Assembly: GCF_900102425.1 (NCBI RefSeq) | Contig: NZ_FNBT01000006.1 | Coordinates: 62,001-126,000, forward strand | Source: Blastococcus aurantiacus | GTDB taxonomy: Bacteria > Actinomycetota > Actinomycetes > Mycobacteriales > Geodermatophilaceae | Length of the DNA: 64,000 bases | Direction: 5' to 3' | Part shown: positions 1-64,000 of the stretch, one piece after another | How positions within the stretch are numbered: position 1 is the stretch's first letter | Layout of the letters: each line of letters begins with the position of its first letter | The notes under the pieces: generated by a model | Databases searched by the model: none | What the model was told of the DNA's origin: nothing | The model's input: the letters and a program-made list of their open reading frames with translations, nothing else | Program-made: the position numbers and the translations under genes

Positions 1-1389
1 GACGACGCCGGCGGCGTCGTAGGCGGTCACGGTGAACGGCGCGCCACTGGTCGGCGGCGGGAACAGGGGGATGTAGGTGCCCCACACCCGTTCGCCGGGG
101 CGCGGCCCGTCGTCGGCGAGCACCGCGTCCCGCGTGACCCCGCCGGCGTCGGTGACGGTGACCCGCGCCGTCCCCGGCGGGGCGACGCCGCCCACGACGC
201 CCGAGCCGAACCCGCTGAGCGCCAGCTCGCCCAGCGGCGGAGGGAGGACGCTGCCGCCGCCTCCGCTGTTCGGGATGTCGAAGTAGCAGGCGCTCCACTC
301 GCCCGTGCTGGAGACGGTGTTCGGCTGCAGGCTGAACACCCAGCGTGAGGCTCCCTCCACGCCGCTCACGAATCCACCGTCCGCGGGGCAGGGCGACTCG
401 ATGGCGGTCGGCGGGCGCTCACGCACCTGCCGGTCCAGCTCCTCCGCCTCCGCCGGCGTCCCCGCGCGCAGGTTCGCGACCACCTGGTCGAGCACCTCGT
501 CGGCGTCCTCGGGCCCGTCCATCACGACCGAGAAGACGGTGCCGTCCTCGGCCCAGACCCGTCCCCGGGCCTCCGAGCCGCCCACGTTCGCGTCCTGGAG
601 GTTTCCCGCGGAGCCGACCGAGCCGCGCAGCTCGGTGCCCGTGGCGTCCTCCACCCAGAATCCCCACAGCGCAGCGAGGCGCGGGTCGGCGCGCACCGCG
701 GAGACGGAGATCCAGGTCTGGTCACCCTGGAGGGACATGGACAGGCCGACCCCGGACGAGTACGGCCCGTCCTGCGGTGAGCCGGCGACCAGGGGCTCCA
801 GCCCGGCTGGGACGGCGTCCTCGGCGAGGGTCGCGGTGGGCGACGCGAAGTCGGCGCCGCGCGCCGCCGTGATCAGCTCGTCCTCGCCGATCCCCCGCCC
901 GACGACGAACTCGCGGTAGTCGTTGCCGTCGATCAGGACCCACGTGCGGTCGCTGTCCCGGACCACCCGCCCGGTGCGTCCGCCCAGGTCGACCTCTCGC
1001 TCGCCGGCGCTGCCCTCCTGCGGACCGGCGAGGCTGGCCGAGCCCGAGGTCGTGCCGACGAGCAGGACCGGCCCGTCCAGCGTGTCGGCCAGTTCCGGGT
1101 CGCCGTAGAGAGTTGCGCGCGCCGGCTCGAAGCCGTCTCCTCCGGGCGGCGGCCCGGACGAGAGGCCGGTGAGCAGCAACCCCTCGGGGACCGGGTCGAG
1201 GACGACAGGCGCCTCGAGGGGGAGGGCGTCGACGACGAGGTCCTCGCCCCCGGCGGCCGGACGGGTGGGGCCTTCCCCTGCCACGGATCCGGGTGCACCG
1301 GCTTCGGCCTCCGCGTCCGCGCAGCCGGCCGCACTCATCGCCACCACGGCGGCCAGCAGCGCTGCCGGCAGCCTGTTCACCGAGGTCAT
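1..1389 (-). CDS. Putative lipoprotein, paralogue of the next gene (3' end cut by window edge)
   Basis: The frame starting at the ATG at 1389 stays open for 463 codons to the window edge. By alignment with its neighbour only about ten residues are missing at the C-terminus. The N-terminus is a lipoprotein signal peptide with a lipobox (SAAGC around residues 19-23), so the mature protein should be anchored outside the membrane. It matches the next gene along its whole length, for example DNDYREFVVGRG-like, GFW(A/V)EDA and RPGERVWG segments. No catalytic motif was seen and the family was not recognised. It starts about 73 bp downstream of the neighbour's stop on the same strand. Several competing frames cover the same DNA, but only this one carries the paralogous protein. 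Confidence 0.85.
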   Translation of the reverse strand, partial: MTSVNRLPAALLAAVVAMSAAGCADAEAEAGAPGSVAGEGPTRPAAGGEDLVVDALPLEAPVVLDPVPEGLLLTGLSSGPPPGGDGFEPARATLYGDPELADTLDGPVLLVGTTSGSASLAGPQEGSAGEREVDLGGRTGRVVRDSDRTWVLIDGNDYREFVVGRGIGEDELITAARGADFASPTATLAEDAVPAGLEPLVAGSPQDGPYSSGVGLSMSLQGDQTWISVSAVRADPRLAALWGFWVEDATGTELRGSVGSAGNLQDANVGGSEARGRVWAEDGTVFSVVMDGPEDADEVLDQVVANLRAGTPAEAEELDRQVRERPPTAIESPCPADGGFVSGVEGASRWVFSLQPNTVSSTGEWSACYFDIPNSGGGGSVLPPPLGELALSGFGSGVVGGVAPPGTARVTVTDAGGVTRDAVLADDGPRPGERVWGTYIPLFPPPTSGAPFTVTAYDAAGVV

Positions 1390-1462
1390 GGGCGCAGAGT
1401 GCCCGTGTCCGGTCTCGTTCGGGTCTCGATCGTCGCGACGACGGAGATCAGCGACCGGCGGG

Positions 1463-2908
1463 CTACACGGCCGTGCTGTCCAGGACCACGCCGGCCGCGT
1501 CGTAGGCGGTCGCGGTGAGGAGCGGCGGGCTGCCCGGGGGCGGCTCCACGGGCGGGACGAACGCACCCCAGACCCGTTCCCCGGGCCGCGGGCCGTCGGC
1601 GGAGAGCTGCGCCTCCAACGTGCGCCCGTCGAACGTGGTGACCGTGACCCGGGTCGTCCCCGGCGGGGCGACGCCGCCCACGACGCCGTCGCCGCTGCCG
1701 TCGGGCCGGCTGCTCGCCCCACCGGTCGAGCTGACCAGCTCACCGAGCGGCGCAGCGAGGAAGTTCCCGCCGCTGCTGCCGGAGGCGAGTTCCGTGGCGC
1801 AGAAGAACCATCCATCCCCGCCTGACGACCCGGGCTGCACGCTGAAGGCCCACCGGACGTCGCCTTCCACGCCGCTAACGAACGAGCGGTCCTCCCCACA
1901 GCCCACCTCCTCAGGGGTCGGCGGGCGCGTCCGGATCTCCCCGTCCAGCGCCTCGAACTCCTCCCAGGTGCCCACGCGCAGGTTGTCGACCACCTCGTCG
2001 AGCAGTTCGTCCCGGCTTCGGCTCGGCCGCACGTCCGCGTCTTCGTACTGCGTCACGACGACCGACAGGACCATGCCGTCCTCGGCCCAGATCCGCCCCC
2101 GGGCGTCCCGGTCACCGACGTTCGCGTCCTGCAGGGCGCCGGCGGAGCCCGGGTGGCCGCGCACCGACGTGCCTGACGCGTCCTCGGCCCAGAAGCCCCA
2201 CAGCGCCGCGAGGCGGGGGTCGGCGCGCACGACGTCCACGGCGACCCAGCTCGAGTCCCCCTCGAGGAACATGTGCTCGCCCGAGCTCCCGCCGGGTCTG
2301 TCCTGCGGGCTGCCGGCGATCAACGGCTCCAGCCGGGCTGGGACGGCGTCCGGCGCAACCGTGGCCGTGGCCGACTCGAAGTCGGCGCCGCGCGCCGCCG
2401 CGACGAGCTCGTCCTCGTCGACCCCCCGCCCGACGACGAACTCGGTGTAGTCGCTGCTCTCGAACACGACCCAGGTGCGGTCGCTGTCGGGAACGACCCG
2501 GGCGGTCCGCCCGCCCAGCTCGACCTCCCGCTCCCCCGGCACGTCGTACGGCGGGCCCGCGATGCTCGCCGAGCCCGAACTCGTCCCGACGAGCAGGACG
2601 GGACCGTCGAGGGTGTCGGCCAGGTCCGGGTCGCCGTACAGCGTGGCGCGGGACGGCTCGTAGTCCCCGGAGGCCTGGTTGTGGACGAGGTCGCTTCCCG
2701 GCGGGTCGTACGACAGGCCCATGAGCCGCATCCCCTCGGGGAGCGGGTCGAGCAGGACGGGCGCCTCGAGGGGGAGGGCCTCCACGACGAGTTCGTCCCC
2801 TCCTGCCGGCGGACGTCCGGGGCCCCGCTCGGCGTCCGAGCAGCCGGTCAGGCCCACCGCCACCAGGGTCGCCACCAGCACCGGCCGTGCCCTGCTCCGC
2901 GAGGTCAT
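1463..2908 (-). CDS. Putative lipoprotein of unknown function (tandem paralogue)
   Basis: This 481-residue protein begins MTSRSRARP and has a lipoprotein signal peptide with lipobox VGLTGC, cleavage giving Cys23. The mature part has several Gly/Asp-rich segments that look beta-rich, including GRTARVVPDSDRTWVVFES, FVVGRGVDEDEL and PGERVWGAFVPP. No enzyme motif was found. It is a full-length paralogue of the gene at 1-1389, and the ATG contexts of the two genes are almost identical, which indicates tandem duplication. Extracytoplasmic location is inferred from the signal. The role is unknown. Confidence 0.85.
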   Translation of the reverse strand: MTSRSRARPVLVATLVAVGLTGCSDAERGPGRPPAGGDELVVEALPLEAPVLLDPLPEGMRLMGLSYDPPGSDLVHNQASGDYEPSRATLYGDPDLADTLDGPVLLVGTSSGSASIAGPPYDVPGEREVELGGRTARVVPDSDRTWVVFESSDYTEFVVGRGVDEDELVAAARGADFESATATVAPDAVPARLEPLIAGSPQDRPGGSSGEHMFLEGDSSWVAVDVVRADPRLAALWGFWAEDASGTSVRGHPGSAGALQDANVGDRDARGRIWAEDGMVLSVVVTQYEDADVRPSRSRDELLDEVVDNLRVGTWEEFEALDGEIRTRPPTPEEVGCGEDRSFVSGVEGDVRWAFSVQPGSSGGDGWFFCATELASGSSGGNFLAAPLGELVSSTGGASSRPDGSGDGVVGGVAPPGTTRVTVTTFDGRTLEAQLSADGPRPGERVWGAFVPPVEPPPGSPPLLTATAYDAAGVVLDSTAV

Positions 2909-2944
2909 GGGCGCAGAGTGCCGGTGGCCGGTCTCGAACGGGTC

Positions 2945-3754
2945 TCAGTCGGTCGTGACGAAGTCGATCAGTTCCTCGACCCGGCCGATGAGCTGCGGCT
3001 CCAGGTCGGTCCAGGTGCGGACGCGGGCGAGGATGCGCTGCGCCCAGACGTAGCCGGTGTCGTCCTCCCAGCCCAGCCGTCGGCAGACGCCGGTCTTCCA
3101 GTCCTCGCCCTTGGGCACGGTCGGCCACGCCTTGATGCCGACGACCGACGGCTTGACCGCCTGCCAGATGTCGATGAACGGGTGCCCGACGACGAGCGCG
3201 TGGTCGCCGGTGATCTGACCGGCGATGCGGGACTCCTTGGAGCCGGTCACCAGGTGGTCGACGAGCACGCCCAGCCGCCGTCCGGACGAGGGCCGGAACT
3301 CCTTGACGATGCCCGGCAGGTCGTCGACGCCGTGCAGGGGCTCGACGACGACGCCCTCGATGCGCAGGTCGTGGCCCCAGACCTTCTCGACGAGCTCGGC
3401 GTCGTGCTTGCCCTCGACGTAGATCCGGCCCTCGCGAGCCACCCGGGCGCGGGCGCCGGCCACGTACGTGGAGCCCGAGGCGCTGCGCGTCGGAACCACC
3501 GGTGCCGCGGCCTTCGGCCTGACCAGGACGACGGGGCGGCCCTCGACCCAGAAGCCCGGGCCGAGCGGGTAGCCGCGCACGCGACCGTGCCGGTCCTCCA
3601 GGTGGACGACGTCCTTCTCGCACCGCACGACGGCGCCCACGAAGCCCGAGCTCGGGTCCTCGACGACGAGGTCCTTCTCCGCCTCGACGGTCGGGACCGG
3701 CTTCTTCTGCGTGCGCGGGTGGACGAGGTTGTCGTACGGCGAACGGGGAGGCAC
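2945..3754 (-). CDS. DUF3097 family protein
   Basis: This 269-residue soluble protein is recognisable as the actinobacterial DUF3097 family from the N-terminal segment MPPRSPYDNLVHPRTQKK and the internal segments VEGKHDAELVEKVWGHDLR and GHPFIDIWQAVKP. The segment EGKHDAELVEKVWG resembles the core of Toprim-type folds, which would suggest nucleic-acid or nucleotide handling; that is inference only. There is no signal peptide and no membrane segment. It ends 36 bp upstream of the lipoprotein gene on the same strand, and its upstream side is a 339-bp intergenic region. Confidence 0.85.
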   Translation of the reverse strand: MPPRSPYDNLVHPRTQKKPVPTVEAEKDLVVEDPSSGFVGAVVRCEKDVVHLEDRHGRVRGYPLGPGFWVEGRPVVLVRPKAAAPVVPTRSASGSTYVAGARARVAREGRIYVEGKHDAELVEKVWGHDLRIEGVVVEPLHGVDDLPGIVKEFRPSSGRRLGVLVDHLVTGSKESRIAGQITGDHALVVGHPFIDIWQAVKPSVVGIKAWPTVPKGEDWKTGVCRRLGWEDDTGYVWAQRILARVRTWTDLEPQLIGRVEELIDFVTTD

Positions 3755-4093
3755 CCGACGACGCTAGGCAGACCCGGGCCGGTCGCCGCGGACGACGCGC
3801 CGGGGAAGGAAGCACCGGACACGCCCACGAATCATGGAACTACGCAACGTGAACCGCCACGCAGGACGGTTGCGCTCTGCATGCCGCACAACCCGACGGT
3901 CCTCGACACTTCGCTGACCAGCACCGACGAAGCGTTCGTGGCGGTTGCAGTGTCGAATCGTCACGGCTAGCCGTCAGGACGCTCCCACGCACCCGGGCGT
4001 GGCACCGATGGCGCGATCGTTTCACCCCGCCGCTCACGGTCACCCATCCCAGTGATCCGCAACACCCTGAGCAGAGACGGGAGCGCATCCACG
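3755..4093. other. Intergenic region between divergent genes, 339 bp
   Basis: This gap separates the DUF3097 gene (leftward) from the PRC-barrel gene (rightward), so it should hold promoters for both. It contains a 9-bp inverted repeat (ACCGCCACG at 3853-3861, CGTGGCGGT at 3938-3946), but the 76-bp spacing makes a simple operator or terminator unlikely. Short open frames in it have no ribosome binding site. No RNA gene was recognised. Confidence 0.5.
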
Positions 4094-4993
4094 ATGATCG
4101 GAACCGAGACCCTCGACCGCGTGATCGGCAAGGACGTCTACGACGAGGCAGGCCAGAAGATCGGATCGGCCGGCGAGGTGTACCTCGACGACGAGACGGG
4201 CCAGCCCGAGTGGGTCACCGTCCGCACCGGCATGTTCGGCACGAAGGAGTCCTTCGTCCCGATCCGGGATGCGGACCTGACCGACGACGGCCTCCGGGTA
4301 CCCGTGAGCAAGGACCGGGTGAAGGACGCGCCGAAGATCGACACCGACGGTCACCTCTCCCCGCAGGAGGAGCAGGAGCTCTACCGCTACTACGGCATGG
4401 GCTCCGGCGGTACCGGCACGCAGACCACCGGCCAGCAGACCACCGGCCGCGAGCACCTCGCCGGTACGGAGTCCACCACCGGTATGGCGCTCGAGGACAC
4501 GTCGGGCCAGCACATGGCAGGCGCCGGGAACGTCAGCACCGGGACGGCCGGCATGACCGACACGGACACCAACCGGCACGGGACGGTCGGCCACGACACC
4601 TCCGGCCCGACCACCGACGACGCCATGACCCGCTCCGAGGAGCGCATGACGGTCGGCACGACCACGCAGGAGGCCGGCCGGGCCCGGCTGCGCAAGTACG
4701 TCGTCAGCGAGAACGTGACGCAGACGGTGCCGGTGACGCACGAGGAGGTCAGCGTCGAGCGCGAGCCCATCACCGACGCCAACGTCGGCAACGCGATGGA
4801 CGGCCCCGCGATCTCCGAGGAGGAGCACGAGGTCACCCTGCACGCCGAGCGTGCGGTCGTGGACAAGGAGGCCGTGCCGGTGGAGCGCGTGCGCCTGGAC
4901 AAGACGACGGTCACCGAGCAGGAGCAGGTCTCGGCGGACCTCCGCAAGGAGGAGATCGAGGTCGACGGCGCCACGGACGACCGGCGCATGTGA
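4094..4993 (+). CDS. PRC-barrel and DUF2382 domain stress-type protein
   Basis: The 299-residue protein has an N-terminal PRC-barrel domain (residues about 1-90, DRVIGKDVYDEAGQKIGS then EWVTVRTG). A Gly/Thr/His-rich linker (about 100-185) follows, and then a C-terminal YsnF/AvaK-type DUF2382 domain (about 190-299, LRKYVVSENVTQTVPVTHEE to EEIEVDG). Proteins of this architecture are common in actinobacteria and are usually linked to desiccation or general stress; a precise role is not known. I chose the ATG at 4094 because GGGAG lies about 11 bp upstream and the PRC domain starts at once. A GTG at 4052 in the same frame would add 14 unrelated residues. Confidence 0.85.
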   Translation: MIGTETLDRVIGKDVYDEAGQKIGSAGEVYLDDETGQPEWVTVRTGMFGTKESFVPIRDADLTDDGLRVPVSKDRVKDAPKIDTDGHLSPQEEQELYRYYGMGSGGTGTQTTGQQTTGREHLAGTESTTGMALEDTSGQHMAGAGNVSTGTAGMTDTDTNRHGTVGHDTSGPTTDDAMTRSEERMTVGTTTQEAGRARLRKYVVSENVTQTVPVTHEEVSVEREPITDANVGNAMDGPAISEEEHEVTLHAERAVVDKEAVPVERVRLDKTTVTEQEQVSADLRKEEIEVDGATDDRRM

Positions 4994-5031
4994 TCACCGC
5001 TCCGGCTGACGCCGGGGAACGAGACGGCGGC

Positions 5032-5066
5032 GGCCGGCCGGGCGACCTACGATGCCCCGGCCGGTC
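5032..5066. terminator. Bidirectional hairpin terminator
   Basis: A 9-bp GC stem (CCGGCCGGG at 5034-5042 with CCCGGCCGG at 5056-5064) and a 13-base loop lie between convergent genes ending at 4993 and 5081. There is no T-tract, as is usual in this kind of genome. Confidence 0.55.
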
Positions 5067-5080
5067 GTCGTTCGTCCGCG

Positions 5081-6388
5081 TCAGTCGGAGAAGCAGGCGG
5101 CCAGCGCGTCGACCATCAGCGGGACGTCGAGCGCCGAGGCCAGCTCGCGGCAGGAGTGCATCGCCAGCTGCGCGATGCCGACGTCGACGGTGGCGATGCC
5201 CAGCCGGGTCGCCGTGAGCGGGCCGATCGTGCTGCCGCAGGGCAGGTCGGCCCGCATGACGAAGGACTGCACCGGCACCCCGGCCTCGGCGCACCGCTCG
5301 CGGAACCAGCCGCCGGTCGTCGCATCGGTCGCGTAGGCCTGGTTGGCGTTCAGCTTCACCACGGGGCCGCCGCCGAGCCGGGGCTGGTGCGCGGGCTCGT
5401 GCCGCTCGCCCCGGGTCGGGTGGACGCCGTGCGCCATGTCGGCGGAGACGAGCCGGGAGCGCGCGATGGCCCGGTGCACCGCCTCGCCGTCTCCCGGATC
5501 GGTGGCCGTGGCCAGCCGGCGGACGACGTCCTCGAGGAAGCTGCCCCGCGCGCCGGCCATCGAGCCGCTGCCCACCTCCTCGTGGTCGTTGCAGACCAGG
5601 ACCTGCGTGCGCTCCCCGGCCGGCGCCGCCAGGAGCGCCAGCAGTCCGGCGTGGCAGGAGGTCAGGTTGTCCAGCCGCGGCGCGGCGATCCAGCTGCCGT
5701 CCGCGCCCGCCCGCGCGGCGGGCTGGGTGTCGGCGAGCACCAGGTCGTGCGCGATGACGTCGTCGGCTCCGGCCCCGACGGCGGCCGCGACGGCTTCGAC
5801 GAGCCCCGGCTCCTCGCCCAGGTCGCCGTCCCAGACCGGGACGAGGTGCCGCTGCGGGTCCAGGGTCAGGCCCTCGCGGACCGAGCGGTCGAGGTGGATG
5901 GCCAGCGAGGGGAAGCGCAGCGGAGCGCCGGGCAGCCGGACCAGCGCCGTGTCCGGGCGGTCGGGGGAGGAACGGAGCACGACCCGCCCGGCCACCGTCA
6001 GTTCCCGGTCCAGCCAGGTGTGCCACAACCCGCCGCCGTAGGGCTCGACGCCGACGAGCCGGTAGCCGGCCGACCGGACGTCGGCGTGCGGGCGGACCTT
6101 GAAGGTCGGGGAGTCGGTGTGCGCGCCGACCAGCCGCATGCCGGTGTCGCCGAGCGGCCCGCTGCCCAGCCGGAAGGCGATGAGGCTGCCGTGGCGGACG
6201 ACGAAGTGGCGCCCGCCCGCCGACAGCGGCCACCGGTCGGTCTCGGCCAGCTCGGTGAAGCCGGCCGCGGTCAGCCGCCGTGCCAGCTCCGCCACCGCGT
6301 GCCCGGGGGACGGCGAGGCGTCCACGAAGGCCCGCAGGTCGTCCCCGAGGGCGAGGTCGTCGGCAGGGGCGGCGTCCGGCGTCGGCAT
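5081..6388 (-). CDS. apeB: M18 family aminopeptidase
   Basis: This 435-residue cytosolic zinc aminopeptidase of the M18 family (aspartyl/leucyl aminopeptidase type, DAP2/ApeB) should remove N-terminal residues from peptides. Metal-ligand motifs are all visible: GAHTDSP (His90, Asp92), the LDN motif in the AAPRLDNLTS segment, NDHEEVGSGS (catalytic and bridging Glu), SADMAHGVHP and the C-terminal AMHSCRE. Length is as expected for the family. I chose the ATG at 6388 because it opens with a typical MPTPDAAPADDLALGDDL start. The frame continues upstream, but that part is antisense to the MOSC gene. The MOSC gene starts divergently only 27 bp away. Confidence 0.93.
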   Translation of the reverse strand: MPTPDAAPADDLALGDDLRAFVDASPSPGHAVAELARRLTAAGFTELAETDRWPLSAGGRHFVVRHGSLIAFRLGSGPLGDTGMRLVGAHTDSPTFKVRPHADVRSAGYRLVGVEPYGGGLWHTWLDRELTVAGRVVLRSSPDRPDTALVRLPGAPLRFPSLAIHLDRSVREGLTLDPQRHLVPVWDGDLGEEPGLVEAVAAAVGAGADDVIAHDLVLADTQPAARAGADGSWIAAPRLDNLTSCHAGLLALLAAPAGERTQVLVCNDHEEVGSGSMAGARGSFLEDVVRRLATATDPGDGEAVHRAIARSRLVSADMAHGVHPTRGERHEPAHQPRLGGGPVVKLNANQAYATDATTGGWFRERCAEAGVPVQSFVMRADLPCGSTIGPLTATRLGIATVDVGIAQLAMHSCRELASALDVPLMVDALAACFSD

Positions 6389-6415
6389 GCCGCCATCGTG
6401 CCCGACACTGCGGAC

Positions 6416-6994
6416 ATGGCCGTCTCCGACCTCCCGCACTCCTCCGACGTCGAGATCGTGGGGCTGGTGGCCTCGCCCGGGCACCGGTACGACGGCCGGC
6501 CGGGGGGCGTCCTCCCGGAGCAGGACGGGGACCGCCGCGCGGAGATCGAGGTGCGCGCCGGGTACGGCGTCGTCGGCGACCGCTACGCCGGCCGCCCCGC
6601 GCACCGTGACGCCCAGCTCACCGTGCTCGCCGTCGAGGCGGTCGAGGCCCTGGCCGCCGAGCTGGGCGCCGGGCCGATGGACCCGCTGCTGGCGCGCCGG
6701 ACCGTCGTCCTGCGCGGGGCGGAGGTCGAGGCACTGCGCGGCGCGGAGTTCTCGCTGGACAGCGGAGCGGGGGAGGTGCGGCTGCGCGGCGGACGCCCGG
6801 CGAACCCGTGCGCCTGGCTGGACTCCGCGCTCGCGCCGGGGGCGCACCGCGGGCTGCGCGGCCGGGCGGGCATCCGCTGCGCGGCCCTCTCGGGCGGGGT
6901 GCTGCGCCTCGGTCCCGCCGTCCTGCGCTCCGCCGTGCCCCTGGACCCGGCCGCCGCCGGGCTCGCGGTCCGTCCCGTCGCTCGCCGTCGCTGA
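6416..6994 (+). CDS. MOSC domain-containing protein
   Basis: The 192-residue protein begins MAVSDLPHSSDVEIVGLVASPGH. It carries MOSC hallmarks: the early segment GLVASPGHRYDGRPGG, GVVGDRYAGR in the position of the typical GDxHxG core, and near the end a PANPCAWLDS segment followed by GAHRGLRGRAGIRC, which holds a candidate cysteine. MOSC domains bind sulfur or selenium carriers and the molybdenum cofactor. This is the short stand-alone version without the N-terminal beta-barrel, so the substrate cannot be named. It is divergent from the aminopeptidase and lies 39 bp before the phosphotransferase gene on the same strand. Confidence 0.85.
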   Translation: MAVSDLPHSSDVEIVGLVASPGHRYDGRPGGVLPEQDGDRRAEIEVRAGYGVVGDRYAGRPAHRDAQLTVLAVEAVEALAAELGAGPMDPLLARRTVVLRGAEVEALRGAEFSLDSGAGEVRLRGGRPANPCAWLDSALAPGAHRGLRGRAGIRCAALSGGVLRLGPAVLRSAVPLDPAAAGLAVRPVARRR

Positions 6995-7033
6995 GCGGAC
7001 CGCGGCGGCTCCCCTTCTGCCACACTCCCGCCC

Positions 7034-7705
7034 GTGCAGCTGGTCGGCGCGGGACGCGACGCCGATGTCTTCGCTCTCGACGGGAACCGCGTCCTGCGCC
7101 GCTACCGCGACGCCGGGCGCTCGGCCGAGCGCGAGGCGGCGGTCATGGCCCACGCCCGCTCCGCCGGCCTCCCTGTGCCGGAGGTGTTCGACGTCGACGG
7201 CGCGGACCTCGTCCTGGAGCGAGTCGTGGGACCGACCATGACGTCCGCCCTGGCACGCCGGCCGTGGAGCCTCGCCGCGGCGGCGCGGGTGCTCGCCGGG
7301 CTGCACCGGGCGGTGCACGAGGTGCCGGCGCCGGACTGGCTCCCGGGTCAGGGCGACGGGGGCGGGGCGGCGCTGCTGCACCTGGACCTCCACCCGGAGA
7401 ACGTGCTCCTCGGTCCGGAGGGCCCGGTCGTCATCGACTGGACCAACGCCGCGCGCGGGCGGGCCGAGCTGGACGTCGCCGATGCCTGGCTGGTGATGTC
7501 GACGGGCAGCGTTCCGGGGGGTCGTCTGCAGACGGTGGTCGTGGGAGCCGCCCAGGGAACCTTCGCCCGGCTGTTCCGCCGGGCGGCGGGTCTGGACCTG
7601 ACCGAGGCCCTGCCGGCGGCCGCGACCCGTCGGCTGGCCGACCGGAACCTGAGCGCCCGGGAACGGCAGCGTGTCCGCCGTCTGGCCGGAGTGCCCGACG
7701 GGTGA
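7034..7705 (+). CDS. Small aminoglycoside-phosphotransferase-like kinase
   Basis: The 223-residue protein has the APH/choline-kinase fold signatures. The N-lobe is short (GAGRDADVFALDGNRVLRRY). The catalytic loop is HLDLHPENVLL (Brenner motif, Asp and Asn), and the metal-binding segment is VIDWTNAARGRAELDVADA. Such proteins phosphorylate small molecules such as aminoglycosides, homoserine or sugars; the substrate here is unknown. The start is a GTG without a clear Shine-Dalgarno sequence. The upstream gene ends 39 bp earlier. Nothing indicates a resistance role specifically. Confidence 0.8.
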   Translation: MQLVGAGRDADVFALDGNRVLRRYRDAGRSAEREAAVMAHARSAGLPVPEVFDVDGADLVLERVVGPTMTSALARRPWSLAAAARVLAGLHRAVHEVPAPDWLPGQGDGGGAALLHLDLHPENVLLGPEGPVVIDWTNAARGRAELDVADAWLVMSTGSVPGGRLQTVVVGAAQGTFARLFRRAAGLDLTEALPAAATRRLADRNLSARERQRVRRLAGVPDG

Positions 7706-7808
7706 GCGTCGTCACCCGATGGGTGTCGTGACCGAGCGGGTCTCCGCGCCGACCTGGCAGGATCAGCGGCGCTCCCGGGCAGACCGGGCCGTCCGTCCGA
7801 GGAGTCCC

Positions 7809-8480
7809 ATGCGCATCCGTACGTTCACCGCTCCCACCGCCCTGGTCGCCGGCGCCCTCCTGCTGTCTGCCTGCGGCGGCAGCCCGCTCGAGGGCAAGAA
7901 CGGCACCGAGGTCGCCGAGCTCGCCGCCGATGCGCTGGAGGAGGCCGGGTCGGTCCGCCTGGCCGGCAGCATGACGCAGGACGGTGAGGAGGCCGAGATC
8001 GACATGCAGCTGCAGGGCGACGACGCCGCCGGCACCATCACCGTCCAGGGCACCGAGATCGAGCTCATCAGCGTCGACGGCGACGTCTACCTGAAGGCCA
8101 CCGAGGAGCTGCTCGCCTCGTTCGGCGCCCCGGCCGAGGAGACCGCGGAGTTCGAGGGCCGCTGGATCATGATGCCCGCCGAGGACGCCGCCGACTTCGA
8201 GGACTTCACCCTCGACAGCTTCATCGAGCAGCTGCGCGACCCCGACGACAAGATCAAGGACGAGACCAGCAGCGACGAGCTGGACGGCGACTCGGTCATC
8301 GTCGTCGAGCAGGAGGACGGCAGCACCCTCACCGTCGCCGACGACGACCCGCCCTACCCGCTGCAGCTGTCCGGCGGCGAGGACGAGGAGGGCACCGTCA
8401 CGTTCAGCGACCACGGCGAGGAGTTCGACATCTCCGCGCCGGACGACGTGATCAGCGAGGAAGAGCTCCAGGGCAGCTGA
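7809..8480 (+). CDS. LppX/LprG-like lipoprotein
   Basis: The 223-residue protein has a lipoprotein signal peptide (MRIRTFTAPTALVAGALLLS, lipobox LLSAC, Cys near residue 22). The mature domain resembles the LppX_LprAFG family: a helical GTEVAELAADALEEAGSVRL segment followed by beta strands such as YLKATEELL and a DSVIVVEQEDGSTLTVA stretch. Family members bind lipids in a hydrophobic cavity on the outer face of the membrane. The mature protein is strongly acidic. AGGAG at 7800-7804 supports the ATG at 7809. A strong hairpin follows the stop codon. Confidence 0.8.
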   Translation: MRIRTFTAPTALVAGALLLSACGGSPLEGKNGTEVAELAADALEEAGSVRLAGSMTQDGEEAEIDMQLQGDDAAGTITVQGTEIELISVDGDVYLKATEELLASFGAPAEETAEFEGRWIMMPAEDAADFEDFTLDSFIEQLRDPDDKIKDETSSDELDGDSVIVVEQEDGSTLTVADDDPPYPLQLSGGEDEEGTVTFSDHGEEFDISAPDDVISEEELQGS

Positions 8481-8497
8481 CCCTGCTTCTCCGGCGC

Positions 8498-8533
8498 GAC
8501 CGGCCGGGGCCCCGCTCGGGGTCCCGGCCGGTC
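8498..8533 (+). terminator. Hairpin terminator after the LppX-like gene
   Basis: An 11-bp perfect stem (GACCGGCCGGG at 8498-8508, CCCGGCCGGTC at 8523-8533) can be extended inward by a partly paired GCCCC/GGGGT segment. It sits 18 bp after the stop codon. Confidence 0.65.
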
Positions 8534-8613
8534 GTCCGTCCGGGCGCTCCCGTCCGGTGCCGTCGGACCGCTGGGTACGGTGCGGGCGCCGCCGACATCC
8601 CAGGAAGGCCCCC

Positions 8614-10500
8614 ATGCCTGTCGCTCCCCCGGTGACCCCGGATCCCGCGGTGCCCGGCCCGGTCGTGGGGCTGGAACGCGAGCGCGAGGTCCTCACCGTC
8701 GCCCTCGCGACGCACCGGCACCTGGTCCTGGAAGGCCCCCCGGGCACCGGCAAGTCCACGCTGCTGCGCTCGGTGGCGGCCGAGACGGGCCAGGACGTCG
8801 TCTTCGTGGAGGGCAACGCCGAGCTGACACCGGCCCGGCTGATCGGGCAGTACGACCCGTCGGCGGTGCTGGCCGGGGGCTACCTGCCGGAGAACTTCAC
8901 CGACGGCCCGCTGCTCACCGCGATGCGCGGCTCGGGCCTGCTGTACCTCGAGGAGCTCAACCGCATCCCGGAGGAGACGCTCAACGTCCTCATCACGGTG
9001 CTCACCGAGGGCGAGATCGCCGTCCCGCGGCTGGGCACCGTGCACGCGACGTCGGGCTTCCGGCTGATCGCGGCGATGAACCCCTTCGACGCCATCGGCA
9101 CCGCGCGCGTGGGCCAGGCGATCGCCGACCGGATGTGCCGCGTCGTCCTGGGCTACCAGCCGGAGGACGCCGAGCGGGCCATCGTCGCGGGCGTCACCGG
9201 GGCCGACGCGGCGCAGATCGTGCTGGCCGTCCGACTCGTGCGGGCCACCCGTGAGCACCGCGACCTGCGCACGGGGTCCTCGGTGCGCGGCGCCATCGAC
9301 CTGGTGCTGCTGCTCGACGGCCTCCTGCGCATGCGCGGCCAGGCGCTCGCCGGTGGCCGGGAGACCGCCCGCGACGCCGCCCACGCCGCGCTGTCGGGGC
9401 GGATCCGCGTCACCGAGGGCGTCGAGCGCACGCCCGAGTCCGTCCTGGACGAGATACTGGACGAGGTCTGGCCGGAGTCCGCGGCGCCACCGGACGCGGA
9501 GCGCAACGACGCGGACGACGCCGGACAGCTCGGTGGTGGTTCGGGAAAAGCGCCGGGCCCGTCGGCTGAGGCGGGCAAGGAGCAGGGGGCGGCCCCGCGC
9601 AGCGACCGGGCCGCCCGGCGCGGCCCCCGCACGACCGGGCGGCGCGAGATGCAGCTGCGGCACGAGGCGTTCGCCGAGGTCAGCCCCGAGGTCGGGGAGC
9701 TCGACGAGTACGCGTTCGCGGGCCTGATGGGCGCCGACCCCGACGCGGCGGCGGCCCTGCTGGCCGACCTGGCCACCGCGACCGACCGGGAGCTGCGGTC
9801 GGCGGCGCGCCGGCTGGCCGCTCGGGTGTTCGTGCAGGTCGGCCGGGTCGGGGCCACCCGCGCCCGCGGCACCCGGCGGCTGGTGGCGACCCGCCGTCCC
9901 GAGGGGGATCTGGACCTGGACCGGACGCTGGACCGCTGGTCGGGCGCCTGGCCGCCGGCGGCCGAGGACCTGGTCACGCGCAACTGGACCGGCTCGCGCC
10001 GCGCCGTCTGCCTGCTGGTCGACCGGTCGGGGTCCATGCAGGGGCTCGGGGTGGCGATCGCGGCGGTCGCTGCGGCCGGCGTCGTCCTGGCGGCCGACGA
10101 GCGGCTGCAGACCAGCGTGCTGACCTTCGCCGACGAGGTGGCCGTCCTGCAGCCGCTGGGTCGGCACCGGGCGGCCGAGGACGTCGTCCTGGACCTGGTG
10201 GGCCTGCGCGGCCACGGGAAGACCGACATCGCCGCCGCCCTCCGCGGTGCGCGGCGCGAGCTGGTGCCGGCGACGGCCGACGAGCGGGTCGTGGTGCTGC
10301 TGTCCGACGGACTGTCGACGGCGGGGGAACCGGCCGAGTCGGCGCTGGCGGGCATCGACCGGCTGCACGTGCTCTGCCCGCTGCCGAGCGACGAGGCCCT
10401 GGACGCCGCGCGGCTGCTCGCCGCGCGCGGGGGCGGGCGGATGGAGCCGGTGCGGTCCCTGAACGACCTCGGGCCCGCCCTCACCCGCCTGCTGGGATGA
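8614..10500 (+). CDS. MoxR-type AAA+ ATPase fused to a VWA domain
   Basis: The 628-residue protein joins two parts usually encoded by separate genes. Residues about 15-290 form a MoxR/CobS-like AAA+ module: Walker A GPPGTGKS at 41-48, Walker B LLYLEELNR near 109-117, and sensor segment AAMNPFDAIG. Residues about 290-350 are a charged, low-complexity linker. Residues about 460-628 form a von Willebrand A domain with an intact MIDAS (DRSGS, Asp470-Ser474) and a later SDGLST. The order AAA-acidic linker-VWA resembles ChlD/BchD or a fused CoxD-CoxE. Such pairs act as metal-dependent chaperones that insert cofactors or remodel partners; the client here is unknown. AGGAAGG upstream supports the ATG at 8614. 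Confidence 0.85.
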   Translation: MPVAPPVTPDPAVPGPVVGLEREREVLTVALATHRHLVLEGPPGTGKSTLLRSVAAETGQDVVFVEGNAELTPARLIGQYDPSAVLAGGYLPENFTDGPLLTAMRGSGLLYLEELNRIPEETLNVLITVLTEGEIAVPRLGTVHATSGFRLIAAMNPFDAIGTARVGQAIADRMCRVVLGYQPEDAERAIVAGVTGADAAQIVLAVRLVRATREHRDLRTGSSVRGAIDLVLLLDGLLRMRGQALAGGRETARDAAHAALSGRIRVTEGVERTPESVLDEILDEVWPESAAPPDAERNDADDAGQLGGGSGKAPGPSAEAGKEQGAAPRSDRAARRGPRTTGRREMQLRHEAFAEVSPEVGELDEYAFAGLMGADPDAAAALLADLATATDRELRSAARRLAARVFVQVGRVGATRARGTRRLVATRRPEGDLDLDRTLDRWSGAWPPAAEDLVTRNWTGSRRAVCLLVDRSGSMQGLGVAIAAVAAAGVVLAADERLQTSVLTFADEVAVLQPLGRHRAAEDVVLDLVGLRGHGKTDIAAALRGARRELVPATADERVVVLLSDGLSTAGEPAESALAGIDRLHVLCPLPSDEALDAARLLAARGGGRMEPVRSLNDLGPALTRLLG

Positions 10501-10517
10501 GGACGGGCCCGGATCGG

Positions 10518-10566
10518 CCCCGTCCCGGGCCCCGCCCCGAGCTTGCGAGGGGTGGGGAGGACGGGG
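10518..10566. terminator. Bidirectional terminator between convergent genes
   Basis: CCCCGTCC (10518-10525) pairs with GGACGGGG (10559-10566). An inner CCCGCCCC/GGGGTGGGG stem extends it. It sits between the AAA-VWA gene and the alcohol dehydrogenase gene, which converge here. Confidence 0.65.
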
Positions 10567-10570
10567 TCCT

Positions 10571-11695
10571 TCAGCGGTCGGCGTCGGTGTAGACGATCAT
10601 GCCGCGGATGTTCTTGCCGTCCTTCATGTCCTGGTAGCCCTGGTTCACGTCCTCGAGCTTGTACTTGGTCGTGACGAGCTCCTCGAGCTTGAGCTGGCCC
10701 TCCTGGTAGAGCGAGAGCAGCTCGGGGATGGCGTTGCGCGGGGCCAGGCCGCCGAAGATGGCGCCCTGCAGGTCCTTCTGCATGAGCGTGAGGTCGAACA
10801 GGCTCAGCTTCACGTCCACGTTGGCGAAGTTGCCCATGCCCGTGACGACCGCGCGCCCGCCCTTGCCGGTGACGCTCATGGCGGCGGCGACGTCCTCGCC
10901 CTGGATGTCGCCGACGGTGATGATCGTCTTCTCCGCCATCCGGCCCCAGGTCAGCTCGTTGATGGCCGGGGTGGCCTCCTCCATGCTGGCGAAGGTGTGG
11001 GTGGCGCCCATGTTCATCGCCCACTCGCGCTTCTGCGCCACGGGATCGATGACGATGACGCGCTTCGCGCCTGCCGCGGCCGCGCCCTGGACGGCGTTCA
11101 TGCCCACACCGCCGGCGCCCATGATCACGACGTTCTCGCCGGGGCGGACGTCGGCCACCTTGGTCGCCGAGCCCCAGCCGGTGGTGACGCCGCAGCCCAC
11201 CAGGGCGGCGATCTCGAGCGGGATGTCGGGCTCGATGCGCACGACCGAGGCCTGGTTCACGGTGATGTAGGGGGAGAAGGTGCCGAGCAGGCACATGGGC
11301 GAGACGCCCTGGCCCTTGGCGGTGACCCGGTGGGTGCCGTCGGAGATCGCCTTGCCGCCGAGCAGGTGCGCGCCCAGGTCGCAGAGGTTCTGCTGACCGC
11401 GCGAACACGGCGGGCACACGCCGCAGGCGGGGATGAAGGCAGTGACGACGTGGTCGCCCTCCTTGAGGCCGGTCACGCCCGGGCCGACCTTGGTGACGAC
11501 GCCGGCGCCCTCGTGCCCGCCCAGGGACGGGAAGCCGACCGGGGTGGCGCCGGTGACGAGGTGCTCGTCGGAGTGGCACAGGCCCGAGGCGGCGAGCTCG
11601 ACGGTGACCTCACCGGCGACCGGATCCCCGACCTCGATCTCCTCGACCGACCACTGCTCGCCCACGCCCCACAGAATTGCGCCCTTGGTCTTCAC
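10571..11695 (-). CDS. NDMA-dependent alcohol dehydrogenase (nicotinoprotein)
   Basis: The 374-residue zinc-dependent medium-chain dehydrogenase has a catalytic-zinc site (SGLCHSDEH, then GGHEGAGVV), a structural-zinc loop with four Cys (ACGVCPPCSRGQQNLC) and a Rossmann motif GAGGVG. Segments such as MKTKGAILWGVGEQW, GTFSPYITVNQASVV and MQKDLQGAIFGGLAPRNAIP are typical of the actinobacterial NDMA-dependent alcohol dehydrogenase family. These enzymes keep NAD(H) bound and need an external electron acceptor. In mycobacteria that acceptor in vivo is mycofactocin. The biosynthetic locus lies 4 kb away, which fits that role. AAGGAAA precedes the GTG start at 11695. Confidence 0.9.
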   Translation of the reverse strand: MKTKGAILWGVGEQWSVEEIEVGDPVAGEVTVELAASGLCHSDEHLVTGATPVGFPSLGGHEGAGVVTKVGPGVTGLKEGDHVVTAFIPACGVCPPCSRGQQNLCDLGAHLLGGKAISDGTHRVTAKGQGVSPMCLLGTFSPYITVNQASVVRIEPDIPLEIAALVGCGVTTGWGSATKVADVRPGENVVIMGAGGVGMNAVQGAAAAGAKRVIVIDPVAQKREWAMNMGATHTFASMEEATPAINELTWGRMAEKTIITVGDIQGEDVAAAMSVTGKGGRAVVTGMGNFANVDVKLSLFDLTLMQKDLQGAIFGGLAPRNAIPELLSLYQEGQLKLEELVTTKYKLEDVNQGYQDMKDGKNIRGMIVYTDADR

Positions 11696-11854
11696 GTATT
11701 TCCTTTCAGACGTCCCGCCCTCGTCGGCGGGGGAACGGCCACGCGGCCGTGCTCCGGGTCACAGCCTGTGCAGGACTGACCTGCCCGTCAAGGTGGGGGC
11801 ACCTCCGTGTGGTCCGGATGCGTGGCCGCGTGGCCCCGGACGACACTGTGCGGC

Positions 11855-13294
11855 GTGTCCGGCGAGCCCGTGGTCGTGGTCGGCGCCGGGCCGGTGGGGC
11901 TGACGGCGGCGCTGCTGCTCGCCCGCCGCGGTCTGTCCGTTCTGGTACTGGAGCGCCACCGCACGCCCTACGACCTCCCGCGGGCGGTGCACCTGGACGA
12001 CGAGGTGTTCCGCGTCCTGCAGCACGCCGGCGTCGCCGACGACCTGGCCCCGCTGACCCGCCCGCTGGCGGGGCTGCGCCTCGTCGACGCCGGGCGGTCG
12101 GTGCTGGCGGAGTTCCGCCGGGACCCGGCCGCCGGTCTCAACGGCTGGCCGCAGGGGTCGCTGGTGCACCAGCCCGACCTCGAGGCGGTGTTGGCGGCCG
12201 CCGTCGACCGCGCGCCGGGGATCGAGCTGCGCCGGGGCGCGGAGGTGACCGGCCTCGCTGCGGACGGCGACGGCGACGGCGTGACGCTCACCGTGCGCGG
12301 CCGCGACGACGGTGCGGACCGGTCCGTCCGGGCGGCCGCGGTGCTCGGGTGCGACGGCGCCAACAGCACCGTGCGCGACCTGATCGGGGCGCGGATGCGC
12401 GACCTGGGGCCGGCCGACCGCTGGCTGGTGCTCGACGTCCGGTCGCCCGTCCCGCTGCCGATCTGGCCCGGCGTCTCCCAGGTCTGCGACCCGGCCCGCG
12501 CCGCGACCTTCATGCCGGTCACCGGCGACCGCTACCGCTGGGAGTTCCGGCTCGCGCCGAGGGAGACCGTCGCGGACCTGACGACACCGGCCGCGCTGCG
12601 GTCCCTGCTCGCGCCGGTCGACCCGTCGGCGGTGGAGGTGGTGCGGGCCGTCGAGTACACGTTCCGCGCCCAGGCGGCCGACCGCTGGCGGGCCGGGCGG
12701 GTGCTGCTCGCCGGGGACGCCGCCCACCTGACCCCGCCCTTCGTCGGCCAGGGGCTGGGGCTCGGGCTGCGGGACGTGCACCAGCTGACCTGGAAGCTTG
12801 CAGCCGTCCTGGCCGGGCAGGGCGACGACGCGCTGCTGGACAGCCACCAGGCGGAGCGGGAGCCGCACGCCCGCGCGTTGATCCGGCTCGCGCTGCTGCT
12901 GGGCCGGCTGATGACCGGCGGCGGGCGGGGGGCGGCGGGGATGCGCCGGGTCGTGCTGGCCATCGTCCGCAGGATCCCCGCGGTGGCGCGGCTGGCCACC
13001 GACAGCCGGACGCCGCCGTTGAGGGGTCCGCTGGTCGACCGCCGCGGCCGGGCCGGGCGGCGGCTGGCGGGGTCGCTCGTGCCCCAGCCGTGGGTGACGG
13101 TGGAGGGACGCCGGTGCCGGCTGGACGACGTCCTGGGCGACGGTGCGTCCGTGCTGGCCGCCGGCCTGGAGGTGCGCCGGGCCGACGGGACGCACGCGCG
13201 CGTCGAGGACCCGACGGGGACGCTGCGCCGCTGGCTGGGAGCTGCCGGCGCGGTGCGGATCCGGCCCGACCGGATCGTCGCGTCCGCCCGCTGA
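11855..13294 (+). CDS. FAD-dependent monooxygenase (MhpA/PheA-like)
   Basis: This 479-residue flavoprotein hydroxylase of the aromatic-ring type has the dinucleotide-binding motif VVVGAGPVGLTAALLLARRG right at the N-terminus. It also has the DG motif (LGCDGANSTVRDL) and the GD motif (LLAGDAAHLTPPFVGQGL). These are the three signatures of group A flavin monooxygenases, which use NAD(P)H and O2. The substrate is not evident; similar proteins act on phenols and on 3-(3-hydroxyphenyl)propionate. I placed the start at GTG 11855, just before the Rossmann motif; an upstream GTG would add 16 atypical residues. It is divergent from the alcohol dehydrogenase. Confidence 0.85.
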   Translation: MSGEPVVVVGAGPVGLTAALLLARRGLSVLVLERHRTPYDLPRAVHLDDEVFRVLQHAGVADDLAPLTRPLAGLRLVDAGRSVLAEFRRDPAAGLNGWPQGSLVHQPDLEAVLAAAVDRAPGIELRRGAEVTGLAADGDGDGVTLTVRGRDDGADRSVRAAAVLGCDGANSTVRDLIGARMRDLGPADRWLVLDVRSPVPLPIWPGVSQVCDPARAATFMPVTGDRYRWEFRLAPRETVADLTTPAALRSLLAPVDPSAVEVVRAVEYTFRAQAADRWRAGRVLLAGDAAHLTPPFVGQGLGLGLRDVHQLTWKLAAVLAGQGDDALLDSHQAEREPHARALIRLALLLGRLMTGGGRGAAGMRRVVLAIVRRIPAVARLATDSRTPPLRGPLVDRRGRAGRRLAGSLVPQPWVTVEGRRCRLDDVLGDGASVLAAGLEVRRADGTHARVEDPTGTLRRWLGAAGAVRIRPDRIVASAR

Positions 13295-13317
13295 ACCCGA
13301 CCAGGCACCATCAGGGC

Positions 13318-13845
13318 ATGCGCGAAGGGCTGATGGGTTCCCGTGTGGTGCGGGCGGGCGCGCTCTACGCCGCCTCGTTCTTCGCGGTGACCGTCCTGTG
13401 GGGCGTGTTCGTGCGCGACGAGAGCTGGGCCGAGCTGTTCGTGCGAGCCGCCGTGTGCGGGGCCGCCCTCGGGGCGGTCATGGCGCTGTGGGAGGTCCGT
13501 CGACGGCGCGTCGACGATCCGGACGACCAGTCCCCCCGCGCGGTCGGCCGGCGCGTGCGCAGGGCGTCGTCGCGGGGGCCGGTGCCCGAGGACCCCGACG
13601 AGCGCCACGCGGCACACGAGATGGCCCTCGACCACTTGCGCGAGCTCGACCGGCAGCGCTACTGGGCGCCGGTCCTCTTCGTGGCCATGGCCGCGCTGTG
13701 GGCGGGGGTGGCGCTCACCGGGCCCTCGTGGGTGTGGGTGCTGGTCCCCGTGCTGCTGGCCGCCGCGGTCGGGCACCCTTGGCTGCGCGGCCGGATGCGC
13801 GACCGCGCGGAGCTGCTCGCTCCCGAGGAACCGCTGCGGGACTGA
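13318..13845 (+). CDS. Small integral membrane protein, unknown function
   Basis: This 175-residue protein has two hydrophobic hairpins, at about residues 10-60 and 118-160. They are separated by a polar, Arg/Asp-rich stretch holding RRRRVDDPDDQSP and an ALDHLRELDRQRYW segment. It lies 23 bp after the monooxygenase gene on the same strand, so the two may share a transcript. A second ATG at 13333 would shorten it by five residues. The family was not recognised. Confidence 0.65.
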   Translation: MREGLMGSRVVRAGALYAASFFAVTVLWGVFVRDESWAELFVRAAVCGAALGAVMALWEVRRRRVDDPDDQSPRAVGRRVRRASSRGPVPEDPDERHAAHEMALDHLRELDRQRYWAPVLFVAMAALWAGVALTGPSWVWVLVPVLLAAAVGHPWLRGRMRDRAELLAPEEPLRD

Positions 13846-13975
13846 CGACCGGGCTGCGCTCCCAGGGGGATCACGACGAGGCCCAGCAGGCCGACTCCGA
13901 GCTGCCCGATCAGGTGGACACGGACAAGGACGCCGGGCTGCTCTCGAAGTTCGGCATCGACCCGATGGAGCTGAT

Positions 13976-14503
13976 CTAGCAGTTCGGGGGCGGCGGCGGC
14001 ATCGGCGGCAAGCTCGGCGGCCCGCTGGGCTGGGCGCCGGCGCCGCGGATCTGCTCCGGCGGCGTCTGCATCAGCTGCCGGGACGACGCGAACCCGAGCC
14101 GTTCGTAGACAGGCACCGCCCTCGTGCTGGAGTGGACCGTCACGCGCGCCGCCCCCAGGCGGACGGCGTGATCCGTCGCAGCTCGGACGAGAGCCGTGCC
14201 GATCCCCGCCCCGCGCTGCCTCGGCAGCACGAAGACGCTCTGGATGTCCGCCGAGAGGCGAGCCGTGGCGCCCGGCCTGGGCACCCTCGGGAGGAGTGCC
14301 AGCCACGCCATCCCGACGGCGTCGGACCGGGCGGGCCGCGCGAGGAAGGCGACGTGCGAGCCGACGTGGTCGGCCCACCACGCTGCGAGATCGGTCGTGA
14401 ACGATGCGGCGTCCTGCTGGGCCTGCTGATCCGGTGTCCCGTTCAGCCAGAGCAGATGGGCCAGGTGTGCCACGTCCTGCGGTCCGGCGCGGCCGACGTC
14501 CAT
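13976..14503 (-). CDS. GNAT family N-acetyltransferase
   Basis: The 175-residue protein begins MDVGRAGPQDVAHLAHLLW. It has the acetyl-CoA binding motif A as QRGAGIGTALVRAATDHA, preceded by a SVFVLP strand, and a late VYERLGF motif typical of GNAT enzymes. It acetylates an unknown amine. The C-terminus is odd: after residue 145 it becomes Pro/Gly-rich and ends SLPPMPPPPPNC, which is unlike a GNAT tail. This tail may read through DNA that once coded on the other strand. Start chosen at ATG 14503, where the GNAT domain begins. Confidence 0.82.
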   Translation of the reverse strand: MDVGRAGPQDVAHLAHLLWLNGTPDQQAQQDAASFTTDLAAWWADHVGSHVAFLARPARSDAVGMAWLALLPRVPRPGATARLSADIQSVFVLPRQRGAGIGTALVRAATDHAVRLGAARVTVHSSTRAVPVYERLGFASSRQLMQTPPEQIRGAGAQPSGPPSLPPMPPPPPNC

Positions 14504-14620
14504 CCGTCCAGTGTGTCGGTCATGGCCTGACCGGGACCAGCCGGACAACTGCGGGGAACCCGGCCCTCCGGAACGGTGTCCGGGGGCCACGTTCCCCGCA
14601 GTCGGTGTGCGGCGGAGGGG

Positions 14621-15844
14621 TCAGCCCTTGCCGGACGAGTGCGGCGCGAAGGGGGCGTCCACGCCGTCGACGCCCAGGTGCCGCTCGAAGGACGGCGGGA
14701 TCACCAGGTCGCTCGGGCTGAACTGGTCGATCGAGGTGTGGCCGAGTCCGATCATGGCCGAGCCGAGACCGTCGCGGAGCAGGTCGAGAACGTTGCCGAC
14801 GCCGGCCTCGCCGTTGGCACCGAGGCCCCAGAGGTAGGCGCGGCCGATCATGACGGCCTTCGCGCCCAGGGCCAGGGACTTCGCGACGTCGCCGCCGCGG
14901 CGGATGCCGCCGTCGAGCAGCACCTCGACCTGATCACCGACGGCCTCGGCGACGGCGGGCAGCGCGCGGATCGCAGCAGGCGTGCCGTCGAGGTTGTTGC
15001 CGCCGTGGTTGGAGACCGAGATCGCGCTGACGCCGGCGTCGACGGCGCGCTTGGCGTCGTCCACCCGCATGACGCCCTTGAGCATGAAGGGCTTGTCCCC
15101 CCACAGCTCGCGCAGCCAGGCGACGTCCTCCCACGTGGGCATGGGGGACTGCATCCACTGGCCGTAGGCCTCGAAGAAGGTGGGGGCCTTGTCCCCGGGG
15201 GTGGCGACCATGTTGGGCACGGTCAGGTCCGGGATCTTCATGGTCTTCGCGAAGCCCCACAGCCAGCGCGGCCGGGTCAGCACCTGGGGGGCGTACCGGC
15301 GGGCGGCCTCGAAGTTGATCCGCTCCGGGATGAAGGGGCTGCCCCAGTCGCGGCCGTAGGAGAACGACCAGTCGAGGGTGGCGATGAGCCCGGCGGCGCC
15401 GGCCCGGCGGGCGCGCTCGACCTTGGCGGCCATCACGTCGCGGTCGCCGACCCAGTACAACTGGAAGAACGTCTTGGGGTTGGCCGCGATGACCTCCTCC
15501 ATGGGCTTGCTGGCCATCGAGGACAGCCCCATGGCGGTGCCGCGGGAGGCGGCGGCCCGGGCGACGTCGACCTCGCCGTCGGGGGTGACGGCCTGGACGC
15601 CGGTCGGGCTGATGATCACGGGCAGGGAGATCTCCTGGCCCATGACGGTGGTCGCCATGTTCTTCTCGTTGGCCAGCCCGGCGGTGTGCGGGGCGAACCC
15701 GAGCTCGGCGAAGGCGGCGATGTTGTCCTCGGCGGTGAGCCCGCGCTCGGACCCGGCCACCAGCGCGCCGTAGACGCCCTTGGGCAGCCGCTTCTTCGCC
15801 CGCCGCTGGGCCTCGGCCACCGACTCGAACCAGGGGTTCGCCAT
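14621..15844 (-). CDS. mftD: Pre-mycofactocin synthase MftD (FMN alpha-hydroxy-acid oxidase family)
   Basis: The 407-residue protein belongs to the lactate/glycolate oxidase FMN family. Visible signatures are SPTGVQAVTPDGEVDVARAA, FFQLYWVGDRDVM, and the catalytic SVSNHGGNNLDGTPA with the active-site His. It is followed by LLDGGIRRGGDVAKSLALGA for phosphate binding of FMN. In mycofactocin biosynthesis MftD oxidatively deaminates the Val-Tyr-derived intermediate to give the redox-active dicarbonyl. AGGAGA lies 7 bp upstream of ATG 15844. It is read leftward, directly downstream of mftR, instead of following mftC as in mycobacteria. A perfect palindrome lies 47 bp upstream of the start. Confidence 0.92.
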   Translation of the reverse strand: MANPWFESVAEAQRRAKKRLPKGVYGALVAGSERGLTAEDNIAAFAELGFAPHTAGLANEKNMATTVMGQEISLPVIISPTGVQAVTPDGEVDVARAAASRGTAMGLSSMASKPMEEVIAANPKTFFQLYWVGDRDVMAAKVERARRAGAAGLIATLDWSFSYGRDWGSPFIPERINFEAARRYAPQVLTRPRWLWGFAKTMKIPDLTVPNMVATPGDKAPTFFEAYGQWMQSPMPTWEDVAWLRELWGDKPFMLKGVMRVDDAKRAVDAGVSAISVSNHGGNNLDGTPAAIRALPAVAEAVGDQVEVLLDGGIRRGGDVAKSLALGAKAVMIGRAYLWGLGANGEAGVGNVLDLLRDGLGSAMIGLGHTSIDQFSPSDLVIPPSFERHLGVDGVDAPFAPHSSGKG

Positions 15845-15890
15845 GCGCTGCTCTCCTGTCGCTGATCTGCTGCCCCCGCCCGGAACGGTC

Positions 15891-15909
15891 GGTGGCACTG
15901 AGTGCCACC
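15891..15909. promoter_or_regulatory. Candidate MftR operator upstream of mftD
   Basis: This is a perfect 19-bp inverted repeat, GGTGGCACT-G-AGTGCCACC, 47 bp upstream of the mftD start and between mftR and mftD. The core TGGCACTGAGTGCCA matches the core upstream of mftA at 13 of 15 positions. On the mftD strand a TAGGGT -10-like box overlaps its upstream edge, so a bound repressor would block the promoter. Confidence 0.6.
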
Positions 15910-15955
15910 CTACCGGCACGGCGGGAGACCTGCGCCACACCTGGGGGTGAGGTGC

Positions 15956-16558
15956 TCAGCGGAGCAGTGCGGGGAACCCTGCGGTGAGCTCGGCGAACGC
16001 CTGGCGCAGATGGGTCCCGAGTGCGGAGCGCTCGTCGGCCAGCCACGCCTGGAACGCCGTCGTCGCCGCCGCGCGGGTCGTCGCGGCCACCAGCCGCGGG
16101 ACAAGGTCCGTGGCGTCGGCCGCGGAGCGGGCGGCGACGTACCGGGCGACCACCCGGTCCACCTCCGCGTACCGCAGCTGCGAGTGGGCGAGGAGGGCCG
16201 GCTCGGTCAGGATCAGCAGCATCCGCTCGCGGAGGAGCGGCAGCTCGGCCGCCGCGTAGTCGTTGACCTCGACGTAGGCCGCGCACACCGACGCCAGCAC
16301 CGGCTGCGCCGGGTCGGCGCCGGCGAGCAGCTCCTCGAGCCGCGCGACGTGGGCGGCGAAGTCGCCCCAGACGGCATCGGCCTTGGTGGCGAAGTAGCGG
16401 AAGAACGTGCGCCGGCTGATGCCCGCCGCGTCGGCGACCTCGTCGGTCGTGACCTGCTCGAAGCCGCGCAGCGTGAAGAGGTCCAGCGCCGCCCGCTCCA
16501 CCCGGGCCCGGGTGCCCTCGGCCGGGACGCCGGTCGCGGCGGTCTCGATGGCGGTCAC
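15956..16558 (-). CDS. mftR: Mycofactocin regulator MftR (TetR family)
   Basis: The 200-residue TetR-type repressor has an N-terminal helix-turn-helix, VTTDEVADAAGISRRTFFRYF, with the RRTFFRYFATKADA pattern typical of MftR. The C-terminal ligand domain is helical. In mycobacteria MftR represses the mft genes and responds to long-chain acyl-CoA. It is divergent from mftA and upstream of mftD, so it can control both. The start is a GTG at 16558. The frame stays open far upstream, but that region is the mftA promoter. Confidence 0.88.
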   Translation of the reverse strand: MTAIETAATGVPAEGTRARVERAALDLFTLRGFEQVTTDEVADAAGISRRTFFRYFATKADAVWGDFAAHVARLEELLAGADPAQPVLASVCAAYVEVNDYAAAELPLLRERMLLILTEPALLAHSQLRYAEVDRVVARYVAARSAADATDLVPRLVAATTRAAATTAFQAWLADERSALGTHLRQAFAELTAGFPALLR

Positions 16559-16619
16559 GCAGGCATCATGCCCGTTCCCGGCCCGTGATCCAGTGGACCG
16601 GCCACCCCCGGTTGCCCCC

Positions 16620-16634
16620 TGGCACCGGGTGTCA
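16620..16634. promoter_or_regulatory. Candidate MftR operator upstream of mftA
   Basis: TGGCACC-G-GGTGTCA is a 15-bp inverted repeat with one mismatch, in the mftR-mftA intergenic region, 48 bp before the mftA start. It shares its core with the perfect palindrome upstream of mftD. A CATTAG -10-like element overlaps its right edge. Confidence 0.55.
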
Positions 16635-16681
16635 TTAGCCTCCCTGCATCCGTCCGTGACCGCGATCACCAGGAGTCCGCC

Positions 16682-16798
16682 ATGCCCGAGACCCACACCG
16701 ACGTCGACGTCGCCCCGGCCCCCGTCGCCGAGGAGGCCCTGGTCGAGGAGTCGCTCGTGGAAGAGGTCTCGATCGACGGCATGTGCGGCGTCTACTGA
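16682..16798 (+). CDS. mftA: Mycofactocin precursor peptide MftA
   Basis: This gene encodes 38 residues beginning MPETHTDVDVAPAPVAEE. The leader is acidic and Val/Glu/Ala-rich, and it ends in the canonical mycofactocin core IDGMCGVY. The C-terminal Val-Tyr pair is what MftC decarboxylates and cross-links, and what MftE and MftD then release and oxidise. AGGAG lies 8 bp upstream of the ATG. The stop codon precedes mftB by 32 bp. The peptide is shorter than most gene-calling cut-offs. Confidence 0.95.
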   Translation: MPETHTDVDVAPAPVAEEALVEESLVEEVSIDGMCGVY

Positions 16799-16830
16799 GC
16801 GCCCCGGCCATCGATCCGCACGGCACCCCT

Positions 16831-17133
16831 GTGACCACGGCGGTGTTCCCTGCCGAGGTCGCGTTCGACCCGGCCGGGCCCTGGCAGCGCGCCCGCTCGG
16901 TCGCGCTGCGGCCCGAGCCCTTCGGCGCGCTGGTCTACCACTTCGGCAACCGGAAGCTCTCCTTCCTGAAGTCGAAGACCCTGGTCGCCGTCGTCGAGGC
17001 GCTGGCCGACCACCCGAGCGCGAGCGCCACGCTCGTCGCCTGCGGTGTGTCCGAGGCCCAGCGCCCGGCGTACGAGAAGGCCCTGGCCGACCTGGCCCGC
17101 TCGCAGATGATCGAACCGAGGGAGACCCCGTGA
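16831..17133 (+). CDS. mftB: Mycofactocin peptide chaperone MftB
   Basis: The 100-residue protein has the PqqD-like RiPP recognition fold. It binds the MftA leader and presents the peptide to MftC. Typical MftB features are PWQRARSVALRPEPFGALVYHFGNRKLSFLKSKTL near the N-terminus and a helical LVAVVEALADHPSASATL. I chose the GTG at 16831, which gives a start like other MftB proteins; a GTG at 16783 would overlap mftA. Its stop overlaps the mftC start by 4 bp (GTGA), indicating translational coupling. Confidence 0.92.
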   Translation: MTTAVFPAEVAFDPAGPWQRARSVALRPEPFGALVYHFGNRKLSFLKSKTLVAVVEALADHPSASATLVACGVSEAQRPAYEKALADLARSQMIEPRETP

Positions 17134-18389
17134 CCGCCCTCCTGCCGCCCCGTCCCGCCGCGGCTGCGCCGGCCGCCCGCCCCACCACCCCGGACCGTCC
17201 CGTCGGCGGGCGCCTGATCGACCAGTTCGAGTACGGCCTGGACGCCCCCATCTGCCTGACGTGGGAGCTGACCTACGCCTGCAACCTGGCGTGCGCGCAC
17301 TGCCTGTCCTCCTCGGGACGGCGCGACCCCAACGAGCTGTCCACCGCCGAGGCCGAGGCGGTCATCGACGAGCTGCAGCGCATGCAGGTCTTCTACGTCA
17401 ACGTCGGCGGCGGCGAGCCCACCGTCCGGCCGGACTTCTGGCACCTGCTCGACTACGCGATCGGCCACGACGTCGGCGTCAAGTTCTCGACCAACGGCAT
17501 CAAGCTGGACAAGACCCGCGCCGCCCAGCTGGCCCGCACCGACTACGTCGACGTGCAGATCTCCCTGGACGGCGCCACGGCCGAGGTCAACGACCGGGTG
17601 CGCGGCACCGGCTCCTACGCCACCGCCATCCGGGCGCTGGAGAACCTGGCCGAGGCCGGGATGAAGGACTTCAAGGTCTCCGTCGTCGTGACGCGGGAGA
17701 ACGCCGGGCAGCTCGACCAGTTCAAGGCGCTGACCGACTCCTTCGGCGCCCAGCTGCGCATCACCCGGCTGCGGCCCTCGGGCCGGGGCGCTGACGTGTG
17801 GGACGAGCTGCACCCGACGCAGGCCCAGCAGCGCGAGCTGTACAACTGGCTGCTGGCCAACGGCGACGGCGTCCTCACCGGCGACTCGTTCTTCCACCTG
17901 TCCGCGTTCGGGGAGGCCTTGCCCGGGCTGAACCTCTGTGGCGCGGGACGCGTGGTCTGCCTGATCGACCCGGTCGGCGACGTCTACGCCTGCCCGTTCG
18001 CCATCCACGAGAACTTCCTCGCCGGCAACGTGCGCGACGAGGGCGGCTTCCAGCGGGTCTGGCAGTCCTCCGAGCTCTTCGCCGACCTGCGCAACCCGCA
18101 GACCGGCGGCGCCTGCACCAAGTGCGCACACTTCGACGCCTGCCGGGGCGGGTGCATGGCCGCCAAGTTCTTCACCGGCCTGCCGCTGGACGGCCCGGAC
18201 CCCGAGTGCGTGCAGGGGTACGGCGAGACCGCCCTCGCCGCGCGCGACCTCGAGCTGGTCACCCCGCGCAGCCACATCGACCACTCGCACAGCGGCCCGG
18301 TGCGCGGTCAGCCGACCCTGCTGGGCATCCCGTCCATCCCGGCCAAGATCTGCGACGAGTCGCCGCTCGCCGGGGTCGACCTGCGCTGA
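17130..18389 (+). CDS. mftC: Mycofactocin radical SAM maturase MftC
   Basis: The 419-residue radical SAM/SPASM enzyme has the [4Fe-4S] cluster motif CNLACAHC (Cys51, Cys55, Cys58). It is followed by the GGGEP motif in VNVGGGEPTVRPDFW and by the SPASM domain with its cysteines (LNLCGAGRVVCL, YACPFAIH, CTKCAHFDACRGGCM). MftC oxidatively decarboxylates the C-terminal Tyr of MftA and then forms a Val-Tyr carbon-carbon bond. The GTG start overlaps the mftB stop. A short hairpin (CACCCCTCC...GGGGGAGAGGTG) follows about 20 bp after the stop. The next gene of the usual operon, mftD, is not here but on the other side of mftR. Confidence 0.96.
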   Translation: MTALLPPRPAAAAPAARPTTPDRPVGGRLIDQFEYGLDAPICLTWELTYACNLACAHCLSSSGRRDPNELSTAEAEAVIDELQRMQVFYVNVGGGEPTVRPDFWHLLDYAIGHDVGVKFSTNGIKLDKTRAAQLARTDYVDVQISLDGATAEVNDRVRGTGSYATAIRALENLAEAGMKDFKVSVVVTRENAGQLDQFKALTDSFGAQLRITRLRPSGRGADVWDELHPTQAQQRELYNWLLANGDGVLTGDSFFHLSAFGEALPGLNLCGAGRVVCLIDPVGDVYACPFAIHENFLAGNVRDEGGFQRVWQSSELFADLRNPQTGGACTKCAHFDACRGGCMAAKFFTGLPLDGPDPECVQGYGETALAARDLELVTPRSHIDHSHSGPVRGQPTLLGIPSIPAKICDESPLAGVDLR

Positions 18390-18475
18390 ACGCGCCGCGC
18401 GGCTGACCTCACCCCTCCGGGGGAGAGGTGGGCCGTGGGCTGCGGAGGGGTGGCGTTCGCGCCGATCACGTCTGC

Positions 18476-20311
18476 GTGATCGCCGAACTCCGCCTGCGAA
18501 CGGCGCAGCTGCTGCCCTCGGGTCGCCGGCTGCCGGAGGACGTGTGGCAGCGCCGCCATCGGGCCATCGTGCGCCTGTCGGCTGTTTGCGCCGTCGGGCT
18601 GGTCCTGCTCGCCTGGGTGTGGGGGTACGGGCAGCCGGCCGCCGTGGCGGTGCTCGCCGCCGTCGGCGGGCCGCTCGTCGTCGCGGTCGTCCCCGGGCTG
18701 AGCCGCGCGGTGCACGCCGCCGCCACCACCTGCAGCCTCATGGCCGCCTCGGTCGCCCTCGTGCACCTGTGGGGCGGGGTCACCGAGGCGCACTTCGTCT
18801 TCTTCGTGATGATCGGCGTCGTCTCGCTGTACCAGGACTGGGTGCCCTTCGGCATCGCCGTCGTCGTCGTCGCCCTGCACCACGGGGTGTTCGGCACGCT
18901 GCAGCCGCACGCCGTCTTCGGGCACGAGGGGCAGGGCAACCCCTGGGCGTGGGCCGGCATCCACGCCGCCTTCGTGCTAGCCGCGAGCCTGGCCCACCTG
19001 TCCTCGTGGCGGCTCAACGAGGCCCAGGTCCTCAGCGATCCACTCACCGGGCTGGCCAATCGGACCCTCCTCGAGGAGGTCACCCACCGCCTGCTGTCCC
19101 GCGGCGACGAGGTGAGCCTGCTGTTCATCGACCTCGACGACTTCAAGGCCGTCAACGACAGCCGCGGCCACGCCTCCGGCGACGAGCTGCTGCTCGTGCT
19201 CGCCGAGCGCCTGCGGGGGTGTGTCCGGCCGGGCGACGTCGTGGCGCGGATCGGCGGTGACGAGTTCGCCGTCGTGGTGAACGGCGGGGCCGACGTGGCC
19301 CGCGTCGTCGGGGAGCGGGCGCTCGTCGCGCTGTCGGTCCCCGTGCCGCTGGCCGACGGGACGCTGACCGTGCACGGCAGCGTCGGCGTCGCCGCCTCCA
19401 CCGACATGACCGACGCATCGGCCGACGCACTGCTGCGCAACGCCGACCTGGCGATGTACCTGGCCAAGGCGCAGGGCAAGAACCGGCTCGTCGTGTACGC
19501 CGACGGGATGGCCGAGGCTGCCCGCCGACGGGCGGCGCTCGCCCAGGACCTGGCCGGCGCCGCCGCTTCCGACCAGCTCGAGGTGTACTACCAGCCCACG
19601 GTGCGCCTGGCCGACGGCCGCACGACCGGCTTCGAGGCCCTGGTCCGCTGGAACCACCCCGAGCGGGGTCTCATCCCGCCGGTGGAGTTCATCCCGCTCG
19701 CGGAGGAGACCGGCGACATCGTCGGCATCGGGACGTGGGTGCTGCGCGAGGCGCTGCGCCAGGGCGCGGTGTGGACGGCGGAGACCGGGATGCCGCTGCG
19801 CATGGCCGTGAACCTCTCCCCGCGGCAGTTCCACGACGGCAGCGACGTCACCGCGCTCGTCGTGGAGGCGCTGGCGGAGTCGGGCTTCCCGGCCGAGCAG
19901 CTCACGCTGGAGGTCACCGAGGGCGTGCTGGTCCGGGACGGCGACGCTGTCGTGGCCCAGCTGGAGTCGCTGCGCGAGCTCGGCGTCCGCATCGCCATCG
20001 ACGACTTCGGCACCGGCTTCTCGGGGCTGTCCTACCTGCGGCACCTGCCGGCGGACATCATCAAGATCGACCGCAGCTTCGTCATGGACCTGCCGCTGGG
20101 GCGCTCGGCGGTCACGCTCATCACCTCGATCGTGGAGCTGGCCCGCACATTGGGGCTGGACATCGTCGCCGAGGGCGTGGAGACCGAGGGTCAGCGGCGC
20201 GCGCTCGCGGAGCTGGACTGCGGATCGGCCCAGGGCTATCTGTTCGCCCGTCCGGAGCCTGCCGACCGCGCGGGGGCTGCCCTCGCGGCCGGCGTGCCGG
20301 TCCGGGCCTAG
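18476..20311 (+). CDS. Membrane GGDEF-EAL cyclic di-GMP protein
   Basis: The 611-residue protein has an N-terminal membrane sensor region (about residues 35-175, with four or more hydrophobic helices). A GGDEF domain follows (intact GGDEF at 260-264, FIDLDDFKAVND upstream), then an EAL domain (EAL at 387-389, DDFGTGFSGLSYL, EGVETEGQ). Both active sites look intact, so it could make and degrade c-di-GMP. The start is uncertain: GTG 18476 is chosen because an earlier in-frame GTG at 18428 has GGGAG too close to serve it. It follows mftC after 86 bp; any link to mycofactocin is unproven. Confidence 0.85.
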   Translation: MIAELRLRTAQLLPSGRRLPEDVWQRRHRAIVRLSAVCAVGLVLLAWVWGYGQPAAVAVLAAVGGPLVVAVVPGLSRAVHAAATTCSLMAASVALVHLWGGVTEAHFVFFVMIGVVSLYQDWVPFGIAVVVVALHHGVFGTLQPHAVFGHEGQGNPWAWAGIHAAFVLAASLAHLSSWRLNEAQVLSDPLTGLANRTLLEEVTHRLLSRGDEVSLLFIDLDDFKAVNDSRGHASGDELLLVLAERLRGCVRPGDVVARIGGDEFAVVVNGGADVARVVGERALVALSVPVPLADGTLTVHGSVGVAASTDMTDASADALLRNADLAMYLAKAQGKNRLVVYADGMAEAARRRAALAQDLAGAAASDQLEVYYQPTVRLADGRTTGFEALVRWNHPERGLIPPVEFIPLAEETGDIVGIGTWVLREALRQGAVWTAETGMPLRMAVNLSPRQFHDGSDVTALVVEALAESGFPAEQLTLEVTEGVLVRDGDAVVAQLESLRELGVRIAIDDFGTGFSGLSYLRHLPADIIKIDRSFVMDLPLGRSAVTLITSIVELARTLGLDIVAEGVETEGQRRALAELDCGSAQGYLFARPEPADRAGAALAAGVPVRA

Positions 20312-20312
20312 C

Positions 20313-20347
20313 TCAGAGGTCAGAGCTCAGAGGTCAGAGGTCAGAGG
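20313..20347. repeat. Five-copy heptamer tandem repeat (TCAGAGS)
   Basis: Five consecutive 7-bp units TCAGAGG/TCAGAGC fill the gap between the GGDEF-EAL gene and the convergent flavin-binding gene. The last unit includes the stop codon (TCA at 20341) of the leftward gene. On the minus strand each unit contains TGA, so consecutive units place stops in successive frames. Confidence 0.8.
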
Positions 20348-20820
20348 TCGACCTTCTCGTTCTCGCCGGCGTCGATGCGCCGGCCGGTGGTCTTGGCCTT
20401 GACGAAGCTGAAGGCCGTCGCCAGCCGGCCACCGGGGCTGTCCCAGTACTCGGCCGAATCGCCCTCGACCCGGAGCAGCACCACCGACGGGTCCTCGGGG
20501 CCCTGCGGGAACCAGGCTTCGACGCCGCCGTTCCACAGCTCCTTCTTCTTCGCGACGTCCTCGACGACGGAGGCATGGCCGGTCAGCGAGACCCAGGTGC
20601 CGCCGGAGCCGACGCCCACGTTGACCTGCGGTGCGGCCTGGATGTGCTGCACCGGGTGCGAGCCCCGCTCGGCGAAGAACCACAGGTCCCCGTCGAACTC
20701 GACCTCCTGAAGGGTCATCGGGCGGCTGGTCAGCTTCCCCTCGGGCGTGGTCGTGGTGAGGAAACCGAACCGCTGCCCCTTGATGAGCTCGGCGACCTTG
20801 CGGGTGTCCTCTGCGCTCAT
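20341..20820 (-). CDS. Pyridoxamine 5'-phosphate oxidase-like flavin/F420-binding protein (general stress type)
   Basis: The 159-residue split-barrel protein starts MSAEDTRKVAELIKGQRFGFL. It has the sequence pattern of the general-stress-protein-26 group: TTTTPEGKLTSRPMTLQEVEFDGDLWFFAERGS and, towards the end, AEYWDSPGGRLATAFSFVKA. These proteins bind FMN, FAD or F420 and are often stress-induced; true PdxH activity is not expected. The ATG at 20820 replaces an upstream in-frame start that adds 22 unrelated residues. It converges with the GGDEF-EAL gene across a heptamer repeat. Confidence 0.85.
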   Translation of the reverse strand: MSAEDTRKVAELIKGQRFGFLTTTTPEGKLTSRPMTLQEVEFDGDLWFFAERGSHPVQHIQAAPQVNVGVGSGGTWVSLTGHASVVEDVAKKKELWNGGVEAWFPQGPEDPSVVLLRVEGDSAEYWDSPGGRLATAFSFVKAKTTGRRIDAGENEKVDL

Positions 20821-20903
20821 GACTGCGTCCTCTCGTCGTGCACGGCCCGTTACCCGGATCCGGTGCCCCGGTCCTGCGGGGACCACACGCGCCGCACCCC
20901 GCG

Positions 20904-21503
20904 TCAGCCCAGGCCGGCGGTGAGCGCGACGAGCAGGCGCTCGTAGGAGGTGTCCGGATCGGCCGTCTTCGTGATGCCGGCCAGCTCCAGGGCAACGGCG
21001 CCGTGCACCGCCGCCCAGAAGACCGAGGCGATCTCCCTGGGGTCGTCCCGACGCAGGACGCCGGCGTCCATGGCCCGGGACACCTCGGTCACCAGTACGT
21101 CGAAGGCCGCGCTCGCGTGCGCCGTCAGGTCGTCGGTGGAGGCGGCCGCACGGTCCGCGGGGCTCACACCGCTCCCGAACATGGCCTCGTAGTGCTGCGG
21201 GTGCGCGAGGGCGAAGCGGCGGTAGCTGCGGCCTGACGAGCGCAGCCGCTCGGTGGCGTCGGTGCCGTCGTCGGCGCGGGTGCTCGCGGCCAGGCCGTCG
21301 AACCCGCGGACGAGGACCGCCGCGACCAGCCCGTGCTTGCTGCCGAAGCGGTTGTAGACGCCCTGCGGAGCCACGCCCGCCTCGGTGGCGACCGCCCGGA
21401 CGGTCAGCCCGCGCAGGCCCTCGCGCACGAGGACGCGCTCCGCGGCGTCGATCAGGGCCCCCTCGAGGTCCCGGCTGGGGGTGCGCTGGGTCGGTTCTGC
21501 CAT
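20904..21503 (-). CDS. TetR family regulator of the adjacent efflux pump
   Basis: The 199-residue protein has an N-terminal DNA-binding domain (LTVRAVATEAGVAPQGVYNRFGSKHGLV at about residues 33-60) and a C-terminal helical TetR_C-like domain. It is divergent from the MFS transporter gene, and a near-perfect 27-bp inverted repeat lies between the two. That is the classic layout for a repressor of its own gene and of a drug pump. GGAGG lies about 7 bp upstream of ATG 21503. The inducer is unknown. Confidence 0.88.
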   Translation of the reverse strand: MAEPTQRTPSRDLEGALIDAAERVLVREGLRGLTVRAVATEAGVAPQGVYNRFGSKHGLVAAVLVRGFDGLAASTRADDGTDATERLRSSGRSYRRFALAHPQHYEAMFGSGVSPADRAAASTDDLTAHASAAFDVLVTEVSRAMDAGVLRRDDPREIASVFWAAVHGAVALELAGITKTADPDTSYERLLVALTAGLG

Positions 21504-21524
21504 GCGGTCATCCTCCCTCTTGCC

Positions 21525-21551
21525 CAACTGTAGAACGTCGTCCTACAGTTG
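21525..21551. promoter_or_regulatory. TetR operator between regulator and MFS gene
   Basis: CAACTGTAG (21525-21533) and CTACAGTTG (21543-21551) form 9-bp arms, with ACG/CGT continuing the symmetry inside. A second pair, GTAGAACGT at 21530-21538 and ACGTTCTAC at 21559-21567, overlaps it and reaches towards the transporter start. A repressor bound here would block both divergent promoters. Confidence 0.7.
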
Positions 21552-21580
21552 TGGCACAACGTTCTACTACGGAGGCTCCC

Positions 21581-23122
21581 ATGGATCAGCCGCTCCCCGA
21601 CCGTCCCCGCCCGTGGCGGGTGCTCGCCGTCCTCTGCCTGTCGGTGCTGCTGGTCAGCGTGGACAACACGATCGTCAACGTCGCGCTCCCGACGCTGGCC
21701 GCGGAGCTCTCCGCCGACACCAGCGGGCTCCAGTGGGTGGTCGACGGTTACACGCTGGTCTTCGCCGCGCTGCTGCTGGTGGGCGGCTACCTGGGGGACC
21801 GCTACGGCCGGCTGCGCATGCTGCAGCTCGGGCTGGTGCTGTACGGACTCACGTCACTGCTGGCCGCGACGGCCGACACCACGGCCGAGCTCGTGACGGC
21901 GCGGGCCCTCATGGGCGCCGGAGCCGCGCTGATCTTCCCGGCGACGCTCGCCCTGCTGATCACGGCCTTCCCCGGGAGCCGCGAGCGGGCCACGGCGATC
22001 GGCATCTGGTCGGCGGTCACCGGGCTCTCCGTGGCGATCGGGCCGGTGACCGGTGGCCTGCTGCTCGAGCACTACGCCTGGGGCTCGGTGTTCCTGGTCA
22101 AGCTGCCGCTCGTGGTGCTCGCGCTGGTCGCAGGCCGGGCGGTCCTCCGCGAGTCGCGCGAGCGGGTGCCGTCCCGGTTCGACCCGGTCGGCGTGCTGGC
22201 CTCCGTGGCCGGGATCGGGCTGCTCGTCTGGACGACCATCGAGGCGCCCAACCACGGCTGGACGTCGGCGACCACCGTGGCCGGCTACGCGGGAGCGGTG
22301 CTCGCCCTGGCCGGGTTCGTCGTCTGGGAGCTCCGCCGCCCCGACCCGCTACTGGACGTCCGGCTGTTCACCGACGCACGGGTCTCGGCCGGGAGCGGCG
22401 CGATCGCGCTGGCGTTCTTCGCGCTCTTCGGCTTCATCTTCCTGATCACGCAGTACTTCCAGGCGGTGCTGGGTTACGGCCCGCTCGCCGCCGGCCTGAG
22501 GACCCTGCCCTTCGCGCTGGTCATCGGCGCCACCGCGCCGCTGGCGATCATGGCGATGCGCGTGTTCGGCACCAAGCTCGTCGTTGCCACCGGACTGCTG
22601 GTGATGGCCCTCGGCTTCGTCACGGCGGCCGGCTCGGCCGTGGACTCGGCGTACTGGGGCCGCATCGTCCTCTCCATGGTCCTCATGGCCGCCGGCCTGG
22701 GCCTGGTGACGAGCCCGGCCACCGAGGCCGTGATGGGTGCGCTGCGTTCCGACCAGGCGGGAGCCGGATCGGCGGTCAACGACACCGTGCGCGAGGTCGG
22801 GGGCACCCTGGGCGTCGCCGTGGTGGGCTCGGTGATGAGCACGGTCTACGCCGGCGCCGTCCAGGACGCACTGGCCGGTGCGCCCGCCGGAGCCCGCGAC
22901 CTCGCGGCGGACTCGGTCGTCGCCGGACTGGCGGTCGCCACGCAGTCTCCCGATCCGGCCGCGGCGGACGCCGTGCGTCAGGCGTTCGTCGACGGGCTGT
23001 CGGCCGGCTCCTGGGTGTGCGCCGGCGCCTGCGTCGTCGGGGCTCTCGCGGTGGCCGCCTGGCTGCCGGCCCGGGCGCGGGCCGAGACCCCCGCGCCGGC
23101 CGCCGTCGTCGCCGTCGGGTGA
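21581..23122 (+). CDS. DHA2-type MFS drug efflux transporter (EmrB/QacA-like)
   Basis: The 513-residue protein has about 14 predicted membrane helices. Family signatures are LLVSVDNTIVNVALPTL in helix 1, GGYLGDRYGRLRML (motif A) in the first cytoplasmic loop, and a GPVTGGLLLEHYAWGSVFLVKLPL segment (motif C and helix 5 region). It should export drugs or similar compounds by proton antiport. GGAGG at 21571-21575 supports the ATG at 21581. It is divergent from its TetR repressor and shares the operator region. Confidence 0.92.
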   Translation: MDQPLPDRPRPWRVLAVLCLSVLLVSVDNTIVNVALPTLAAELSADTSGLQWVVDGYTLVFAALLLVGGYLGDRYGRLRMLQLGLVLYGLTSLLAATADTTAELVTARALMGAGAALIFPATLALLITAFPGSRERATAIGIWSAVTGLSVAIGPVTGGLLLEHYAWGSVFLVKLPLVVLALVAGRAVLRESRERVPSRFDPVGVLASVAGIGLLVWTTIEAPNHGWTSATTVAGYAGAVLALAGFVVWELRRPDPLLDVRLFTDARVSAGSGAIALAFFALFGFIFLITQYFQAVLGYGPLAAGLRTLPFALVIGATAPLAIMAMRVFGTKLVVATGLLVMALGFVTAAGSAVDSAYWGRIVLSMVLMAAGLGLVTSPATEAVMGALRSDQAGAGSAVNDTVREVGGTLGVAVVGSVMSTVYAGAVQDALAGAPAGARDLAADSVVAGLAVATQSPDPAAADAVRQAFVDGLSAGSWVCAGACVVGALAVAAWLPARARAETPAPAAVVAVG

Positions 23123-23129
23123 GGCGGGG

Positions 23130-23507
23130 TCAGCCGGCGTCCAGGTAGCGCCAGGCGCCGTCCTCGCGGACGAACCGGCTGACCTCGTGCTGCTCGCCCC
23201 GCTGCCCGCCCGCGATCCGGTGCGCGGTGAACTCGACCGTCCCCTCGGCGGCGAGCAGGCCGCCGCCCTCGGTCCGCAGCACATCGAGCCCCAGCCAGCG
23301 GACGTCCGGATCGAGCTCCAGGTCCGGTGGCCGGGTGGTCGGGTGCCACGTGGCCAGGAGGTAGCCGGGGTCGCCGACGACGAAGGCGCTGTACCGCGAG
23401 CGCATCAGCTGCTCGGCGGTGGCGGCCGGGGCGTCACCGGCGTGCAGGGGACCGCAGCACCCGTCGTAGGGCAGTCCCGTTCCGCAGGGGCAGCGCCGGG
23501 GAGCCAT
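23130..23507 (-). CDS. YchJ family protein (UPF0225, SEC-C type zinc motif)
   Basis: The 125-residue protein begins MAPRRCPCGTGLPYDGCCGPLH, the usual YchJ start, with a cysteine motif (CPCG...CC) that resembles a SEC-C zinc site. The body is a short NTF2-like fold (AEQLMRSRYSAFVVGDPGYLLATWHPTTRP). The function is not established. It converges with the MFS gene, with 7 bp between stops. Upstream in-frame codons would add 20 residues before the conserved start. Confidence 0.88.
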   Translation of the reverse strand: MAPRRCPCGTGLPYDGCCGPLHAGDAPAATAEQLMRSRYSAFVVGDPGYLLATWHPTTRPPDLELDPDVRWLGLDVLRTEGGGLLAAEGTVEFTAHRIAGGQRGEQHEVSRFVREDGAWRYLDAG

Positions 23508-23606
23508 GTCCCGAGTCTGCCCGCCCGGACATGCGCTGTAGTCGGGCGGCCGACCTGCCGATGACATCAGGAGTACGTCGGGTCCGCCGGAGCAGGGAGT
23601 TGCAGC

Positions 23607-24374
23607 GTGGTGAAGGTGCTCGTGGTCGAGGACGAGGACGCGACCCGCCTCATGCTGGAGCGGCGGCTGTCCTGGGCGGGCTACCGGATCCGCGCGGTGT
23701 CCTCGGCGGACGAGGCGACGACTCTGCTGGACGGCGCCTTCGAGCCCGATGTCGTCGTCACGGACATGTTCATGCCCGGCGGCAGCGGTCTGGGCCTGGT
23801 GAACGCGCTGCGCGAGCTCCCGAGTTCCGCGGAACTACCGGTGATCTTCCTGAGCGGACGGGCACTGCCCGGTGACGTCCTGGCCGGGCGCTCGCTCGGC
23901 GCCACCTACCTCGCCAAGCCCTGCACCCTGGCCGATCTCGCCCGGGCGATCGACCAGGCCGCGGGAACGACCACCGACGAGCTGGCGGACGTCGTCCGCC
24001 GTCGGCTCGCCGACGTCGCCGGAGTGGAGGAGGAGGCGGAGCGGGCGCTCACCGCCCGTCTCCTGCGCACCTTCGTCGCGAGCGCCCCGATCGGGATGGC
24101 CGCCGTCGAACGGGCGCTCGCGGCGGCGGACGCCGTCGCGCTGGAGATGGCCGCGCACCGACTCGCCGGAGGCGCGGCGACGCTCGGCGCGGACGCCCTG
24201 GCCGGGGCCTTCCGGTCGCTCGAGGAACGTGCGCGCGACGGGGAGCCCACCGACGTGGACGCCGTCCGGCGGGCCGCCGAGCAGGTGGAGCGGACCTGCC
24301 AGGTCTTCACCGAGCTGGCCGAGGAGCTGGAGGAGGACGTCCTCGTCCTCGACGAGCCGCTTCCGGCGGTCTGA
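23607..24374 (+). CDS. Response-regulator receiver fused to an Hpt domain
   Basis: The 255-residue protein has an N-terminal receiver domain (residues 1-118: VEDEDATR acidic pocket, phospho-acceptor Asp53 in VVTDMFMPG, Lys104 in LAKPCT). A C-terminal histidine phosphotransfer domain follows (about 140-240) with the putative phospho-His184 in AAHRLAGGAATLGADAL. There is no DNA-binding or enzymatic output, so it looks like a phosphorelay intermediate. No sensor kinase is nearby. The start is GTG with GGGAG upstream. It ends 59 bp before mftE on the same strand. Confidence 0.88.
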   Translation: MVKVLVVEDEDATRLMLERRLSWAGYRIRAVSSADEATTLLDGAFEPDVVVTDMFMPGGSGLGLVNALRELPSSAELPVIFLSGRALPGDVLAGRSLGATYLAKPCTLADLARAIDQAAGTTTDELADVVRRRLADVAGVEEEAERALTARLLRTFVASAPIGMAAVERALAAADAVALEMAAHRLAGGAATLGADALAGAFRSLEERARDGEPTDVDAVRRAAEQVERTCQVFTELAEELEEDVLVLDEPLPAV

Positions 24375-24433
24375 GGCCGGTCCACCTCGCATCGGTGCCC
24401 GGAGCGCTGCGCCCGGACGCCTAGGCTGCGCGG

Positions 24434-25126
24434 GTGGCCGAGCTCGCCGGCGCGGTGTGGCCGCGCATCCCCGAGGCTGCGCAGCTGGTCGTCCCGCTCG
24501 GTTCCGTGGAGCAGCACGGGCACCACCTGCCGCTGGCCACCGACACCGCCGTCGCGTCCGCGGTGGCGCGGGCCGCCCTGCCGGATCTGGACGGCGCGCT
24601 GCTCGCGCCCGCCCTGCCCTACGGGGCCAGCGGGGAGCACGAGGGCTTCCCCGGCACGGTGTCGATCGGCACGGAGGCGCTGACCGCCGTGCTGGTCGAG
24701 CTGGGACGCTCGGCGTGCCGGTGGGCGCCGCGCCTGCTGGTGGTCAACGGCCACGGAGGCAACCTGGAGGCGCTGCGGGCGGCGGTGCCGCTGCTGCGCA
24801 CCGAGGGGCGCGACGTGGCCTGGTTCGCCTGCGGTGTGCCGGGCGGCGACGCGCACGCCGGCCGCACGGAGACGTCACTGATGTTGCACGTGGAACCGGA
24901 TGAGGTGCGCGAGGCGGACGCGGTGGCGGGGGAGACCGCGCCGGTGCGGGCGCTCCTGCCCCGGCTGCGCGCCGAGGGGGTGCGGGCGGTCAGCCCCACC
25001 GGCGTGCTCGGCGATCCCGCGGGCGCCTCAGGGGCCGAGGGGGCGGAGCTGCTGGCTGCGCTGGCGAGGCGGCTGGTCGCGGCGGCGGCGGAGTGGCGGG
25101 TGGACCCCACCGGGCGGCTCGGCTGA
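24434..25126 (+). CDS. mftE: Mycofactocin creatininase-family peptidase MftE
   Basis: The 230-residue protein belongs to the creatininase metal-dependent amidohydrolase family. Metal-site motifs are PLGSVEQHGHHLPLATDT (Glu, His, Asp ligands), VNGHGGN and later HAGRTETSLML. In the mycofactocin pathway MftE cleaves the modified peptide to release the C-terminal Val-Tyr-derived moiety. A TAGGCT -10 box ends 6 bp before the GTG, suggesting a leaderless mRNA. It lies about 6 kb from mftC, whereas in mycobacteria mftE belongs to the same operon. The assignment over a general creatininase rests on sequence type and on mftF close by. Confidence 0.85.
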   Translation: MAELAGAVWPRIPEAAQLVVPLGSVEQHGHHLPLATDTAVASAVARAALPDLDGALLAPALPYGASGEHEGFPGTVSIGTEALTAVLVELGRSACRWAPRLLVVNGHGGNLEALRAAVPLLRTEGRDVAWFACGVPGGDAHAGRTETSLMLHVEPDEVREADAVAGETAPVRALLPRLRAEGVRAVSPTGVLGDPAGASGAEGAELLAALARRLVAAAAEWRVDPTGRLG

Positions 25127-25138
25127 CGAGCCGCCCGG
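25110..25138 (+). terminator. Hairpin terminator embracing the mftE stop codon
   Basis: A perfect 12-bp stem (CCGGGCGGCTCG at 25110-25121, CGAGCCGCCCGG at 25127-25138) has a 5-base loop that contains the TGA stop. It can serve mftE and also the convergent lipoprotein gene ending at 25157. Confidence 0.75.
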
Positions 25139-25156
25139 CGGCGTCCTGCTGGTAGG

Positions 25157-26155
25157 TCAGGTCAGGGCGTCGGCGAACAGCGGGACGGCGTTCTCCAGCG
25201 CGTACCGGATGCTCGGCGCCGTGCCGATCGAGAAGGCGTTGGCCAGCGCCTCGTCCTCCAGGACCACCACGCGTCCGTCCTGCACCGACGGCAGGGCCTG
25301 CCACAGCGGGTCGGACGTGTACTCGGCGGCGTCGACGTAGATCGGGAAGGCGACGGTGAGCTCGGAGTCCAGCAGCGAGACCTGCTCCTCGCTCACCGGG
25401 ATGTAGAAGCTGTCGGTCGCCTGGTCCTGGATGGCCGGCTTGTTGACGAAGCCGAGCTCCTCCATGAAGTCGACCCGGGTGTCGCCCTGCACGTAGGCGG
25501 TGTAGCCCTCGGCCGTGAAGGCCGCCACGGCCACCTCGGTGCCCTCGAACTCGGGGTGCTCCGCAGCGGCGGCCTCGAAGGCCTCGGTCACCTCGGCGGC
25601 GAGCTCGTCGGCCTCGTCGGTCCGGCCTAGCGCCTGGCCGACCAGTTCCAGCTGCTGCTCGTAGGTGGTCTGGAAGGCCCCGACCCCCTCGGGGGCCCCG
25701 ACCGTCGGGGCGATCTGGCTGAGCAGGTCGTAGCGCTCCTGGGTGCCGTCGGACTTCGTGTCGAGGATGAGGTCCGGCTCCAGCGCGGCGATCGCCTCGA
25801 AGCTGGGCTCGCTCGTGTCGATGAGCTCGGGAGCCTCGTCGTAGAGCCCCTCGGACCACGGGCCCACGCCCTCGCCGCCGAAGGCCAGCCAGTCGCTCGC
25901 GCCGACGGGCTGCACGCCCAGGGCCAGCGCCGTCTCCGCGTCTCCCCAGCCGAGGGCCACCACGCGGGTGGGCTCCTCCTCGATTACCACGTCGCCGAAG
26001 GCGGTGGACACGGTGACGGGGAAGGCGCCCGAGGAGCTGCCGCCGCCGTCGCCACCCGCGTTCGAGGTGGTGTCGTCGTCGGAACCGCAGCCGGTGACGA
26101 CCAGGGCGGCGGCGGCCAGCAGGGCGGCGCCACGGAGAAGGGGACGGGGGGACAT
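25157..26155 (-). CDS. Iron-siderophore ABC transporter substrate-binding lipoprotein
   Basis: The 332-residue lipoprotein has a signal peptide (MSPRPLLRGAALLAAAALVV, lipobox VVTGC) followed by a periplasmic-binding fold of the FhuD/FecB type. Visible parts are VVALGWGDAETALALGVQPVGASDW, FEAIAALEPDLILDTK and a late SDPLWQALPSVQDGRVVVLEDE. It should bind a ferric siderophore outside the membrane. No permease or ATPase gene is adjacent, so it must use components encoded elsewhere. An iron box lies 20 bp upstream of the ATG at 26155. It sits between mftE and mftF and is oriented against them. Confidence 0.9.
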   Translation of the reverse strand: MSPRPLLRGAALLAAAALVVTGCGSDDDTTSNAGGDGGGSSSGAFPVTVSTAFGDVVIEEEPTRVVALGWGDAETALALGVQPVGASDWLAFGGEGVGPWSEGLYDEAPELIDTSEPSFEAIAALEPDLILDTKSDGTQERYDLLSQIAPTVGAPEGVGAFQTTYEQQLELVGQALGRTDEADELAAEVTEAFEAAAAEHPEFEGTEVAVAAFTAEGYTAYVQGDTRVDFMEELGFVNKPAIQDQATDSFYIPVSEEQVSLLDSELTVAFPIYVDAAEYTSDPLWQALPSVQDGRVVVLEDEALANAFSIGTAPSIRYALENAVPLFADALT

Positions 26156-26174
26156 GCGGAGCTCCTTCGGGCGG

Positions 26175-26193
26175 TCAGGTAAGGCTGACCTAA
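26175..26193 (-). promoter_or_regulatory. IdeR/DtxR iron box
   Basis: Read on the minus strand, TTAGGTCAGCCTTACCTGA matches the IdeR/DtxR consensus TTAGGTTAGGCTAACCTAA at 15 of 19 positions. It lies immediately upstream of the siderophore-binding lipoprotein gene, so iron repression is expected. The mftF start is 76 bp away on the other side. Confidence 0.8.
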
Positions 26194-26268
26194 CCACAAC
26201 GGGCGTCCGCCGAGGCCACCGCCCCGTCCCGGCGGCACCGCCGTCGCGCTCCAGGGGAGACTCCTCCG

Positions 26269-27696
26269 GTGCACGCATCGGCCCCCGCGGCGCTCCCCAC
26301 CGCGCCGGCGGACCGGCTCCCCGACGGGTTCGCGGTCCGGCTGGACCCGCGCGTCCGGCGCCGGGACGGCGGGGCGACGCTGCTCGGCGGCTCGCCGTTG
26401 CGGCTGCTGCGCCTGGTCCCGCGTGCCCGGGCGCTCCTGACCGGCGACCGGCTCGTCGTCCGGGACGCGACGACGGCCTCGCTCGCCGCGAGCCTGCTCG
26501 ACGCGGGGCTGGCGCACCCGGATCGCCCGCCCGCCGCCGGTGCGGCCGACGTCACCGTGGTGGTTCCCGTCAAGGACCGGCCGGCCGAGCTCGCCCGGCT
26601 GCTCGCGGCCCTGCGCGCCGATCCGGGCACCGAGGGCCTGCCGGTCGTGGTGGTGGACGACGGCTCGTCGTCCCCGGTACGCGCGGCCGACGCCGTCGTC
26701 GTCCGCCAGGGGACGTCCCTCGGCCCGGCGGCGGCGCGCAACGCGGGCCTCCGGGAGGCGCGCACCCCGTTCGTCGCCTTCCTGGACTCCGACTGCGTGC
26801 CGCGGCCGGGGTGGCTGGCCGTCCTCCGCCCGCACCTGGACGACCCGCGGCTGGCGGTCGTCGCCCCCCGGATCGTCGGCCTGCCCGGCGCGGGCTGGCT
26901 GCACGACCACGAGGCGGTCGCGGGCGCACTCGACATGGGCGTGCACCCCGCGCCGGTCCGGCCGCTGTCGGCCGTCTCCTACGTGCCCAGCGCCGCGCTG
27001 CTGTGCCGCCGGTCCGCGCTGGGGACGGACGGCTTCGACGAGGCGCTGCGCGTGGCCGAGGACGTCGACCTCGTGTGGCGGCTGTCGGCGGCGGGCTGGC
27101 GGGTGCGCCTCGACCCGGCCGCCGAGGTGGCCCACGAGAACCCGACGCGGACGGCGGAGTGGGTCCGCCGGCGCGCCTTCTACGGCACCGGCGCGGCGCT
27201 GCTGGCGGAACGGCACGGCTCGCTGGTCTCGCCGCTGGTCGTCGCCCCGGAGCTGGCGGCCGCCGCGGCGCTGGCGGTGGCCGGGGGACGGGCCGGCCGG
27301 GCCGTGGCCCTGGGGGTGCTCGCCACCAAGGCCGCCCGGCTGGCCCGTCGGCTGGCCCGGCCGGGGGAGCGGCCGCCGGTGGCGCTGGCCGTCGTCCTGA
27401 CCGCCCGCAGCAGCGGTGCGGCGGCGCGGGCGCTGGCCCGCGCGACCACGCGCCACCACTGGCCGCTGGCCCTGGCCGCGACCCTGGTCTCCGACCGGGC
27501 CCGGCGCTGGCTGCCGGCGCTCGCCCTCGCCGAGGGGCTGCTCGCCTGGCTGCCGCACCGGCACCGGGTCGGACCGGTCCGTCACGTCGCGACGCGACGC
27601 CTGGACGACCTCGCCTACGGGGCCGGCCTGTGGGCCGGGGCCGTCCGGGCGCGCTCCGCCCGGGCGCTGCTGCCCACCCGGCCACCCCGCGCGTGA
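26269..27696 (+). CDS. mftF: Mycofactocin glycosyltransferase MftF
   Basis: The 475-residue GT2-family enzyme has an N-terminal domain typical of MftF (RLPDGFAVRLDPRVRRRDGG then LLGGSPLRLLRLVPRA). The catalytic domain follows (VTVVVPVKDRP, VVVVDDGSS, ARNAGLREA, FLDSDCVPRPGW, AEDVDLVWRLSAAGW). A C-terminal region with hydrophobic helices comes last. MftF adds beta-1,4-linked glucose units to premycofactocin. The start is GTG. It is 8 kb from mftC and separated from mftE by the iron-regulated lipoprotein gene, which reads the other way. Confidence 0.9.
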   Translation: MHASAPAALPTAPADRLPDGFAVRLDPRVRRRDGGATLLGGSPLRLLRLVPRARALLTGDRLVVRDATTASLAASLLDAGLAHPDRPPAAGAADVTVVVPVKDRPAELARLLAALRADPGTEGLPVVVVDDGSSSPVRAADAVVVRQGTSLGPAAARNAGLREARTPFVAFLDSDCVPRPGWLAVLRPHLDDPRLAVVAPRIVGLPGAGWLHDHEAVAGALDMGVHPAPVRPLSAVSYVPSAALLCRRSALGTDGFDEALRVAEDVDLVWRLSAAGWRVRLDPAAEVAHENPTRTAEWVRRRAFYGTGAALLAERHGSLVSPLVVAPELAAAAALAVAGGRAGRAVALGVLATKAARLARRLARPGERPPVALAVVLTARSSGAAARALARATTRHHWPLALAATLVSDRARRWLPALALAEGLLAWLPHRHRVGPVRHVATRRLDDLAYGAGLWAGAVRARSARALLPTRPPRA

Positions 27697-27827
27697 CACC
27701 GGTGTGAACTCCCGGCGATCTTCCGCCGATCCGGAATGACCGGCGCCCGACCGCGCTTGTCGCCGTTCGTACTGCGGTCCGGCCAGCGTGGGTCCCCGCT
27801 CCATCGCGCTTCCCGAAGGACCCCTCC

Positions 27828-29090
27828 GTGACCACCCTGCACGAACGACCCGCAGCCGTTCCCGCGCCCACGGTGCAGCCGCCCGGCCCGGCCCGCACCG
27901 CGCTGGTCCTGGGCGCCTTCGTCGCCATCGGCCCGCTGACCATCGACATGTACCTGCCGGCCCTGCCGACCATCGAGCGGGAGCTCGAGACGACGTCGGC
28001 CGCGGTGCAGCTCACGCTCACCGGCACCCTGATCGGCCTGGCGCTGGGGCAGCTCGTCCTGGGCCCGCTGTCGGACGCGCTCGGCCGCAAGCGGCCCCTG
28101 CTGGCGGGCACCGCGCTGCACGTGCTGGCGTCCCTGCTGGTGATCGTCGCCCCGAACCTCGCCGTCCTCGGTGCGCTGCGCGTGCTGCAGGGCGTCGGGA
28201 CCGCGGCCGGCGCGGTCATCGCCATCGCCATCGTGCGGGACCTCTACGACGGGCGGGCCGCCGCGACCATGCTGTCGCGGCTGTTCCTCGTGCTCGGCGC
28301 GGCGCCGGTGCTGGCGCCCACGATCGGCGGCGAGATGCTGCGCTACACCTCGTGGCGGGGCATCTTCGCCGTGCTGGCGGTGTACGGCGTCGTGATGATC
28401 GCGGTGGGCGCGCGCCTGCTCCCCGAGACCCTGCCCCCGGAGCGCCGCCGGTCGAGCGGGATCGCGGGCACGCTGCGCGGCTACCGGGGGCTGCTGCACG
28501 ACCGCGCCTACGTGGGGCTGGTGCTCGTCGCCGGGCTGACCATGGCGGGCCTGTTCAGCTACGTGTCGGGGTCGGCCTTCGTCTACCAGGGCGAGTTCGG
28601 CCTCGACGAGCAGCAGTTCGGCCTGCTCTTCGGTGCCGGCGCCTTCTGGCTCATCGCCGCGACGCAGCTCAACCCGGTCCTGCTCCGCCGCTGGTCGCCG
28701 GCGCAGGTCCTCGTGACCGGCACGGTGGCCGGTGCGGCGGCGGGCGCCGCGCTCGTGGCGCTGGCGCTGACCACCACCGGCGGCCTGTGGGGCGTCGCGC
28801 TCAGCCTGTGGGCGGTGCTCTTCGCCTGCGGGCTGGCGCTGCCCAACGCCCCCGCCCTGGCGCTGTCCCGGCACGGCGACGCCGCGGGCACTGCCGCCGC
28901 GCTGCTCGGCGCCGTCCAGTTCGGCGTCGGCGCCCTGGTCTCCCCGGTGGTCGGCCTGCTCGGCAACGACGCCGCCGCGATCGGCACGGTCGTGGTGACC
29001 GCACTGGGGCTCGCCATCGCCATCCTCGTCCTCGTCGTCCGCCCCTGGCAGCTGGTCGTCGACGACGAGGCCGTGGTGCCGGCCGCATGA
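27828..29090 (+). CDS. Bcr/CflA-type MFS drug efflux transporter
   Basis: The 420-residue 12-helix transporter begins MTTLHERPAAV. The first helix carries VAIGPLTIDMYLPALPTIERE, the hallmark of the Bcr/CflA drug-resistance group. Motif A is seen as GPLSDALGRKRPLL and motif C as GAAPVLAPTIGGEML. It should export drugs or metabolites in exchange for protons. The GTG start has AAGGACC 8 bp upstream. Its stop overlaps the ATG of the next transporter (ATGA), so the two are translationally coupled. Confidence 0.9.
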   Translation: MTTLHERPAAVPAPTVQPPGPARTALVLGAFVAIGPLTIDMYLPALPTIERELETTSAAVQLTLTGTLIGLALGQLVLGPLSDALGRKRPLLAGTALHVLASLLVIVAPNLAVLGALRVLQGVGTAAGAVIAIAIVRDLYDGRAAATMLSRLFLVLGAAPVLAPTIGGEMLRYTSWRGIFAVLAVYGVVMIAVGARLLPETLPPERRRSSGIAGTLRGYRGLLHDRAYVGLVLVAGLTMAGLFSYVSGSAFVYQGEFGLDEQQFGLLFGAGAFWLIAATQLNPVLLRRWSPAQVLVTGTVAGAAAGAALVALALTTTGGLWGVALSLWAVLFACGLALPNAPALALSRHGDAAGTAAALLGAVQFGVGALVSPVVGLLGNDAAAIGTVVVTALGLAIAILVLVVRPWQLVVDDEAVVPAA

Positions 29091-30352
29091 GCGCACACCC
29101 GGAGCTCTCCCGGAGGCGCACGGCCGCCGCGGTCGTCGCCCTCGCGCTGGGCGGCTTCGCGATCGGCACGACGGAGTTCGTGACCATGGGGCTGCTGCCC
29201 GACGTGGCCGAGGGCGTCGACATCGACATCCCCACCGCGGGGCACGTCATCTCCCTCTACGCGCTGGGCGTCGTCGTCGGCGCGCCGGTGATCGCCGCCC
29301 TCGGGACGAAGCTCCCGCGGCGCGGCCTGCTGATGGGGCTCATGGTCGCGTTCATCGTCGGCAACGCCCTGACCGCGCTCGCGCCGGGCTACGGGTCGCT
29401 GCTGGCCGCCCGATTCGTCGCCGGGCTGCCGCACGGGGCCTACTTCGGCGTCGCGTCGCTGGTGGCCGCCTCCCTCGTGGCGCCGCACCTGCGCGGGCGG
29501 GCGGTCAGCTCGGTGATGCTCGGCCTGGCGGTGGCGAACGTGGCCGGTGTGCCGGCGGCGACCTGGCTGGGCCAGCAGCTCGGCTGGCGCAGCGCCTACT
29601 GGGCCGTGGTGGTGATCGGCGCCCTGACGATCGCCGCCGTCGCCGCGGTCGTGCCGGCGTCCCCGGGCAACCGCGAGGCGACCGTGCGCACCGAGCTCGG
29701 TGCCCTGCGGCGTCCGCAGGTCCTGCTCACCCTCCTGGTGGGCGTCGTCGGGTTCGGCGGCATGTTCGCCGTCTACAGCTACGTCGCGCCGCTGGTCACC
29801 GACGTGACCGGCATGTCGCGCGCGTCCATCCCGCTCGTGCTGCTCGCCTTCGGCGCCGGTGGAGTGGCGGGGACGGCGCTCGGCGGGCGGCTGGCCGACC
29901 TGGCGCTGTTCCGGTCGCTGGTGGGCGCCAACGTCGCCACCGGCCTGCTGCTCGCCCTGATCCCGCTGGCCGCCCGCACCCCGGTCACGATCGTGGCGGC
30001 GATGTTCCTGCTCGGCGCGGGCGCCTCCACGCTGGTGATCTGCCTCCAGATGCGGCTCATGGAGGTCGCCGGCGAGGCGCAGATGCTGGGGGCGGCACTC
30101 AACCACTCGGCGCTCAACGCCGCCAACGCCCTGGGCGCGTGGTCCGGGGGCCTGGTCATCGCGGCGGGGCTCGGGTACACCGCGCCGGGCTTGCTGGGGG
30201 CGGCGTTCGCCGCGGCCGGGCTGCTCGCCCTGGCCGCCTCGGCCGTCCTGCGCCGGCGCGAGCTGCGCCTTCCGGAGACGCGCCCGGAACACCCGTCCCA
30301 CCCGGCTCAGGACGCCCGCGGCGCACAGGTGAGGGAGCACGCCGGGCGGTAG
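29087..30352 (+). CDS. DHA1-type MFS transporter (AraJ/Cmx-like)
   Basis: The 421-residue, 12-helix transporter begins MSAHPELSRRRTAAAVVALALGG. The first helix contains GTTEFVTMGLLPDVA, the mark of the AraJ/YdhP/Cmx group that includes chloramphenicol exporters. A GALGTKLPRRGLLMGLM-like loop follows. The start ATG overlaps the previous gene's TGA by 4 bp, which explains the single transcript. A two-gene run of distinct MFS pumps suggests export of related compounds; the substrates are unknown. Confidence 0.88.
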   Translation: MSAHPELSRRRTAAAVVALALGGFAIGTTEFVTMGLLPDVAEGVDIDIPTAGHVISLYALGVVVGAPVIAALGTKLPRRGLLMGLMVAFIVGNALTALAPGYGSLLAARFVAGLPHGAYFGVASLVAASLVAPHLRGRAVSSVMLGLAVANVAGVPAATWLGQQLGWRSAYWAVVVIGALTIAAVAAVVPASPGNREATVRTELGALRRPQVLLTLLVGVVGFGGMFAVYSYVAPLVTDVTGMSRASIPLVLLAFGAGGVAGTALGGRLADLALFRSLVGANVATGLLLALIPLAARTPVTIVAAMFLLGAGASTLVICLQMRLMEVAGEAQMLGAALNHSALNAANALGAWSGGLVIAAGLGYTAPGLLGAAFAAAGLLALAASAVLRRRELRLPETRPEHPSHPAQDARGAQVREHAGR

Positions 30353-30437
30353 CGTCGTGACGCCGCCGGTCCGTACTCGTCCGTCCCACCCGGGGCTCGT
30401 GCGGGGCCGGCGGGACGCAGCCCAGGAGGGTCCAGCC

Positions 30438-31682
30438 GTGCAACTGGAGAACTCGTTCCACGTGCCCCTGCCCGTCGACGAGGCGTGGCGGGTGCTGCTC
30501 GACATCGAGCGCACGGCGCCGTGCATGCCGGGAGCGCAGCTCGACTCCGCCGGCGACGACGAGTGCACCGGCTCGATCAAGGTCAAGCTGGGGCCGATCA
30601 ACCTGACCTACCAGGGCAAGGCCTCGATCAAGCAGAAGGACGACGCCACGCACCGCGCGGTCATCGACGCCCGCGGCAAGGACCAGCGCGGCAACGGGAC
30701 GGCGGCGGCGGTCATCACCGCGACCCTCGCGGCCGACGGTGACACGACGCGCGTCGACGTGGTCACCGACCTGACCATCACCGGCCGGCCGGCGCAGTTC
30801 GGCCGCGGCGTGATGACCGACGTCGGCGACAAGATGCTGGCCCAGTTCGCCGAGAAGCTCGCCGCCCAGCTCGGCGCGCCCGCTGCGTCTCCCGCCCCGA
30901 CTCCCGCCCCGTCTCCCGCTCCCGTCGCGGCGCCGGGCCCGGCCGCCAAGGCGGCGGCCACGGCCACCGGCGCGGTCGAGGAGATCGCGGCCTCGGTCGA
31001 GCAGGTGCCCGGTGACGGCCCCGCCGCGAAGGTCGTGAAGAAGGCGGCCGCCGCCACGAAGAAGGCTGCCGCGAGCGCCACCGAGAAGGTGAGCGAACCC
31101 GCCGCCTCGCCCACGAAGAAGTCCGCGCCCGCGAAGAAGACGGCCGCGGCCAAGGCGCCGGAGAAGGCTGCCCCCGCGAAGAAGGCGGCAGCCCCGAAGA
31201 GTGCGCCGGCCAAGGCAGCCGGGAAGCCTGCGGCCGCCGAGAAGCCCGCAGCGACCGATAAGCCCGCAGCGACCGAGAAGCCCGCAGCGACCGCAAAGCC
31301 TGCGGCGGCGAAGGCTGCTCCCGCGACGATGGCCGCGCCGCCCGGGGCTCCCCTGCCCGCCGAGACCGCCGTCCCCGCGGATGTCGCTCCCGCGTCCGGC
31401 GGTGCCCGGCGGCCCAGCGGCCCGCCGAAGGGACCCTCGGCGCCCCCGGCCCGGCCCGCGACGGGAGCCCCGGTCCGCAGCGTCCCGTCGTCCGGCCCCC
31501 GCGCCGCGCCCTCCACGCCGTCCGGGGCGCCCACCCCGGTGGGCACGCCTGCGCGCCCGGAGCCGATCGACCTGCTCGAGGTGTCCGCCGGTGGGCCCGG
31601 CCGGTACGCGCCCGCCGTCGGCGCCGCGGCCGCGGTCGTCGCGGTGGTCCTGTTCGTCCGCCGCCGCCGGCGTCGCCGCTGA
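30438..31682 (+). CDS. CoxG-like SRPBCC domain with histone-H1-like tail and membrane anchor
   Basis: The 414-residue protein has three parts. Residues 1-145 form a CoxG-type SRPBCC domain (ENSFHVPLPVDEAWRVLLDIER, CMPGAQL, FGRGVMTDVGDKMLAQFAEKLA). Residues about 150-380 are Ala/Pro/Lys-rich with many AKK, PAKK and EKPAATDKPAAT repeats, like histone H1 tails. Residues about 385-414 hold a single hydrophobic helix followed by RRRRRRR. The last part suggests a C-terminal membrane anchor with the rest in the cytoplasm. CoxG domains in CO dehydrogenase clusters recruit partners to the membrane; no CO dehydrogenase genes are present here. AGGAGG supports the GTG at 30438. Confidence 0.85.
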   Translation: MQLENSFHVPLPVDEAWRVLLDIERTAPCMPGAQLDSAGDDECTGSIKVKLGPINLTYQGKASIKQKDDATHRAVIDARGKDQRGNGTAAAVITATLAADGDTTRVDVVTDLTITGRPAQFGRGVMTDVGDKMLAQFAEKLAAQLGAPAASPAPTPAPSPAPVAAPGPAAKAAATATGAVEEIAASVEQVPGDGPAAKVVKKAAAATKKAAASATEKVSEPAASPTKKSAPAKKTAAAKAPEKAAPAKKAAAPKSAPAKAAGKPAAAEKPAATDKPAATEKPAATAKPAAAKAAPATMAAPPGAPLPAETAVPADVAPASGGARRPSGPPKGPSAPPARPATGAPVRSVPSSGPRAAPSTPSGAPTPVGTPARPEPIDLLEVSAGGPGRYAPAVGAAAAVVAVVLFVRRRRRRR

Positions 31683-31688
31683 ACCCAG

Positions 31689-31751
31689 CCGACAAGGTGC
31701 GCGGACGACCCGCTCCGGAGCCCGGGACGGCGCATCTGCGCACCCTGTCGG
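31689..31751. terminator. Bidirectional terminator between convergent genes
   Basis: CCGACAAGGTGCGC (31689-31702) pairs with GCGCACCCTGTCGG (31738-31751) at 13 of 14 positions, with a 35-base loop. It separates the CoxG-like gene from the leftward hydrolase operon. Confidence 0.6.
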
Positions 31752-31763
31752 GGGCGCAGCGGC

Positions 31764-32384
31764 TCAGGCGGGCAGGACCTCGGTGAGCCAGGACAGCGCT
31801 GCCGCCGCGGCCAGCCCGGGGTTCTTCCTGAGCGAGTGGTCGCCCGGCACGGCGTAGACCGAGGCAAGGCCGTGCCCGGACAGCACCGCGGCGACGTCCT
31901 CGGGGCGCCCGAACGCGTCGGTCTCGCCCTGCACGACGACGATCGGCACGCCCACGCCGATCAGCTCCGGTGCGCGGGTCTTCTCGGGCCGCCCCGGCGG
32001 GTGCAGCGGGAAGGCCAGGGCCAGGACCCCGGCGGCGCCCTCGACCGCCGACGTCCGGCAGGCCACGCGTGCCCCTGCGCTCCGGCCCCCGAGCACCAGC
32101 CGGCCGGGCAGCCGGTCGGTCAGCCGGAGCCGGTCGAGCACCGCGCCCCACGCCTCGTCCAGCCGCGGCGGCGCAGGGGCGATCCGCTTGCCCGCCACGC
32201 GCCACGGCTGGTCCACCCGGTGCACCAGCCAGCCGGCGCCGGCCGCCTCCGCGGTCAGCGCCGCCAGGTCCGGCGCCTCGGCGCCGCCACCGGCGCCGTG
32301 CCCCAGCACGAGCGTGCCCGCGCTCCCGTCGCCGGTGCTGAGCACGCGGGCGGGCCCGTGCGGGGTCTCGATCAGCTCGCTCAT
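31764..32384 (-). CDS. Small alpha/beta hydrolase (KANL3/Tex30-like)
   Basis: The 206-residue protein has the hydrolase features LVLGHGAGGG near the N-terminus (oxyanion region), a nucleophile elbow in VLGGRSAGARVA (Ser of GRSAG), VVQGETDAFG with the candidate acid, and a VPGDHSL with the catalytic His. This matches the short alpha/beta hydrolases of the KANL3/Tex30 type. The substrate is unknown. Its ATG overlaps the stop of the HAD gene by 4 bp, so it is the last gene of a DedA-HAD-hydrolase operon. Confidence 0.85.
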   Translation of the reverse strand: MSELIETPHGPARVLSTGDGSAGTLVLGHGAGGGAEAPDLAALTAEAAGAGWLVHRVDQPWRVAGKRIAPAPPRLDEAWGAVLDRLRLTDRLPGRLVLGGRSAGARVACRTSAVEGAAGVLALAFPLHPPGRPEKTRAPELIGVGVPIVVVQGETDAFGRPEDVAAVLSGHGLASVYAVPGDHSLRKNPGLAAAAALSWLTEVLPA

Positions 32385-33049
32385 GCGGGCAGCGCCAGCA
32401 GCCCCTCGACGGCGCCGGCGAGGTCGCCGGCCTGCACGTGCGGCGCCTCGTAGACCGACGGGTACACCCGCTCGCTGCGCGGGAACCAGGCGCCGGTGAG
32501 CCCGGCCCGCTGGGCGCCGAGGACGTCCCATCCGTGCGCGGCCACGAGCGCAAGGCGATCCGGGGCCACGCCGCAGCGGCCCGCCGCCCACAGGTAGACC
32601 TCGCGCGCGGGCTTCCAGGCGCGGATCGCCTCGCTGGTCATCGTCGCCTCGACCAGTGGCGTGATCCCGCCGCGCTGGAGGCCGGCCTCGGCCACGCCCG
32701 GCGAGCCGTGCGACAGCGTCACCACCCGCACGCCGGCTTCGGTCAGCCGCCGCAGCGCCGGCGCGACGTCCGGGTGCGGCGCGAGCTCCGCGAAGCCGTC
32801 GAGCACGTCGGCGCGCTCCTCCGCCGACAGCGGGCTCTCCTGGGCGAGCGCTGCCTCGAAGGCGTCCCGGAAGGAGCACCAGCTGCCCACGACGGTGGCG
32901 GCGAAGCCGGTGAGCAGGGTCCGGGCGAAGACGGTGCGGAGCAGCGACTCCGGCTGCCCGTTCGCCACCAGCGCGGCGCGCACCGGCGCCAGGTCCAGCA
33001 GCGTCTCGTTGACGTCGAACGCGACGACCGCGGGGCGCCGGCGGGTCAT
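32381..33049 (-). CDS. HAD hydrolase, type II haloacid dehalogenase-like
   Basis: The 222-residue HAD-superfamily protein has motif I AFDVNETLLDLAP (nucleophile Asp11), motif II in VVTLSHGS and motif III Lys in RAWKPAREVY. The motif IV region, LVAAHGWDVLGAQRAGLTGAWFPR, matches type II haloacid dehalogenases. It could be a dehalogenase or a phosphatase. Both ends overlap neighbours: its ATG lies in the DedA stop region and its stop overlaps the hydrolase start, so all three should be translated together. Confidence 0.87.
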   Translation of the reverse strand: MTRRRPAVVAFDVNETLLDLAPVRAALVANGQPESLLRTVFARTLLTGFAATVVGSWCSFRDAFEAALAQESPLSAEERADVLDGFAELAPHPDVAPALRRLTEAGVRVVTLSHGSPGVAEAGLQRGGITPLVEATMTSEAIRAWKPAREVYLWAAGRCGVAPDRLALVAAHGWDVLGAQRAGLTGAWFPRSERVYPSVYEAPHVQAGDLAGAVEGLLALPA

Positions 33050-33723
33050 GCCTCGTCGCGCTCGTCGGCCGGCAGGTAGGCACCCGCCGACGGCGGGCGC
33101 CTCAGCTGCCCGGTCACCTTCTTGTAGACGAACCAGGCCACCGCGGCCACGACCGCGACGACCAGCGCGTAGTCCAGGTAGTGCAGGTTGTCCCGCACGA
33201 AGTCGCCGGCAGCCACCCCGAGCCCGATCAGCACGCTGTTCCAGATGAGGCTGCCCGCGGTCGTGAACAGGAGGAACTGCCCGATCGGCATCCGGACGAC
33301 GCCGGCGGGCACGGAGATGAAGCTGCGCACGATCGGCACCATGCGGCCGAAGAACACCGCCGACCGCCCGTGCCGCTCGAACCAGGCGAAGGTCTTGTCG
33401 ACGTCCTCGGTCTCCACGAGGGGGAGCCGGTCGAGGAAGGCGTGCGAGCGGCGCGGGCCCAGCGCGCGGCCCACGTAGTAGAAGAAGATCGCGCCCAGGA
33501 CCGAGCCCAGGGTGGCGAACAGGACGACCGGGACGACGTTCATCTCGCCGTCGTTGATGAGCACGCCGGCCAGCCCGAGCACCGCCTCGCTCGGGATCGG
33601 CGGGATCACCGTCTCGGCCAGGATGGCCAGCCCCACACCCACCGGCCCCAGCGAGTTCACCAGGTCCAGCAGGAATCCGGTGATCCCGCCCTCGTCGGAG
33701 GCGGCGGCGGCGAGGAGGTCCAT
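33046..33723 (-). CDS. DedA family membrane protein
   Basis: The 225-residue integral membrane protein has family signatures: LAILAETVIPPIPSEAVLGLAGVL near the N-terminus, GSVLGAIFFYYVGRALG, and FFGRMVPIVRSFISVPAGVVRMP with the conserved Arg. DedA proteins take part in lipid-carrier or phospholipid translocation and membrane homeostasis. It is the first gene of the leftward operon with HAD and hydrolase genes. It is divergent from the amidohydrolase gene with 72 bp between starts. Confidence 0.92.
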   Translation of the reverse strand: MDLLAAAASDEGGITGFLLDLVNSLGPVGVGLAILAETVIPPIPSEAVLGLAGVLINDGEMNVVPVVLFATLGSVLGAIFFYYVGRALGPRRSHAFLDRLPLVETEDVDKTFAWFERHGRSAVFFGRMVPIVRSFISVPAGVVRMPIGQFLLFTTAGSLIWNSVLIGLGVAAGDFVRDNLHYLDYALVVAVVAAVAWFVYKKVTGQLRRPPSAGAYLPADERDEA

Positions 33724-33795
33724 GACTCCACGGTATCGGCCGCTCCCGGTGCGCTGCCGCGACGCGGACGGTCGGCGCGGCTAGCGTCGCCAGGT

Positions 33796-35094
33796 ATGCG
33801 CCAGCGCTTCACCGCCCGGGCGGCCGTGGTCGGGGACCGCGCCGGCACCGTCGTCCCCGATGCCGTCGTCGACGTCCTGGACGGGTCGATCGAGTGGATC
33901 GGCCCGGCCGCCGACGCTCCGGCGCAGCCCGGTGCCGAGGTGGTCGCGCTGCCCGGCGTCCTCACCCCCGGGCTGGTCAACGCCCACTCGCACGCGCCGA
34001 TGGTGCTGTTCCGCGGGCAGGGGGAGGGGCTGCCGCTGGACCGCTGGCTGCAGGAGGTCATGTGGCCGCGCGAGGCCCGCCTCACCGCCGAGGACGTCGA
34101 GGTCGCGATGACCGCTGCGTCGGCGGAGATGCTGGGCAACGGCATCACCACCAGCGTCGAGATGTACTTCCAGCCGGAGCGGATCGCCGCAGCCGTGGGC
34201 GTCACCGGTGCCCGCGCGGTCATCGCCACCCCGCTGCTCCCGCTGCCGGGCATGCCGCCCATGGAGGAGCAGCTGCGCGCCGCCGTGGCGCTGGCCGCCG
34301 GAACTCCGGACGACGGCACGGTCGAGTACGGCCTCGGCCCGCACGCCGCCTACACCGTGCCGCTCCCAGTACTGCGCGACGCGTCCGCCGCGGCGCGTGA
34401 GCACGGCCTGCTGCTGCACCTGCACGTCGCCGAGACCGCGACCGAGGGAGACGACCTGCTCGCCACCCACGGCCTCTCCGTGCCCTCGCTGCTCGCCGCC
34501 CACGACGTCCTGGGCGGGCGCGTGCTGGCCGCGCACTGCGTGCACATGGACGACGGCGACCTCGACCTGTGGCGCGAGTACGACGTCGCCGTGGCGCACT
34601 GCCCGGCGAGCAACGCCAAGCTGGCCAGCGGCGTCGCGCGCGTGCGCGACATGCTCGACCGCGGCATCCGGGTGGGCCTGGGCACCGACGGCCCCGCGTC
34701 CAACGACTCCCTCGACCTGCTCGCGGACCTGCGCCTGGCCGCCGGCATGGCCCGGCTGCGCGAGCGCTCGGCCACCGCGCTGACCGCGGCCGAGGCCTTC
34801 TGGCTGGCCACCGGCGCGGCCGCGGATGCCATCGGCCGCCCCGACCTGGGCGTCCTGGAGGCCGGCCGCCGCGCGGACCTGGTGCACGTGGACACCCGCG
34901 ACCTCGTGTTCGAGCCCGTCGGGGACGCCGCCGATCTGCTGGCGCACCTGGTCTGGTCGGCCGACGGCCGGCACGTGCGCGACGTCTGGGTGGGCGGCAG
35001 CCAGGTGGTGGCGGAGGGCCGGTCCACGCGGGTCGACGCCGACGCCCTGCGTCGGGACGTGGCGCGGCGGGCGGCCCGGCTGGCCGGGCGGTGA
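33796..35094 (+). CDS. Amidohydrolase (MtaD/TRZ-ATZ type deaminase family)
   Basis: The 432-residue metal-dependent amidohydrolase has the metal-binding motif GLVNAHSHAPM, a later LHLHVAET, AHCVHMDD, and the GLGTDGPASNDSLDLL metal-site Asp. This pattern fits the S-adenosylhomocysteine/methylthioadenosine deaminase and chlorohydrolase group. The substrate could be a purine nucleoside or a triazine-like amine. A TAGCGT box ends 8 bp before ATG 33796, so the mRNA is probably leaderless. Its stop overlaps the start of the following monooxygenase gene (GTGA). Confidence 0.88.
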   Translation: MRQRFTARAAVVGDRAGTVVPDAVVDVLDGSIEWIGPAADAPAQPGAEVVALPGVLTPGLVNAHSHAPMVLFRGQGEGLPLDRWLQEVMWPREARLTAEDVEVAMTAASAEMLGNGITTSVEMYFQPERIAAAVGVTGARAVIATPLLPLPGMPPMEEQLRAAVALAAGTPDDGTVEYGLGPHAAYTVPLPVLRDASAAAREHGLLLHLHVAETATEGDDLLATHGLSVPSLLAAHDVLGGRVLAAHCVHMDDGDLDLWREYDVAVAHCPASNAKLASGVARVRDMLDRGIRVGLGTDGPASNDSLDLLADLRLAAGMARLRERSATALTAAEAFWLATGAAADAIGRPDLGVLEAGRRADLVHVDTRDLVFEPVGDAADLLAHLVWSADGRHVRDVWVGGSQVVAEGRSTRVDADALRRDVARRAARLAGR

Positions 35095-36287
35095 CCTCGG
35101 ACCGCGCCCCGCGCGCGGTCGTGGTCGGCGGGGGGATCGGCGGCCTGGCCGCGGCCCGCGGTCTGCAGCTGGCCGGTTGGTCGGTGCTCGTGCTCGAGCG
35201 GGCAGCCGCCCTGGAGCCGCTGGGCGCCGGGATCAGCCTGTGGCCCAACGCGGTGCGCGCCCTCCAGGACCTCGGCGTGCACCTCCCGGTCCGAACGGAC
35301 GACACCGCCACGGGCGGTGGCATGCGCACCCGGCACGGCCGGTGGATGGCGCGGACGCATGCGGAGCGCTTCCCCGACCGCTACGGCGCACCCCTGCTGG
35401 CGGTGCACCGGGCCGACCTCCAGGAGGCCCTGCTGGGCGCCCTGGCGCCGGGGACGGTCGTGACCGGCACCCCGGTGCTCGGGATCGACGGCGGCCCGGA
35501 CTCCGCGCGCGTGCGGCACGGGGCCGGGGAGGAGCGCGCCGAACTGGTCGTGATCGCCGACGGCGTCCGCAGCGCCGCCCGCGCGCTGGTTGCCGGCCCG
35601 GGCCCGCGCCCCCGCTACGCCGGCTACACCGCATGGCGTGCCGTCGTGCCCGCCGGCGCGGTGCGCGCCCGGCTCGACGGCGCGACGGAGAGCTGGGGGC
35701 GCGGGGAACGGTTCGGGATCGTGCCCCTCGCCGACGGGCGGGTCTACTGGTTCGCGACGGCGAACGCTCCGGAGGGCGAGCATGCCGTGGGCGGTGAGCA
35801 CGCCGAGGTGCGGCGCCGCTTCTCCGACTGGCATGCGCCCATCCCGGAGGTCGTCCGCGCCACCTGCGCCGGCGACGTGCTGCGCCACGACGTGTACGAG
35901 CTGCGTCCGCACCCGCGTTCCTACGTCGGGGGGCGGCTGGTCCTGCTGGGCGACGCGGCCCATGCCATGTCGCCCGACCTGGGGCAGGGCGCCTGCCAGG
36001 CGATCGAGGACGCCGCCGCGCTGCGGGTGCTGGTGCCGGTCGGAGGGGATGTCGACGCCGGCCTGGCTGCGTATGACCGCCTCCGCCGTCCCCGCGCCCG
36101 GGGGATCGCGCGCCGCTCGGCCCAGGTGGGGCGGCTCGGCCAGCTCGAGGGTCGGGTGACCAGCGGTGCACGGGATCTGGCGGTGCGATGGCTGCCCGAC
36201 GTCGTCGGTGAGAGGCAGCTCGACGGCGTTCTGCGGTGGCGCCCGCCGCCGGCCGTCGTCCCCGGCGGCGCGGGCTCGCGGGGCTGA
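35091..36287 (+). CDS. FAD-dependent monooxygenase (salicylate/urate hydroxylase-like)
   Basis: The 398-residue group A flavoprotein monooxygenase has RAVVVGGGIGGLAAARGLQLAG at the N-terminus, the DG motif in VIADGVRSAARAL, and LLGDAAHAMSPDLGQGACQAIEDA near residue 290. The sequence resembles salicylate hydroxylase and HpxO urate hydroxylase groups. The GTG start overlaps the amidohydrolase stop. A deaminase coupled to a hydroxylase suggests that both act on one heterocyclic compound, perhaps a purine; that is inference. Confidence 0.87.
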   Translation: MTSDRAPRAVVVGGGIGGLAAARGLQLAGWSVLVLERAAALEPLGAGISLWPNAVRALQDLGVHLPVRTDDTATGGGMRTRHGRWMARTHAERFPDRYGAPLLAVHRADLQEALLGALAPGTVVTGTPVLGIDGGPDSARVRHGAGEERAELVVIADGVRSAARALVAGPGPRPRYAGYTAWRAVVPAGAVRARLDGATESWGRGERFGIVPLADGRVYWFATANAPEGEHAVGGEHAEVRRRFSDWHAPIPEVVRATCAGDVLRHDVYELRPHPRSYVGGRLVLLGDAAHAMSPDLGQGACQAIEDAAALRVLVPVGGDVDAGLAAYDRLRRPRARGIARRSAQVGRLGQLEGRVTSGARDLAVRWLPDVVGERQLDGVLRWRPPPAVVPGGAGSRG

Positions 36288-36338
36288 GCCCCGCCCGGGC
36301 CTCGCCCAGGGAACGAGGCGGAGCAGCGGCACGCTTGT

Positions 36339-36354
36339 TCAACCGTCGGGTTGA
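36339..36354. promoter_or_regulatory. ArsR operator 1
   Basis: TCAACC-GTCG-GGTTGA is a perfect 6-4-6 inverted repeat. It overlaps the -35 element of the promoter for the ArsR gene. The same half-sites recur at 36385-36400. Confidence 0.75.
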
Positions 36355-36379
36355 CAACATCCGACGACGGTCCTACGGT
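36351..36379 (+). promoter_or_regulatory. Promoter of the ArsR/AHSA1 operon
   Basis: A consensus -35 box TTGACA (36351-36356), a 17-bp spacer and a TACGGT -10 box (36374-36379) lie between the two operators. This is an unusually good sigma-70-type promoter for this genome. Confidence 0.7.
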
Positions 36380-36384
36380 CTTCC

Positions 36385-36400
36385 TCAACCGAGAGGTTGA
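36385..36400. promoter_or_regulatory. ArsR operator 2
   Basis: TCAACC-GAGA-GGTTGA has the same half-sites as operator 1 and begins 46 bp after it. It covers the expected transcription start and ends just before the AGGAGG ribosome binding site at 36403-36408. Confidence 0.75.
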
Positions 36401-36414
36401 ATAGGAGGAACGTG

Positions 36415-36768
36415 GTGGCGGATCCGCTCTCCCGGGTGTTCTCGGCGCTGGCCGATCCCACCCGGCGGGACATCGTGGCGCGGCTCGCGGTCGGCGACGC
36501 CACGGTCAACGAGCTCGCCGCGCCCTACGACGTGACCGTCCAGGCCGTCTCCAAGCACCTCCGGGTGCTGGAGGACGCCGGCCTGGTGAGCCGCAGCCGG
36601 GAGGCACAGCGCCGCCCGGTGCACCTCGAGGCCGAGGTGTTCGACCTGATGACGAAATGGATCGAGCGCTACCGGCGCCAGGCCGAGGAGCGCTACCGCC
36701 GTCTCGACGACGTCCTGCGTGCGATGCCGGACGCCGACCCCCCGTCCCCGGAAGGACCCACGCCATGA
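36415..36768 (+). CDS. ArsR family transcriptional regulator
   Basis: The 117-residue winged-helix repressor carries the signature RVFSALADPTRRDIVARLAVGDATVNELA and a recognition helix YDVTVQAVSKHLRVLEDAGLV. It has no metal-binding Cys motif. It belongs to the group that controls AHSA1/SRPBCC genes, and the gene that follows is such a partner. AGGAGG at 36403-36408 is 6 bp before GTG 36415; GTG 36412 is also possible. Two identical operators flank its promoter, so it is probably self-repressing. The ATG of the next gene overlaps its stop. Confidence 0.9.
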   Translation: MADPLSRVFSALADPTRRDIVARLAVGDATVNELAAPYDVTVQAVSKHLRVLEDAGLVSRSREAQRRPVHLEAEVFDLMTKWIERYRRQAEERYRRLDDVLRAMPDADPPSPEGPTP

Positions 36769-37250
36769 CCAGCACCACGCACCACGAGACCCGGATCGTC
36801 TCCGACCCCGACGTCCCGCTCGTCCGGATCACCCGCGAGTTCGACGCACCCGCCGAGAAGGTGTTCCGGGCGCACGTCGACCCCGAGCTGTTCGCGCAGT
36901 GGACCGGCCCGAAGGGCATGGAGATCCGGATCGACCGGCACGACTGCCGCACCGGCGGCTCCTACCGCTACGTGATGGCGCAGGACGGGGAGGAGTACGC
37001 CTTCAACGGTGCCTTCCACGAGGTCCGCGAGAACGAGCTCATCGTGCAGACCTTCGCCTTCGAGGGCATGCCGGACGACGTCGCGCTGGAGCGTCTCGTC
37101 CTCGAGGACCTCGGCGACGGGCGCTGCCGGCTCACCTCGACCTCGCTGGTCGACTCGTTCGAGGGCCGCGACGGCTTCGTGGCCAGTGGCATGGAGGTCG
37201 GCGTGAACGAGGGCTACGAGAAGCTCGACGAGCTCCTGGCCCGCGCCTGA
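36765..37250 (+). CDS. AHSA1/SRPBCC family protein
   Basis: The 161-residue protein has the START/SRPBCC signature of the activator-of-Hsp90-ATPase-1 group: ITREFDAPAEKVFRAHVDPELFAQWTGP, then GGSYRYVMAQDGEEYAFNGAFHEV and a C-terminal GMEVGVNEGYEKLDELL. These proteins bind small hydrophobic ligands; ArsR-AHSA1 pairs are widespread but mostly uncharacterised. The start overlaps the ArsR stop by 4 bp. A long hairpin follows the stop. Confidence 0.9.
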   Translation: MTSTTHHETRIVSDPDVPLVRITREFDAPAEKVFRAHVDPELFAQWTGPKGMEIRIDRHDCRTGGSYRYVMAQDGEEYAFNGAFHEVRENELIVQTFAFEGMPDDVALERLVLEDLGDGRCRLTSTSLVDSFEGRDGFVASGMEVGVNEGYEKLDELLARA

Positions 37251-37265
37251 GCCCCCGCCCACGGC

Positions 37266-37323
37266 CGAGATCTGCGCACTCGGGGTTCTCGCGGCCCTGC
37301 ATGCCCCGAGTGGGCAGATCTCG
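37266..37323. terminator. Long inverted repeat between convergent genes
   Basis: CGAGATCTGCGCACTCGGGG (37266-37285) and CCCCGAGTGGGCAGATCTCG (37304-37323) pair at 19 of 20 positions around an 18-base loop. It lies between the AHSA1 gene and the leftward MBL-fold gene and can stop transcription in both directions. Confidence 0.7.
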
Positions 37324-37327
37324 AGGA

Positions 37328-38131
37328 TCAGGCGCGCAGGCTGACCGTCTCGCCGCGCTGCACCGTGCGGAGGCTGCCGGGCAGCCCCCGGCGGCCGACC
37401 TCGGCGACGAAGTCCCCGAGCGGGGACTTGAAGCGGTCGTAGTCGTCGAAGTGCACCGGCACGGTGACCGGCGGCTTCAGCAGCTCGACGAGGTCGGCGC
37501 CCTGGCGGGCGTCCATCGTCACGGTCAGCCCGAGCGCCTTGGTCCCGCCCAGGTGCGGGATGAGCACGTCGAGCGGGCCGCAGCGCTCCAGCACGTCGCC
37601 GAGGAACGGCCGGTAGAGCGTGTCGCCGGAGATGTAGCCGCGCCACGCCACCTCACCGCCCCGGACGAGCTCCAGCACGCTGCCCATCACCGGTGGGAGC
37701 ACCTTGGCCAGCGGTCCCGGGCCGTGGACACCGGGTACCGACGTGATCCGCAGCTCGTCGTCCCCGGCGGACAGCAGGTGCTGCTGCCAGGGGCGCAGGT
37801 CCGACGTCGCCGTGAAGCCCTTGCGCCCGAGCGCCCGCGCGGCAGCCTGGGTGGTCACCACCGGCGTGGCCTTGTCCAGGCTGCGGGTGGCGATGTCGTC
37901 CCAGTGGTCGCCGTGCATGTGCGAGAGGAGGACGGCGTCCAGCGACGGCAGCTCGTGGGGCTCGAGTGCGGGGTCGGTCAGCCGCTTCGTCCACAGGCCC
38001 TTGCCCAGGTACGCCCGCTGCCCGCGGTGCAGGAAGCTCGGATCGGTGAGGAGGGTGAACCCGCCGATCCGCAGCAGCATCGTCGCGTTGCCGACGAAGG
38101 TCATCGTCACGTCGTCCACGGGCTGGGTCAT
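37328..38131 (-). CDS. MBL-fold metal-dependent hydrolase (UlaG-like)
   Basis: The 267-residue protein has the metallo-beta-lactamase metal motif LLSHMHGDHWDD (HxHxDH) near residue 71. It also has later metal-ligand regions VPGVHGPGP and ISGDTLY, and a C-terminal VPVHFDDYD. This is the lactonase/phosphodiesterase-like UlaG group. The substrate is unknown. The ATG at 38131 is favoured because the upstream in-frame part (73 residues) has no family resemblance. Confidence 0.85.
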   Translation of the reverse strand: MTQPVDDVTMTFVGNATMLLRIGGFTLLTDPSFLHRGQRAYLGKGLWTKRLTDPALEPHELPSLDAVLLSHMHGDHWDDIATRSLDKATPVVTTQAAARALGRKGFTATSDLRPWQQHLLSAGDDELRITSVPGVHGPGPLAKVLPPVMGSVLELVRGGEVAWRGYISGDTLYRPFLGDVLERCGPLDVLIPHLGGTKALGLTVTMDARQGADLVELLKPPVTVPVHFDDYDRFKSPLGDFVAEVGRRGLPGSLRTVQRGETVSLRA

Positions 38132-38204
38132 GGAGCGGCCCCTACCCGACCGGCACCCCGCTGACGCAGACTGCTCGCGGACACCCGAACCAGGAGGAGC
38201 GCCC

Positions 38205-38543
38205 GTGGACCAGGTCGACCCGACTGCCCCGCCGAGCGGCACCGGCTGCGCCGACTGCGAGGCCACCGGCGCGTGGTGGCTGCACCTGCGCCGGTGCGCG
38301 GCCTGCGGCCACGTGGGCTGCTGCGACTCCTCGCCGAACCAGCACGCCACGGCCCACGCCCGGGGTTCGGGCCACCGGATCGTGCAGAGCTTCGAGCCGG
38401 GGGAGGACTGGTTCTGGGACTACGGCGCGGAGGAGTTCGCCGAGGGCCCCGAGCTGGCGGCGCCGCATGCGCACCCGGCGGGGCAGCCCGTGCCCGGACC
38501 GGCCGGACGGGTGCCGGCCGACTGGATGAGGCACCTGCACTGA
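38205..38543 (+). CDS. Stand-alone UBP-type zinc finger protein
   Basis: This 112-residue protein is mainly one UBP-type zinc finger. The Cys/His ligands are in CADCEATGAWWLHLRRCAACGHVGCCDSSPNQHATAHARGSGH. In eukaryotes this fold binds the free C-terminus of ubiquitin; in bacteria its ligand is unknown. The finger closely matches the C-terminal finger of the adjacent Na+/H+ antiporter (RRCAACGHVGCCDSSP versus RTCLSCGHVGCCDSSP). AGGAGG is 7 bp before the GTG at 38205. The antiporter gene starts 28 bp after the stop. Confidence 0.88.
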   Translation: MDQVDPTAPPSGTGCADCEATGAWWLHLRRCAACGHVGCCDSSPNQHATAHARGSGHRIVQSFEPGEDWFWDYGAEEFAEGPELAAPHAHPAGQPVPGPAGRVPADWMRHLH

Positions 38544-38571
38544 GAGAATCGTCGTCCATGGGGGCGTCGAC

Positions 38572-40440
38572 GTGGAGGTAGTCGCCGAGCTCGTCGCCCT
38601 GGTGGTCGTGGTGGGCCTGGTCGCCGCGCTCTGTGACCGGTTCGGGTATCCGACGCCGCTGGTCCTGCTGGTCGTCGGCGCGGCGGCGTCGTTCCTGCCG
38701 CACGCGCCGGAGATCCGCCTGGACCCCGACCTCGTCCTGCACGCGCTGCTGCCGCCGCTGCTCTACGCGACCGCGGTGCGTACGTCGTTGTTCGACTTCC
38801 GGCACAACAAGACCAGCATCGTGTCGCTGTCGGTCGTCCTCATCGTGTTCACCACCGGCGTCGTCGGCTGGGTCACCTGGCTGGTGCTGCCGGGAGTGGC
38901 CGTCGCCGCGGCGCTGGCGCTGGGCGCCGTCGTCGCGCCGCCGGACGCGGTGGCCGCGGCCGCCCTCGGGCGCCGGCTCGGCCTGCCGCGCAAGGTGGCG
39001 ACGCTGCTGGAGCAGGAGAGCCTCGTCAACGACGCCGCGGCGCTCATCGCGCTGACGGTCGCCGTCTCGGCGCTCACGTCCTCCCCCTCGGCGCCGGAGG
39101 TGGCCGGGGACTTCCTCTGGGCCGTCGTGGGCGCGGTGCTGATCGGCGGGGCCGTCGCGGCGCTGCTGGCGATGGTGCGGGCCCGGCTGCGCGACCCGGT
39201 GCTCGACACCCTGATCTCCTTCGTCGCCCCCTACCTGGCCTTCCTCCCGGCCGAGGAGGTGCACGCCTCCGGCGTCCTGGCCACCGTCGTCACCGGCCTG
39301 GCGCTGGCCCACCTCTCGCCGCGGGTGCAGACGGCGTCGGCGCGGGTCACCGAGGCGATCACCTGGCGCACGGTCGCCTTCGTGCTGGAGAACGCCGTCT
39401 TCCTGGTGATCGGCCTGCAGCTGCCCGGCCTGCTCTCCGACGCCGGCGACAGCGACCTGGGCGCCGGCCGCATCGTCGCCGTCTGCGCGGCCGTGTTCGC
39501 GGCCACCGTCGTGGCCCGCTTCGTGTTCATCTTCGGGCTAGCCGGGATCCTGTCGGCGGGGACGCCCCGGATGCGGCGCCAGGCGTGGAGCCCCGGGATC
39601 GCCGGCCTCGTCTCCTGGGCGGGCATGCGCGGGGTGGTGACCCTGGCGGCGGCCCAGCTGCTGCCCGAGGACCTGCCCGACCGGGAGGTGCTGCTCCTCG
39701 CCGCCTTCACCGTGGTGGTCGGCAGCCTGCTGGTGCAGGGCTCGACGCTGCCCTGGCTGGTGCGGCGCGTGGGCCTGCCCGGGCCCGACCCGGCCGAGGA
39801 CGCGCTGCGCGCCGCCGAGCTGGGGGACGCCGCCAGCGCCGCCGGGCTGCGCCGCCTGGACGAGCTGACCACCGGACACGAACCCGTGGACGTGATCAAG
39901 CGGCTGCGGGACCGGTCCGTGGCCCGCTCGCACGCAGCGTGGGAGCGCCTCGGCCGGCCGCTCGAGGACAAGGAGACGCCGTCGAACACCTACGCCCGGC
40001 TGCGGATGGACATGCTCGCCGCCGAGCGCGAGGTCGTCATCCGGGCCCGGGACGACGGCACGGCGCCGGGGGAGGTCCTGACGGCGGCCCTCGCGGCGAT
40101 CGACGTCGAGGAGTCCCTGCTGGACCGGCAGGAGGAGCTGGAGTCCCTGGCCCGGGACCGTGCGCTCGCGCCGGCACCGCGCGGATCCCGCTGCGAGCAC
40201 CTGGAGACCGCGCCGGTGAGCGAGCCGCACCCCGCGTCGGCGTGCGAGGACTGCCTGGTCGAGGGGACGACGTGGGTGCACCTGCGCACCTGCCTCAGCT
40301 GCGGGCACGTCGGGTGCTGCGACTCCTCGCCGCGGCGGCACTCCCGCGCCCACTTCGGCGCCGAGGGCCACCCGGTGGTGGTCAGCGCGGAGCCCGGCGA
40401 GGCGTGGCGCTGGTGCTGGGTGGACGAGGAACTCGGCTGA
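38572..40440 (+). CDS. CPA1-type Na+/H+ antiporter with C-terminal UBP zinc finger
   Basis: The 622-residue protein has about 12 membrane helices in residues 1-400. NhaP/CPA1 signatures are LVLHALLPPLLYATAVRT, APPDAVAAAALGRRLGLP and EQESLVNDAAALIALTV (ion-binding Asn-Asp). A helical cytoplasmic part (about 410-535) contains KETPSNTYARLRMDMLAAEREVVIRAR. The last 85 residues form a UBP-type zinc finger (CEDCLVEGTTWVHLRTCLSCGHVGCCDSSPRRHSRAH). It exchanges protons for sodium or potassium; the finger may sense an unknown ligand. The start is a GTG. Confidence 0.9.
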   Translation: MEVVAELVALVVVVGLVAALCDRFGYPTPLVLLVVGAAASFLPHAPEIRLDPDLVLHALLPPLLYATAVRTSLFDFRHNKTSIVSLSVVLIVFTTGVVGWVTWLVLPGVAVAAALALGAVVAPPDAVAAAALGRRLGLPRKVATLLEQESLVNDAAALIALTVAVSALTSSPSAPEVAGDFLWAVVGAVLIGGAVAALLAMVRARLRDPVLDTLISFVAPYLAFLPAEEVHASGVLATVVTGLALAHLSPRVQTASARVTEAITWRTVAFVLENAVFLVIGLQLPGLLSDAGDSDLGAGRIVAVCAAVFAATVVARFVFIFGLAGILSAGTPRMRRQAWSPGIAGLVSWAGMRGVVTLAAAQLLPEDLPDREVLLLAAFTVVVGSLLVQGSTLPWLVRRVGLPGPDPAEDALRAAELGDAASAAGLRRLDELTTGHEPVDVIKRLRDRSVARSHAAWERLGRPLEDKETPSNTYARLRMDMLAAEREVVIRARDDGTAPGEVLTAALAAIDVEESLLDRQEELESLARDRALAPAPRGSRCEHLETAPVSEPHPASACEDCLVEGTTWVHLRTCLSCGHVGCCDSSPRRHSRAHFGAEGHPVVVSAEPGEAWRWCWVDEELG

Positions 40441-40472
40441 GCGGCTTGCCGCCGGCTGGTAGACACGGCACC

Positions 40473-41987
40473 GTGCCTCAGACCCGATCGGTCGACGAGT
40501 CCTTCCTCGCGCTCCCCCTGTCGGCGCTCACCGACGCCGCCCTCACCCGGGCACTGGACCTCGGCTGCTCGCACGCCGACATCCGCGTCGAGCGCATCCG
40601 CACGCAGACGATCAGCCTGCGCGACGCCCGGCCGGAGGCGGTGACCGACGGCGAGGACCTCGGGCTGGCCGTCCGGGTCGTGCACGAGGGCACCTGGGGG
40701 TTCGCCGCCGGCGTCGTCCTCACCGCCGCGGAGGCCGTCCGGCTGGCCGAGGAGGCCGTCGCCGTGGCAACCGTGTCCGCGGCCATCAACAGCGACCGCG
40801 TGGAGCTGGCCCCCGAGCCGGTGTACCGCGACGCCACGTGGGTCTCCGAGTACGAGATCGACCCGTTCGCGCTGCCCGACGCCGAGAAGACGGCGCTGCT
40901 CACCGAGTTCTCCGAGCGTCTCCTGGCCGCCGACGGCGTCGAGCACGTGCAGAGCAGCTGCATGCACGTGAAGGAGCAGAAGTACTACGCCGACACGGCC
41001 GGCACCCGCACCCGCCAGCAGCGCGTGCGCATCCACCCCGAGTTCACCGCGCTCACGGTCGACCGCGCCACCGGGTCGTTCGAGAGCATGCGCACGCTGG
41101 GCCCGCCGGCCGGACGCGGCTGGGAGTACCTCACCGGGAGCAGCTGGAACTGGGGCCAGGAGCTGGCCGAGATCCCGGAGCTGCTGCGCGAGAAGACCAA
41201 GGCGCCGTCGGTCGAGGCGGGCCGCTACGACCTGGTCATCGACCCCTCGAACCTCTGGCTGACCATCCACGAGTCCATCGGGCACGCCACCGAGCTGGAC
41301 CGGGCGCTGGGCTACGAGGCCGCCTACGCCGGGACGTCGTTCGCCACCGTCGACAAGCTCGGCACGCTGCAGTACGGCTCGCCGCTGCTCCAGGTCACCG
41401 GTGACCGCACCACGCCCCACGGCCTGTCCACGGTCGGCTGGGACGACGAGGGCGTGGCCGGGCAGGAGTGGGACATCGTGAAGGACGGCGTGCTCGTCGG
41501 CTACCAGGTCGACCGGAACATGGCCCGGCTGCGCGATTTGCCCCGCTCCAACGGCTGCGCCTTCGCCGACTCCCCGGGCCACGTGCCGGTGCAGCGGATG
41601 GCCAACGTGTCGCTGCGCCCCGCACCCGACGGGCCGTCGACCGACGAGATCATCGGCGGGGTCGAACGCGGCATCTACGTCGTCGGCGACAAGAGCTGGT
41701 CGATCGACATGCAGCGCTACAACTTCCAGTTCACCGGGCAGCGGTTCTACCGGATCGAGGACGGCCGGCTGGCGGGCCAGCTCCGCGACGTCGCCTACCA
41801 GGCCACGACCACCGACTTCTGGGGCTCGATGTCGGTCGTCGGGGGTCCGCAGACCTACGTCCTGGGCGGCGCCTTCAACTGCGGCAAGGCCCAACCCGGG
41901 CAGGCGGCGCCGGTGAGCCACGGCTGCCCGACCGCCCGCTTCGACCAGGTGTCGGTGCTCAACACGGTGCAGGAGGCCGGCCGATGA
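40473..41987 (+). CDS. tldD: TldD family metalloprotease
   Basis: The 504-residue protein is the catalytic subunit of a TldD/TldE peptidase. The metal-binding HExxxH motif is seen as HESIGH (His266-His271) in LTIHESIGHATELDRALG, and the GxGxxxQ-like C-terminal region as YVLGGAFNCGKAQPGQAAPVSHGCP. TldD/TldE degrade unfolded or modified peptides and help process some peptide natural products. A TAGACA box ends 7 bp before the GTG, suggesting a leaderless start. The TldE partner follows after 73 bp. Confidence 0.92.
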   Translation: MPQTRSVDESFLALPLSALTDAALTRALDLGCSHADIRVERIRTQTISLRDARPEAVTDGEDLGLAVRVVHEGTWGFAAGVVLTAAEAVRLAEEAVAVATVSAAINSDRVELAPEPVYRDATWVSEYEIDPFALPDAEKTALLTEFSERLLAADGVEHVQSSCMHVKEQKYYADTAGTRTRQQRVRIHPEFTALTVDRATGSFESMRTLGPPAGRGWEYLTGSSWNWGQELAEIPELLREKTKAPSVEAGRYDLVIDPSNLWLTIHESIGHATELDRALGYEAAYAGTSFATVDKLGTLQYGSPLLQVTGDRTTPHGLSTVGWDDEGVAGQEWDIVKDGVLVGYQVDRNMARLRDLPRSNGCAFADSPGHVPVQRMANVSLRPAPDGPSTDEIIGGVERGIYVVGDKSWSIDMQRYNFQFTGQRFYRIEDGRLAGQLRDVAYQATTTDFWGSMSVVGGPQTYVLGGAFNCGKAQPGQAAPVSHGCPTARFDQVSVLNTVQEAGR

Positions 41988-42060
41988 CGAGAACGACGGT
42001 CGAGCGAGCATCGCAGGGAGCGCCAGCGACCGAGGAGCGGAACGAGACCGGAGTCGAGCA

Positions 42061-43455
42061 GTGAAGCAGACCCACCTCCCCGCCCAGCAGCTCGTCGAGC
42101 AGGCCCTCGCGGCCTCGACCGCCGACGCGCAGATCACCTACGTCACCGAGCACTCGGAGGCCAACCTGCGGTGGGCGGGCAACAGCCTGACCACCAACGG
42201 CGCCATGCGCTCGCGCTCCGTCGTCGTCATCTCCTTCGTCGACGGCGGGGCCGGCATGGCCTCGGGCACGGTCTCCCGCACCGGGACGCCGGACGTCGCC
42301 GAACTGGTCGCCGCGAGCGAGCGGGCCGCCCGCGACGCCGGTCCGGCCGAGGACGCCGTCCCGCTGGTGTCCGAGGCGCCGCCGGGCGCCGGCGACTGGT
42401 CGGCCGACCCCGCGGAGACCTCGATCGGGGTGTTCGGGGAGTTCGCCCCGGCCCTCGGTCAGGCGTTCGGCGAGGCCCGTGACCGCGGTGAGCTGCTGTT
42501 CGGCTTCGCCGAGCACTCGATGAGCACCACCTACCTGGGCACGTCCACCGGCCTGCGGCTCCGCACCGACCAGCCCACCGGCCGGGTCGAGCTCAACGGC
42601 AAGAGCCCCGACTTCGCCCGCTCGGTGTGGTCGGGCACCAGCACGCGCGACTTCCGTGACGTGTCGGTGGCCGCGCTGGCCGCCGAGGTGGAGCAGAAGA
42701 TGCGCTGGTCGCAGCGCCGCGTCGACCTCCCGGCCGGACGCTACGAGACGCTGCTGCCGCCCTCGGCGGTCAGCGACCTGATGATCTACCTCTACTGGAC
42801 GATGGAGGCCCGGGACGCCGACGAGGGCCGCAACGTCTTCGCCCGGAAGGGCGGGGGCAACCGCATCGGCGACCGGCTGGCCGAGCTCCCGCTCACGCTC
42901 CGCAGCGACCCCGCGGCCCCCGGGCTGGAGACCGCGCCCTTCCAGGTGGTGCCGGCCTCGTCCGGCGCGGCCTCGGTGTTCGACAACGGCCTTGCGGCCC
43001 CGGCGATCGACTGGATCACCGACGGCGTGCTGACCAACCTGGTGCGGCCCCGGGCCTGGGCGCTGAAGCAGACCGCGCCGGCGACCGTCGCCGTCGACAA
43101 CCTGATCCTCGAGGACCGGTCCGCGACGGTGCAGCCGGCCGACATGATGGCTGCCACCGAGCGCGGGCTGCTGCTCACCACGCTCTGGTACATCCGCGAG
43201 GTGGACCCGCAGACGCTGCTGCTGACGGGGCTCACCCGGGACGGCGTCTTCCTCGTGGAGGACGGCGAGGTCACCGGCGCGGTGAACAACTTCCGGTTCA
43301 ACGAGTCGCCGGTCGACCTGCTCGGGCGGGCGGTGCAGGCCAGCCGCACCGAGCGGACGCTGCCGCGGGAGTGGAACGACTGGTTCACCCGCGCCGCCAT
43401 GCCGATGCTGCGGGTGCCGGACTTCAACATGAGCTCGGTCTCGCCCGCGAGCTGA
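42061..43455 (+). CDS. tldE: TldE/PmbA family protein (non-catalytic partner)
   Basis: The 464-residue protein has the TldE/PmbA fold but no HExxxH motif, as expected for the structural partner of TldD. Visible segments are EANLRWAGNSLTTNG, GTSTGLRLRTDQPTGRVELNGKS, and the C-terminal TLWYIREVDPQTLLLTGLTRDGVFLVEDGEV. Together with TldD it forms the heterodimeric protease. Start is the GTG at 42061, 73 bp after the tldD stop. Confidence 0.92.
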   Translation: MKQTHLPAQQLVEQALAASTADAQITYVTEHSEANLRWAGNSLTTNGAMRSRSVVVISFVDGGAGMASGTVSRTGTPDVAELVAASERAARDAGPAEDAVPLVSEAPPGAGDWSADPAETSIGVFGEFAPALGQAFGEARDRGELLFGFAEHSMSTTYLGTSTGLRLRTDQPTGRVELNGKSPDFARSVWSGTSTRDFRDVSVAALAAEVEQKMRWSQRRVDLPAGRYETLLPPSAVSDLMIYLYWTMEARDADEGRNVFARKGGGNRIGDRLAELPLTLRSDPAAPGLETAPFQVVPASSGAASVFDNGLAAPAIDWITDGVLTNLVRPRAWALKQTAPATVAVDNLILEDRSATVQPADMMAATERGLLLTTLWYIREVDPQTLLLTGLTRDGVFLVEDGEVTGAVNNFRFNESPVDLLGRAVQASRTERTLPREWNDWFTRAAMPMLRVPDFNMSSVSPAS

Positions 43456-43721
43456 CCCCTCGGCGCACACCGGCGGACCCGTCCGTCACACCCGTCACGG
43501 CATCGGCGTCGAGCGGTGCATTTCCGCCAATCGAGCGGCGTGACCCCTGGGGACTAATGACGGCGACGCTTCGTGGTGGCCGGCTTACCGTGGGTGCTGA
43601 AAGTCGGAGCAACTCAGGGCTTTACCGCAGCGACGAAGCTGCCGAAACCTCCAGTAGCTCATTTTCTTCAACCGAGCACGGGCCCCGGTCTCCGGAACGG
43701 GCTGTCGAGGGGAGGACTCCC
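43456..43721 (+). other. 266-bp leader region upstream of the cysteine-rich gene
   Basis: This gap is noticeably richer in A and T than its surroundings, particularly from 43545 to 43680 (TTTACCGC, CTCATTTTCTTCAACC). It should hold the promoter of the small cysteine-rich gene and a long untranslated leader. A ribosome binding site (GGGGAGGA) is at its 3' end. No known riboswitch was recognised. Confidence 0.5.
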
Positions 43722-44024
43722 ATGAGCAGGAGTCACAAGCCGTCCGTCTTCCAGGTCGGCAAGGTCCGGGACGACGGGCACACCGTCGTCATCTCCGGCT
43801 GGGGGCTGGGCCTCTGCGCGGCGGCGTGCTCGTGCCACCGGCACCCGTCCGCCGGCAACCTCGCCATCGAGGAGGACCAGGCCGGTGGCCGCCTCGGCCT
43901 CGTCAGCTTCGCCGACGGTGGCTGCGACTGCTGCGAGGCGTGGACCGCCGACGAGCTGTCCGCGATCCTCCGCGACTTCCAGACCGTCGCCGGGCTCCAG
44001 GTCCAGGAGCCGCTCGCCGGCTGA
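43722..44024 (+). CDS. Small cysteine-rich protein of unknown function
   Basis: The 100-residue protein begins MSRSHKPSVFQVGKVRDDGHTVVISGWG. It contains two cysteine clusters, CAAACSCHRHP at about residues 32-42 and GGCDCCEAW at about 67-75, seven Cys in all with nearby His. This pattern could bind zinc or an iron-sulfur cluster, but no known family was recognised. The C-terminus (WTADELSAILRDFQTVAGLQV) looks helical. GGGGAGGA is 7 bp before the ATG. It follows tldE on the same strand after a long leader. Confidence 0.75.
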   Translation: MSRSHKPSVFQVGKVRDDGHTVVISGWGLGLCAAACSCHRHPSAGNLAIEEDQAGGRLGLVSFADGGCDCCEAWTADELSAILRDFQTVAGLQVQEPLAG

Positions 44025-44122
44025 TCGAAGGACCCCCTCGCCCCCCAGCCCTCGCTCCGCTCGGGCCGGGACCCTGCGAGAGGGCCGTTCCAGTACCTCA
44101 CCGTCGGGGTAGTGGCCGTCCC

Positions 44123-44617
44123 ATGCTGGGACGAGCCGCGCTGCGCGGAGCCTGCGCCGGTCTGGCCGGCGTCGCCGTGATGACCCTGTTCGAGAAGGTC
44201 GAGCAGTCGGTCACGTCGCGGCCGGACTCCTACGTGCCCGCCCGCACGCTGACCGCGCTCACGACCGGGCGGCGGCTGCCGGGCTCCGCCCGGCCCCCGC
44301 TGCGCAACCACCTCATGCACTGGGGAACCGGCGCGGCGGTCGGCGCCCTGCGCGGGATCTGGTCCGCCGCCGGCCTGCGCGGCTGGCGCGCGTCGGCCTG
44401 GCACACCTCCGTACGGCTGGCCACCGACCAGACCCTCGAGAACGCGACCGGCGTCGGGGCGCCGCCGTGGACCTGGTCCCGCCGGGACCAGGTCGTCGAC
44501 GTCGGGCACAAGGCCGTCTACTCGTTCGTCACCGGCGCGGTCTCCGACCTCCTGGTGCCGCTCGCCCCCGACCGGGGCCCCGACGGGACCGCCCGGGGAG
44601 CCCGCCGGGGCAGGTGA
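44123..44617 (+). CDS. Membrane-associated protein of unknown function
   Basis: The 164-residue protein begins MLGRAALRGACAGLAGVAVMTLFEKVEQ with one or two hydrophobic N-terminal segments. Later come NHLMHWGTGAAVGALRGIWSAAGLRGW and a HKAVYSFVTGAVSDLLVPL segment near the C-terminus. The pattern of Gly-rich helices with a conserved HW resembles DUF1440-like inner membrane proteins, but this is only a resemblance. No clear Shine-Dalgarno sequence precedes the ATG. Confidence 0.6.
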   Translation: MLGRAALRGACAGLAGVAVMTLFEKVEQSVTSRPDSYVPARTLTALTTGRRLPGSARPPLRNHLMHWGTGAAVGALRGIWSAAGLRGWRASAWHTSVRLATDQTLENATGVGAPPWTWSRRDQVVDVGHKAVYSFVTGAVSDLLVPLAPDRGPDGTARGARRGR

Positions 44618-44763
44618 GGCTCGTGTGACGAACGGGGTGGGTCGACGGCTTCCCATCCCGCGCGCCGTCAGCTACGTGTCGACACCGCGTCCCTACGGTG
44701 CGTATCGACGCGCAACGAACAGTGCCCTTCCCCGGCACCGGCGCAGCTGATCGGAGGCCGACG

Positions 44764-45792
44764 GTGCAGTCCGCGCGCACGACCCAGCGTCGCCGTTCCC
44801 GTGCCGTACTCGCCCTCGGAGCCGCGCTGGTCGCGGTCACCGCGAGCGTGCTGGCGCCGACGCCGGCCGGAGCCGCACCCGGCACCGCGGCCGAGGCGGG
44901 CGAGCTCATGCGCAAGGCGGCCCAGGAGCTGACCGTCGTCGACGAGCACCTGCACGAGGCCGAGCTGGTCGTGGCCGAGCAGCGGAAGGCCGCCGCGGCC
45001 GCCGCGGAGAAGGCCGCCGCCGCGCACGAGGCCATGGCCGTCTACGAGCCGCAGCTGCGCGCCATCGCCCAGACCGCCCACACGGGCCGGAGCCAGTCGC
45101 GGATGGCCGCCTTCCTCACCAGCGAGTCCGCCGACGAGCTGGTCCAGCAGATCACCACGCTGGACCTCATCGCCGCCCGGACCAACGCCGTCGTGTCCGA
45201 GGCCGCCACTGCCCAGCGGGCGGCCCGGCAGGCGCAGGCGGCCGCCGACGAGGCCACCGCCCTCGCGGAGGCCGGCGCCCAGCAGCTGCGGGAGCAGAAG
45301 GCCGAGGTCGAGAAGCGCGCGGCCGAGTACCAGAGCGACTTCGCCCGGCTGTCGGCCGCCGAGCAGGAGCGCGTCACCACGGCCGTCGCCGGGCGCTCGC
45401 TGCGGGCGCCCGACGTGGACGAGCTTCCCGTGGCGCCGGGCTCGGCGGCTGCCGTGGCCATCGCGGCCGCGCTGCAGCAGGTGGGCGACAGCTACGCGGC
45501 CGGTGGCACCGGCCCCAACGCCTTCGACTGCTCCGGTCTCACCCAGTACGCGTACTCGACCGCCGGTGTGGCGTTGCCGCACTCCAGCCGCGCGCAGTCG
45601 ACGCTCGGCCGGCAGGTGTCCCGGAACGAGCTCCAGCCCGGCGACCTGGTCTTCTACTACTCGCCGATCAGCCACGTGGCGCTCTACATCGGCAACGGGA
45701 TGGTCGTGCACGCCCGCACCTACGGGAAGCCGGTCGCCGTGACCAGCGTCGACCAGAGCGGCTACCGGTTCGGCGTCCGCCTCACCGGCTGA
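44764..45792 (+). CDS. Secreted NlpC/P60 peptidoglycan endopeptidase (RipA/RipC-like)
   Basis: The 342-residue protein has a signal peptide (VQSARTTQRRRSRAVLALGA, cleaved near AGA-AP). A long Ala/Gln/Glu-rich coiled coil follows (about residues 40-215), then a C-terminal NlpC/P60 domain. Catalytic residues visible are Cys256 in AFDCSGLTQYAY and the His in SPISHVALYIGNG, with HARTYGKPV behind. It should cut the stem peptide of peptidoglycan at the cell surface, with the coiled coil mediating control. GGAGG is 6 bp before the GTG at 44764; a further upstream start would add 22 residues ahead of the signal peptide. Confidence 0.9.
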   Translation: MQSARTTQRRRSRAVLALGAALVAVTASVLAPTPAGAAPGTAAEAGELMRKAAQELTVVDEHLHEAELVVAEQRKAAAAAAEKAAAAHEAMAVYEPQLRAIAQTAHTGRSQSRMAAFLTSESADELVQQITTLDLIAARTNAVVSEAATAQRAARQAQAAADEATALAEAGAQQLREQKAEVEKRAAEYQSDFARLSAAEQERVTTAVAGRSLRAPDVDELPVAPGSAAAVAIAAALQQVGDSYAAGGTGPNAFDCSGLTQYAYSTAGVALPHSSRAQSTLGRQVSRNELQPGDLVFYYSPISHVALYIGNGMVVHARTYGKPVAVTSVDQSGYRFGVRLTG

Positions 45793-45844
45793 TCCGGAGG
45801 GGACCCGGTACGGGACGCCGCGCCGCCGACGGCACAATCGACCG

Positions 45845-45874
45845 GTGACCGCTCTGATCTCCCACTGCGGGTGA
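45845..45874 (+). CDS. Nine-codon upstream ORF overlapping the permease start
   Basis: GTG at 45845 opens a 9-codon frame (V-T-A-L-I-S-H-C-G) whose TGA overlaps the permease GTG at 45871 in a GTGA arrangement. A CACAAT -10-like box ends about 8 bp before it, so it could be translated from a leaderless mRNA. It would couple permease translation to its own. It is too short to test by codon use. Confidence 0.35.
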   Translation: MTALISHCG

Positions 45875-47337
45875 CCACCACCGCGACCGACCCGCAGGCG
45901 CCCACGCTGCGCCCCGACGCCGTCGGCTTCCTCGACACCCTCGTCATCGGCCTCGCGGCCACCTCGCCGGCCTACTCGCTGGCCGCCGTCCTCGGTCCGA
46001 TCGTCGCCCTCGTCGGGGTGCACGCCCCGGGCGTGCTGCTGGCCTCGTTCCTGCCGATGCTGCTCATCGCCGGCGCGTTCGCCGCGCTCAACCGCGTCGA
46101 CCCCGACTGCGGCACCACCTTCTCCTGGGTCACCCGCGCGCTCGGCCCGTGGACGGGATGGATGGGCGGGTGGGCCATCGCGATGACCGGCGTCCTGGTG
46201 CTGGGCTCCCTCGCCGAGGTCGGCGTGCGGTTCACCCTGCTGGCCGCCGGTCTGGACGGCTGGGCGGGGTCGACGCCGGTGGTCATGGGCCTGTCGGTGC
46301 TGCTGGTGGTCGTCATGGCGGCGATCTGCGTGCGCGGCACCGAGCTCTCCGCGCGGCTGCAGAACGGGCTCATCGTGGCCCAGACCGTGGCGCTGGCGGT
46401 CTTCGCCGTCGTGGCCCTGGTGCGCGGCCTCCGGGGGACGAGCCCCCTGGGCGGCCTGACCCCGGAGTGGAGCTGGTTGGACCCGTTCGGCTCCGGTGGC
46501 GCGGCCCTGACCAGCGGCCTGCTGCTCGGCGTCTTCGCCTACTGGGGCTGGGAGTCCGCGGTCAACCTCACCGAGGAGACCCGCGACCCGCTGCGGGCAC
46601 CGGGCCGGGCCGGCATCTGGTCGACGGTGGCCCTCCTGGTCACCTACCTGGGCGTGGCGACGGCGGTCCTCGCCTTCGCGGGCACCGGCTGGCTGGCCGG
46701 CAACGCCGACGAGGAGGAGGCGGTCTTCGCCCTGCTGTCCACCCGGGTGCTCGGTGGCTGGGACTGGGTGGTGCTGGTGGCCGTGGCCACCTCCGCCATC
46801 GCGTCGACGCAGACGACGATCATCCCGGCGTCGCGGACCGGCCTGTCGATGGCCCGCCGCGCCGCGCTGCCGCGCCGCTTCGCCTCCATCTCGCCGAGCC
46901 ACCGCACGCCCGACGTCTCCACCTGGTGGGTCGCCGGCATCGGGGTGGTCTGGTACGTCGGCGTGGGGCTGATCAGCGAGAACGCCTTGTACGACTCGAT
47001 CACCGGGCTCTCGCTGCTGATCGCGCTCTACTACGCGCTCACCGGCCTGGCCTGCGCCGTCTACTTCCGGCGGCAGCTGTTCTCGAGCGTGCGCAACCTG
47101 CTCCTGCTCGGGGTGGGCCCGCTGGCCGGCGCGGCCATGCTCGCCTGGCTGCTGGTGCTCTCGGTGCGGGACCTGGCCGACGCGGAGAACAGCTACACCG
47201 GCCAGGCATGGCTGGGCGTCGGCCCGCCGCTGGTCATCGGCATCGGCGTCATGGCCGCCGGAGCGGTGCTCGTGCTGTGGTGGCGTCGACGGGACGCGCG
47301 CTTCTGGCAGGAGCGGCCGAGCACCTACGCGGGCTGA
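45871..47337 (+). CDS. APC superfamily amino-acid permease
   Basis: The 488-residue protein has about 12-14 membrane helices. It begins with a polar stretch and then GFLDTLVIGLAATSPAYSLAAVLGPIVALVG, the helix 1 pattern of APC transporters. It continues with DPDCGTTFSWVTRALGPWTGWMGGW, YWGWESAVNLTEETRDP and IASTQTTIIPASRTGLSMARR. It should import or exchange amino acids or amines with protons; the substrate is unknown. The GTG start has no clear ribosome binding site, which fits coupling to the 9-codon frame upstream. It converges with the YdeI gene, 9 bp apart. Confidence 0.9.
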   Translation: MTTTATDPQAPTLRPDAVGFLDTLVIGLAATSPAYSLAAVLGPIVALVGVHAPGVLLASFLPMLLIAGAFAALNRVDPDCGTTFSWVTRALGPWTGWMGGWAIAMTGVLVLGSLAEVGVRFTLLAAGLDGWAGSTPVVMGLSVLLVVVMAAICVRGTELSARLQNGLIVAQTVALAVFAVVALVRGLRGTSPLGGLTPEWSWLDPFGSGGAALTSGLLLGVFAYWGWESAVNLTEETRDPLRAPGRAGIWSTVALLVTYLGVATAVLAFAGTGWLAGNADEEEAVFALLSTRVLGGWDWVVLVAVATSAIASTQTTIIPASRTGLSMARRAALPRRFASISPSHRTPDVSTWWVAGIGVVWYVGVGLISENALYDSITGLSLLIALYYALTGLACAVYFRRQLFSSVRNLLLLGVGPLAGAAMLAWLLVLSVRDLADAENSYTGQAWLGVGPPLVIGIGVMAAGAVLVLWWRRRDARFWQERPSTYAG

Positions 47338-47346
47338 CCCGCGCGG

Positions 47347-47925
47347 TCAGTGCGGGGTGCCGCCGGTGGCCAGCAGCTCCACGAGTGCGGCGATCCGCTT
47401 GGCGCGGGTCTTCTCCGTGGTCGCGGTGTGCACCCGGTGGAGGACGGCGTAGCGGTTCTGCCCGTTCAGGGCGTCGAACGCCGCCCGGGCGGCCGGGACG
47501 GCGTCGAGGGCGGCGGTGAGGTCGTCGGGCACGGTGATGGTGGCCGGGCCGGCGTAGGCCCGCTCCCACCGGCCGTCGGCCTTCGCCGCCTCGACGGCGG
47601 CCAGCCCGGCGGGGCGCATCCGGCCCTCGGCGATCAGCCGCTCCACCGTCGCGACGTTCTTCAGCGACCAGACGCTCCTCGGCCGCCGTGGAGTGATCCG
47701 CTGCAGGTAGAACGAGTCGTCGAGCCGGTTGGCGCGGCCGTCGATCCAGCCGAAGCAGAGCAGCACCTCGACCATCTGCTCCCAGTTCACCGACGGGACG
47801 CCGGAGCCCTTCTTCGCGATCTTCACGTAGAGGCCGGGTGCGGACTCGTGCTCGGCCTCCAGCCAGGCCTCGAGGGCGGCCTGGTCGGCGAAGGCGAGCA
47901 CCGGCAGGTCCGTCGGCAGCGTCAC
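47347..47925 (-). CDS. YdeI/OmdA family protein
   Basis: The 192-residue protein has the YdeI/OmpD-associated family features: ALEAWLEAEHESAPGLYVKIAKKGSG, then EVLLCFGWIDGRANRLDDSFYLQRITPRRPRSVWSLKN, and a C-terminal basic helix TTEKTRAKRIAALVELL. These proteins are small, soluble and linked to stress or antimicrobial-peptide tolerance in some bacteria. The exact role is unknown. It stands alone on its strand. Confidence 0.88.
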   Translation of the reverse strand: MTLPTDLPVLAFADQAALEAWLEAEHESAPGLYVKIAKKGSGVPSVNWEQMVEVLLCFGWIDGRANRLDDSFYLQRITPRRPRSVWSLKNVATVERLIAEGRMRPAGLAAVEAAKADGRWERAYAGPATITVPDDLTAALDAVPAARAAFDALNGQNRYAVLHRVHTATTEKTRAKRIAALVELLATGGTPH

Positions 47926-48023
47926 GGCGCCATCCTGCCCGGCGGGGGTGACGGTTTCGGGATCGTCGCGCGCGGCTACCGGCGAGCGGACGGCCGCAGG
48001 GTGCGGCCCGGGCGGGGGTACGG

Positions 48024-48764
48024 GTGGCGAGCAGGGAACCGGGGCCGTCGGTGCTCTGGCTGGTGCGGCACGGCGAGAGCCTGGGGAACGTCGCCGATGC
48101 GCACGCCCAGCGGGCCGGGGCCGGCCGGCTGGACCTCGACGTCCGCGATCCCGACGTCGCGCTGTCCGACACCGGGCGCTCCCAGGCCGAGGCGCTGGGC
48201 ACGTGGCTGGCCGGGCTGCCGGAGGACGAGCGCCCGACGGCGGTGCTCAGCTCGCCGTTCGAGCGCGCACTCACCACCGCGCAGCTGGCCACCGCCGGGC
48301 TGGGCCTCGGGGTGCGCACGGACGAGCGGCTGCGGGAGCGGGACTTCGGCGCCTTCGACAGGATGACCGGTGCGGGGATCCGCGAGCAGTTCCCGGACGA
48401 GGCCGCCCGCCGGGACCTGCTGGGCAAGTTCTACTACCGGCCGCCGGGCGGCGAGAGCTGGGCCGACGTCGCCCTGCGCATCCGCAGCCTGCTGGCCACC
48501 GAGGCGCTCCGGCACGACGGCGAGCGGCTGGTGCTGGTGGCGCACCAGGCGGTGATCATGGTCTTCCGCTACGTGCTGGAGGAGCTGACGGAGCACGAGC
48601 TGCTCGCCGTCGACCGCGAGGAGCAGGTCGCCAACGCGTCGCTCACCCGCTACGAGCGCGACGGGTCCGGCACCTTCCGGCTCGTCACGTTCAACGAGGT
48701 GGCCCACCTGACCGCCGAGGACGAGCAGATCACGAAGGAGCCCGATGTCGCCCAGCAGGCCTGA
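48024..48764 (+). CDS. Histidine phosphatase superfamily protein
   Basis: The 246-residue protein has the catalytic LVRHGESLGNVAD motif near the N-terminus (RHG nucleophile His). It also has SSPFERALTTAQ, the acid residue in RERDFGAFD, and the second His in LVLVAHQAV. This is the phosphoglycerate-mutase-like/broad phosphatase group; the substrate is unknown. The last 20 bp overlap the start of the NnrD gene in another frame, so the two are translationally linked. Confidence 0.88.
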   Translation: MASREPGPSVLWLVRHGESLGNVADAHAQRAGAGRLDLDVRDPDVALSDTGRSQAEALGTWLAGLPEDERPTAVLSSPFERALTTAQLATAGLGLGVRTDERLRERDFGAFDRMTGAGIREQFPDEAARRDLLGKFYYRPPGGESWADVALRIRSLLATEALRHDGERLVLVAHQAVIMVFRYVLEELTEHELLAVDREEQVANASLTRYERDGSGTFRLVTFNEVAHLTAEDEQITKEPDVAQQA

Positions 48765-49635
48765 CCCCGTTCTCGTCACCCCCGAGGTGCTCCGGAACTG
48801 GCCGCTGCCGGAGCCGTCGGGGGGCAAGAACGCCCGCGGGTCGATCCTGGTGATCGGCGGCAGCACCGAGACCCTCGGCGCGGTGCTGCTGGCCGCCGTC
48901 GCCGCGATGCGGGCGGGTGCGGGCAAGCTGCAGGTGGCCACGGTCGCCTCGATGGCCCCGCACGTCGCCACCGCGCTGCCCGAGGCGCTGGTCCGGGCGC
49001 TGCCGCAGACCGACGGCGGCGCGATCGCGCCCGAGGCGGCCGACACCGTCCGCGACCTGGCGGAGGCGGCCGACGCCGTCCTCATCGGGCCCGGCATGGC
49101 GGACAAGGAGGCCACGCAGGCCTTCGGCGAGCGGCTGCTGCCGCACCTGCACGGCCCGCTCACCCTCGATGCCCTCGGCCTGGCCACGGTGACCGCGGAG
49201 GAGAGCTGCGTGCACCACCTGGAGGGCCGCGTGGTGCTCACCCCCAACCCCACCGAGGCCGCCTACGCGCTGCACGTGGACGAGGACCGGATCGACGAGG
49301 ACCCGGCCGGTTCCGCCGCGGACCTCGCCGCCCGCACCCGCGCCGTCGTCGGCCTGGGCGGGGCGACCTCCTGGATCGCCGCGCCGGACGGCCGGCTGTG
49401 GCGGGACGACAGCGGCAACGCCGGGCTCGGCGTCTCCGGCTCCGGCGACGTGCGCGCCGGGATCACCGGGGGACTGCTGGCCCGCGGCGCCGAGCCGGCC
49501 CAGGCCGCGCTGTGGGCCGCCTGGCTGCACGGCCGCGCCGGCGAGCGGCTGGCCTCGTCGGTGGGCCGGCTGGGCTTCCTCGCGCGGGAGCTGCCCGGCG
49601 AGGTGCCGGCCGCGCTGGCCGAGGTGGCGCCCTGA
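48745..49635 (+). CDS. nnrD: ADP/ATP-dependent NAD(P)H-hydrate dehydratase
   Basis: The 296-residue ribokinase-like protein repairs hydrated NADH and NADPH. Signatures are SGGKNARGSILVIGGSTETLGAVLLAAVAAMRAGAGK, VVLTPNPTEAA, VVGLGGATSWIAAPDG and GNAGLGVSGSGDVRAGITGGLLARG with the catalytic Asp. The N-terminal epimerase domain found in fused Nnr proteins is absent, so this is the stand-alone dehydratase. AAGGAGC precedes the ATG at 48745, which lies inside the end of the phosphatase gene. Confidence 0.9.
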   Translation: MSPSRPDPVLVTPEVLRNWPLPEPSGGKNARGSILVIGGSTETLGAVLLAAVAAMRAGAGKLQVATVASMAPHVATALPEALVRALPQTDGGAIAPEAADTVRDLAEAADAVLIGPGMADKEATQAFGERLLPHLHGPLTLDALGLATVTAEESCVHHLEGRVVLTPNPTEAAYALHVDEDRIDEDPAGSAADLAARTRAVVGLGGATSWIAAPDGRLWRDDSGNAGLGVSGSGDVRAGITGGLLARGAEPAQAALWAAWLHGRAGERLASSVGRLGFLARELPGEVPAALAEVAP

Positions 49636-51044
<1,409 letters not shown>

Positions 51045-51045
<1 letters not shown>

Positions 51046-51347
51046 TGGCCCATCCACAGCCCCGGGCGGCCGACGTGTTCGTCGCCGACTTCGAGCGCCG
51101 GCGCGGCGGACGGGTGCTGTACGGCGTCCGCGTCCTCGGCGCGTTCGTGGGATCGCTGTTCCAGGGTCTGGTGCCCCTGCCGGCGGTGCACGACGTCGTC
51201 GTCCGCCGTCGTGACGACGGCACCGAGGTGGCCCGGATCCCGGTGGAGAACCCCGACCTGCCCGGCGACAGCCTGCGGTTCGTGCAGGCCGACCTCGCCT
51301 CCCACAGCCCCGACGAGTTCGTCGCGGAGTGGAGCACGCGCTCCTGA
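51045..51347 (+). CDS. Small protein of unknown function coupled to gdhA
   Basis: The 100-residue protein begins MAHPQPRAADVFVADFERRRGG and contains FVGSLFQGLVPLPAVHDVVVRRRDDGTEVARIPVENPDLPGDSLRFVQADL. It looks like a small soluble beta-rich domain; the family was not recognised. The ATG overlaps the gdhA stop, so it is probably co-translated with glutamate dehydrogenase and may serve in nitrogen metabolism, which is inference. Confidence 0.7.
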
Positions 51348-51396
51348 CCGCTGACCCGGACGCGCCGACGTGGGCCGGCTGTGCTGGGGTGCAGGG

Positions 51397-51930
51397 GTGA
51401 CGGACAACTTCATCGGCGCCCTGGACTTCGGCACCCCCGCGATCGACGACGAGGCGTTCGTCGCGCCCACGGCGGTCGTGGTGGGGGCGGTGACGATGGG
51501 CCCGCGGTCCAGCATCTGGTACGGCGCGGTGGCCCGGGCCGACGCCGAGGTCATCGAGATCGGCGCCGACTCCAACATCCAGGACGGCTGCACGCTGCAC
51601 TCGGACCCCGGCTTCCCGCTGGTCGTGGGGGAGCGCGTGTCGGTGGGGCACCGGGTCGTGCTGCACGGCGCCCGCATCGACGACGACGTGCTCGTCGGCA
51701 TGGGCAGCGTGGTCATGAACGGCGCGCACATCGGCTCGGGCTCGATCGTGGCGGCCGGCGCCGTCGTCACCCAGGGCAAGGTCTTCCCGCCCCGCTCGCT
51801 CATCGCCGGCGTCCCGGCGAAGGTGATGCGCGAGGCGACCGAGGACGACCAGCTGCACATCCGCTACAACGCGAAGGCCTACAGCGACCGCCTCGACGGC
51901 GCCCGGCGCGTGCGCCGCATCGACGGCTGA
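51397..51930 (+). CDS. Gamma-class carbonic anhydrase-like protein
   Basis: The 177-residue left-handed beta-helix protein has hexapeptide repeats and the ligand residues of the gamma-carbonic anhydrase group: SIWYGAVARADAEVIEIGADSNIQDGCTLH, SVGHRVVLHGARI and DDVLVGMGSVVMNGAHIG. Three zinc-ligand His residues are in place (TLH, VGHRVVLH). YrdA-like members hydrate CO2 or act as acyl-CoA-related proteins. The GTG at 51397 has AGGGG-like sequence close to it. Confidence 0.87.
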   Translation: MTDNFIGALDFGTPAIDDEAFVAPTAVVVGAVTMGPRSSIWYGAVARADAEVIEIGADSNIQDGCTLHSDPGFPLVVGERVSVGHRVVLHGARIDDDVLVGMGSVVMNGAHIGSGSIVAAGAVVTQGKVFPPRSLIAGVPAKVMREATEDDQLHIRYNAKAYSDRLDGARRVRRIDG

Positions 51931-51958
51931 TCGGCGGGCGGCTCGCTAGCGTGACGGC

Positions 51959-52363
51959 GTGGCCGGGACCGGGGCATCGCCGTTCGAGCTCCACCCGATG
52001 CACCACGTGCAGCTGGCCATCCCGGCCGGCGGCGAGGACGGGTGCCGGGCCTTCTGGCGCGATGTGCTCGGCATGCGGGAGCTGGAGAAGCCGCCGGTCC
52101 TCGCTGCGCGGGGCGGCTGCTGGTTCCGTGGCGGCGGGCTCGAGGTCCACCTCGGCGTCGAGGAGCCGTTCACGCCGGCGCGCAAGGCGCATCCCGGCCT
52201 GCTCGTCACCGGTCTGCGCGCCGTCGCCGCGGCGCTGGAGCGCGCCGGCCACCCCGTCACCTGGGACGACGACTTCCCCGGGCACGAGCGGTTCTACAGC
52301 GCCGACCCGTTCGGGAACCGGTTGGAGTTCTTGGAGCCGGTCAGCCCGCCAGCAGCTCGCTGA
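51959..52363 (+). CDS. VOC/glyoxalase family protein
   Basis: The 134-residue single-copy VOC (glyoxalase/bleomycin resistance) protein has paired beta-alpha modules ([33 protein letters not shown], then [29 protein letters not shown]). Candidate metal ligands are His in MHHVQL and Glu in LEFLEP. The substrate is unknown. TAGCGT ends 6 bp before the GTG, so the mRNA is probably leaderless. Its last 23 bp overlap the 3' end of the convergent metX gene. Confidence 0.87.
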
Positions 52364-53414
52364 CCAGGGCGCCGACCTCGTCGACCTCCACGAGGAAGCC
52401 GTCGTGCCCGTACGGGGACGAGATGAGTCGCAGCGGCACCCCGAGCGCGTCGGCGACGCGCTGCTGCAGCGCCGGCGGGTAGAGCCGGTCGCTGTCGATG
52501 CCGGCGACGACGGCGCGCGCGGTCACCCGGGCCAGCGCGGCCTCGACCCCGCCCCGCCCCCGACCGACGTCCCAGGAGTTCATCGCCTCGGTGAGCACGA
52601 CGTAGCTGCCGGCGTCGAACCGCCCGGCCAGCTTGTCGGCGTGGTGGTCCAGGTAGCTGGCGACGGCGTAGCGCCCGTCCTCCTGCACGCGGGTGCCGAA
52701 CCGGGCGTCCAGCTCCAGCGCGCTGCGGTACGTCAGGTGGGCGATCCGGCGGGCGATGCCCAGGCCGTCGACGGGCGGGTCGGGCGGGTCGTAGTCGCCG
52801 CCGCGCCAGCGGGGGTCCACGCGGATGGCGGCCTGCTGCGTGGTCTGGGTGCCGATCTGGTCACCGGTGGCAGCCGCGCCCGAGGCCAGGAAGAACAGCG
52901 AGCCGACCCGCGCCGGCAGCTCCACCGCCCACTCGAGCGCCCGCATGCCGCCCATCGAGCCGCCCACCACGCACGCCCAGCGGCCGATGCCCAGGGCGTC
53001 GGCAACCGCCACCTCGGCCCGTACCTGGTCGCCGACCGTCACCTCGGGGAAGCGGGAGCCCCACCGGGCGCCGTCAGGGGCGAGCGAGGCAGGCCCCGTC
53101 GTCCCCTGGCAGCCGCCCAGCACGTTGGCGCACACGACGAACCAGCGGTCGGTGTCCAGCGGGCGGCCGGGGCCGACCAGGCCCTCCCACCAGCCCGCCG
53201 TCGGGTGGCCGGGCCCAGCCGGGCCGACGACGTGGCTGTCGCCGGTCAGCGCGTGCTCGACGAGTACTGCGTTGCCGCCGTCAGCGGCGAGCGTCCCCCA
53301 CGTCTCGTAGGCGATCCGGACGTCCGGCAGCTCGCCGCCGCGGTCGAGCGGGAGGGCGGGCAGGTCGAGGAAGAGCCGGTCACCGACCGGGTCTCCCTCG
53401 ACCCACCCACCCAT
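52341..53414 (-). CDS. metX: Homoserine O-acetyltransferase
   Basis: The 357-residue alpha/beta hydrolase-fold enzyme activates homoserine for methionine synthesis. It has [28 protein letters not shown] near the N-terminus and [14 protein letters not shown]. The nucleophile is Ser153 in [14 protein letters not shown], the catalytic Asp is in [10 protein letters not shown] and the catalytic His is in [12 protein letters not shown]. It follows metY on the same strand with 16 bp between stop and start, so both should answer to the upstream riboswitch. Confidence 0.95.
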
Positions 53415-53430
53415 GCCCGTTCGTCCCGGC

Positions 53431-54723
53431 TCAGGCGGACTTGGCGGCCCGGAACCCGGCCTCGAGGTCGGCGAGGATGTCCTCGATGCCCTCCAGGCCC
53501 ACGGCCAGGCGCACCAGGCCCGGGGTGACGCCCGTGGTGAGCTGCTCCTCGGGGGTCAGCTGCGAGTGCGTGGTCGACGCCGGGTGGATGACCAGCGAGC
53601 GCACGTCACCGATGTTGGCCACGTGGCTGTGCAGCTCGAGCGCCTCGACGAAGCGCTGACCGGCCTCCTTGCCGCCGTGCAGCTCGAAGGTGAGAACGGC
53701 GCCCGCCCCCTTGGGGGCGTACTTCTGCTGCGCGGCGTGCCACTGGTTGGTGGGCAGGCCCGCGTAGTTGACGCGGTCGACGGAGTCGTGCGCCTCGAGG
53801 AACTCCGCGACCCGCTGGGCGTTCGCGACGTGCCGGTCCATGCGCAGCGACAGCGTCTCGATGCCCTGCACGATGAGGAAGGCGTTGAAGGGGGAGACGG
53901 CCGGGCCGAGGTCGCGCAGCAGCTGCACGCGGGCCTTGAGCGCGAAGGCCGGCGCACCGAGGTCGGCGTAGACGACGCCGTGGTACGTCGGGTCGGCGGT
54001 GGTGAACATGGGGTGCCGGCCGCCGCGCCAGTCGAACGAGCCGCCGTCGACGATGACGCCGGCGATCGCGGTGCCGTGCCCGCCCAGGTACTTGGTCGCC
54101 GAGTGCACGACGATGTCGGCACCGAACTCGAAGGGCCGGATCAGGTACGGGGTGGCGACGGTGTTGTCCACGATCAGCGGCACGCCGTTGCGGTGCGCGA
54201 CGCCGGCGACGGTCTCGATGTCGAGGACGTCGCCCTTCGGGTTGCCGATGCTCTCGGCGTAGAAGGCCCGGGTGTTCTCCTGCACGAGGGACTGCCAGTT
54301 CTCCGGGTCGTCGGGGTTCTCGACGAAGGAGACGGTGATGCCCATCTTGGGCAGCGAGTGGTGCAGCAGGTTGTACGTGCCGCCGTACAGGGACGCGGAC
54401 GCGACGATGTGGTCGCCGGCCTCGGCGAGGTTCAGGATGGCCAGCGTCTCCGCGGCCTGCCCGGACGACACCGCGAGCGCGGCGACACCGCCCTCCAGCG
54501 AAGCGACGCGCTGCTCGAGCGCGTCCTGCGTCGGGTTCATGATCCGGGTGTAGATGTTGCCCATCTCGGCCAGCGCGAACAGGTCCGCGGCGTGCTGGCT
54601 GTCGCGGAACTGGTAGCTGGTGGTCGCGTAGATGGGCAGGGCGCGGGCCCCGGTGGTCGGGTCGGGGCTGGTGCCGGCGTGGATCTGCCGGGTCTCGAAG
54701 CTCCAGCTCTGCGGGTCGCTCAT
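53431..54723 (-). CDS. metY: O-acetylhomoserine sulfhydrylase
   Basis: The 430-residue PLP enzyme of the Cys/Met metabolism family makes homocysteine from O-acetylhomoserine and sulfide. Hallmarks are the N-terminal [51 protein letters not shown], and Lys211 in [11 protein letters not shown], which binds PLP. The C-terminal half has [18 protein letters not shown]. The ATG at 54723 has AGGAG just upstream. A SAM-IV type riboswitch precedes it, giving feedback by SAM. Confidence 0.95.
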
Positions 54724-54803
54724 GCGCCGTCTCCTCTCGCTCAGGAGATCCCGCGGCGCACGGGAGCCCCGTCCTTGCCCCCGCAGCGGGCGCCGCGACG
54801 GCC

Positions 54804-54885
54804 GGCTCTTCCCCTGGAGCACCTCAGACGGAGTAGGAGGTTGCCGGGCAGTCAGCCAGGTGCTTCGCACTGCCTCTCGTGAGCC
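54804..54885 (-). promoter_or_regulatory. SAM-IV type riboswitch upstream of metY-metX
   Basis: Read leftward from 54885, P1 pairs GGCTC (54885-54881) with GAGCC (54808-54804). P2 pairs GGCAGT with ACTGCC. It is followed by the conserved GGCAACC joining segment and a P3 CCTC/GAGG hairpin. This order matches the SAM-binding core shared by SAM-I and SAM-IV. The actinobacterial setting, compact P2 and GC-rich 3' extension favour SAM-IV. The rest of the leader, to 54724, can form GC hairpins near the ribosome binding site, which suggests control of translation or early termination. Confidence 0.8.
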
Positions 54886-54934
54886 GCCCCGATCCTATGC
54901 AGGCGCGTGTCCCACGTGAAACACAGGCCCCAGC

Positions 54935-55735
54935 TCAGAGCACCTTGGAGAGGAAGGCGCGGGTGCGCTCGTGCTGCGGGTCGGTGAGCACCTGCCGGGG
55001 ATCGCCGGCCTCGACGACCGCGCCGTCGTCCATGAACACCAGGGTGTCGCCGACCTCGCGGGCGAACCCCATCTCGTGGGTGACGACGACCATCGTCATG
55101 CCGTCGGCGGCCAGGCCGCGCATGACGTCGAGCACCTCGCCGACCAGCTCGGGGTCGAGAGCGGAGGTGGGCTCGTCGAAGAGCATGAGCATGGGCTCCA
55201 TGGCCAGCGCCCGGGCGATCGCCACCCGCTGCTGCTGCCCGCCGGAGAGCTGGTTCGGGTAGTTGTGCATCCGGTCGGCCAGGCCGACCCGCTCCAGGAG
55301 CGCGGCGCCGCGCTCGCGCGCCTCGGCCTTGCCCACGCCCTTGACCTGGATGGGCGCCTCGACGACGTTCTCCAGCGCGGTCATGTGCGGGAAGAGGTTG
55401 AAGCGCTGGAAGACCATGCCGATCTCGCGGCGCTGCGCGGCGACCTCGGAGTCGCGCAGCTCGTGCAGCCGGCCGCCCTTCTCGCGGTAGCCGACCAGGT
55501 GGCCGTTCACCGAGAGCCGGCCGGCGTCGACCCGCTCCAGGTGGTTGATGCAGCGCAGGAACGTGGACTTGCCCGAGCCCGACGGCCCGACGATGCACAT
55601 GACCTCGCGCGGGGCGACGGTCAGGTCGATGCCCTTGAGCACCTCGACGTGCCCGAAGGACTTGCGCACACCCCGCGCCTCCACCATCGGTGGGGTGGCG
55701 GATCCCTGCGGGCCCGTGCCGACGGCGGTGCTCAA
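54935..55735 (-). CDS. Polar amino-acid ABC transporter ATPase
   Basis: The 266-residue GlnQ-type ATPase has Walker [10 protein letters not shown], a Q-loop in [17 protein letters not shown], signature [16 protein letters not shown], Walker [14 protein letters not shown] and the H-loop [10 protein letters not shown]. It powers import with the adjacent permease and binding protein. I chose TTG 55735, which overlaps the permease stop (TTGA) and has GGGGAG 7 bp upstream. ATG 55687 is an alternative that would remove 16 residues. Confidence 0.9.
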
Positions 55736-56688
55736 TGCGTGCTCCCCACGTCGCGGGCCCGGCGGGCGGCACGCTGTTGGCGCGTCTCCCGGTTGCCGAA
55801 GCCGCGGCTGAACCGCCGCTCCAGGAAGTACTGCCCGACCATGAGCAGGCTGGCCAGCGCCAGGTACCAGAGGATTGAGGCGACGGCCATCGGGATGACC
55901 TGGAAGGTGCGGCTGCCGATGGCGCGCAGCTGGAAGTTGAGCTCGGTGGTCACCGGCACCGCGATGAGCAGGGCGGTGTCCTTGAGCATCGCGATGGTCT
56001 CGTTGCCGGTCGGCGGGATGATCACGCGCATCGCCTGGGGCAGCACGATCCGCCGCATGGTCTTGCCCCGGCTCATGCCCAGCGCGTGCGCCGCCTCGGC
56101 CTGCCCGGGGTCGACCGACTGGATGCCGGCCCGCACGATCTCGGCCATGTAGGCGCCCTCGGACAGCGCCAGGCCGATGAGGCCGGCGGTGAAGCCGACG
56201 AAGATCTCGTTGCCGTCGAAGCCGAACAGCCGCCAGTCGGCCTCGAAGCCGAACAGGTCCATCAGCTGCTGGTCGAACGGGAAGCCGAACTCGTAGCGGG
56301 CGTAGAGCGCGCCGAGGTTCGCGACGAAGAACAGCAGCACGATGCGCGGGATGGCGCGGAAGAACCAGATGTACACCCAGGCCGCGCCGGAGACGATTGG
56401 GTTGGCCGACAGCCGCATGACCGCCAGCAGGATGCCGAGCAGGACACCGATGACCATCGCCAGCACGGTCATGATCAGGGTCGTCCGCGCGCCCCGGAGG
56501 ACGGCGTCGCTGAACATGTTGTCGACCATGAAGTCCCACTGGAACACCGGGTTGGTGACCAGCATGTGGACGAACATGGCCGCCAGCACCGCGATGACGG
56601 CGGCGGCGATCCAGCGGCCGGGATGACGGACCGGCACCGCCCGGATCTGCTCGGGCGGTGCCGGTGTCGTGCTGCTGTCGGGGGACAT
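55732..56688 (-). CDS. Polar amino-acid ABC transporter permease
   Basis: The 318-residue protein has a polar N-terminus and about five to six membrane helices. The HisM/GlnP family signature [54 protein letters not shown] is the EAA loop region that contacts the ATPase. A helix before it carries [19 protein letters not shown]. The only permease here, it probably forms a homodimer. Start is ATG 56688, 17 bp after the binding-protein gene's stop. Confidence 0.92.
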
Positions 56689-56705
56689 CGGGAGGGGTGG
56701 AGGCG

Positions 56706-57626
56706 TCAGCCGGCCGGGTTGACTTCGGGGCTGTCGATGGCGCCGGCCTCGACGCCCCACTTCTCGAGGATCTCCGCGTAGGTGCCGTCCTCGATGAGCG
56801 CGGTCAGCGCGTCGGCGAGGACCTGCCCGAACTCGGTCTCCTCCAGCGGGACGACCCAGCCGTAGGGCGCGGAGTCGTAGATGTCGCCCAGCAGCTCGAG
56901 CTGCTCGTTGGTCTGCTGCACGGCGTAGGCCATGACCGGCGAGTCGGCCAGCCCGGCGTCCACGCGGCCCGAGACGATCGCGGCGGTGGCCTCGTCCTGG
57001 CCCTCGAACTGCTGGATGTCGATCGGCTCCTCACCGGCGGCCTCGCACGCGGCCGACCGGGCGGTGATGTCGTCTACCTGGACTGTGTCCGCCTGCACGG
57101 CGACCGACAACCCGCAGGCGTCTCCTGGGTCGACGTTCTCGGGGTTGCCCGCTTTGGTGGCCCACTGGGTGCCGGCAGAGAAGTAGCTGATCATTGTGGC
57201 CTCGGCCAGGCGGTCGGGGTTGATCGTGAACGAGGAGACACCGACCTCGTACCGGCCCGAGCCGACGCCGGTAATGATCGTCCCGAAGTCCGCTGACTCG
57301 AACTCCGCCTCGAAGCCGATCTTCTCGGCGACGGCGGAGAAGAGGTCGATGTCGAAGCCGACGATCGTCTCGCCGTCCTCGTCGAGGAACTCGCTGGGCG
57401 CGTAGCTGGAGTCGGTACCGACGGTGATCTTCCCGTCCTCGCCGATCTCGTCGGGCACCCGGGCGGCCAGCTCGTCGTCGACCTCGACGGTGGGGCGGCT
57501 CTCGTCGGCGGCGTTGCCGGAGCCCGAGTCGTCGGGGTCGTCACCGCAGCCGGTGAGGATCAGCGCGGCGCTGGTGGCGGCGACGGCGACGGCCGAGGCG
57601 CGGCGGGTCAGGGAACGTGGGCGCAC
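56706..57626 (-). CDS. Polar amino-acid ABC transporter substrate-binding lipoprotein
   Basis: The 306-residue lipoprotein (lipobox LILTGC, Cys27) has the family 3 solute-binding fold: [40 protein letters not shown], then [17 protein letters not shown] and [11 protein letters not shown]. It should bind a polar amino acid such as glutamine, histidine or arginine outside the membrane. The GTG start has AGGAGAG about 7 bp upstream. It is first in a three-gene operon with permease and ATPase. Confidence 0.92.
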
Positions 57627-57717
57627 GGGTGGGCTCTCCTTCGGGCGGGACAGAGGCTTGATCTTGCCCTGCCGGGTGTTGCCCCGTCGTGTGAGGTCGG
57701 TACCGCTTCGGTCACGG

Positions 57718-58251
57718 TCACTCGGACGTGGAGGGTGCCGACGTGCTCGGCTCGCTCGTGTCGCCCGTCGTCTCCGAGGGTTCCGAGGTCTCCGTGGGGT
57801 CGGTCGGCTCGGTCGTGGGATCCGTCGTCCCGGGGGCAGACGTGCTCGGCGTGCTGCTCGTCGTAGGGGTGTCGGTCTCCTCGGACGGGGTCTCCGTCTC
57901 CTCGGGCTCCGTCGTCGGCGTCGGCTCCTCGGTGGGCTCCGGCGTCGTCGTCGGCTCCGTGGGCACCACCGGGTTCAGCGGGGCCTCGACGCCGCTGCCT
58001 CCCCCGGCCGGCGAGGTGCGCCCGGGGTCGGCGGGAGCGTCGGGGCGGACGTTGAGGTACAGCGTGAAGATCGCCAGGAACAGCACCGACAGGATCACCG
58101 TCGAGGTCCGGGCGCGACCGAGGTGGTGGGGCAGCGCGTCCCAGTGCCACCACGACGTGCGCGGGGGCTCCGCGGTGCCGCTGGTGGGTGCGGTGCTGAC
58201 CGTCGGTGTGGCGACCTGCTCGGGCGCCTTGTCCTCGGAAGGCGTCGTCAT
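57718..58251 (-). CDS. Single-pass membrane protein with a Thr/Pro/Glu-rich tail
   Basis: The 177-residue protein has a cytoplasmic N-terminus (about 1-48), one membrane helix (STVILSVLFLAIFTLYL), and an outside tail. From about residue 85 the tail is almost all Thr, Ser, Pro and Glu (PTTTPEPTEEPTPTTEPEET). Such tails are often extended wall-spanning stalks and can be O-mannosylated in actinobacteria. The function is unknown. Its ATG overlaps the MscS stop by 4 bp, suggesting the two proteins work together. Confidence 0.75.
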   Translation of the reverse strand: MTTPSEDKAPEQVATPTVSTAPTSGTAEPPRTSWWHWDALPHHLGRARTSTVILSVLFLAIFTLYLNVRPDAPADPGRTSPAGGGSGVEAPLNPVVPTEPTTTPEPTEEPTPTTEPEETETPSEETDTPTTSSTPSTSAPGTTDPTTEPTDPTETSEPSETTGDTSEPSTSAPSTSE

Positions 58252-59147
58252 GCGTCCTCTCCCTCCCGCACGAGCCGGGCCGTCCGTGCGTCTCCCGCGG
58301 CCGGAGGTGGGGTGACCTGCATGCCCTGGTCGCGGAACGCCAGCACGATCCGGACGCGCAGGTCGCGGCCGACCTCGAACTGCTTGCCCGGCAGCGTGCG
58401 GGCGACCACCCGGACGTTCACCTCGTCCAGGCCCAGGCTCTCCACGCCCATGACCGTGGGCGGGTCGAGCAGCAGCGGGCGCATGGCCGGGTCGCGGAAG
58501 GCGTCCCGCCCGACCTCGCGCAGGATCTCGTTGACCCGGTTGACGTCGGCGTCGGAGGGCACCGGCACGTCGATCACGGCCCGGGCCCAGTCGCGGCTGA
58601 GGTTGACCACCTTGACGATCTGCCCGTTGGGCACCGTCACCACCTCCCCGTTGGCCGAGCGGACGCGGGTCACCCGCAGGGTCACGTCCTCCACGGTGCC
58701 GGTGGCCGGGTCGCCGCCGCCCACCACCTGGATGGAGACGACGTCGCCGAAGCCGTACTGCCGCTCGGTGATGATGAAGAAGCCGGCCAGGACGTCGCCG
58801 ACGATCCGCTGGGCGCCGAAGCCGAGGCCCACGCCCAGCACGGTGGCCGGCGCGACGAGCCCGGTGACGGGCACGCCCAGCCGGTCGAGCACGAAGAACA
58901 CCGCGACGGCGTAGATGAGGACGACCGCGGTCCAGGTGATCACCTGGGTGAGCGAGTGCCGGTGCTTGGCGGCCTCGGAGCGCACGAGTGCGTCGTCGCC
59001 GGTGGAGCGCTCGTCGATCCGGTCGGTCACGCGGTTGCCGGCCCAGCCCACGAACCGGGCCAGGAGCACCGACCCGATGATGATCAGCACCACCTCGAGC
59101 CCGCGTCCGGACAGCCAGTCCAGGACGTCCCTCAGCGCGTCACCCAC
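58248..59147 (-). CDS. MscS family mechanosensitive channel
   Basis: The 299-residue protein has an N-terminal membrane helix, two more helices near residues 70-95, and the pore helix with the Gly/Ala pattern GLVAPATVLGVGLGFGAQRIVGDVLAGFFI. A beta domain follows (GFGDVVSIQVVGGGDPATGTVEDVTLRVTRVRSANGEVVTVPNGQI), then a C-terminal alpha/beta domain. It should open on hypo-osmotic shock to release solutes. AGGAGG 7 bp before the GTG at 59147 fixes the start. A BCCT importer close by fits osmotic control. Confidence 0.92.
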   Translation of the reverse strand: MGDALRDVLDWLSGRGLEVVLIIIGSVLLARFVGWAGNRVTDRIDERSTGDDALVRSEAAKHRHSLTQVITWTAVVLIYAVAVFFVLDRLGVPVTGLVAPATVLGVGLGFGAQRIVGDVLAGFFIITERQYGFGDVVSIQVVGGGDPATGTVEDVTLRVTRVRSANGEVVTVPNGQIVKVVNLSRDWARAVIDVPVPSDADVNRVNEILREVGRDAFRDPAMRPLLLDPPTVMGVESLGLDEVNVRVVARTLPGKQFEVGRDLRVRIVLAFRDQGMQVTPPPAAGDARTARLVREGEDA

Positions 59148-59228
59148 GAACGGTCCTCCTCGTCGATGTCGTCGTCGTCCACCCTGCGGTGCCGGTCGGA
59201 CGGTGGCCAGCGCGGCTCGCCGGGACCC

Positions 59229-60035
59229 TCACCGGGGCTCCACGAACAGCGACTGCGTCGAGCGGCCGATCGCCCCTTCGGTGTCGAAGAGGACGGCGGA
59301 GCACTGCGCCGCGCCGGAGTCGCCCAGCACGGTGGCCGCGTCCATGCCCAGCCACTCCCCGCGGGGCGGGCGGTGCAGGGCCACGCTCAGGTCGACGTTG
59401 GCGAACGTGGCGGTCGTCCAGTCCAGCACCGCGGAGATGCCGCTGGCCGCGTCGGTCATGACCAGCAGGTGCTGCAGCGGGGTCATCGGCTCGCCCTCGA
59501 CCAGTGTGCACTCCGGCCGCGTCCAGGCGGCCGCGGGCCCCGGGGAGTTGAAGCTGCCGGAGGCGAACCGCCACTGCAGCGCCTTGTGGTAGGCCACCTC
59601 GCTGCTGAAGAAGGCCGCCTCGCCGGGGGTGCTCCCGTGCACGTCCGCCGGCGCGGGGTGGGGTGTGGCCGACGTCGAACCCTCGACGGCGGACGGGAGC
59701 CCCTCGGTGCGGGTCCGCATCCGCCAGGCCGACAGCCGCATGAGCGGGCGGCCGTCGCCGGCGTCCAGGACCGCCTCGACGAGCTCCACCCGGCGCCCGG
59801 GGCGCACGACGGTGGTGCTGATCCGCACCGGTCCGACCGGCACCGGGCCGAGGATGTCGAAGTTCAGCCGCACCGTCTGGCCGCCGGGGATGCCGCTGGC
59901 CCGCTCCACCTCCCGGGCGAGCAGCGCGGCCGGCGGGCCGGCGTGCTGCAGGCCGGGATCCCACGGGCCGATGGTCAGGGCGGTGGCCGTGAACCCCTCG
60001 GCGGTGGGCAGGTACAGGGCGCTGGGCAGCTCCAT
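59229..60035 (-). CDS. Acyl-CoA thioesterase (TesB-like double hotdog)
   Basis: The 268-residue protein resembles the double-hotdog acyl-CoA thioesterases: an N-terminal half with GPWDPGLQHAGPPAALLAREVER and VRLNFDILGPVPVGPVRI, and a C-terminal half with PLQHLLVMTDAASGISAVLDWTTATFANVDLSVALHRPP. It should hydrolyse acyl-CoA in the cytoplasm. The upstream in-frame extension lacks similarity and is antisense to the BCCT gene. The ATG at 60035 is divergent from the BCCT gene. Confidence 0.85.
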   Translation of the reverse strand: MELPSALYLPTAEGFTATALTIGPWDPGLQHAGPPAALLAREVERASGIPGGQTVRLNFDILGPVPVGPVRISTTVVRPGRRVELVEAVLDAGDGRPLMRLSAWRMRTRTEGLPSAVEGSTSATPHPAPADVHGSTPGEAAFFSSEVAYHKALQWRFASGSFNSPGPAAAWTRPECTLVEGEPMTPLQHLLVMTDAASGISAVLDWTTATFANVDLSVALHRPPRGEWLGMDAATVLGDSGAAQCSAVLFDTEGAIGRSTQSLFVEPR

Positions 60036-60194
60036 GCCGTCAGTCTTCCGTGCGCGTCCGACGCCGAGGGGACCACCCGGTCGGGGGAGAAGGGTCTCGG
60101 AGCGGTCACGACCCGTTTGCTTCGGAGCAGGTAAATGCGGAGCGTGGGGGTCGACGCGCTGGTCAATGCAGATCGGTGCGCCGTCGAACCGAAG

Positions 60195-60218
60195 AGGAGG
60201 GGCGCCGCCCGCGGCGCC
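60195..60218 (+). promoter_or_regulatory. Shine-Dalgarno plus hairpin ahead of the BCCT start
   Basis: AGGAGG (60195-60200) is followed at once by a perfect 8-bp stem, GGCGCCGC (60201-60208) with GCGGCGCC (60211-60218). The linear gap to the GTG at 60229 is 28 bases; folding the 18-base hairpin shortens it to 10. Confidence 0.5.
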
Positions 60219-60228
60219 GGACACGCCT

Positions 60229-61971
60229 GTGACCCAGAACCCCACCACCTCCCGCCCCGCGGAGGAACCGACGCACGACGCGCCGCCCTCGGCCGGCGCC
60301 TCGCTCCACCCCGCCCTCGCCGAGCCACCCACCGGCGCCGCCGAGCGGGGAGGGCGCCTGGACACCACCGTCTTCGGCGTCGCCGCCGTGGTCGCCCTGG
60401 CCTTCGTCGCGTGGGGATTTCTGACCCCGTCCGGCCTGGGCAGCGCCAGCGGCAGCGCGCTCACCTGGATCGAGCAGAACCTCGGCTGGCTGTTCGTGCT
60501 GCTGGCCTCGGGCTTCGTCGTCTTCGTGCTCTGGCTGGCGGCCAGCCGGTACGGGCGCATCCCGCTGGGCCGGGACGGCGAGGCGCCGGAGTTCCGCACG
60601 GTCTCCTGGATCGCCATGATGTTCAGCGCCGGCATGGGGATCGGGCTCATGTTCTTCGGCGTCAGCGAGCCGCTCACGCACTACGTCTCGCCCCCACCGC
60701 GCACCGTCGACGCCGAGACACCCGAGGCGATCTCGACGGCGATGGCCACCACGCTGTTCCACTGGAGCCTGCACCCGTGGGCCATCTACGCCGTCGTCGG
60801 TCTGGCGATCGCCTACGGCACGTTCCGCCGCGGCCGCCCGCAGCTGATCAGCTCCGCGTTCGCGCCGCTGTTCGGCCGGCGCCGCACCGAGGGGCCGATC
60901 GGCAAGTTCATCGACGTCCTGGCGATCTTCGCCACGCTGTTCGGCTCCGCCGCGTCCCTCGGCCTCGGCACGCTGCAGATCGGCAGCGGCCTGGAGATCC
61001 TCGGCTGGGCCGGCGACGTCGGCAACGGGCTTCTGGTCCTCATCATCGCGGTCCTGACCTGCGCCTTCGTCGCATCGGCGGTCTCGGGCGTGGCCCGGGG
61101 CATCCAGTGGCTGTCCAACATCAACATGGTGCTGGCCGGCGTCCTGGCGCTGTTCGTGTTCGTCGTCGGCCCGACGGTGCTGATCCTCAACCTGCTGCCA
61201 GGGACGATCGGGGCCTACTTCGCCGATCTCGCCGAGATGGCCGGACGCACGGAGGCCAGCGGCGGCGACGCCATGGCCGAGTGGCTGCGCGGCTGGACGG
61301 TCTTCTACTGGGCGTGGTGGATCAGCTGGACGCCGTTCGTGGGCCTCTTCATCGCCCGGATCAGCCGGGGCCGCACGATCCGCCAGTTCGTCAGCGGCGT
61401 GCTGCTGGTGCCCAGCGTGGTCAGCCTGGTCTGGTTCGCGGTCTTCGGCGGAGCGGGCATCGCGGCCCAGCGGGACGGTGTCGACGTCGCCGGGCAGTCG
61501 ACGTCCGAGGGGCAGCTGTTCGGCGTCCTCGACACCTATCCGCTGGCCACGTTGATGACGGTGCTGGTGATGGTGCTGGTCGCCATCTTCTTCGTCTCCG
61601 GTGCGGATGCCGCCTCGATCGTCATGGGCTCGCTGTCGGAGCGCGGGACGCTGGAGCCCAGCCGGCGCACCGTCGTCTTCTGGGGCGTGGTGATGGGCGC
61701 CGTCGCGGCGATCATGCTGCTCGTCGGCGGGGACGAGGCGCTGAGCGGCCTGCAGAACCTCACGATCATCGCGGCGCTGCCGTTCGCGCTGGTCATGGTG
61801 GGGCTGGCCGTGTCGCTGGCCAAGGACGTGCGCTCGGACCCGATGGTGCTCCGTCGGACCGCCGCCGCGGACGCCATGGAGCAGGCGGTCGTGCACGGGA
61901 TCCGGCACCACGGGGACGACTTCGTCCTCTCGGTGAAGCCCGCTCCCGACGACCGGCAGCGGCCCTCCTGA
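60229..61971 (+). CDS. BCCT family betaine/choline/carnitine transporter
   Basis: The 580-residue protein has about 12 helices in residues 45-540 and the BCCT pattern: FRTVSWIAMMFSAGMGIGLMFFGVSEPL near residue 125 (glycine-rich TM3), TTLFHWSLHPWAIYAVVGL, and WTVFYWAWWISWTPFVGLFIARISRGRTIRQF with the family's Trp-rich substrate site. It imports compatible solutes such as glycine betaine with sodium or protons. GTG 60229 is preferred; ATG 60166 in frame lacks a ribosome binding site. A perfect palindrome terminates the gene. Confidence 0.92.
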   Translation: MTQNPTTSRPAEEPTHDAPPSAGASLHPALAEPPTGAAERGGRLDTTVFGVAAVVALAFVAWGFLTPSGLGSASGSALTWIEQNLGWLFVLLASGFVVFVLWLAASRYGRIPLGRDGEAPEFRTVSWIAMMFSAGMGIGLMFFGVSEPLTHYVSPPPRTVDAETPEAISTAMATTLFHWSLHPWAIYAVVGLAIAYGTFRRGRPQLISSAFAPLFGRRRTEGPIGKFIDVLAIFATLFGSAASLGLGTLQIGSGLEILGWAGDVGNGLLVLIIAVLTCAFVASAVSGVARGIQWLSNINMVLAGVLALFVFVVGPTVLILNLLPGTIGAYFADLAEMAGRTEASGGDAMAEWLRGWTVFYWAWWISWTPFVGLFIARISRGRTIRQFVSGVLLVPSVVSLVWFAVFGGAGIAAQRDGVDVAGQSTSEGQLFGVLDTYPLATLMTVLVMVLVAIFFVSGADAASIVMGSLSERGTLEPSRRTVVFWGVVMGAVAAIMLLVGGDEALSGLQNLTIIAALPFALVMVGLAVSLAKDVRSDPMVLRRTAAADAMEQAVVHGIRHHGDDFVLSVKPAPDDRQRPS

Positions 61972-61975
61972 CGCA

Positions 61976-62011
61976 CGGAACCGCCGAGATCGCGCGATCT
62001 CGGCGGTTCCG
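61976..62011. terminator. Perfect 36-bp palindrome between convergent genes
   Basis: The sequence reads CGGAACCGCCGAGATCGC followed directly by its exact reverse complement, with no loop bases. It lies 4 bp after the BCCT stop, and the convergent lipoprotein gene ends at 62054. It should act as a bidirectional terminator. Confidence 0.75.
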
Positions 62012-62053
62012 GGGGCCCGCTGTGCCGGGATCAGCCGATCCCGGCGCGAGGGG

Positions 62054-63058
62054 TCAGGGCGTGACGTCCCGGGACCCGGCCAGCCAGCCGGCGAGCTCCG
62101 CCATGTAGGCGGCCTGGGCGGCGTAGTCCATCCCGATGTACTTCCACGGGTGCACCTGGTCGGCCTGGGCGGCGGGCAGCAGCTCGTACGTGGGCTGCTC
62201 GGCCATCTGCTCCGGCGTCAGCGCCCCGCGCAGCGAGTACAGGATGATGTCGCTCGGGTACTGCGGCACGTCCTCCCAGCCGGCGGTCTGCCAGTAGTAC
62301 TCCTCACCGCCCGGGTCGACGAACTGCACGCCGAGCTCGCCGTACATGCGCAGCGAGGGCTCGTCCTCCGACTTGGCCATGTAGAAGCCCTCGTCGGCGT
62401 ACGCGGCGACGGGCAGCACGGTCAGCCCGCCGGCGGCGGCCTCGGTCAGCGCCGTGGAGGCGGCCTCGAAGTCCGCACGGGCCGCGCGGACCTCCTCGCT
62501 CTCCATGTCCGCGCCCAGGGCCTCGGCCAGCTCCGCGGTGCGCTCGATGACGTCGGCGGCCGAGCCGCGCCAGGCGATGGCGATGATCGGTGCGATCCGA
62601 GCGATCTGCTCCTGCTGCTCGAGCGACTCGAAGCCGTACAGCGGTGCGGACTCTTCCAGCGTCCCCTCGGAGTCCGTCGGGTAGACCGTCGTGACGATGA
62701 CGTCGGGGGCGGCGGCGGCGAGCTGCTCGAGGTCGATGTCGCCGTAGCTCTCGCCGAGGATCTCCACGTCGGAGAGGTCCCGGCCCTCGAACGCGACGTC
62801 GTCGGCGGTGGAGGTCTGGCCGAAGGTGGCGACGGGCTCGACGCCGTAGTTCCACAGCGAGGACATGACGTCGTTGATCCCGGCGACGCGCTCGGGGGCG
62901 GCGTCGAGCTCGACGGTGTTGCCCAGGTCGTCGGTGAAGGACCAGCCCTCGTCAGCTGCCGCGGCGTCGTCGCCGCCGTCGTCACTGGAGCAGGCGCTCA
63001 CGCCGACCACGGCGAGCGCGAGCAGGCCGCCGAGCAGGCGGCGGGATGTGCGGTGCAA
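62054..63058 (-). CDS. Iron-siderophore substrate-binding lipoprotein
   Basis: The 334-residue lipoprotein has a signal peptide (MHRTSRRLLGGLLALAVVGV, lipobox VSAC) and a FepB/FecB-like binding fold: WSFTDDLGNTVELDAAPERVAGIND, LEQLAAAAPDVIVTTVYP and a C-terminal HPWKYIGMDYAAQAAYMAELAGWL. It should capture ferric siderophores. The TTG start has GAGGGAG upstream. An iron box lies 47 bp before the start. No transport partners are nearby within the window. Confidence 0.88.
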   Translation of the reverse strand: MHRTSRRLLGGLLALAVVGVSACSSDDGGDDAAAADEGWSFTDDLGNTVELDAAPERVAGINDVMSSLWNYGVEPVATFGQTSTADDVAFEGRDLSDVEILGESYGDIDLEQLAAAAPDVIVTTVYPTDSEGTLEESAPLYGFESLEQQEQIARIAPIIAIAWRGSAADVIERTAELAEALGADMESEEVRAARADFEAASTALTEAAAGGLTVLPVAAYADEGFYMAKSEDEPSLRMYGELGVQFVDPGGEEYYWQTAGWEDVPQYPSDIILYSLRGALTPEQMAEQPTYELLPAAQADQVHPWKYIGMDYAAQAAYMAELAGWLAGSRDVTP

Positions 63059-63104
63059 CGGAACTCCCTCGGGTCAGGGGACGATGATCATCCCCAGGCG
63101 CCGC

Positions 63105-63123
63105 GAAGGTTAGCCTTTCCTAA
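63105..63123 (-). promoter_or_regulatory. IdeR/DtxR iron box
   Basis: On the minus strand TTAGGAAAGGCTAACCTTC matches the IdeR/DtxR consensus at 15 of 19 positions, with the GGCTAACCT core intact. It precedes the siderophore-binding lipoprotein gene, so repression by iron is expected. Confidence 0.8.
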
Positions 63124-63183
63124 GTTGCGTTCGCCAGGGGTCCGGTGCGGGGCGGGCGCGACCACCGCCCCGCACCGGACGTC

Positions 63184-64000
63184 TCAGGCGTCGGCAGACG
63201 CCGGCTGCCGCTCGTCCACCGGGATGAGCAGCGCGATGAGTGCGGCCAGCAGGGCCGCTCCGCCGCAGATGGCGAACAGCGTCCGGTAGGCGCTCAGGGA
63301 CGGCAGCTCGGCCGACCCCAGCGCGATCGTCTGCGCCGCGAGGAGGGTGCCGCCGATCGCGCTGGCCAGCGAGCTGCCCACGCTGCGGGCCAGTGTGTTC
63401 AGGCCGTTGGCCGCGGCCAGCTCGTCGCTGGGTGCCGCCCGCAGGATGAGGCTGGGCATGGCGGCGTAGGCGATGCCGGTGCCCGCCCCGACGATCGTCG
63501 TCCCGATCACGATCTGGGTGAACGAGTCGACGAACACGATCCGCGACAGGAAGCCGAGCGCGACGACCGAGCCGCCGATCGCCAGGGTGATCTTCGGGCC
63601 GAAGCGGGCGGAGAGGATCGCCGAGACCGGCGAGAGCGCCAGCATGGCCAGGCCGCTGGGCAGCATCGCCATGCCGCTGGCCAGCACCGACGAGCCGAAG
63701 CCGTAGCCACTGGCCGCGGGGGCCTGCACGTAGGTCGCGGTACCGATCAGCATGGCGAACAGCGCGAAGCCGACGCACAGCGAGGCGATGTTGGTGAGCA
63801 GCAGCGACGGGCGGGCGTTGACCACCAGGTCGACCAGCGGCGAGGCGACGCGGCGCTCGACCAGCACGAACGCCGCCAACAGGGCGGCGGCCAGCACCAG
63901 GAGGCCGATGGTCCGCGGGTCGCCCCAGCCCCACGTCGTGGCCTCGGCCAGCGGCAGCAGCAGGGAGACCAGGGCGGCGGCGAGCAGGACGGCGCCGGGA
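63184..64000 (-). CDS. MFS transporter, C-terminal part (DHA2-like), cut by window edge
   Basis: The frame is open from the stop at 63184 to the window edge (272 codons seen). It codes for at least seven hydrophobic helices, including GLLVLAAALLAAFVLVERRVASPLVDL, SVLASGMAMLPSGLAMLALSPVSAILSARFGPK and SSLASAIGGTLLAAQTIALG. The VERRVASPLVDL segment is typical of 14-helix EmrB/QacA-like pumps after helix 8. The N-terminal half lies beyond the window, so the substrate and start are unknown. Confidence 0.8.
   Translation of the reverse strand, partial: PGAVLLAAALVSLLLPLAEATTWGWGDPRTIGLLVLAAALLAAFVLVERRVASPLVDLVVNARPSLLLTNIASLCVGFALFAMLIGTATYVQAPAASGYGFGSSVLASGMAMLPSGLAMLALSPVSAILSARFGPKITLAIGGSVVALGFLSRIVFVDSFTQIVIGTTIVGAGTGIAYAAMPSLILRAAPSDELAAANGLNTLARSVGSSLASAIGGTLLAAQTIALGSAELPSLSAYRTLFAICGGAALLAALIALLIPVDERQPASADA

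Follow-up and report, generated by a model that had tools for sequence, protein, structure and literature searches.

The window, that is, the whole 64-kb stretch of DNA analysed here, contains a split mycofactocin cluster in which two predicted operators lie on either side of mftR. The features are listed below by their window coordinates.

14621..15844, minus strand: mftD, pre-mycofactocin synthase (TIGR03966, 674 bits; cut-off 470.85)
15893..15907, no strand: predicted mftD-side MftR operator, TGGCACTGAGTGCCA, within a 19-bp palindrome at 15891-15909
15907..15912, minus strand: putative mftD -10 element, TAGGGT, whose last base is the operator's first base
15956..16558, minus strand: mftR, TetR-family regulator with a GTG start (TIGR03968, 226.6 bits; cut-off 224.9)
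16612..16617, plus strand: putative mftA -35 element, TTGCCC, assigned from the conserved TTG-TANNNT spacing
16620..16634, no strand: predicted mftA-side MftR operator, TGGCACCGGGTGTCA
16636..16641, plus strand: putative mftA -10 element, TAGCCT, assigned by conservation; the 18-bp spacer contains the operator
16682..16798, plus strand: mftA, mycofactocin precursor peptide (TIGR03969, 47.7 bits; cut-off 25)
16783..17133, plus strand: mftB, chaperone; open frame with an uncertain start, perhaps at 16831 (TIGR03967, 114.7 bits; cut-off 33)
17130..18389, plus strand: mftC, radical SAM maturase (TIGR03962, 650.9 bits; cut-off 265)

Both palindromes were re-read from the sequence at the coordinates given by the sequence-only reading, with mftR between them, and the genes were called with NCBIfam models. 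The mftD-side site is embedded in GGTGGCACTGAGTGCCACC, a perfect palindrome upstream of mftD that consists of 9-bp arms around a central G. The mftA-side site spans -62 to -48 relative to the mftA ATG and is separated by 61 bp from the mftR start codon on its other side. The two sites had been described as differing at two positions; the actual number is three (positions 7, 9 and 13), which leaves 12 of 15 alike, and one of the three differences falls among the 12 arm bases. The proposed overlap with -10-like elements holds at mftD, where one base is shared with TAGGGT, and fails at mftA, where the operator adjoins the -10 element without overlapping it.

The window MftR passes the equivalog cut-off of TIGR03968 narrowly. 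It contains the Pfam domains PF17754 ('MftR C-terminal domain', 105.0 bits) and PF00440 (TetR_N, 49.5 bits), and it matches the solved MftR structure (PDB 8x0a) with E=1.8e-33. It is the only protein of its genome to match MftR at an E value of 1e-55 or better, and it is encoded between the two sites. On the other side of the cluster, mftC is followed 38 bp later by a co-directional GGDEF/EAL open frame (18428-20311), which is perhaps co-transcribed with it.

The number of matches to the motif is unremarkable, and was dropped as evidence: the window is not above shuffled sequence (seven matches at up to two mismatches, with 12.5 expected), and the genome is hardly above a control in which the motif was read backwards (three exact strand matches to TGGCACNNNGTGYCA, representing two places, versus two strand matches). 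What goes beyond chance is placement and conservation. The two exact places in the 4.16-Mb assembly (97% complete) are the upstream regions of mftA and mftD. All nine places with one mismatch in this genome were inspected, and no mycofactocin gene was recognised behind any of them; at least five of them are intragenic by manual choice of reading frames, and four neighbours were scanned against Pfam, among them a BrkB-family gene.

To see whether relatives keep the motif before their mft genes, named loci around MftC were analysed, for which the best 80 of 575 relatives were taken. Loci L001-L063 are Geodermatophilaceae by title, to which family we take Klenkia and Trujillonella to belong; a Frankiales metagenome-assembled genome (L053) and an unverified entry titled Bacillus (L055) were counted in, and L081-L110 and L211-L232 lay outside the analysed set. 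The mftA site was found at 60 of the 63 loci, so the prediction of conservation was not refuted. In 56 of the 58 loci in which tblastn detected mftA, the site is present with at most two mismatches within 240 bp, the exceptions being L024 and L043. Of the five loci with no detected mftA, four (L012, L019, L028 and L054) have it with zero or one mismatch up to 400 bp upstream of mftB, and the fifth, L003, has no site within that distance. L003 and L024 retain only the right half of the operator, although both genomes encode MftR. Modestobacter excelsi carries two mft clusters (L034 and L042); at L034 (9334-9633), divergent mftD and mftA genes share a single operator, TGGCACTCAGTGTCA.

Beyond the family, most of the 16 loci L065-L080 (Rhodococcus-like and others) show a related sequence, CTGCAC or GTGCAC...ATGYCA, at this place, three to four mismatches away from the family motif. 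Two Pseudonocardia loci (L064 and L069) have CGGCACCGGGTGCCA at the mft cluster and MftR on another contig, and a Nocardioides locus (L070) has neither MftR at an E value of 1e-20 nor the site. A search of 249 genomes from across the order found MftR at an E value of 1e-55 or better in 118. Among the 30 best-scoring loci, 28 had mftA or mftB, and TGGCANNNNNTGCCA was found upstream with no mismatch in four, one mismatch in 21 and two mismatches in three; thus 25 of 28 have it at up to one mismatch and 28 of 28 at up to two, the latter being a level that is not rare by chance in 300 bp. Read by eye, these loci have a TANNNT-like hexamer directly after the operator.

The mftD side was analysed in 92 promoters of 400 bp each, comprising all 91 outside the window's genus and one extra copy inside it. 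The site is present with at most one mismatch in 74 of these; 179 controls with dyad-permuted half-sites average 0.22 such promoters and never exceed 8. In MftR-positive relatives it is kept in 71 of 80 promoters, so that conservation held on this side as well; the remaining nine are all extra copies in genomes whose other mftD has the site. In MftR-negative genomes, three of 12 promoters have it, and these genomes are 70-88% complete. Within the window's genus, 21 of 23 genomes have a pair of exact sites in a 1.7-kb region around mftR, and G003 and G015 have a single one. In neither the window nor L001-L063 does mftD directly follow mftC; in L014 and L049, an extra mftD copy (58-60% identical) without the site lies about 1.3 kb behind mftC. 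The site is also found where mftD is remote from mftR (2.46 Mb along the contig in G042 and 1.67 Mb in G046). Outside the family, a detached mftD has it 59-122 bp upstream in G275 and Pseudonocardia G325; L332 and L337 were confirmed as MftD (712 and 686 bits), and two further mftD pieces of G325 are cut by contig ends. As judged from these promoters, the predicted operator accompanies the main mftD wherever that gene sits. Such a second operator would be needed because mftD has left the mftABC operon in these genomes. Two Modestobacter-like mftD copies have two operators each (L245, 3927-3988; L246, 4099-4204), spaced 47 and 91 bp from start to start.

The mftD-side palindrome could also act in RNA, as a hairpin that terminates or attenuates transcription between mftR and mftD, which are on one strand and 111 bp apart. 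On that strand it can form a hairpin with an 8-bp stem and a 3-nt loop, and a 101-nt stretch that includes it folds better than shuffled sequences (z -2.99). An intrinsic terminator was rejected, as the stretch 15800-16720 has no GC stem followed by a T run and no terminator was called there. Moreover, it is the letters that are conserved and not the pairing, since common variants (TGACAC..GTGCCA) break a pair, and the same letters recur in the divergent intergenic region upstream of mftA and upstream of mftD genes that are remote from mftR. We consider a role in RNA highly improbable.

Presence of the motif follows presence of MftR. Among the 112 family genomes searched, with MftR scored as present at 215 bits or more, an exact match to TGGCACNNNGTGYCA was found in 92 of 92 MftR-positive and six of 20 MftR-negative genomes (Fisher 1.6e-13, a value that overstates the association because the genomes are related). 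When only genomes at least 95% complete are considered, the counts are 84 of 84 and two of nine. The six MftR-negative genomes with an exact match are G036, G071, G090, G093, G095 and G097, and in three of them (G036, G095 and G097; 88, 70 and 72% complete) the match precedes mftD. The numbered genomes and the named loci are not independent samples, because they overlap (for example at L003, L014, L030 and L049).

The position of the sites with respect to the promoters is likewise conserved. Because a generic sigma-70 consensus scan of this stretch of the window finds neither promoter (no hits), the -35 and -10 elements are assigned by conservation. In all 57 aligned mftA sites (56 related loci and the window), the operator lies between a TTG (-35) and a TANNNT (-10), with a spacer of 17 bp in 33 and 18 bp in 24. 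At mftD, a TANNNT ending on the operator's first base, which is the register seen in the window, occurs in 56 of 90 distinct site contexts. Of the other 34, 27 have GTGRCA at the left end of the operator, possibly a -35 element, and 18 of these 27 have [CT]ANNNT 16-19 bp further on; the remaining contexts fit neither arrangement. The geometry at mftD varies between genera. All of the operator positions found would hinder RNA polymerase. Many Modestobacter- and Geodermatophilus-like mftD promoters (L151-L197) have, by eye, a GTG-N8-CAC-like dyad upstream of the putative -10 element, possibly the site of a second regulator.

Since the -35 and -10 elements beside the operator are also conserved, promoter function or common ancestry might by itself explain why the letters are kept, with no repressor involved. 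We regard this as extremely improbable on three grounds. The MftR-less genome of L043 (best match 82 bits) keeps its mftA promoter intact (TTGCCG-17 bp-TAACGT), and the palindrome is gone; the position of the motif relative to the putative -10 element differs between genes; and there is no sigma-54 gene to account for TGGCAC, which we take to be a look-alike of a sigma-54 promoter. A sigma-54 promoter was rejected because PF04552 had no match in the genome of the window; as a control, the same search was positive in four of 14 genomes, including E. coli and B. subtilis.

An operator for MftR has been described in Mycolicibacterium smegmatis by Mendauletova and Latham, and the following is taken from the accessible portion of that report (PMC8728441). 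MftR was footprinted with DNase I on TCCATTCTGGCACTCGATGCCATATAT, at -79 to -53 relative to mftA, and a consensus T-N2-GGCA-N5-TGCC-N2-A was derived from 83 sequences of two mycobacterial genera. Overproduction of MftR lowered the mftA-F transcripts, long-chain acyl-CoA released MftR from the operator, and the authors considered the regulatory network likely to be incomplete; the operator reported there is a single one, 5' of mftA. As far as that portion allows a comparison, the two systems share a TetR-family MftR, the core GGCA-N5-TGCC (TGGCACTCGATGCCA) and a site just 5' of mftA. The core is exact in the mftD site of the window and has one change in the mftA site (TGTC for TGCC). Neither window site has the outer T or A of the consensus, the corresponding bases being G and C at mftD and C and T at mftA; because of this, the window sites represent a variant and not an identical member of the published operator. 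Judged by its letters, the window motif is a lineage variant of that operator. Unlike the arrangement described for M. smegmatis in the accessible text, two operators are found here, the second before a detached mftD, and relatives add sites at dehydrogenases. The operator itself is already known from mycobacteria; here it accompanies a relocated gene and, in some relatives, also precedes cofactor-using enzymes. In the mycofactocin literature searched, which was mostly open-access and in part accessible only as excerpts, no earlier report was found of a second operator or of its travelling with mftD, nor of MftR operators at dehydrogenases; a search joining mycofactocin with Geodermatophilaceae or Blastococcus returned nothing.

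The part of MftR that reads DNA appears to be conserved as well. The window MftR is 37-46% identical to MftRs from across the order (tblastn). A recognition helix GI[SAG]RRT[FL]FR is common to all 21 proteins compared, which were the window MftR, other named MftRs, that of Rhodococcus, five order-wide MftRs and seven MftR-like paralogues. The predicted recognition helix of MftR is thus nearly unchanged across the order.

Taken together, the proposal that the paired palindromes are candidate MftR operators is supported by their conservation at mftA (60/63) and mftD (71/80) and by the core that they share with the footprinted operator. We consider it very probable that the pair are MftR operators that co-repress the mftABC and mftD transcripts of the split cluster. 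An MftR dimer would bind each palindrome. At mftA it would occupy the 17-18-bp spacer between the -35 and -10 elements, and at mftD it would cover the downstream edge of the -10 element and the start region, in both cases excluding RNA polymerase. One repressor could thereby co-repress the rightward mftABC and the leftward mftD transcripts, and the mftA-side site would probably also serve autoregulation of mftR. An inducer would release MftR; by analogy with M. smegmatis, this may be long-chain acyl-CoA. Operators of the tetO type resemble this arrangement in having a dyad within or beside the core promoter, a repressor gene beside divergent targets and probable autoregulation, and differ from it in half-site, ligand and regulon.

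Exact sites in relatives extend to other genes. In 22 family genomes (G106 and G107 left out), where exact sites were compared with gene places, the motif had 171 strand matches versus 16 for the backwards control; these genomes were chosen mostly because they have more than two sites, so the shares given here are not family-wide. Of 104 exact places, 23 precede mftR/mftA, 29 precede mftD (two of them shared with an SDR gene), 14 precede TIGR03989 alcohol dehydrogenases, 11 more precede TIGR03971 SDRs (six of them shared with an MftR paralogue), two precede weaker TetRs and 25 precede none of the genes sought. Counted by gene, an exact site lies within 420 bp of mftR in 23 of 23 cases, of mftD in 27 of 29 and of the paralogue in six of seven. 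The corresponding numbers are 14 of 58 for NDMA-dependent alcohol dehydrogenases (E<=1e-110) and 12 of 73 for SDRs (E<=1e-85), and therefore most of these dehydrogenases are without an exact site; a place picked at random would precede one of them with a probability of about 0.0006. Sites before mycofactocin-dependent alcohol dehydrogenases and SDRs occur in Klenkia-like, Modestobacter-like and some other genomes. Many of them are orthologous by eye (two alcohol dehydrogenase groups and several SDR groups), and they therefore represent few independent events. TIGR03989 and TIGR03971 are the families of mycofactocin-dependent dehydrogenases given in the accessible part of the work of Haft (PMC3023750), whose main text mentions neither 'operator' nor 'palindrom'.

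At L203, L204, L208, L209, L249 and L250, an MftR-like TetR paralogue that falls short of the TIGR03968 cut-off (145-197 bits) adjoins SDR genes. The SDRs scanned beside it, at L203, L204, L208 and L249, are of the mycofactocin-coupled type, and in all six paralogue-linked cases shown the operator stands just before TAACGT or TAACCT. These SDR-side sites may belong to the paralogue. More generally, the motif could be the operator of another TetR-type regulator, such as this paralogue, with MftR not the main binder: several relatives encode a second MftR-like TetR that shares the recognition helix and has copies of the motif next to its gene, and two weaker TetRs lie 62 bp from a motif copy. 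We give this reading only a small probability, considering that the window's genome encodes a single protein passing an E value of 1e-55, between the two sites; that G089 and G100-G103 have sites at alcohol dehydrogenases and no second MftR-like match above 110 bits; and that the published footprint, in the portion accessible, was made by MftR itself (PMC8728441).

Sites at dehydrogenases are restricted in their distribution. In the window, the NDMA-dependent alcohol dehydrogenase gene (10571-11695) and mftE (24434-25126) stand apart from mftABC, and neither has an operator within 400 bp upstream (best matches with four and five mismatches, respectively); the same holds for the genome's second NDMA-dependent alcohol dehydrogenase (three mismatches in 400 bp). 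Within the window's genus, the pair at mftA and mftD usually accounts for all exact sites. Outside the family, a search of 32 genomes with HGGCACYSRRTGCCA yielded 77 places, of which 26 lie beside MftR. The 51 others were inspected: eight are at mft genes (four mftBC clusters and four mftD genes, of which two are truncated at contig ends), and none is within 420 bp before a dehydrogenase by tblastn. Because no dehydrogenase site was found in these 32 genomes or at either NDMA-dependent alcohol dehydrogenase of the window's own genome, the broader regulon would be lineage-restricted. We think it likely that part of the Geodermatophilaceae have a genome-wide mycofactocin regulon with MftR, together with the MftR-like paralogue, as master regulator, and that the operator of this regulon reveals the partner enzymes.

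If so, one operator would control both the making of the cofactor, through mftA and the detached mftD, and its use by certain dehydrogenases: alcohol dehydrogenases of TIGR03989 in Klenkia- and Modestobacter-like genomes and SDRs of TIGR03971 in several genera. A 15-bp operator that travels with mftD and marks certain dehydrogenases would name, from sequence alone, the partners of the cofactor among the many candidate dehydrogenases of these actinobacteria, and the set of operators would offer a direct test of whether a peptide-derived cofactor and its enzymes are regulated together in the cell. As a separate observation, the motif copies near the weaker TetRs read TGGCACTTGGTGTCA and lie 62 bp upstream of a TetR that scores weakly to TIGR03968 (G084:C117:78716 and G086:C94:23736).
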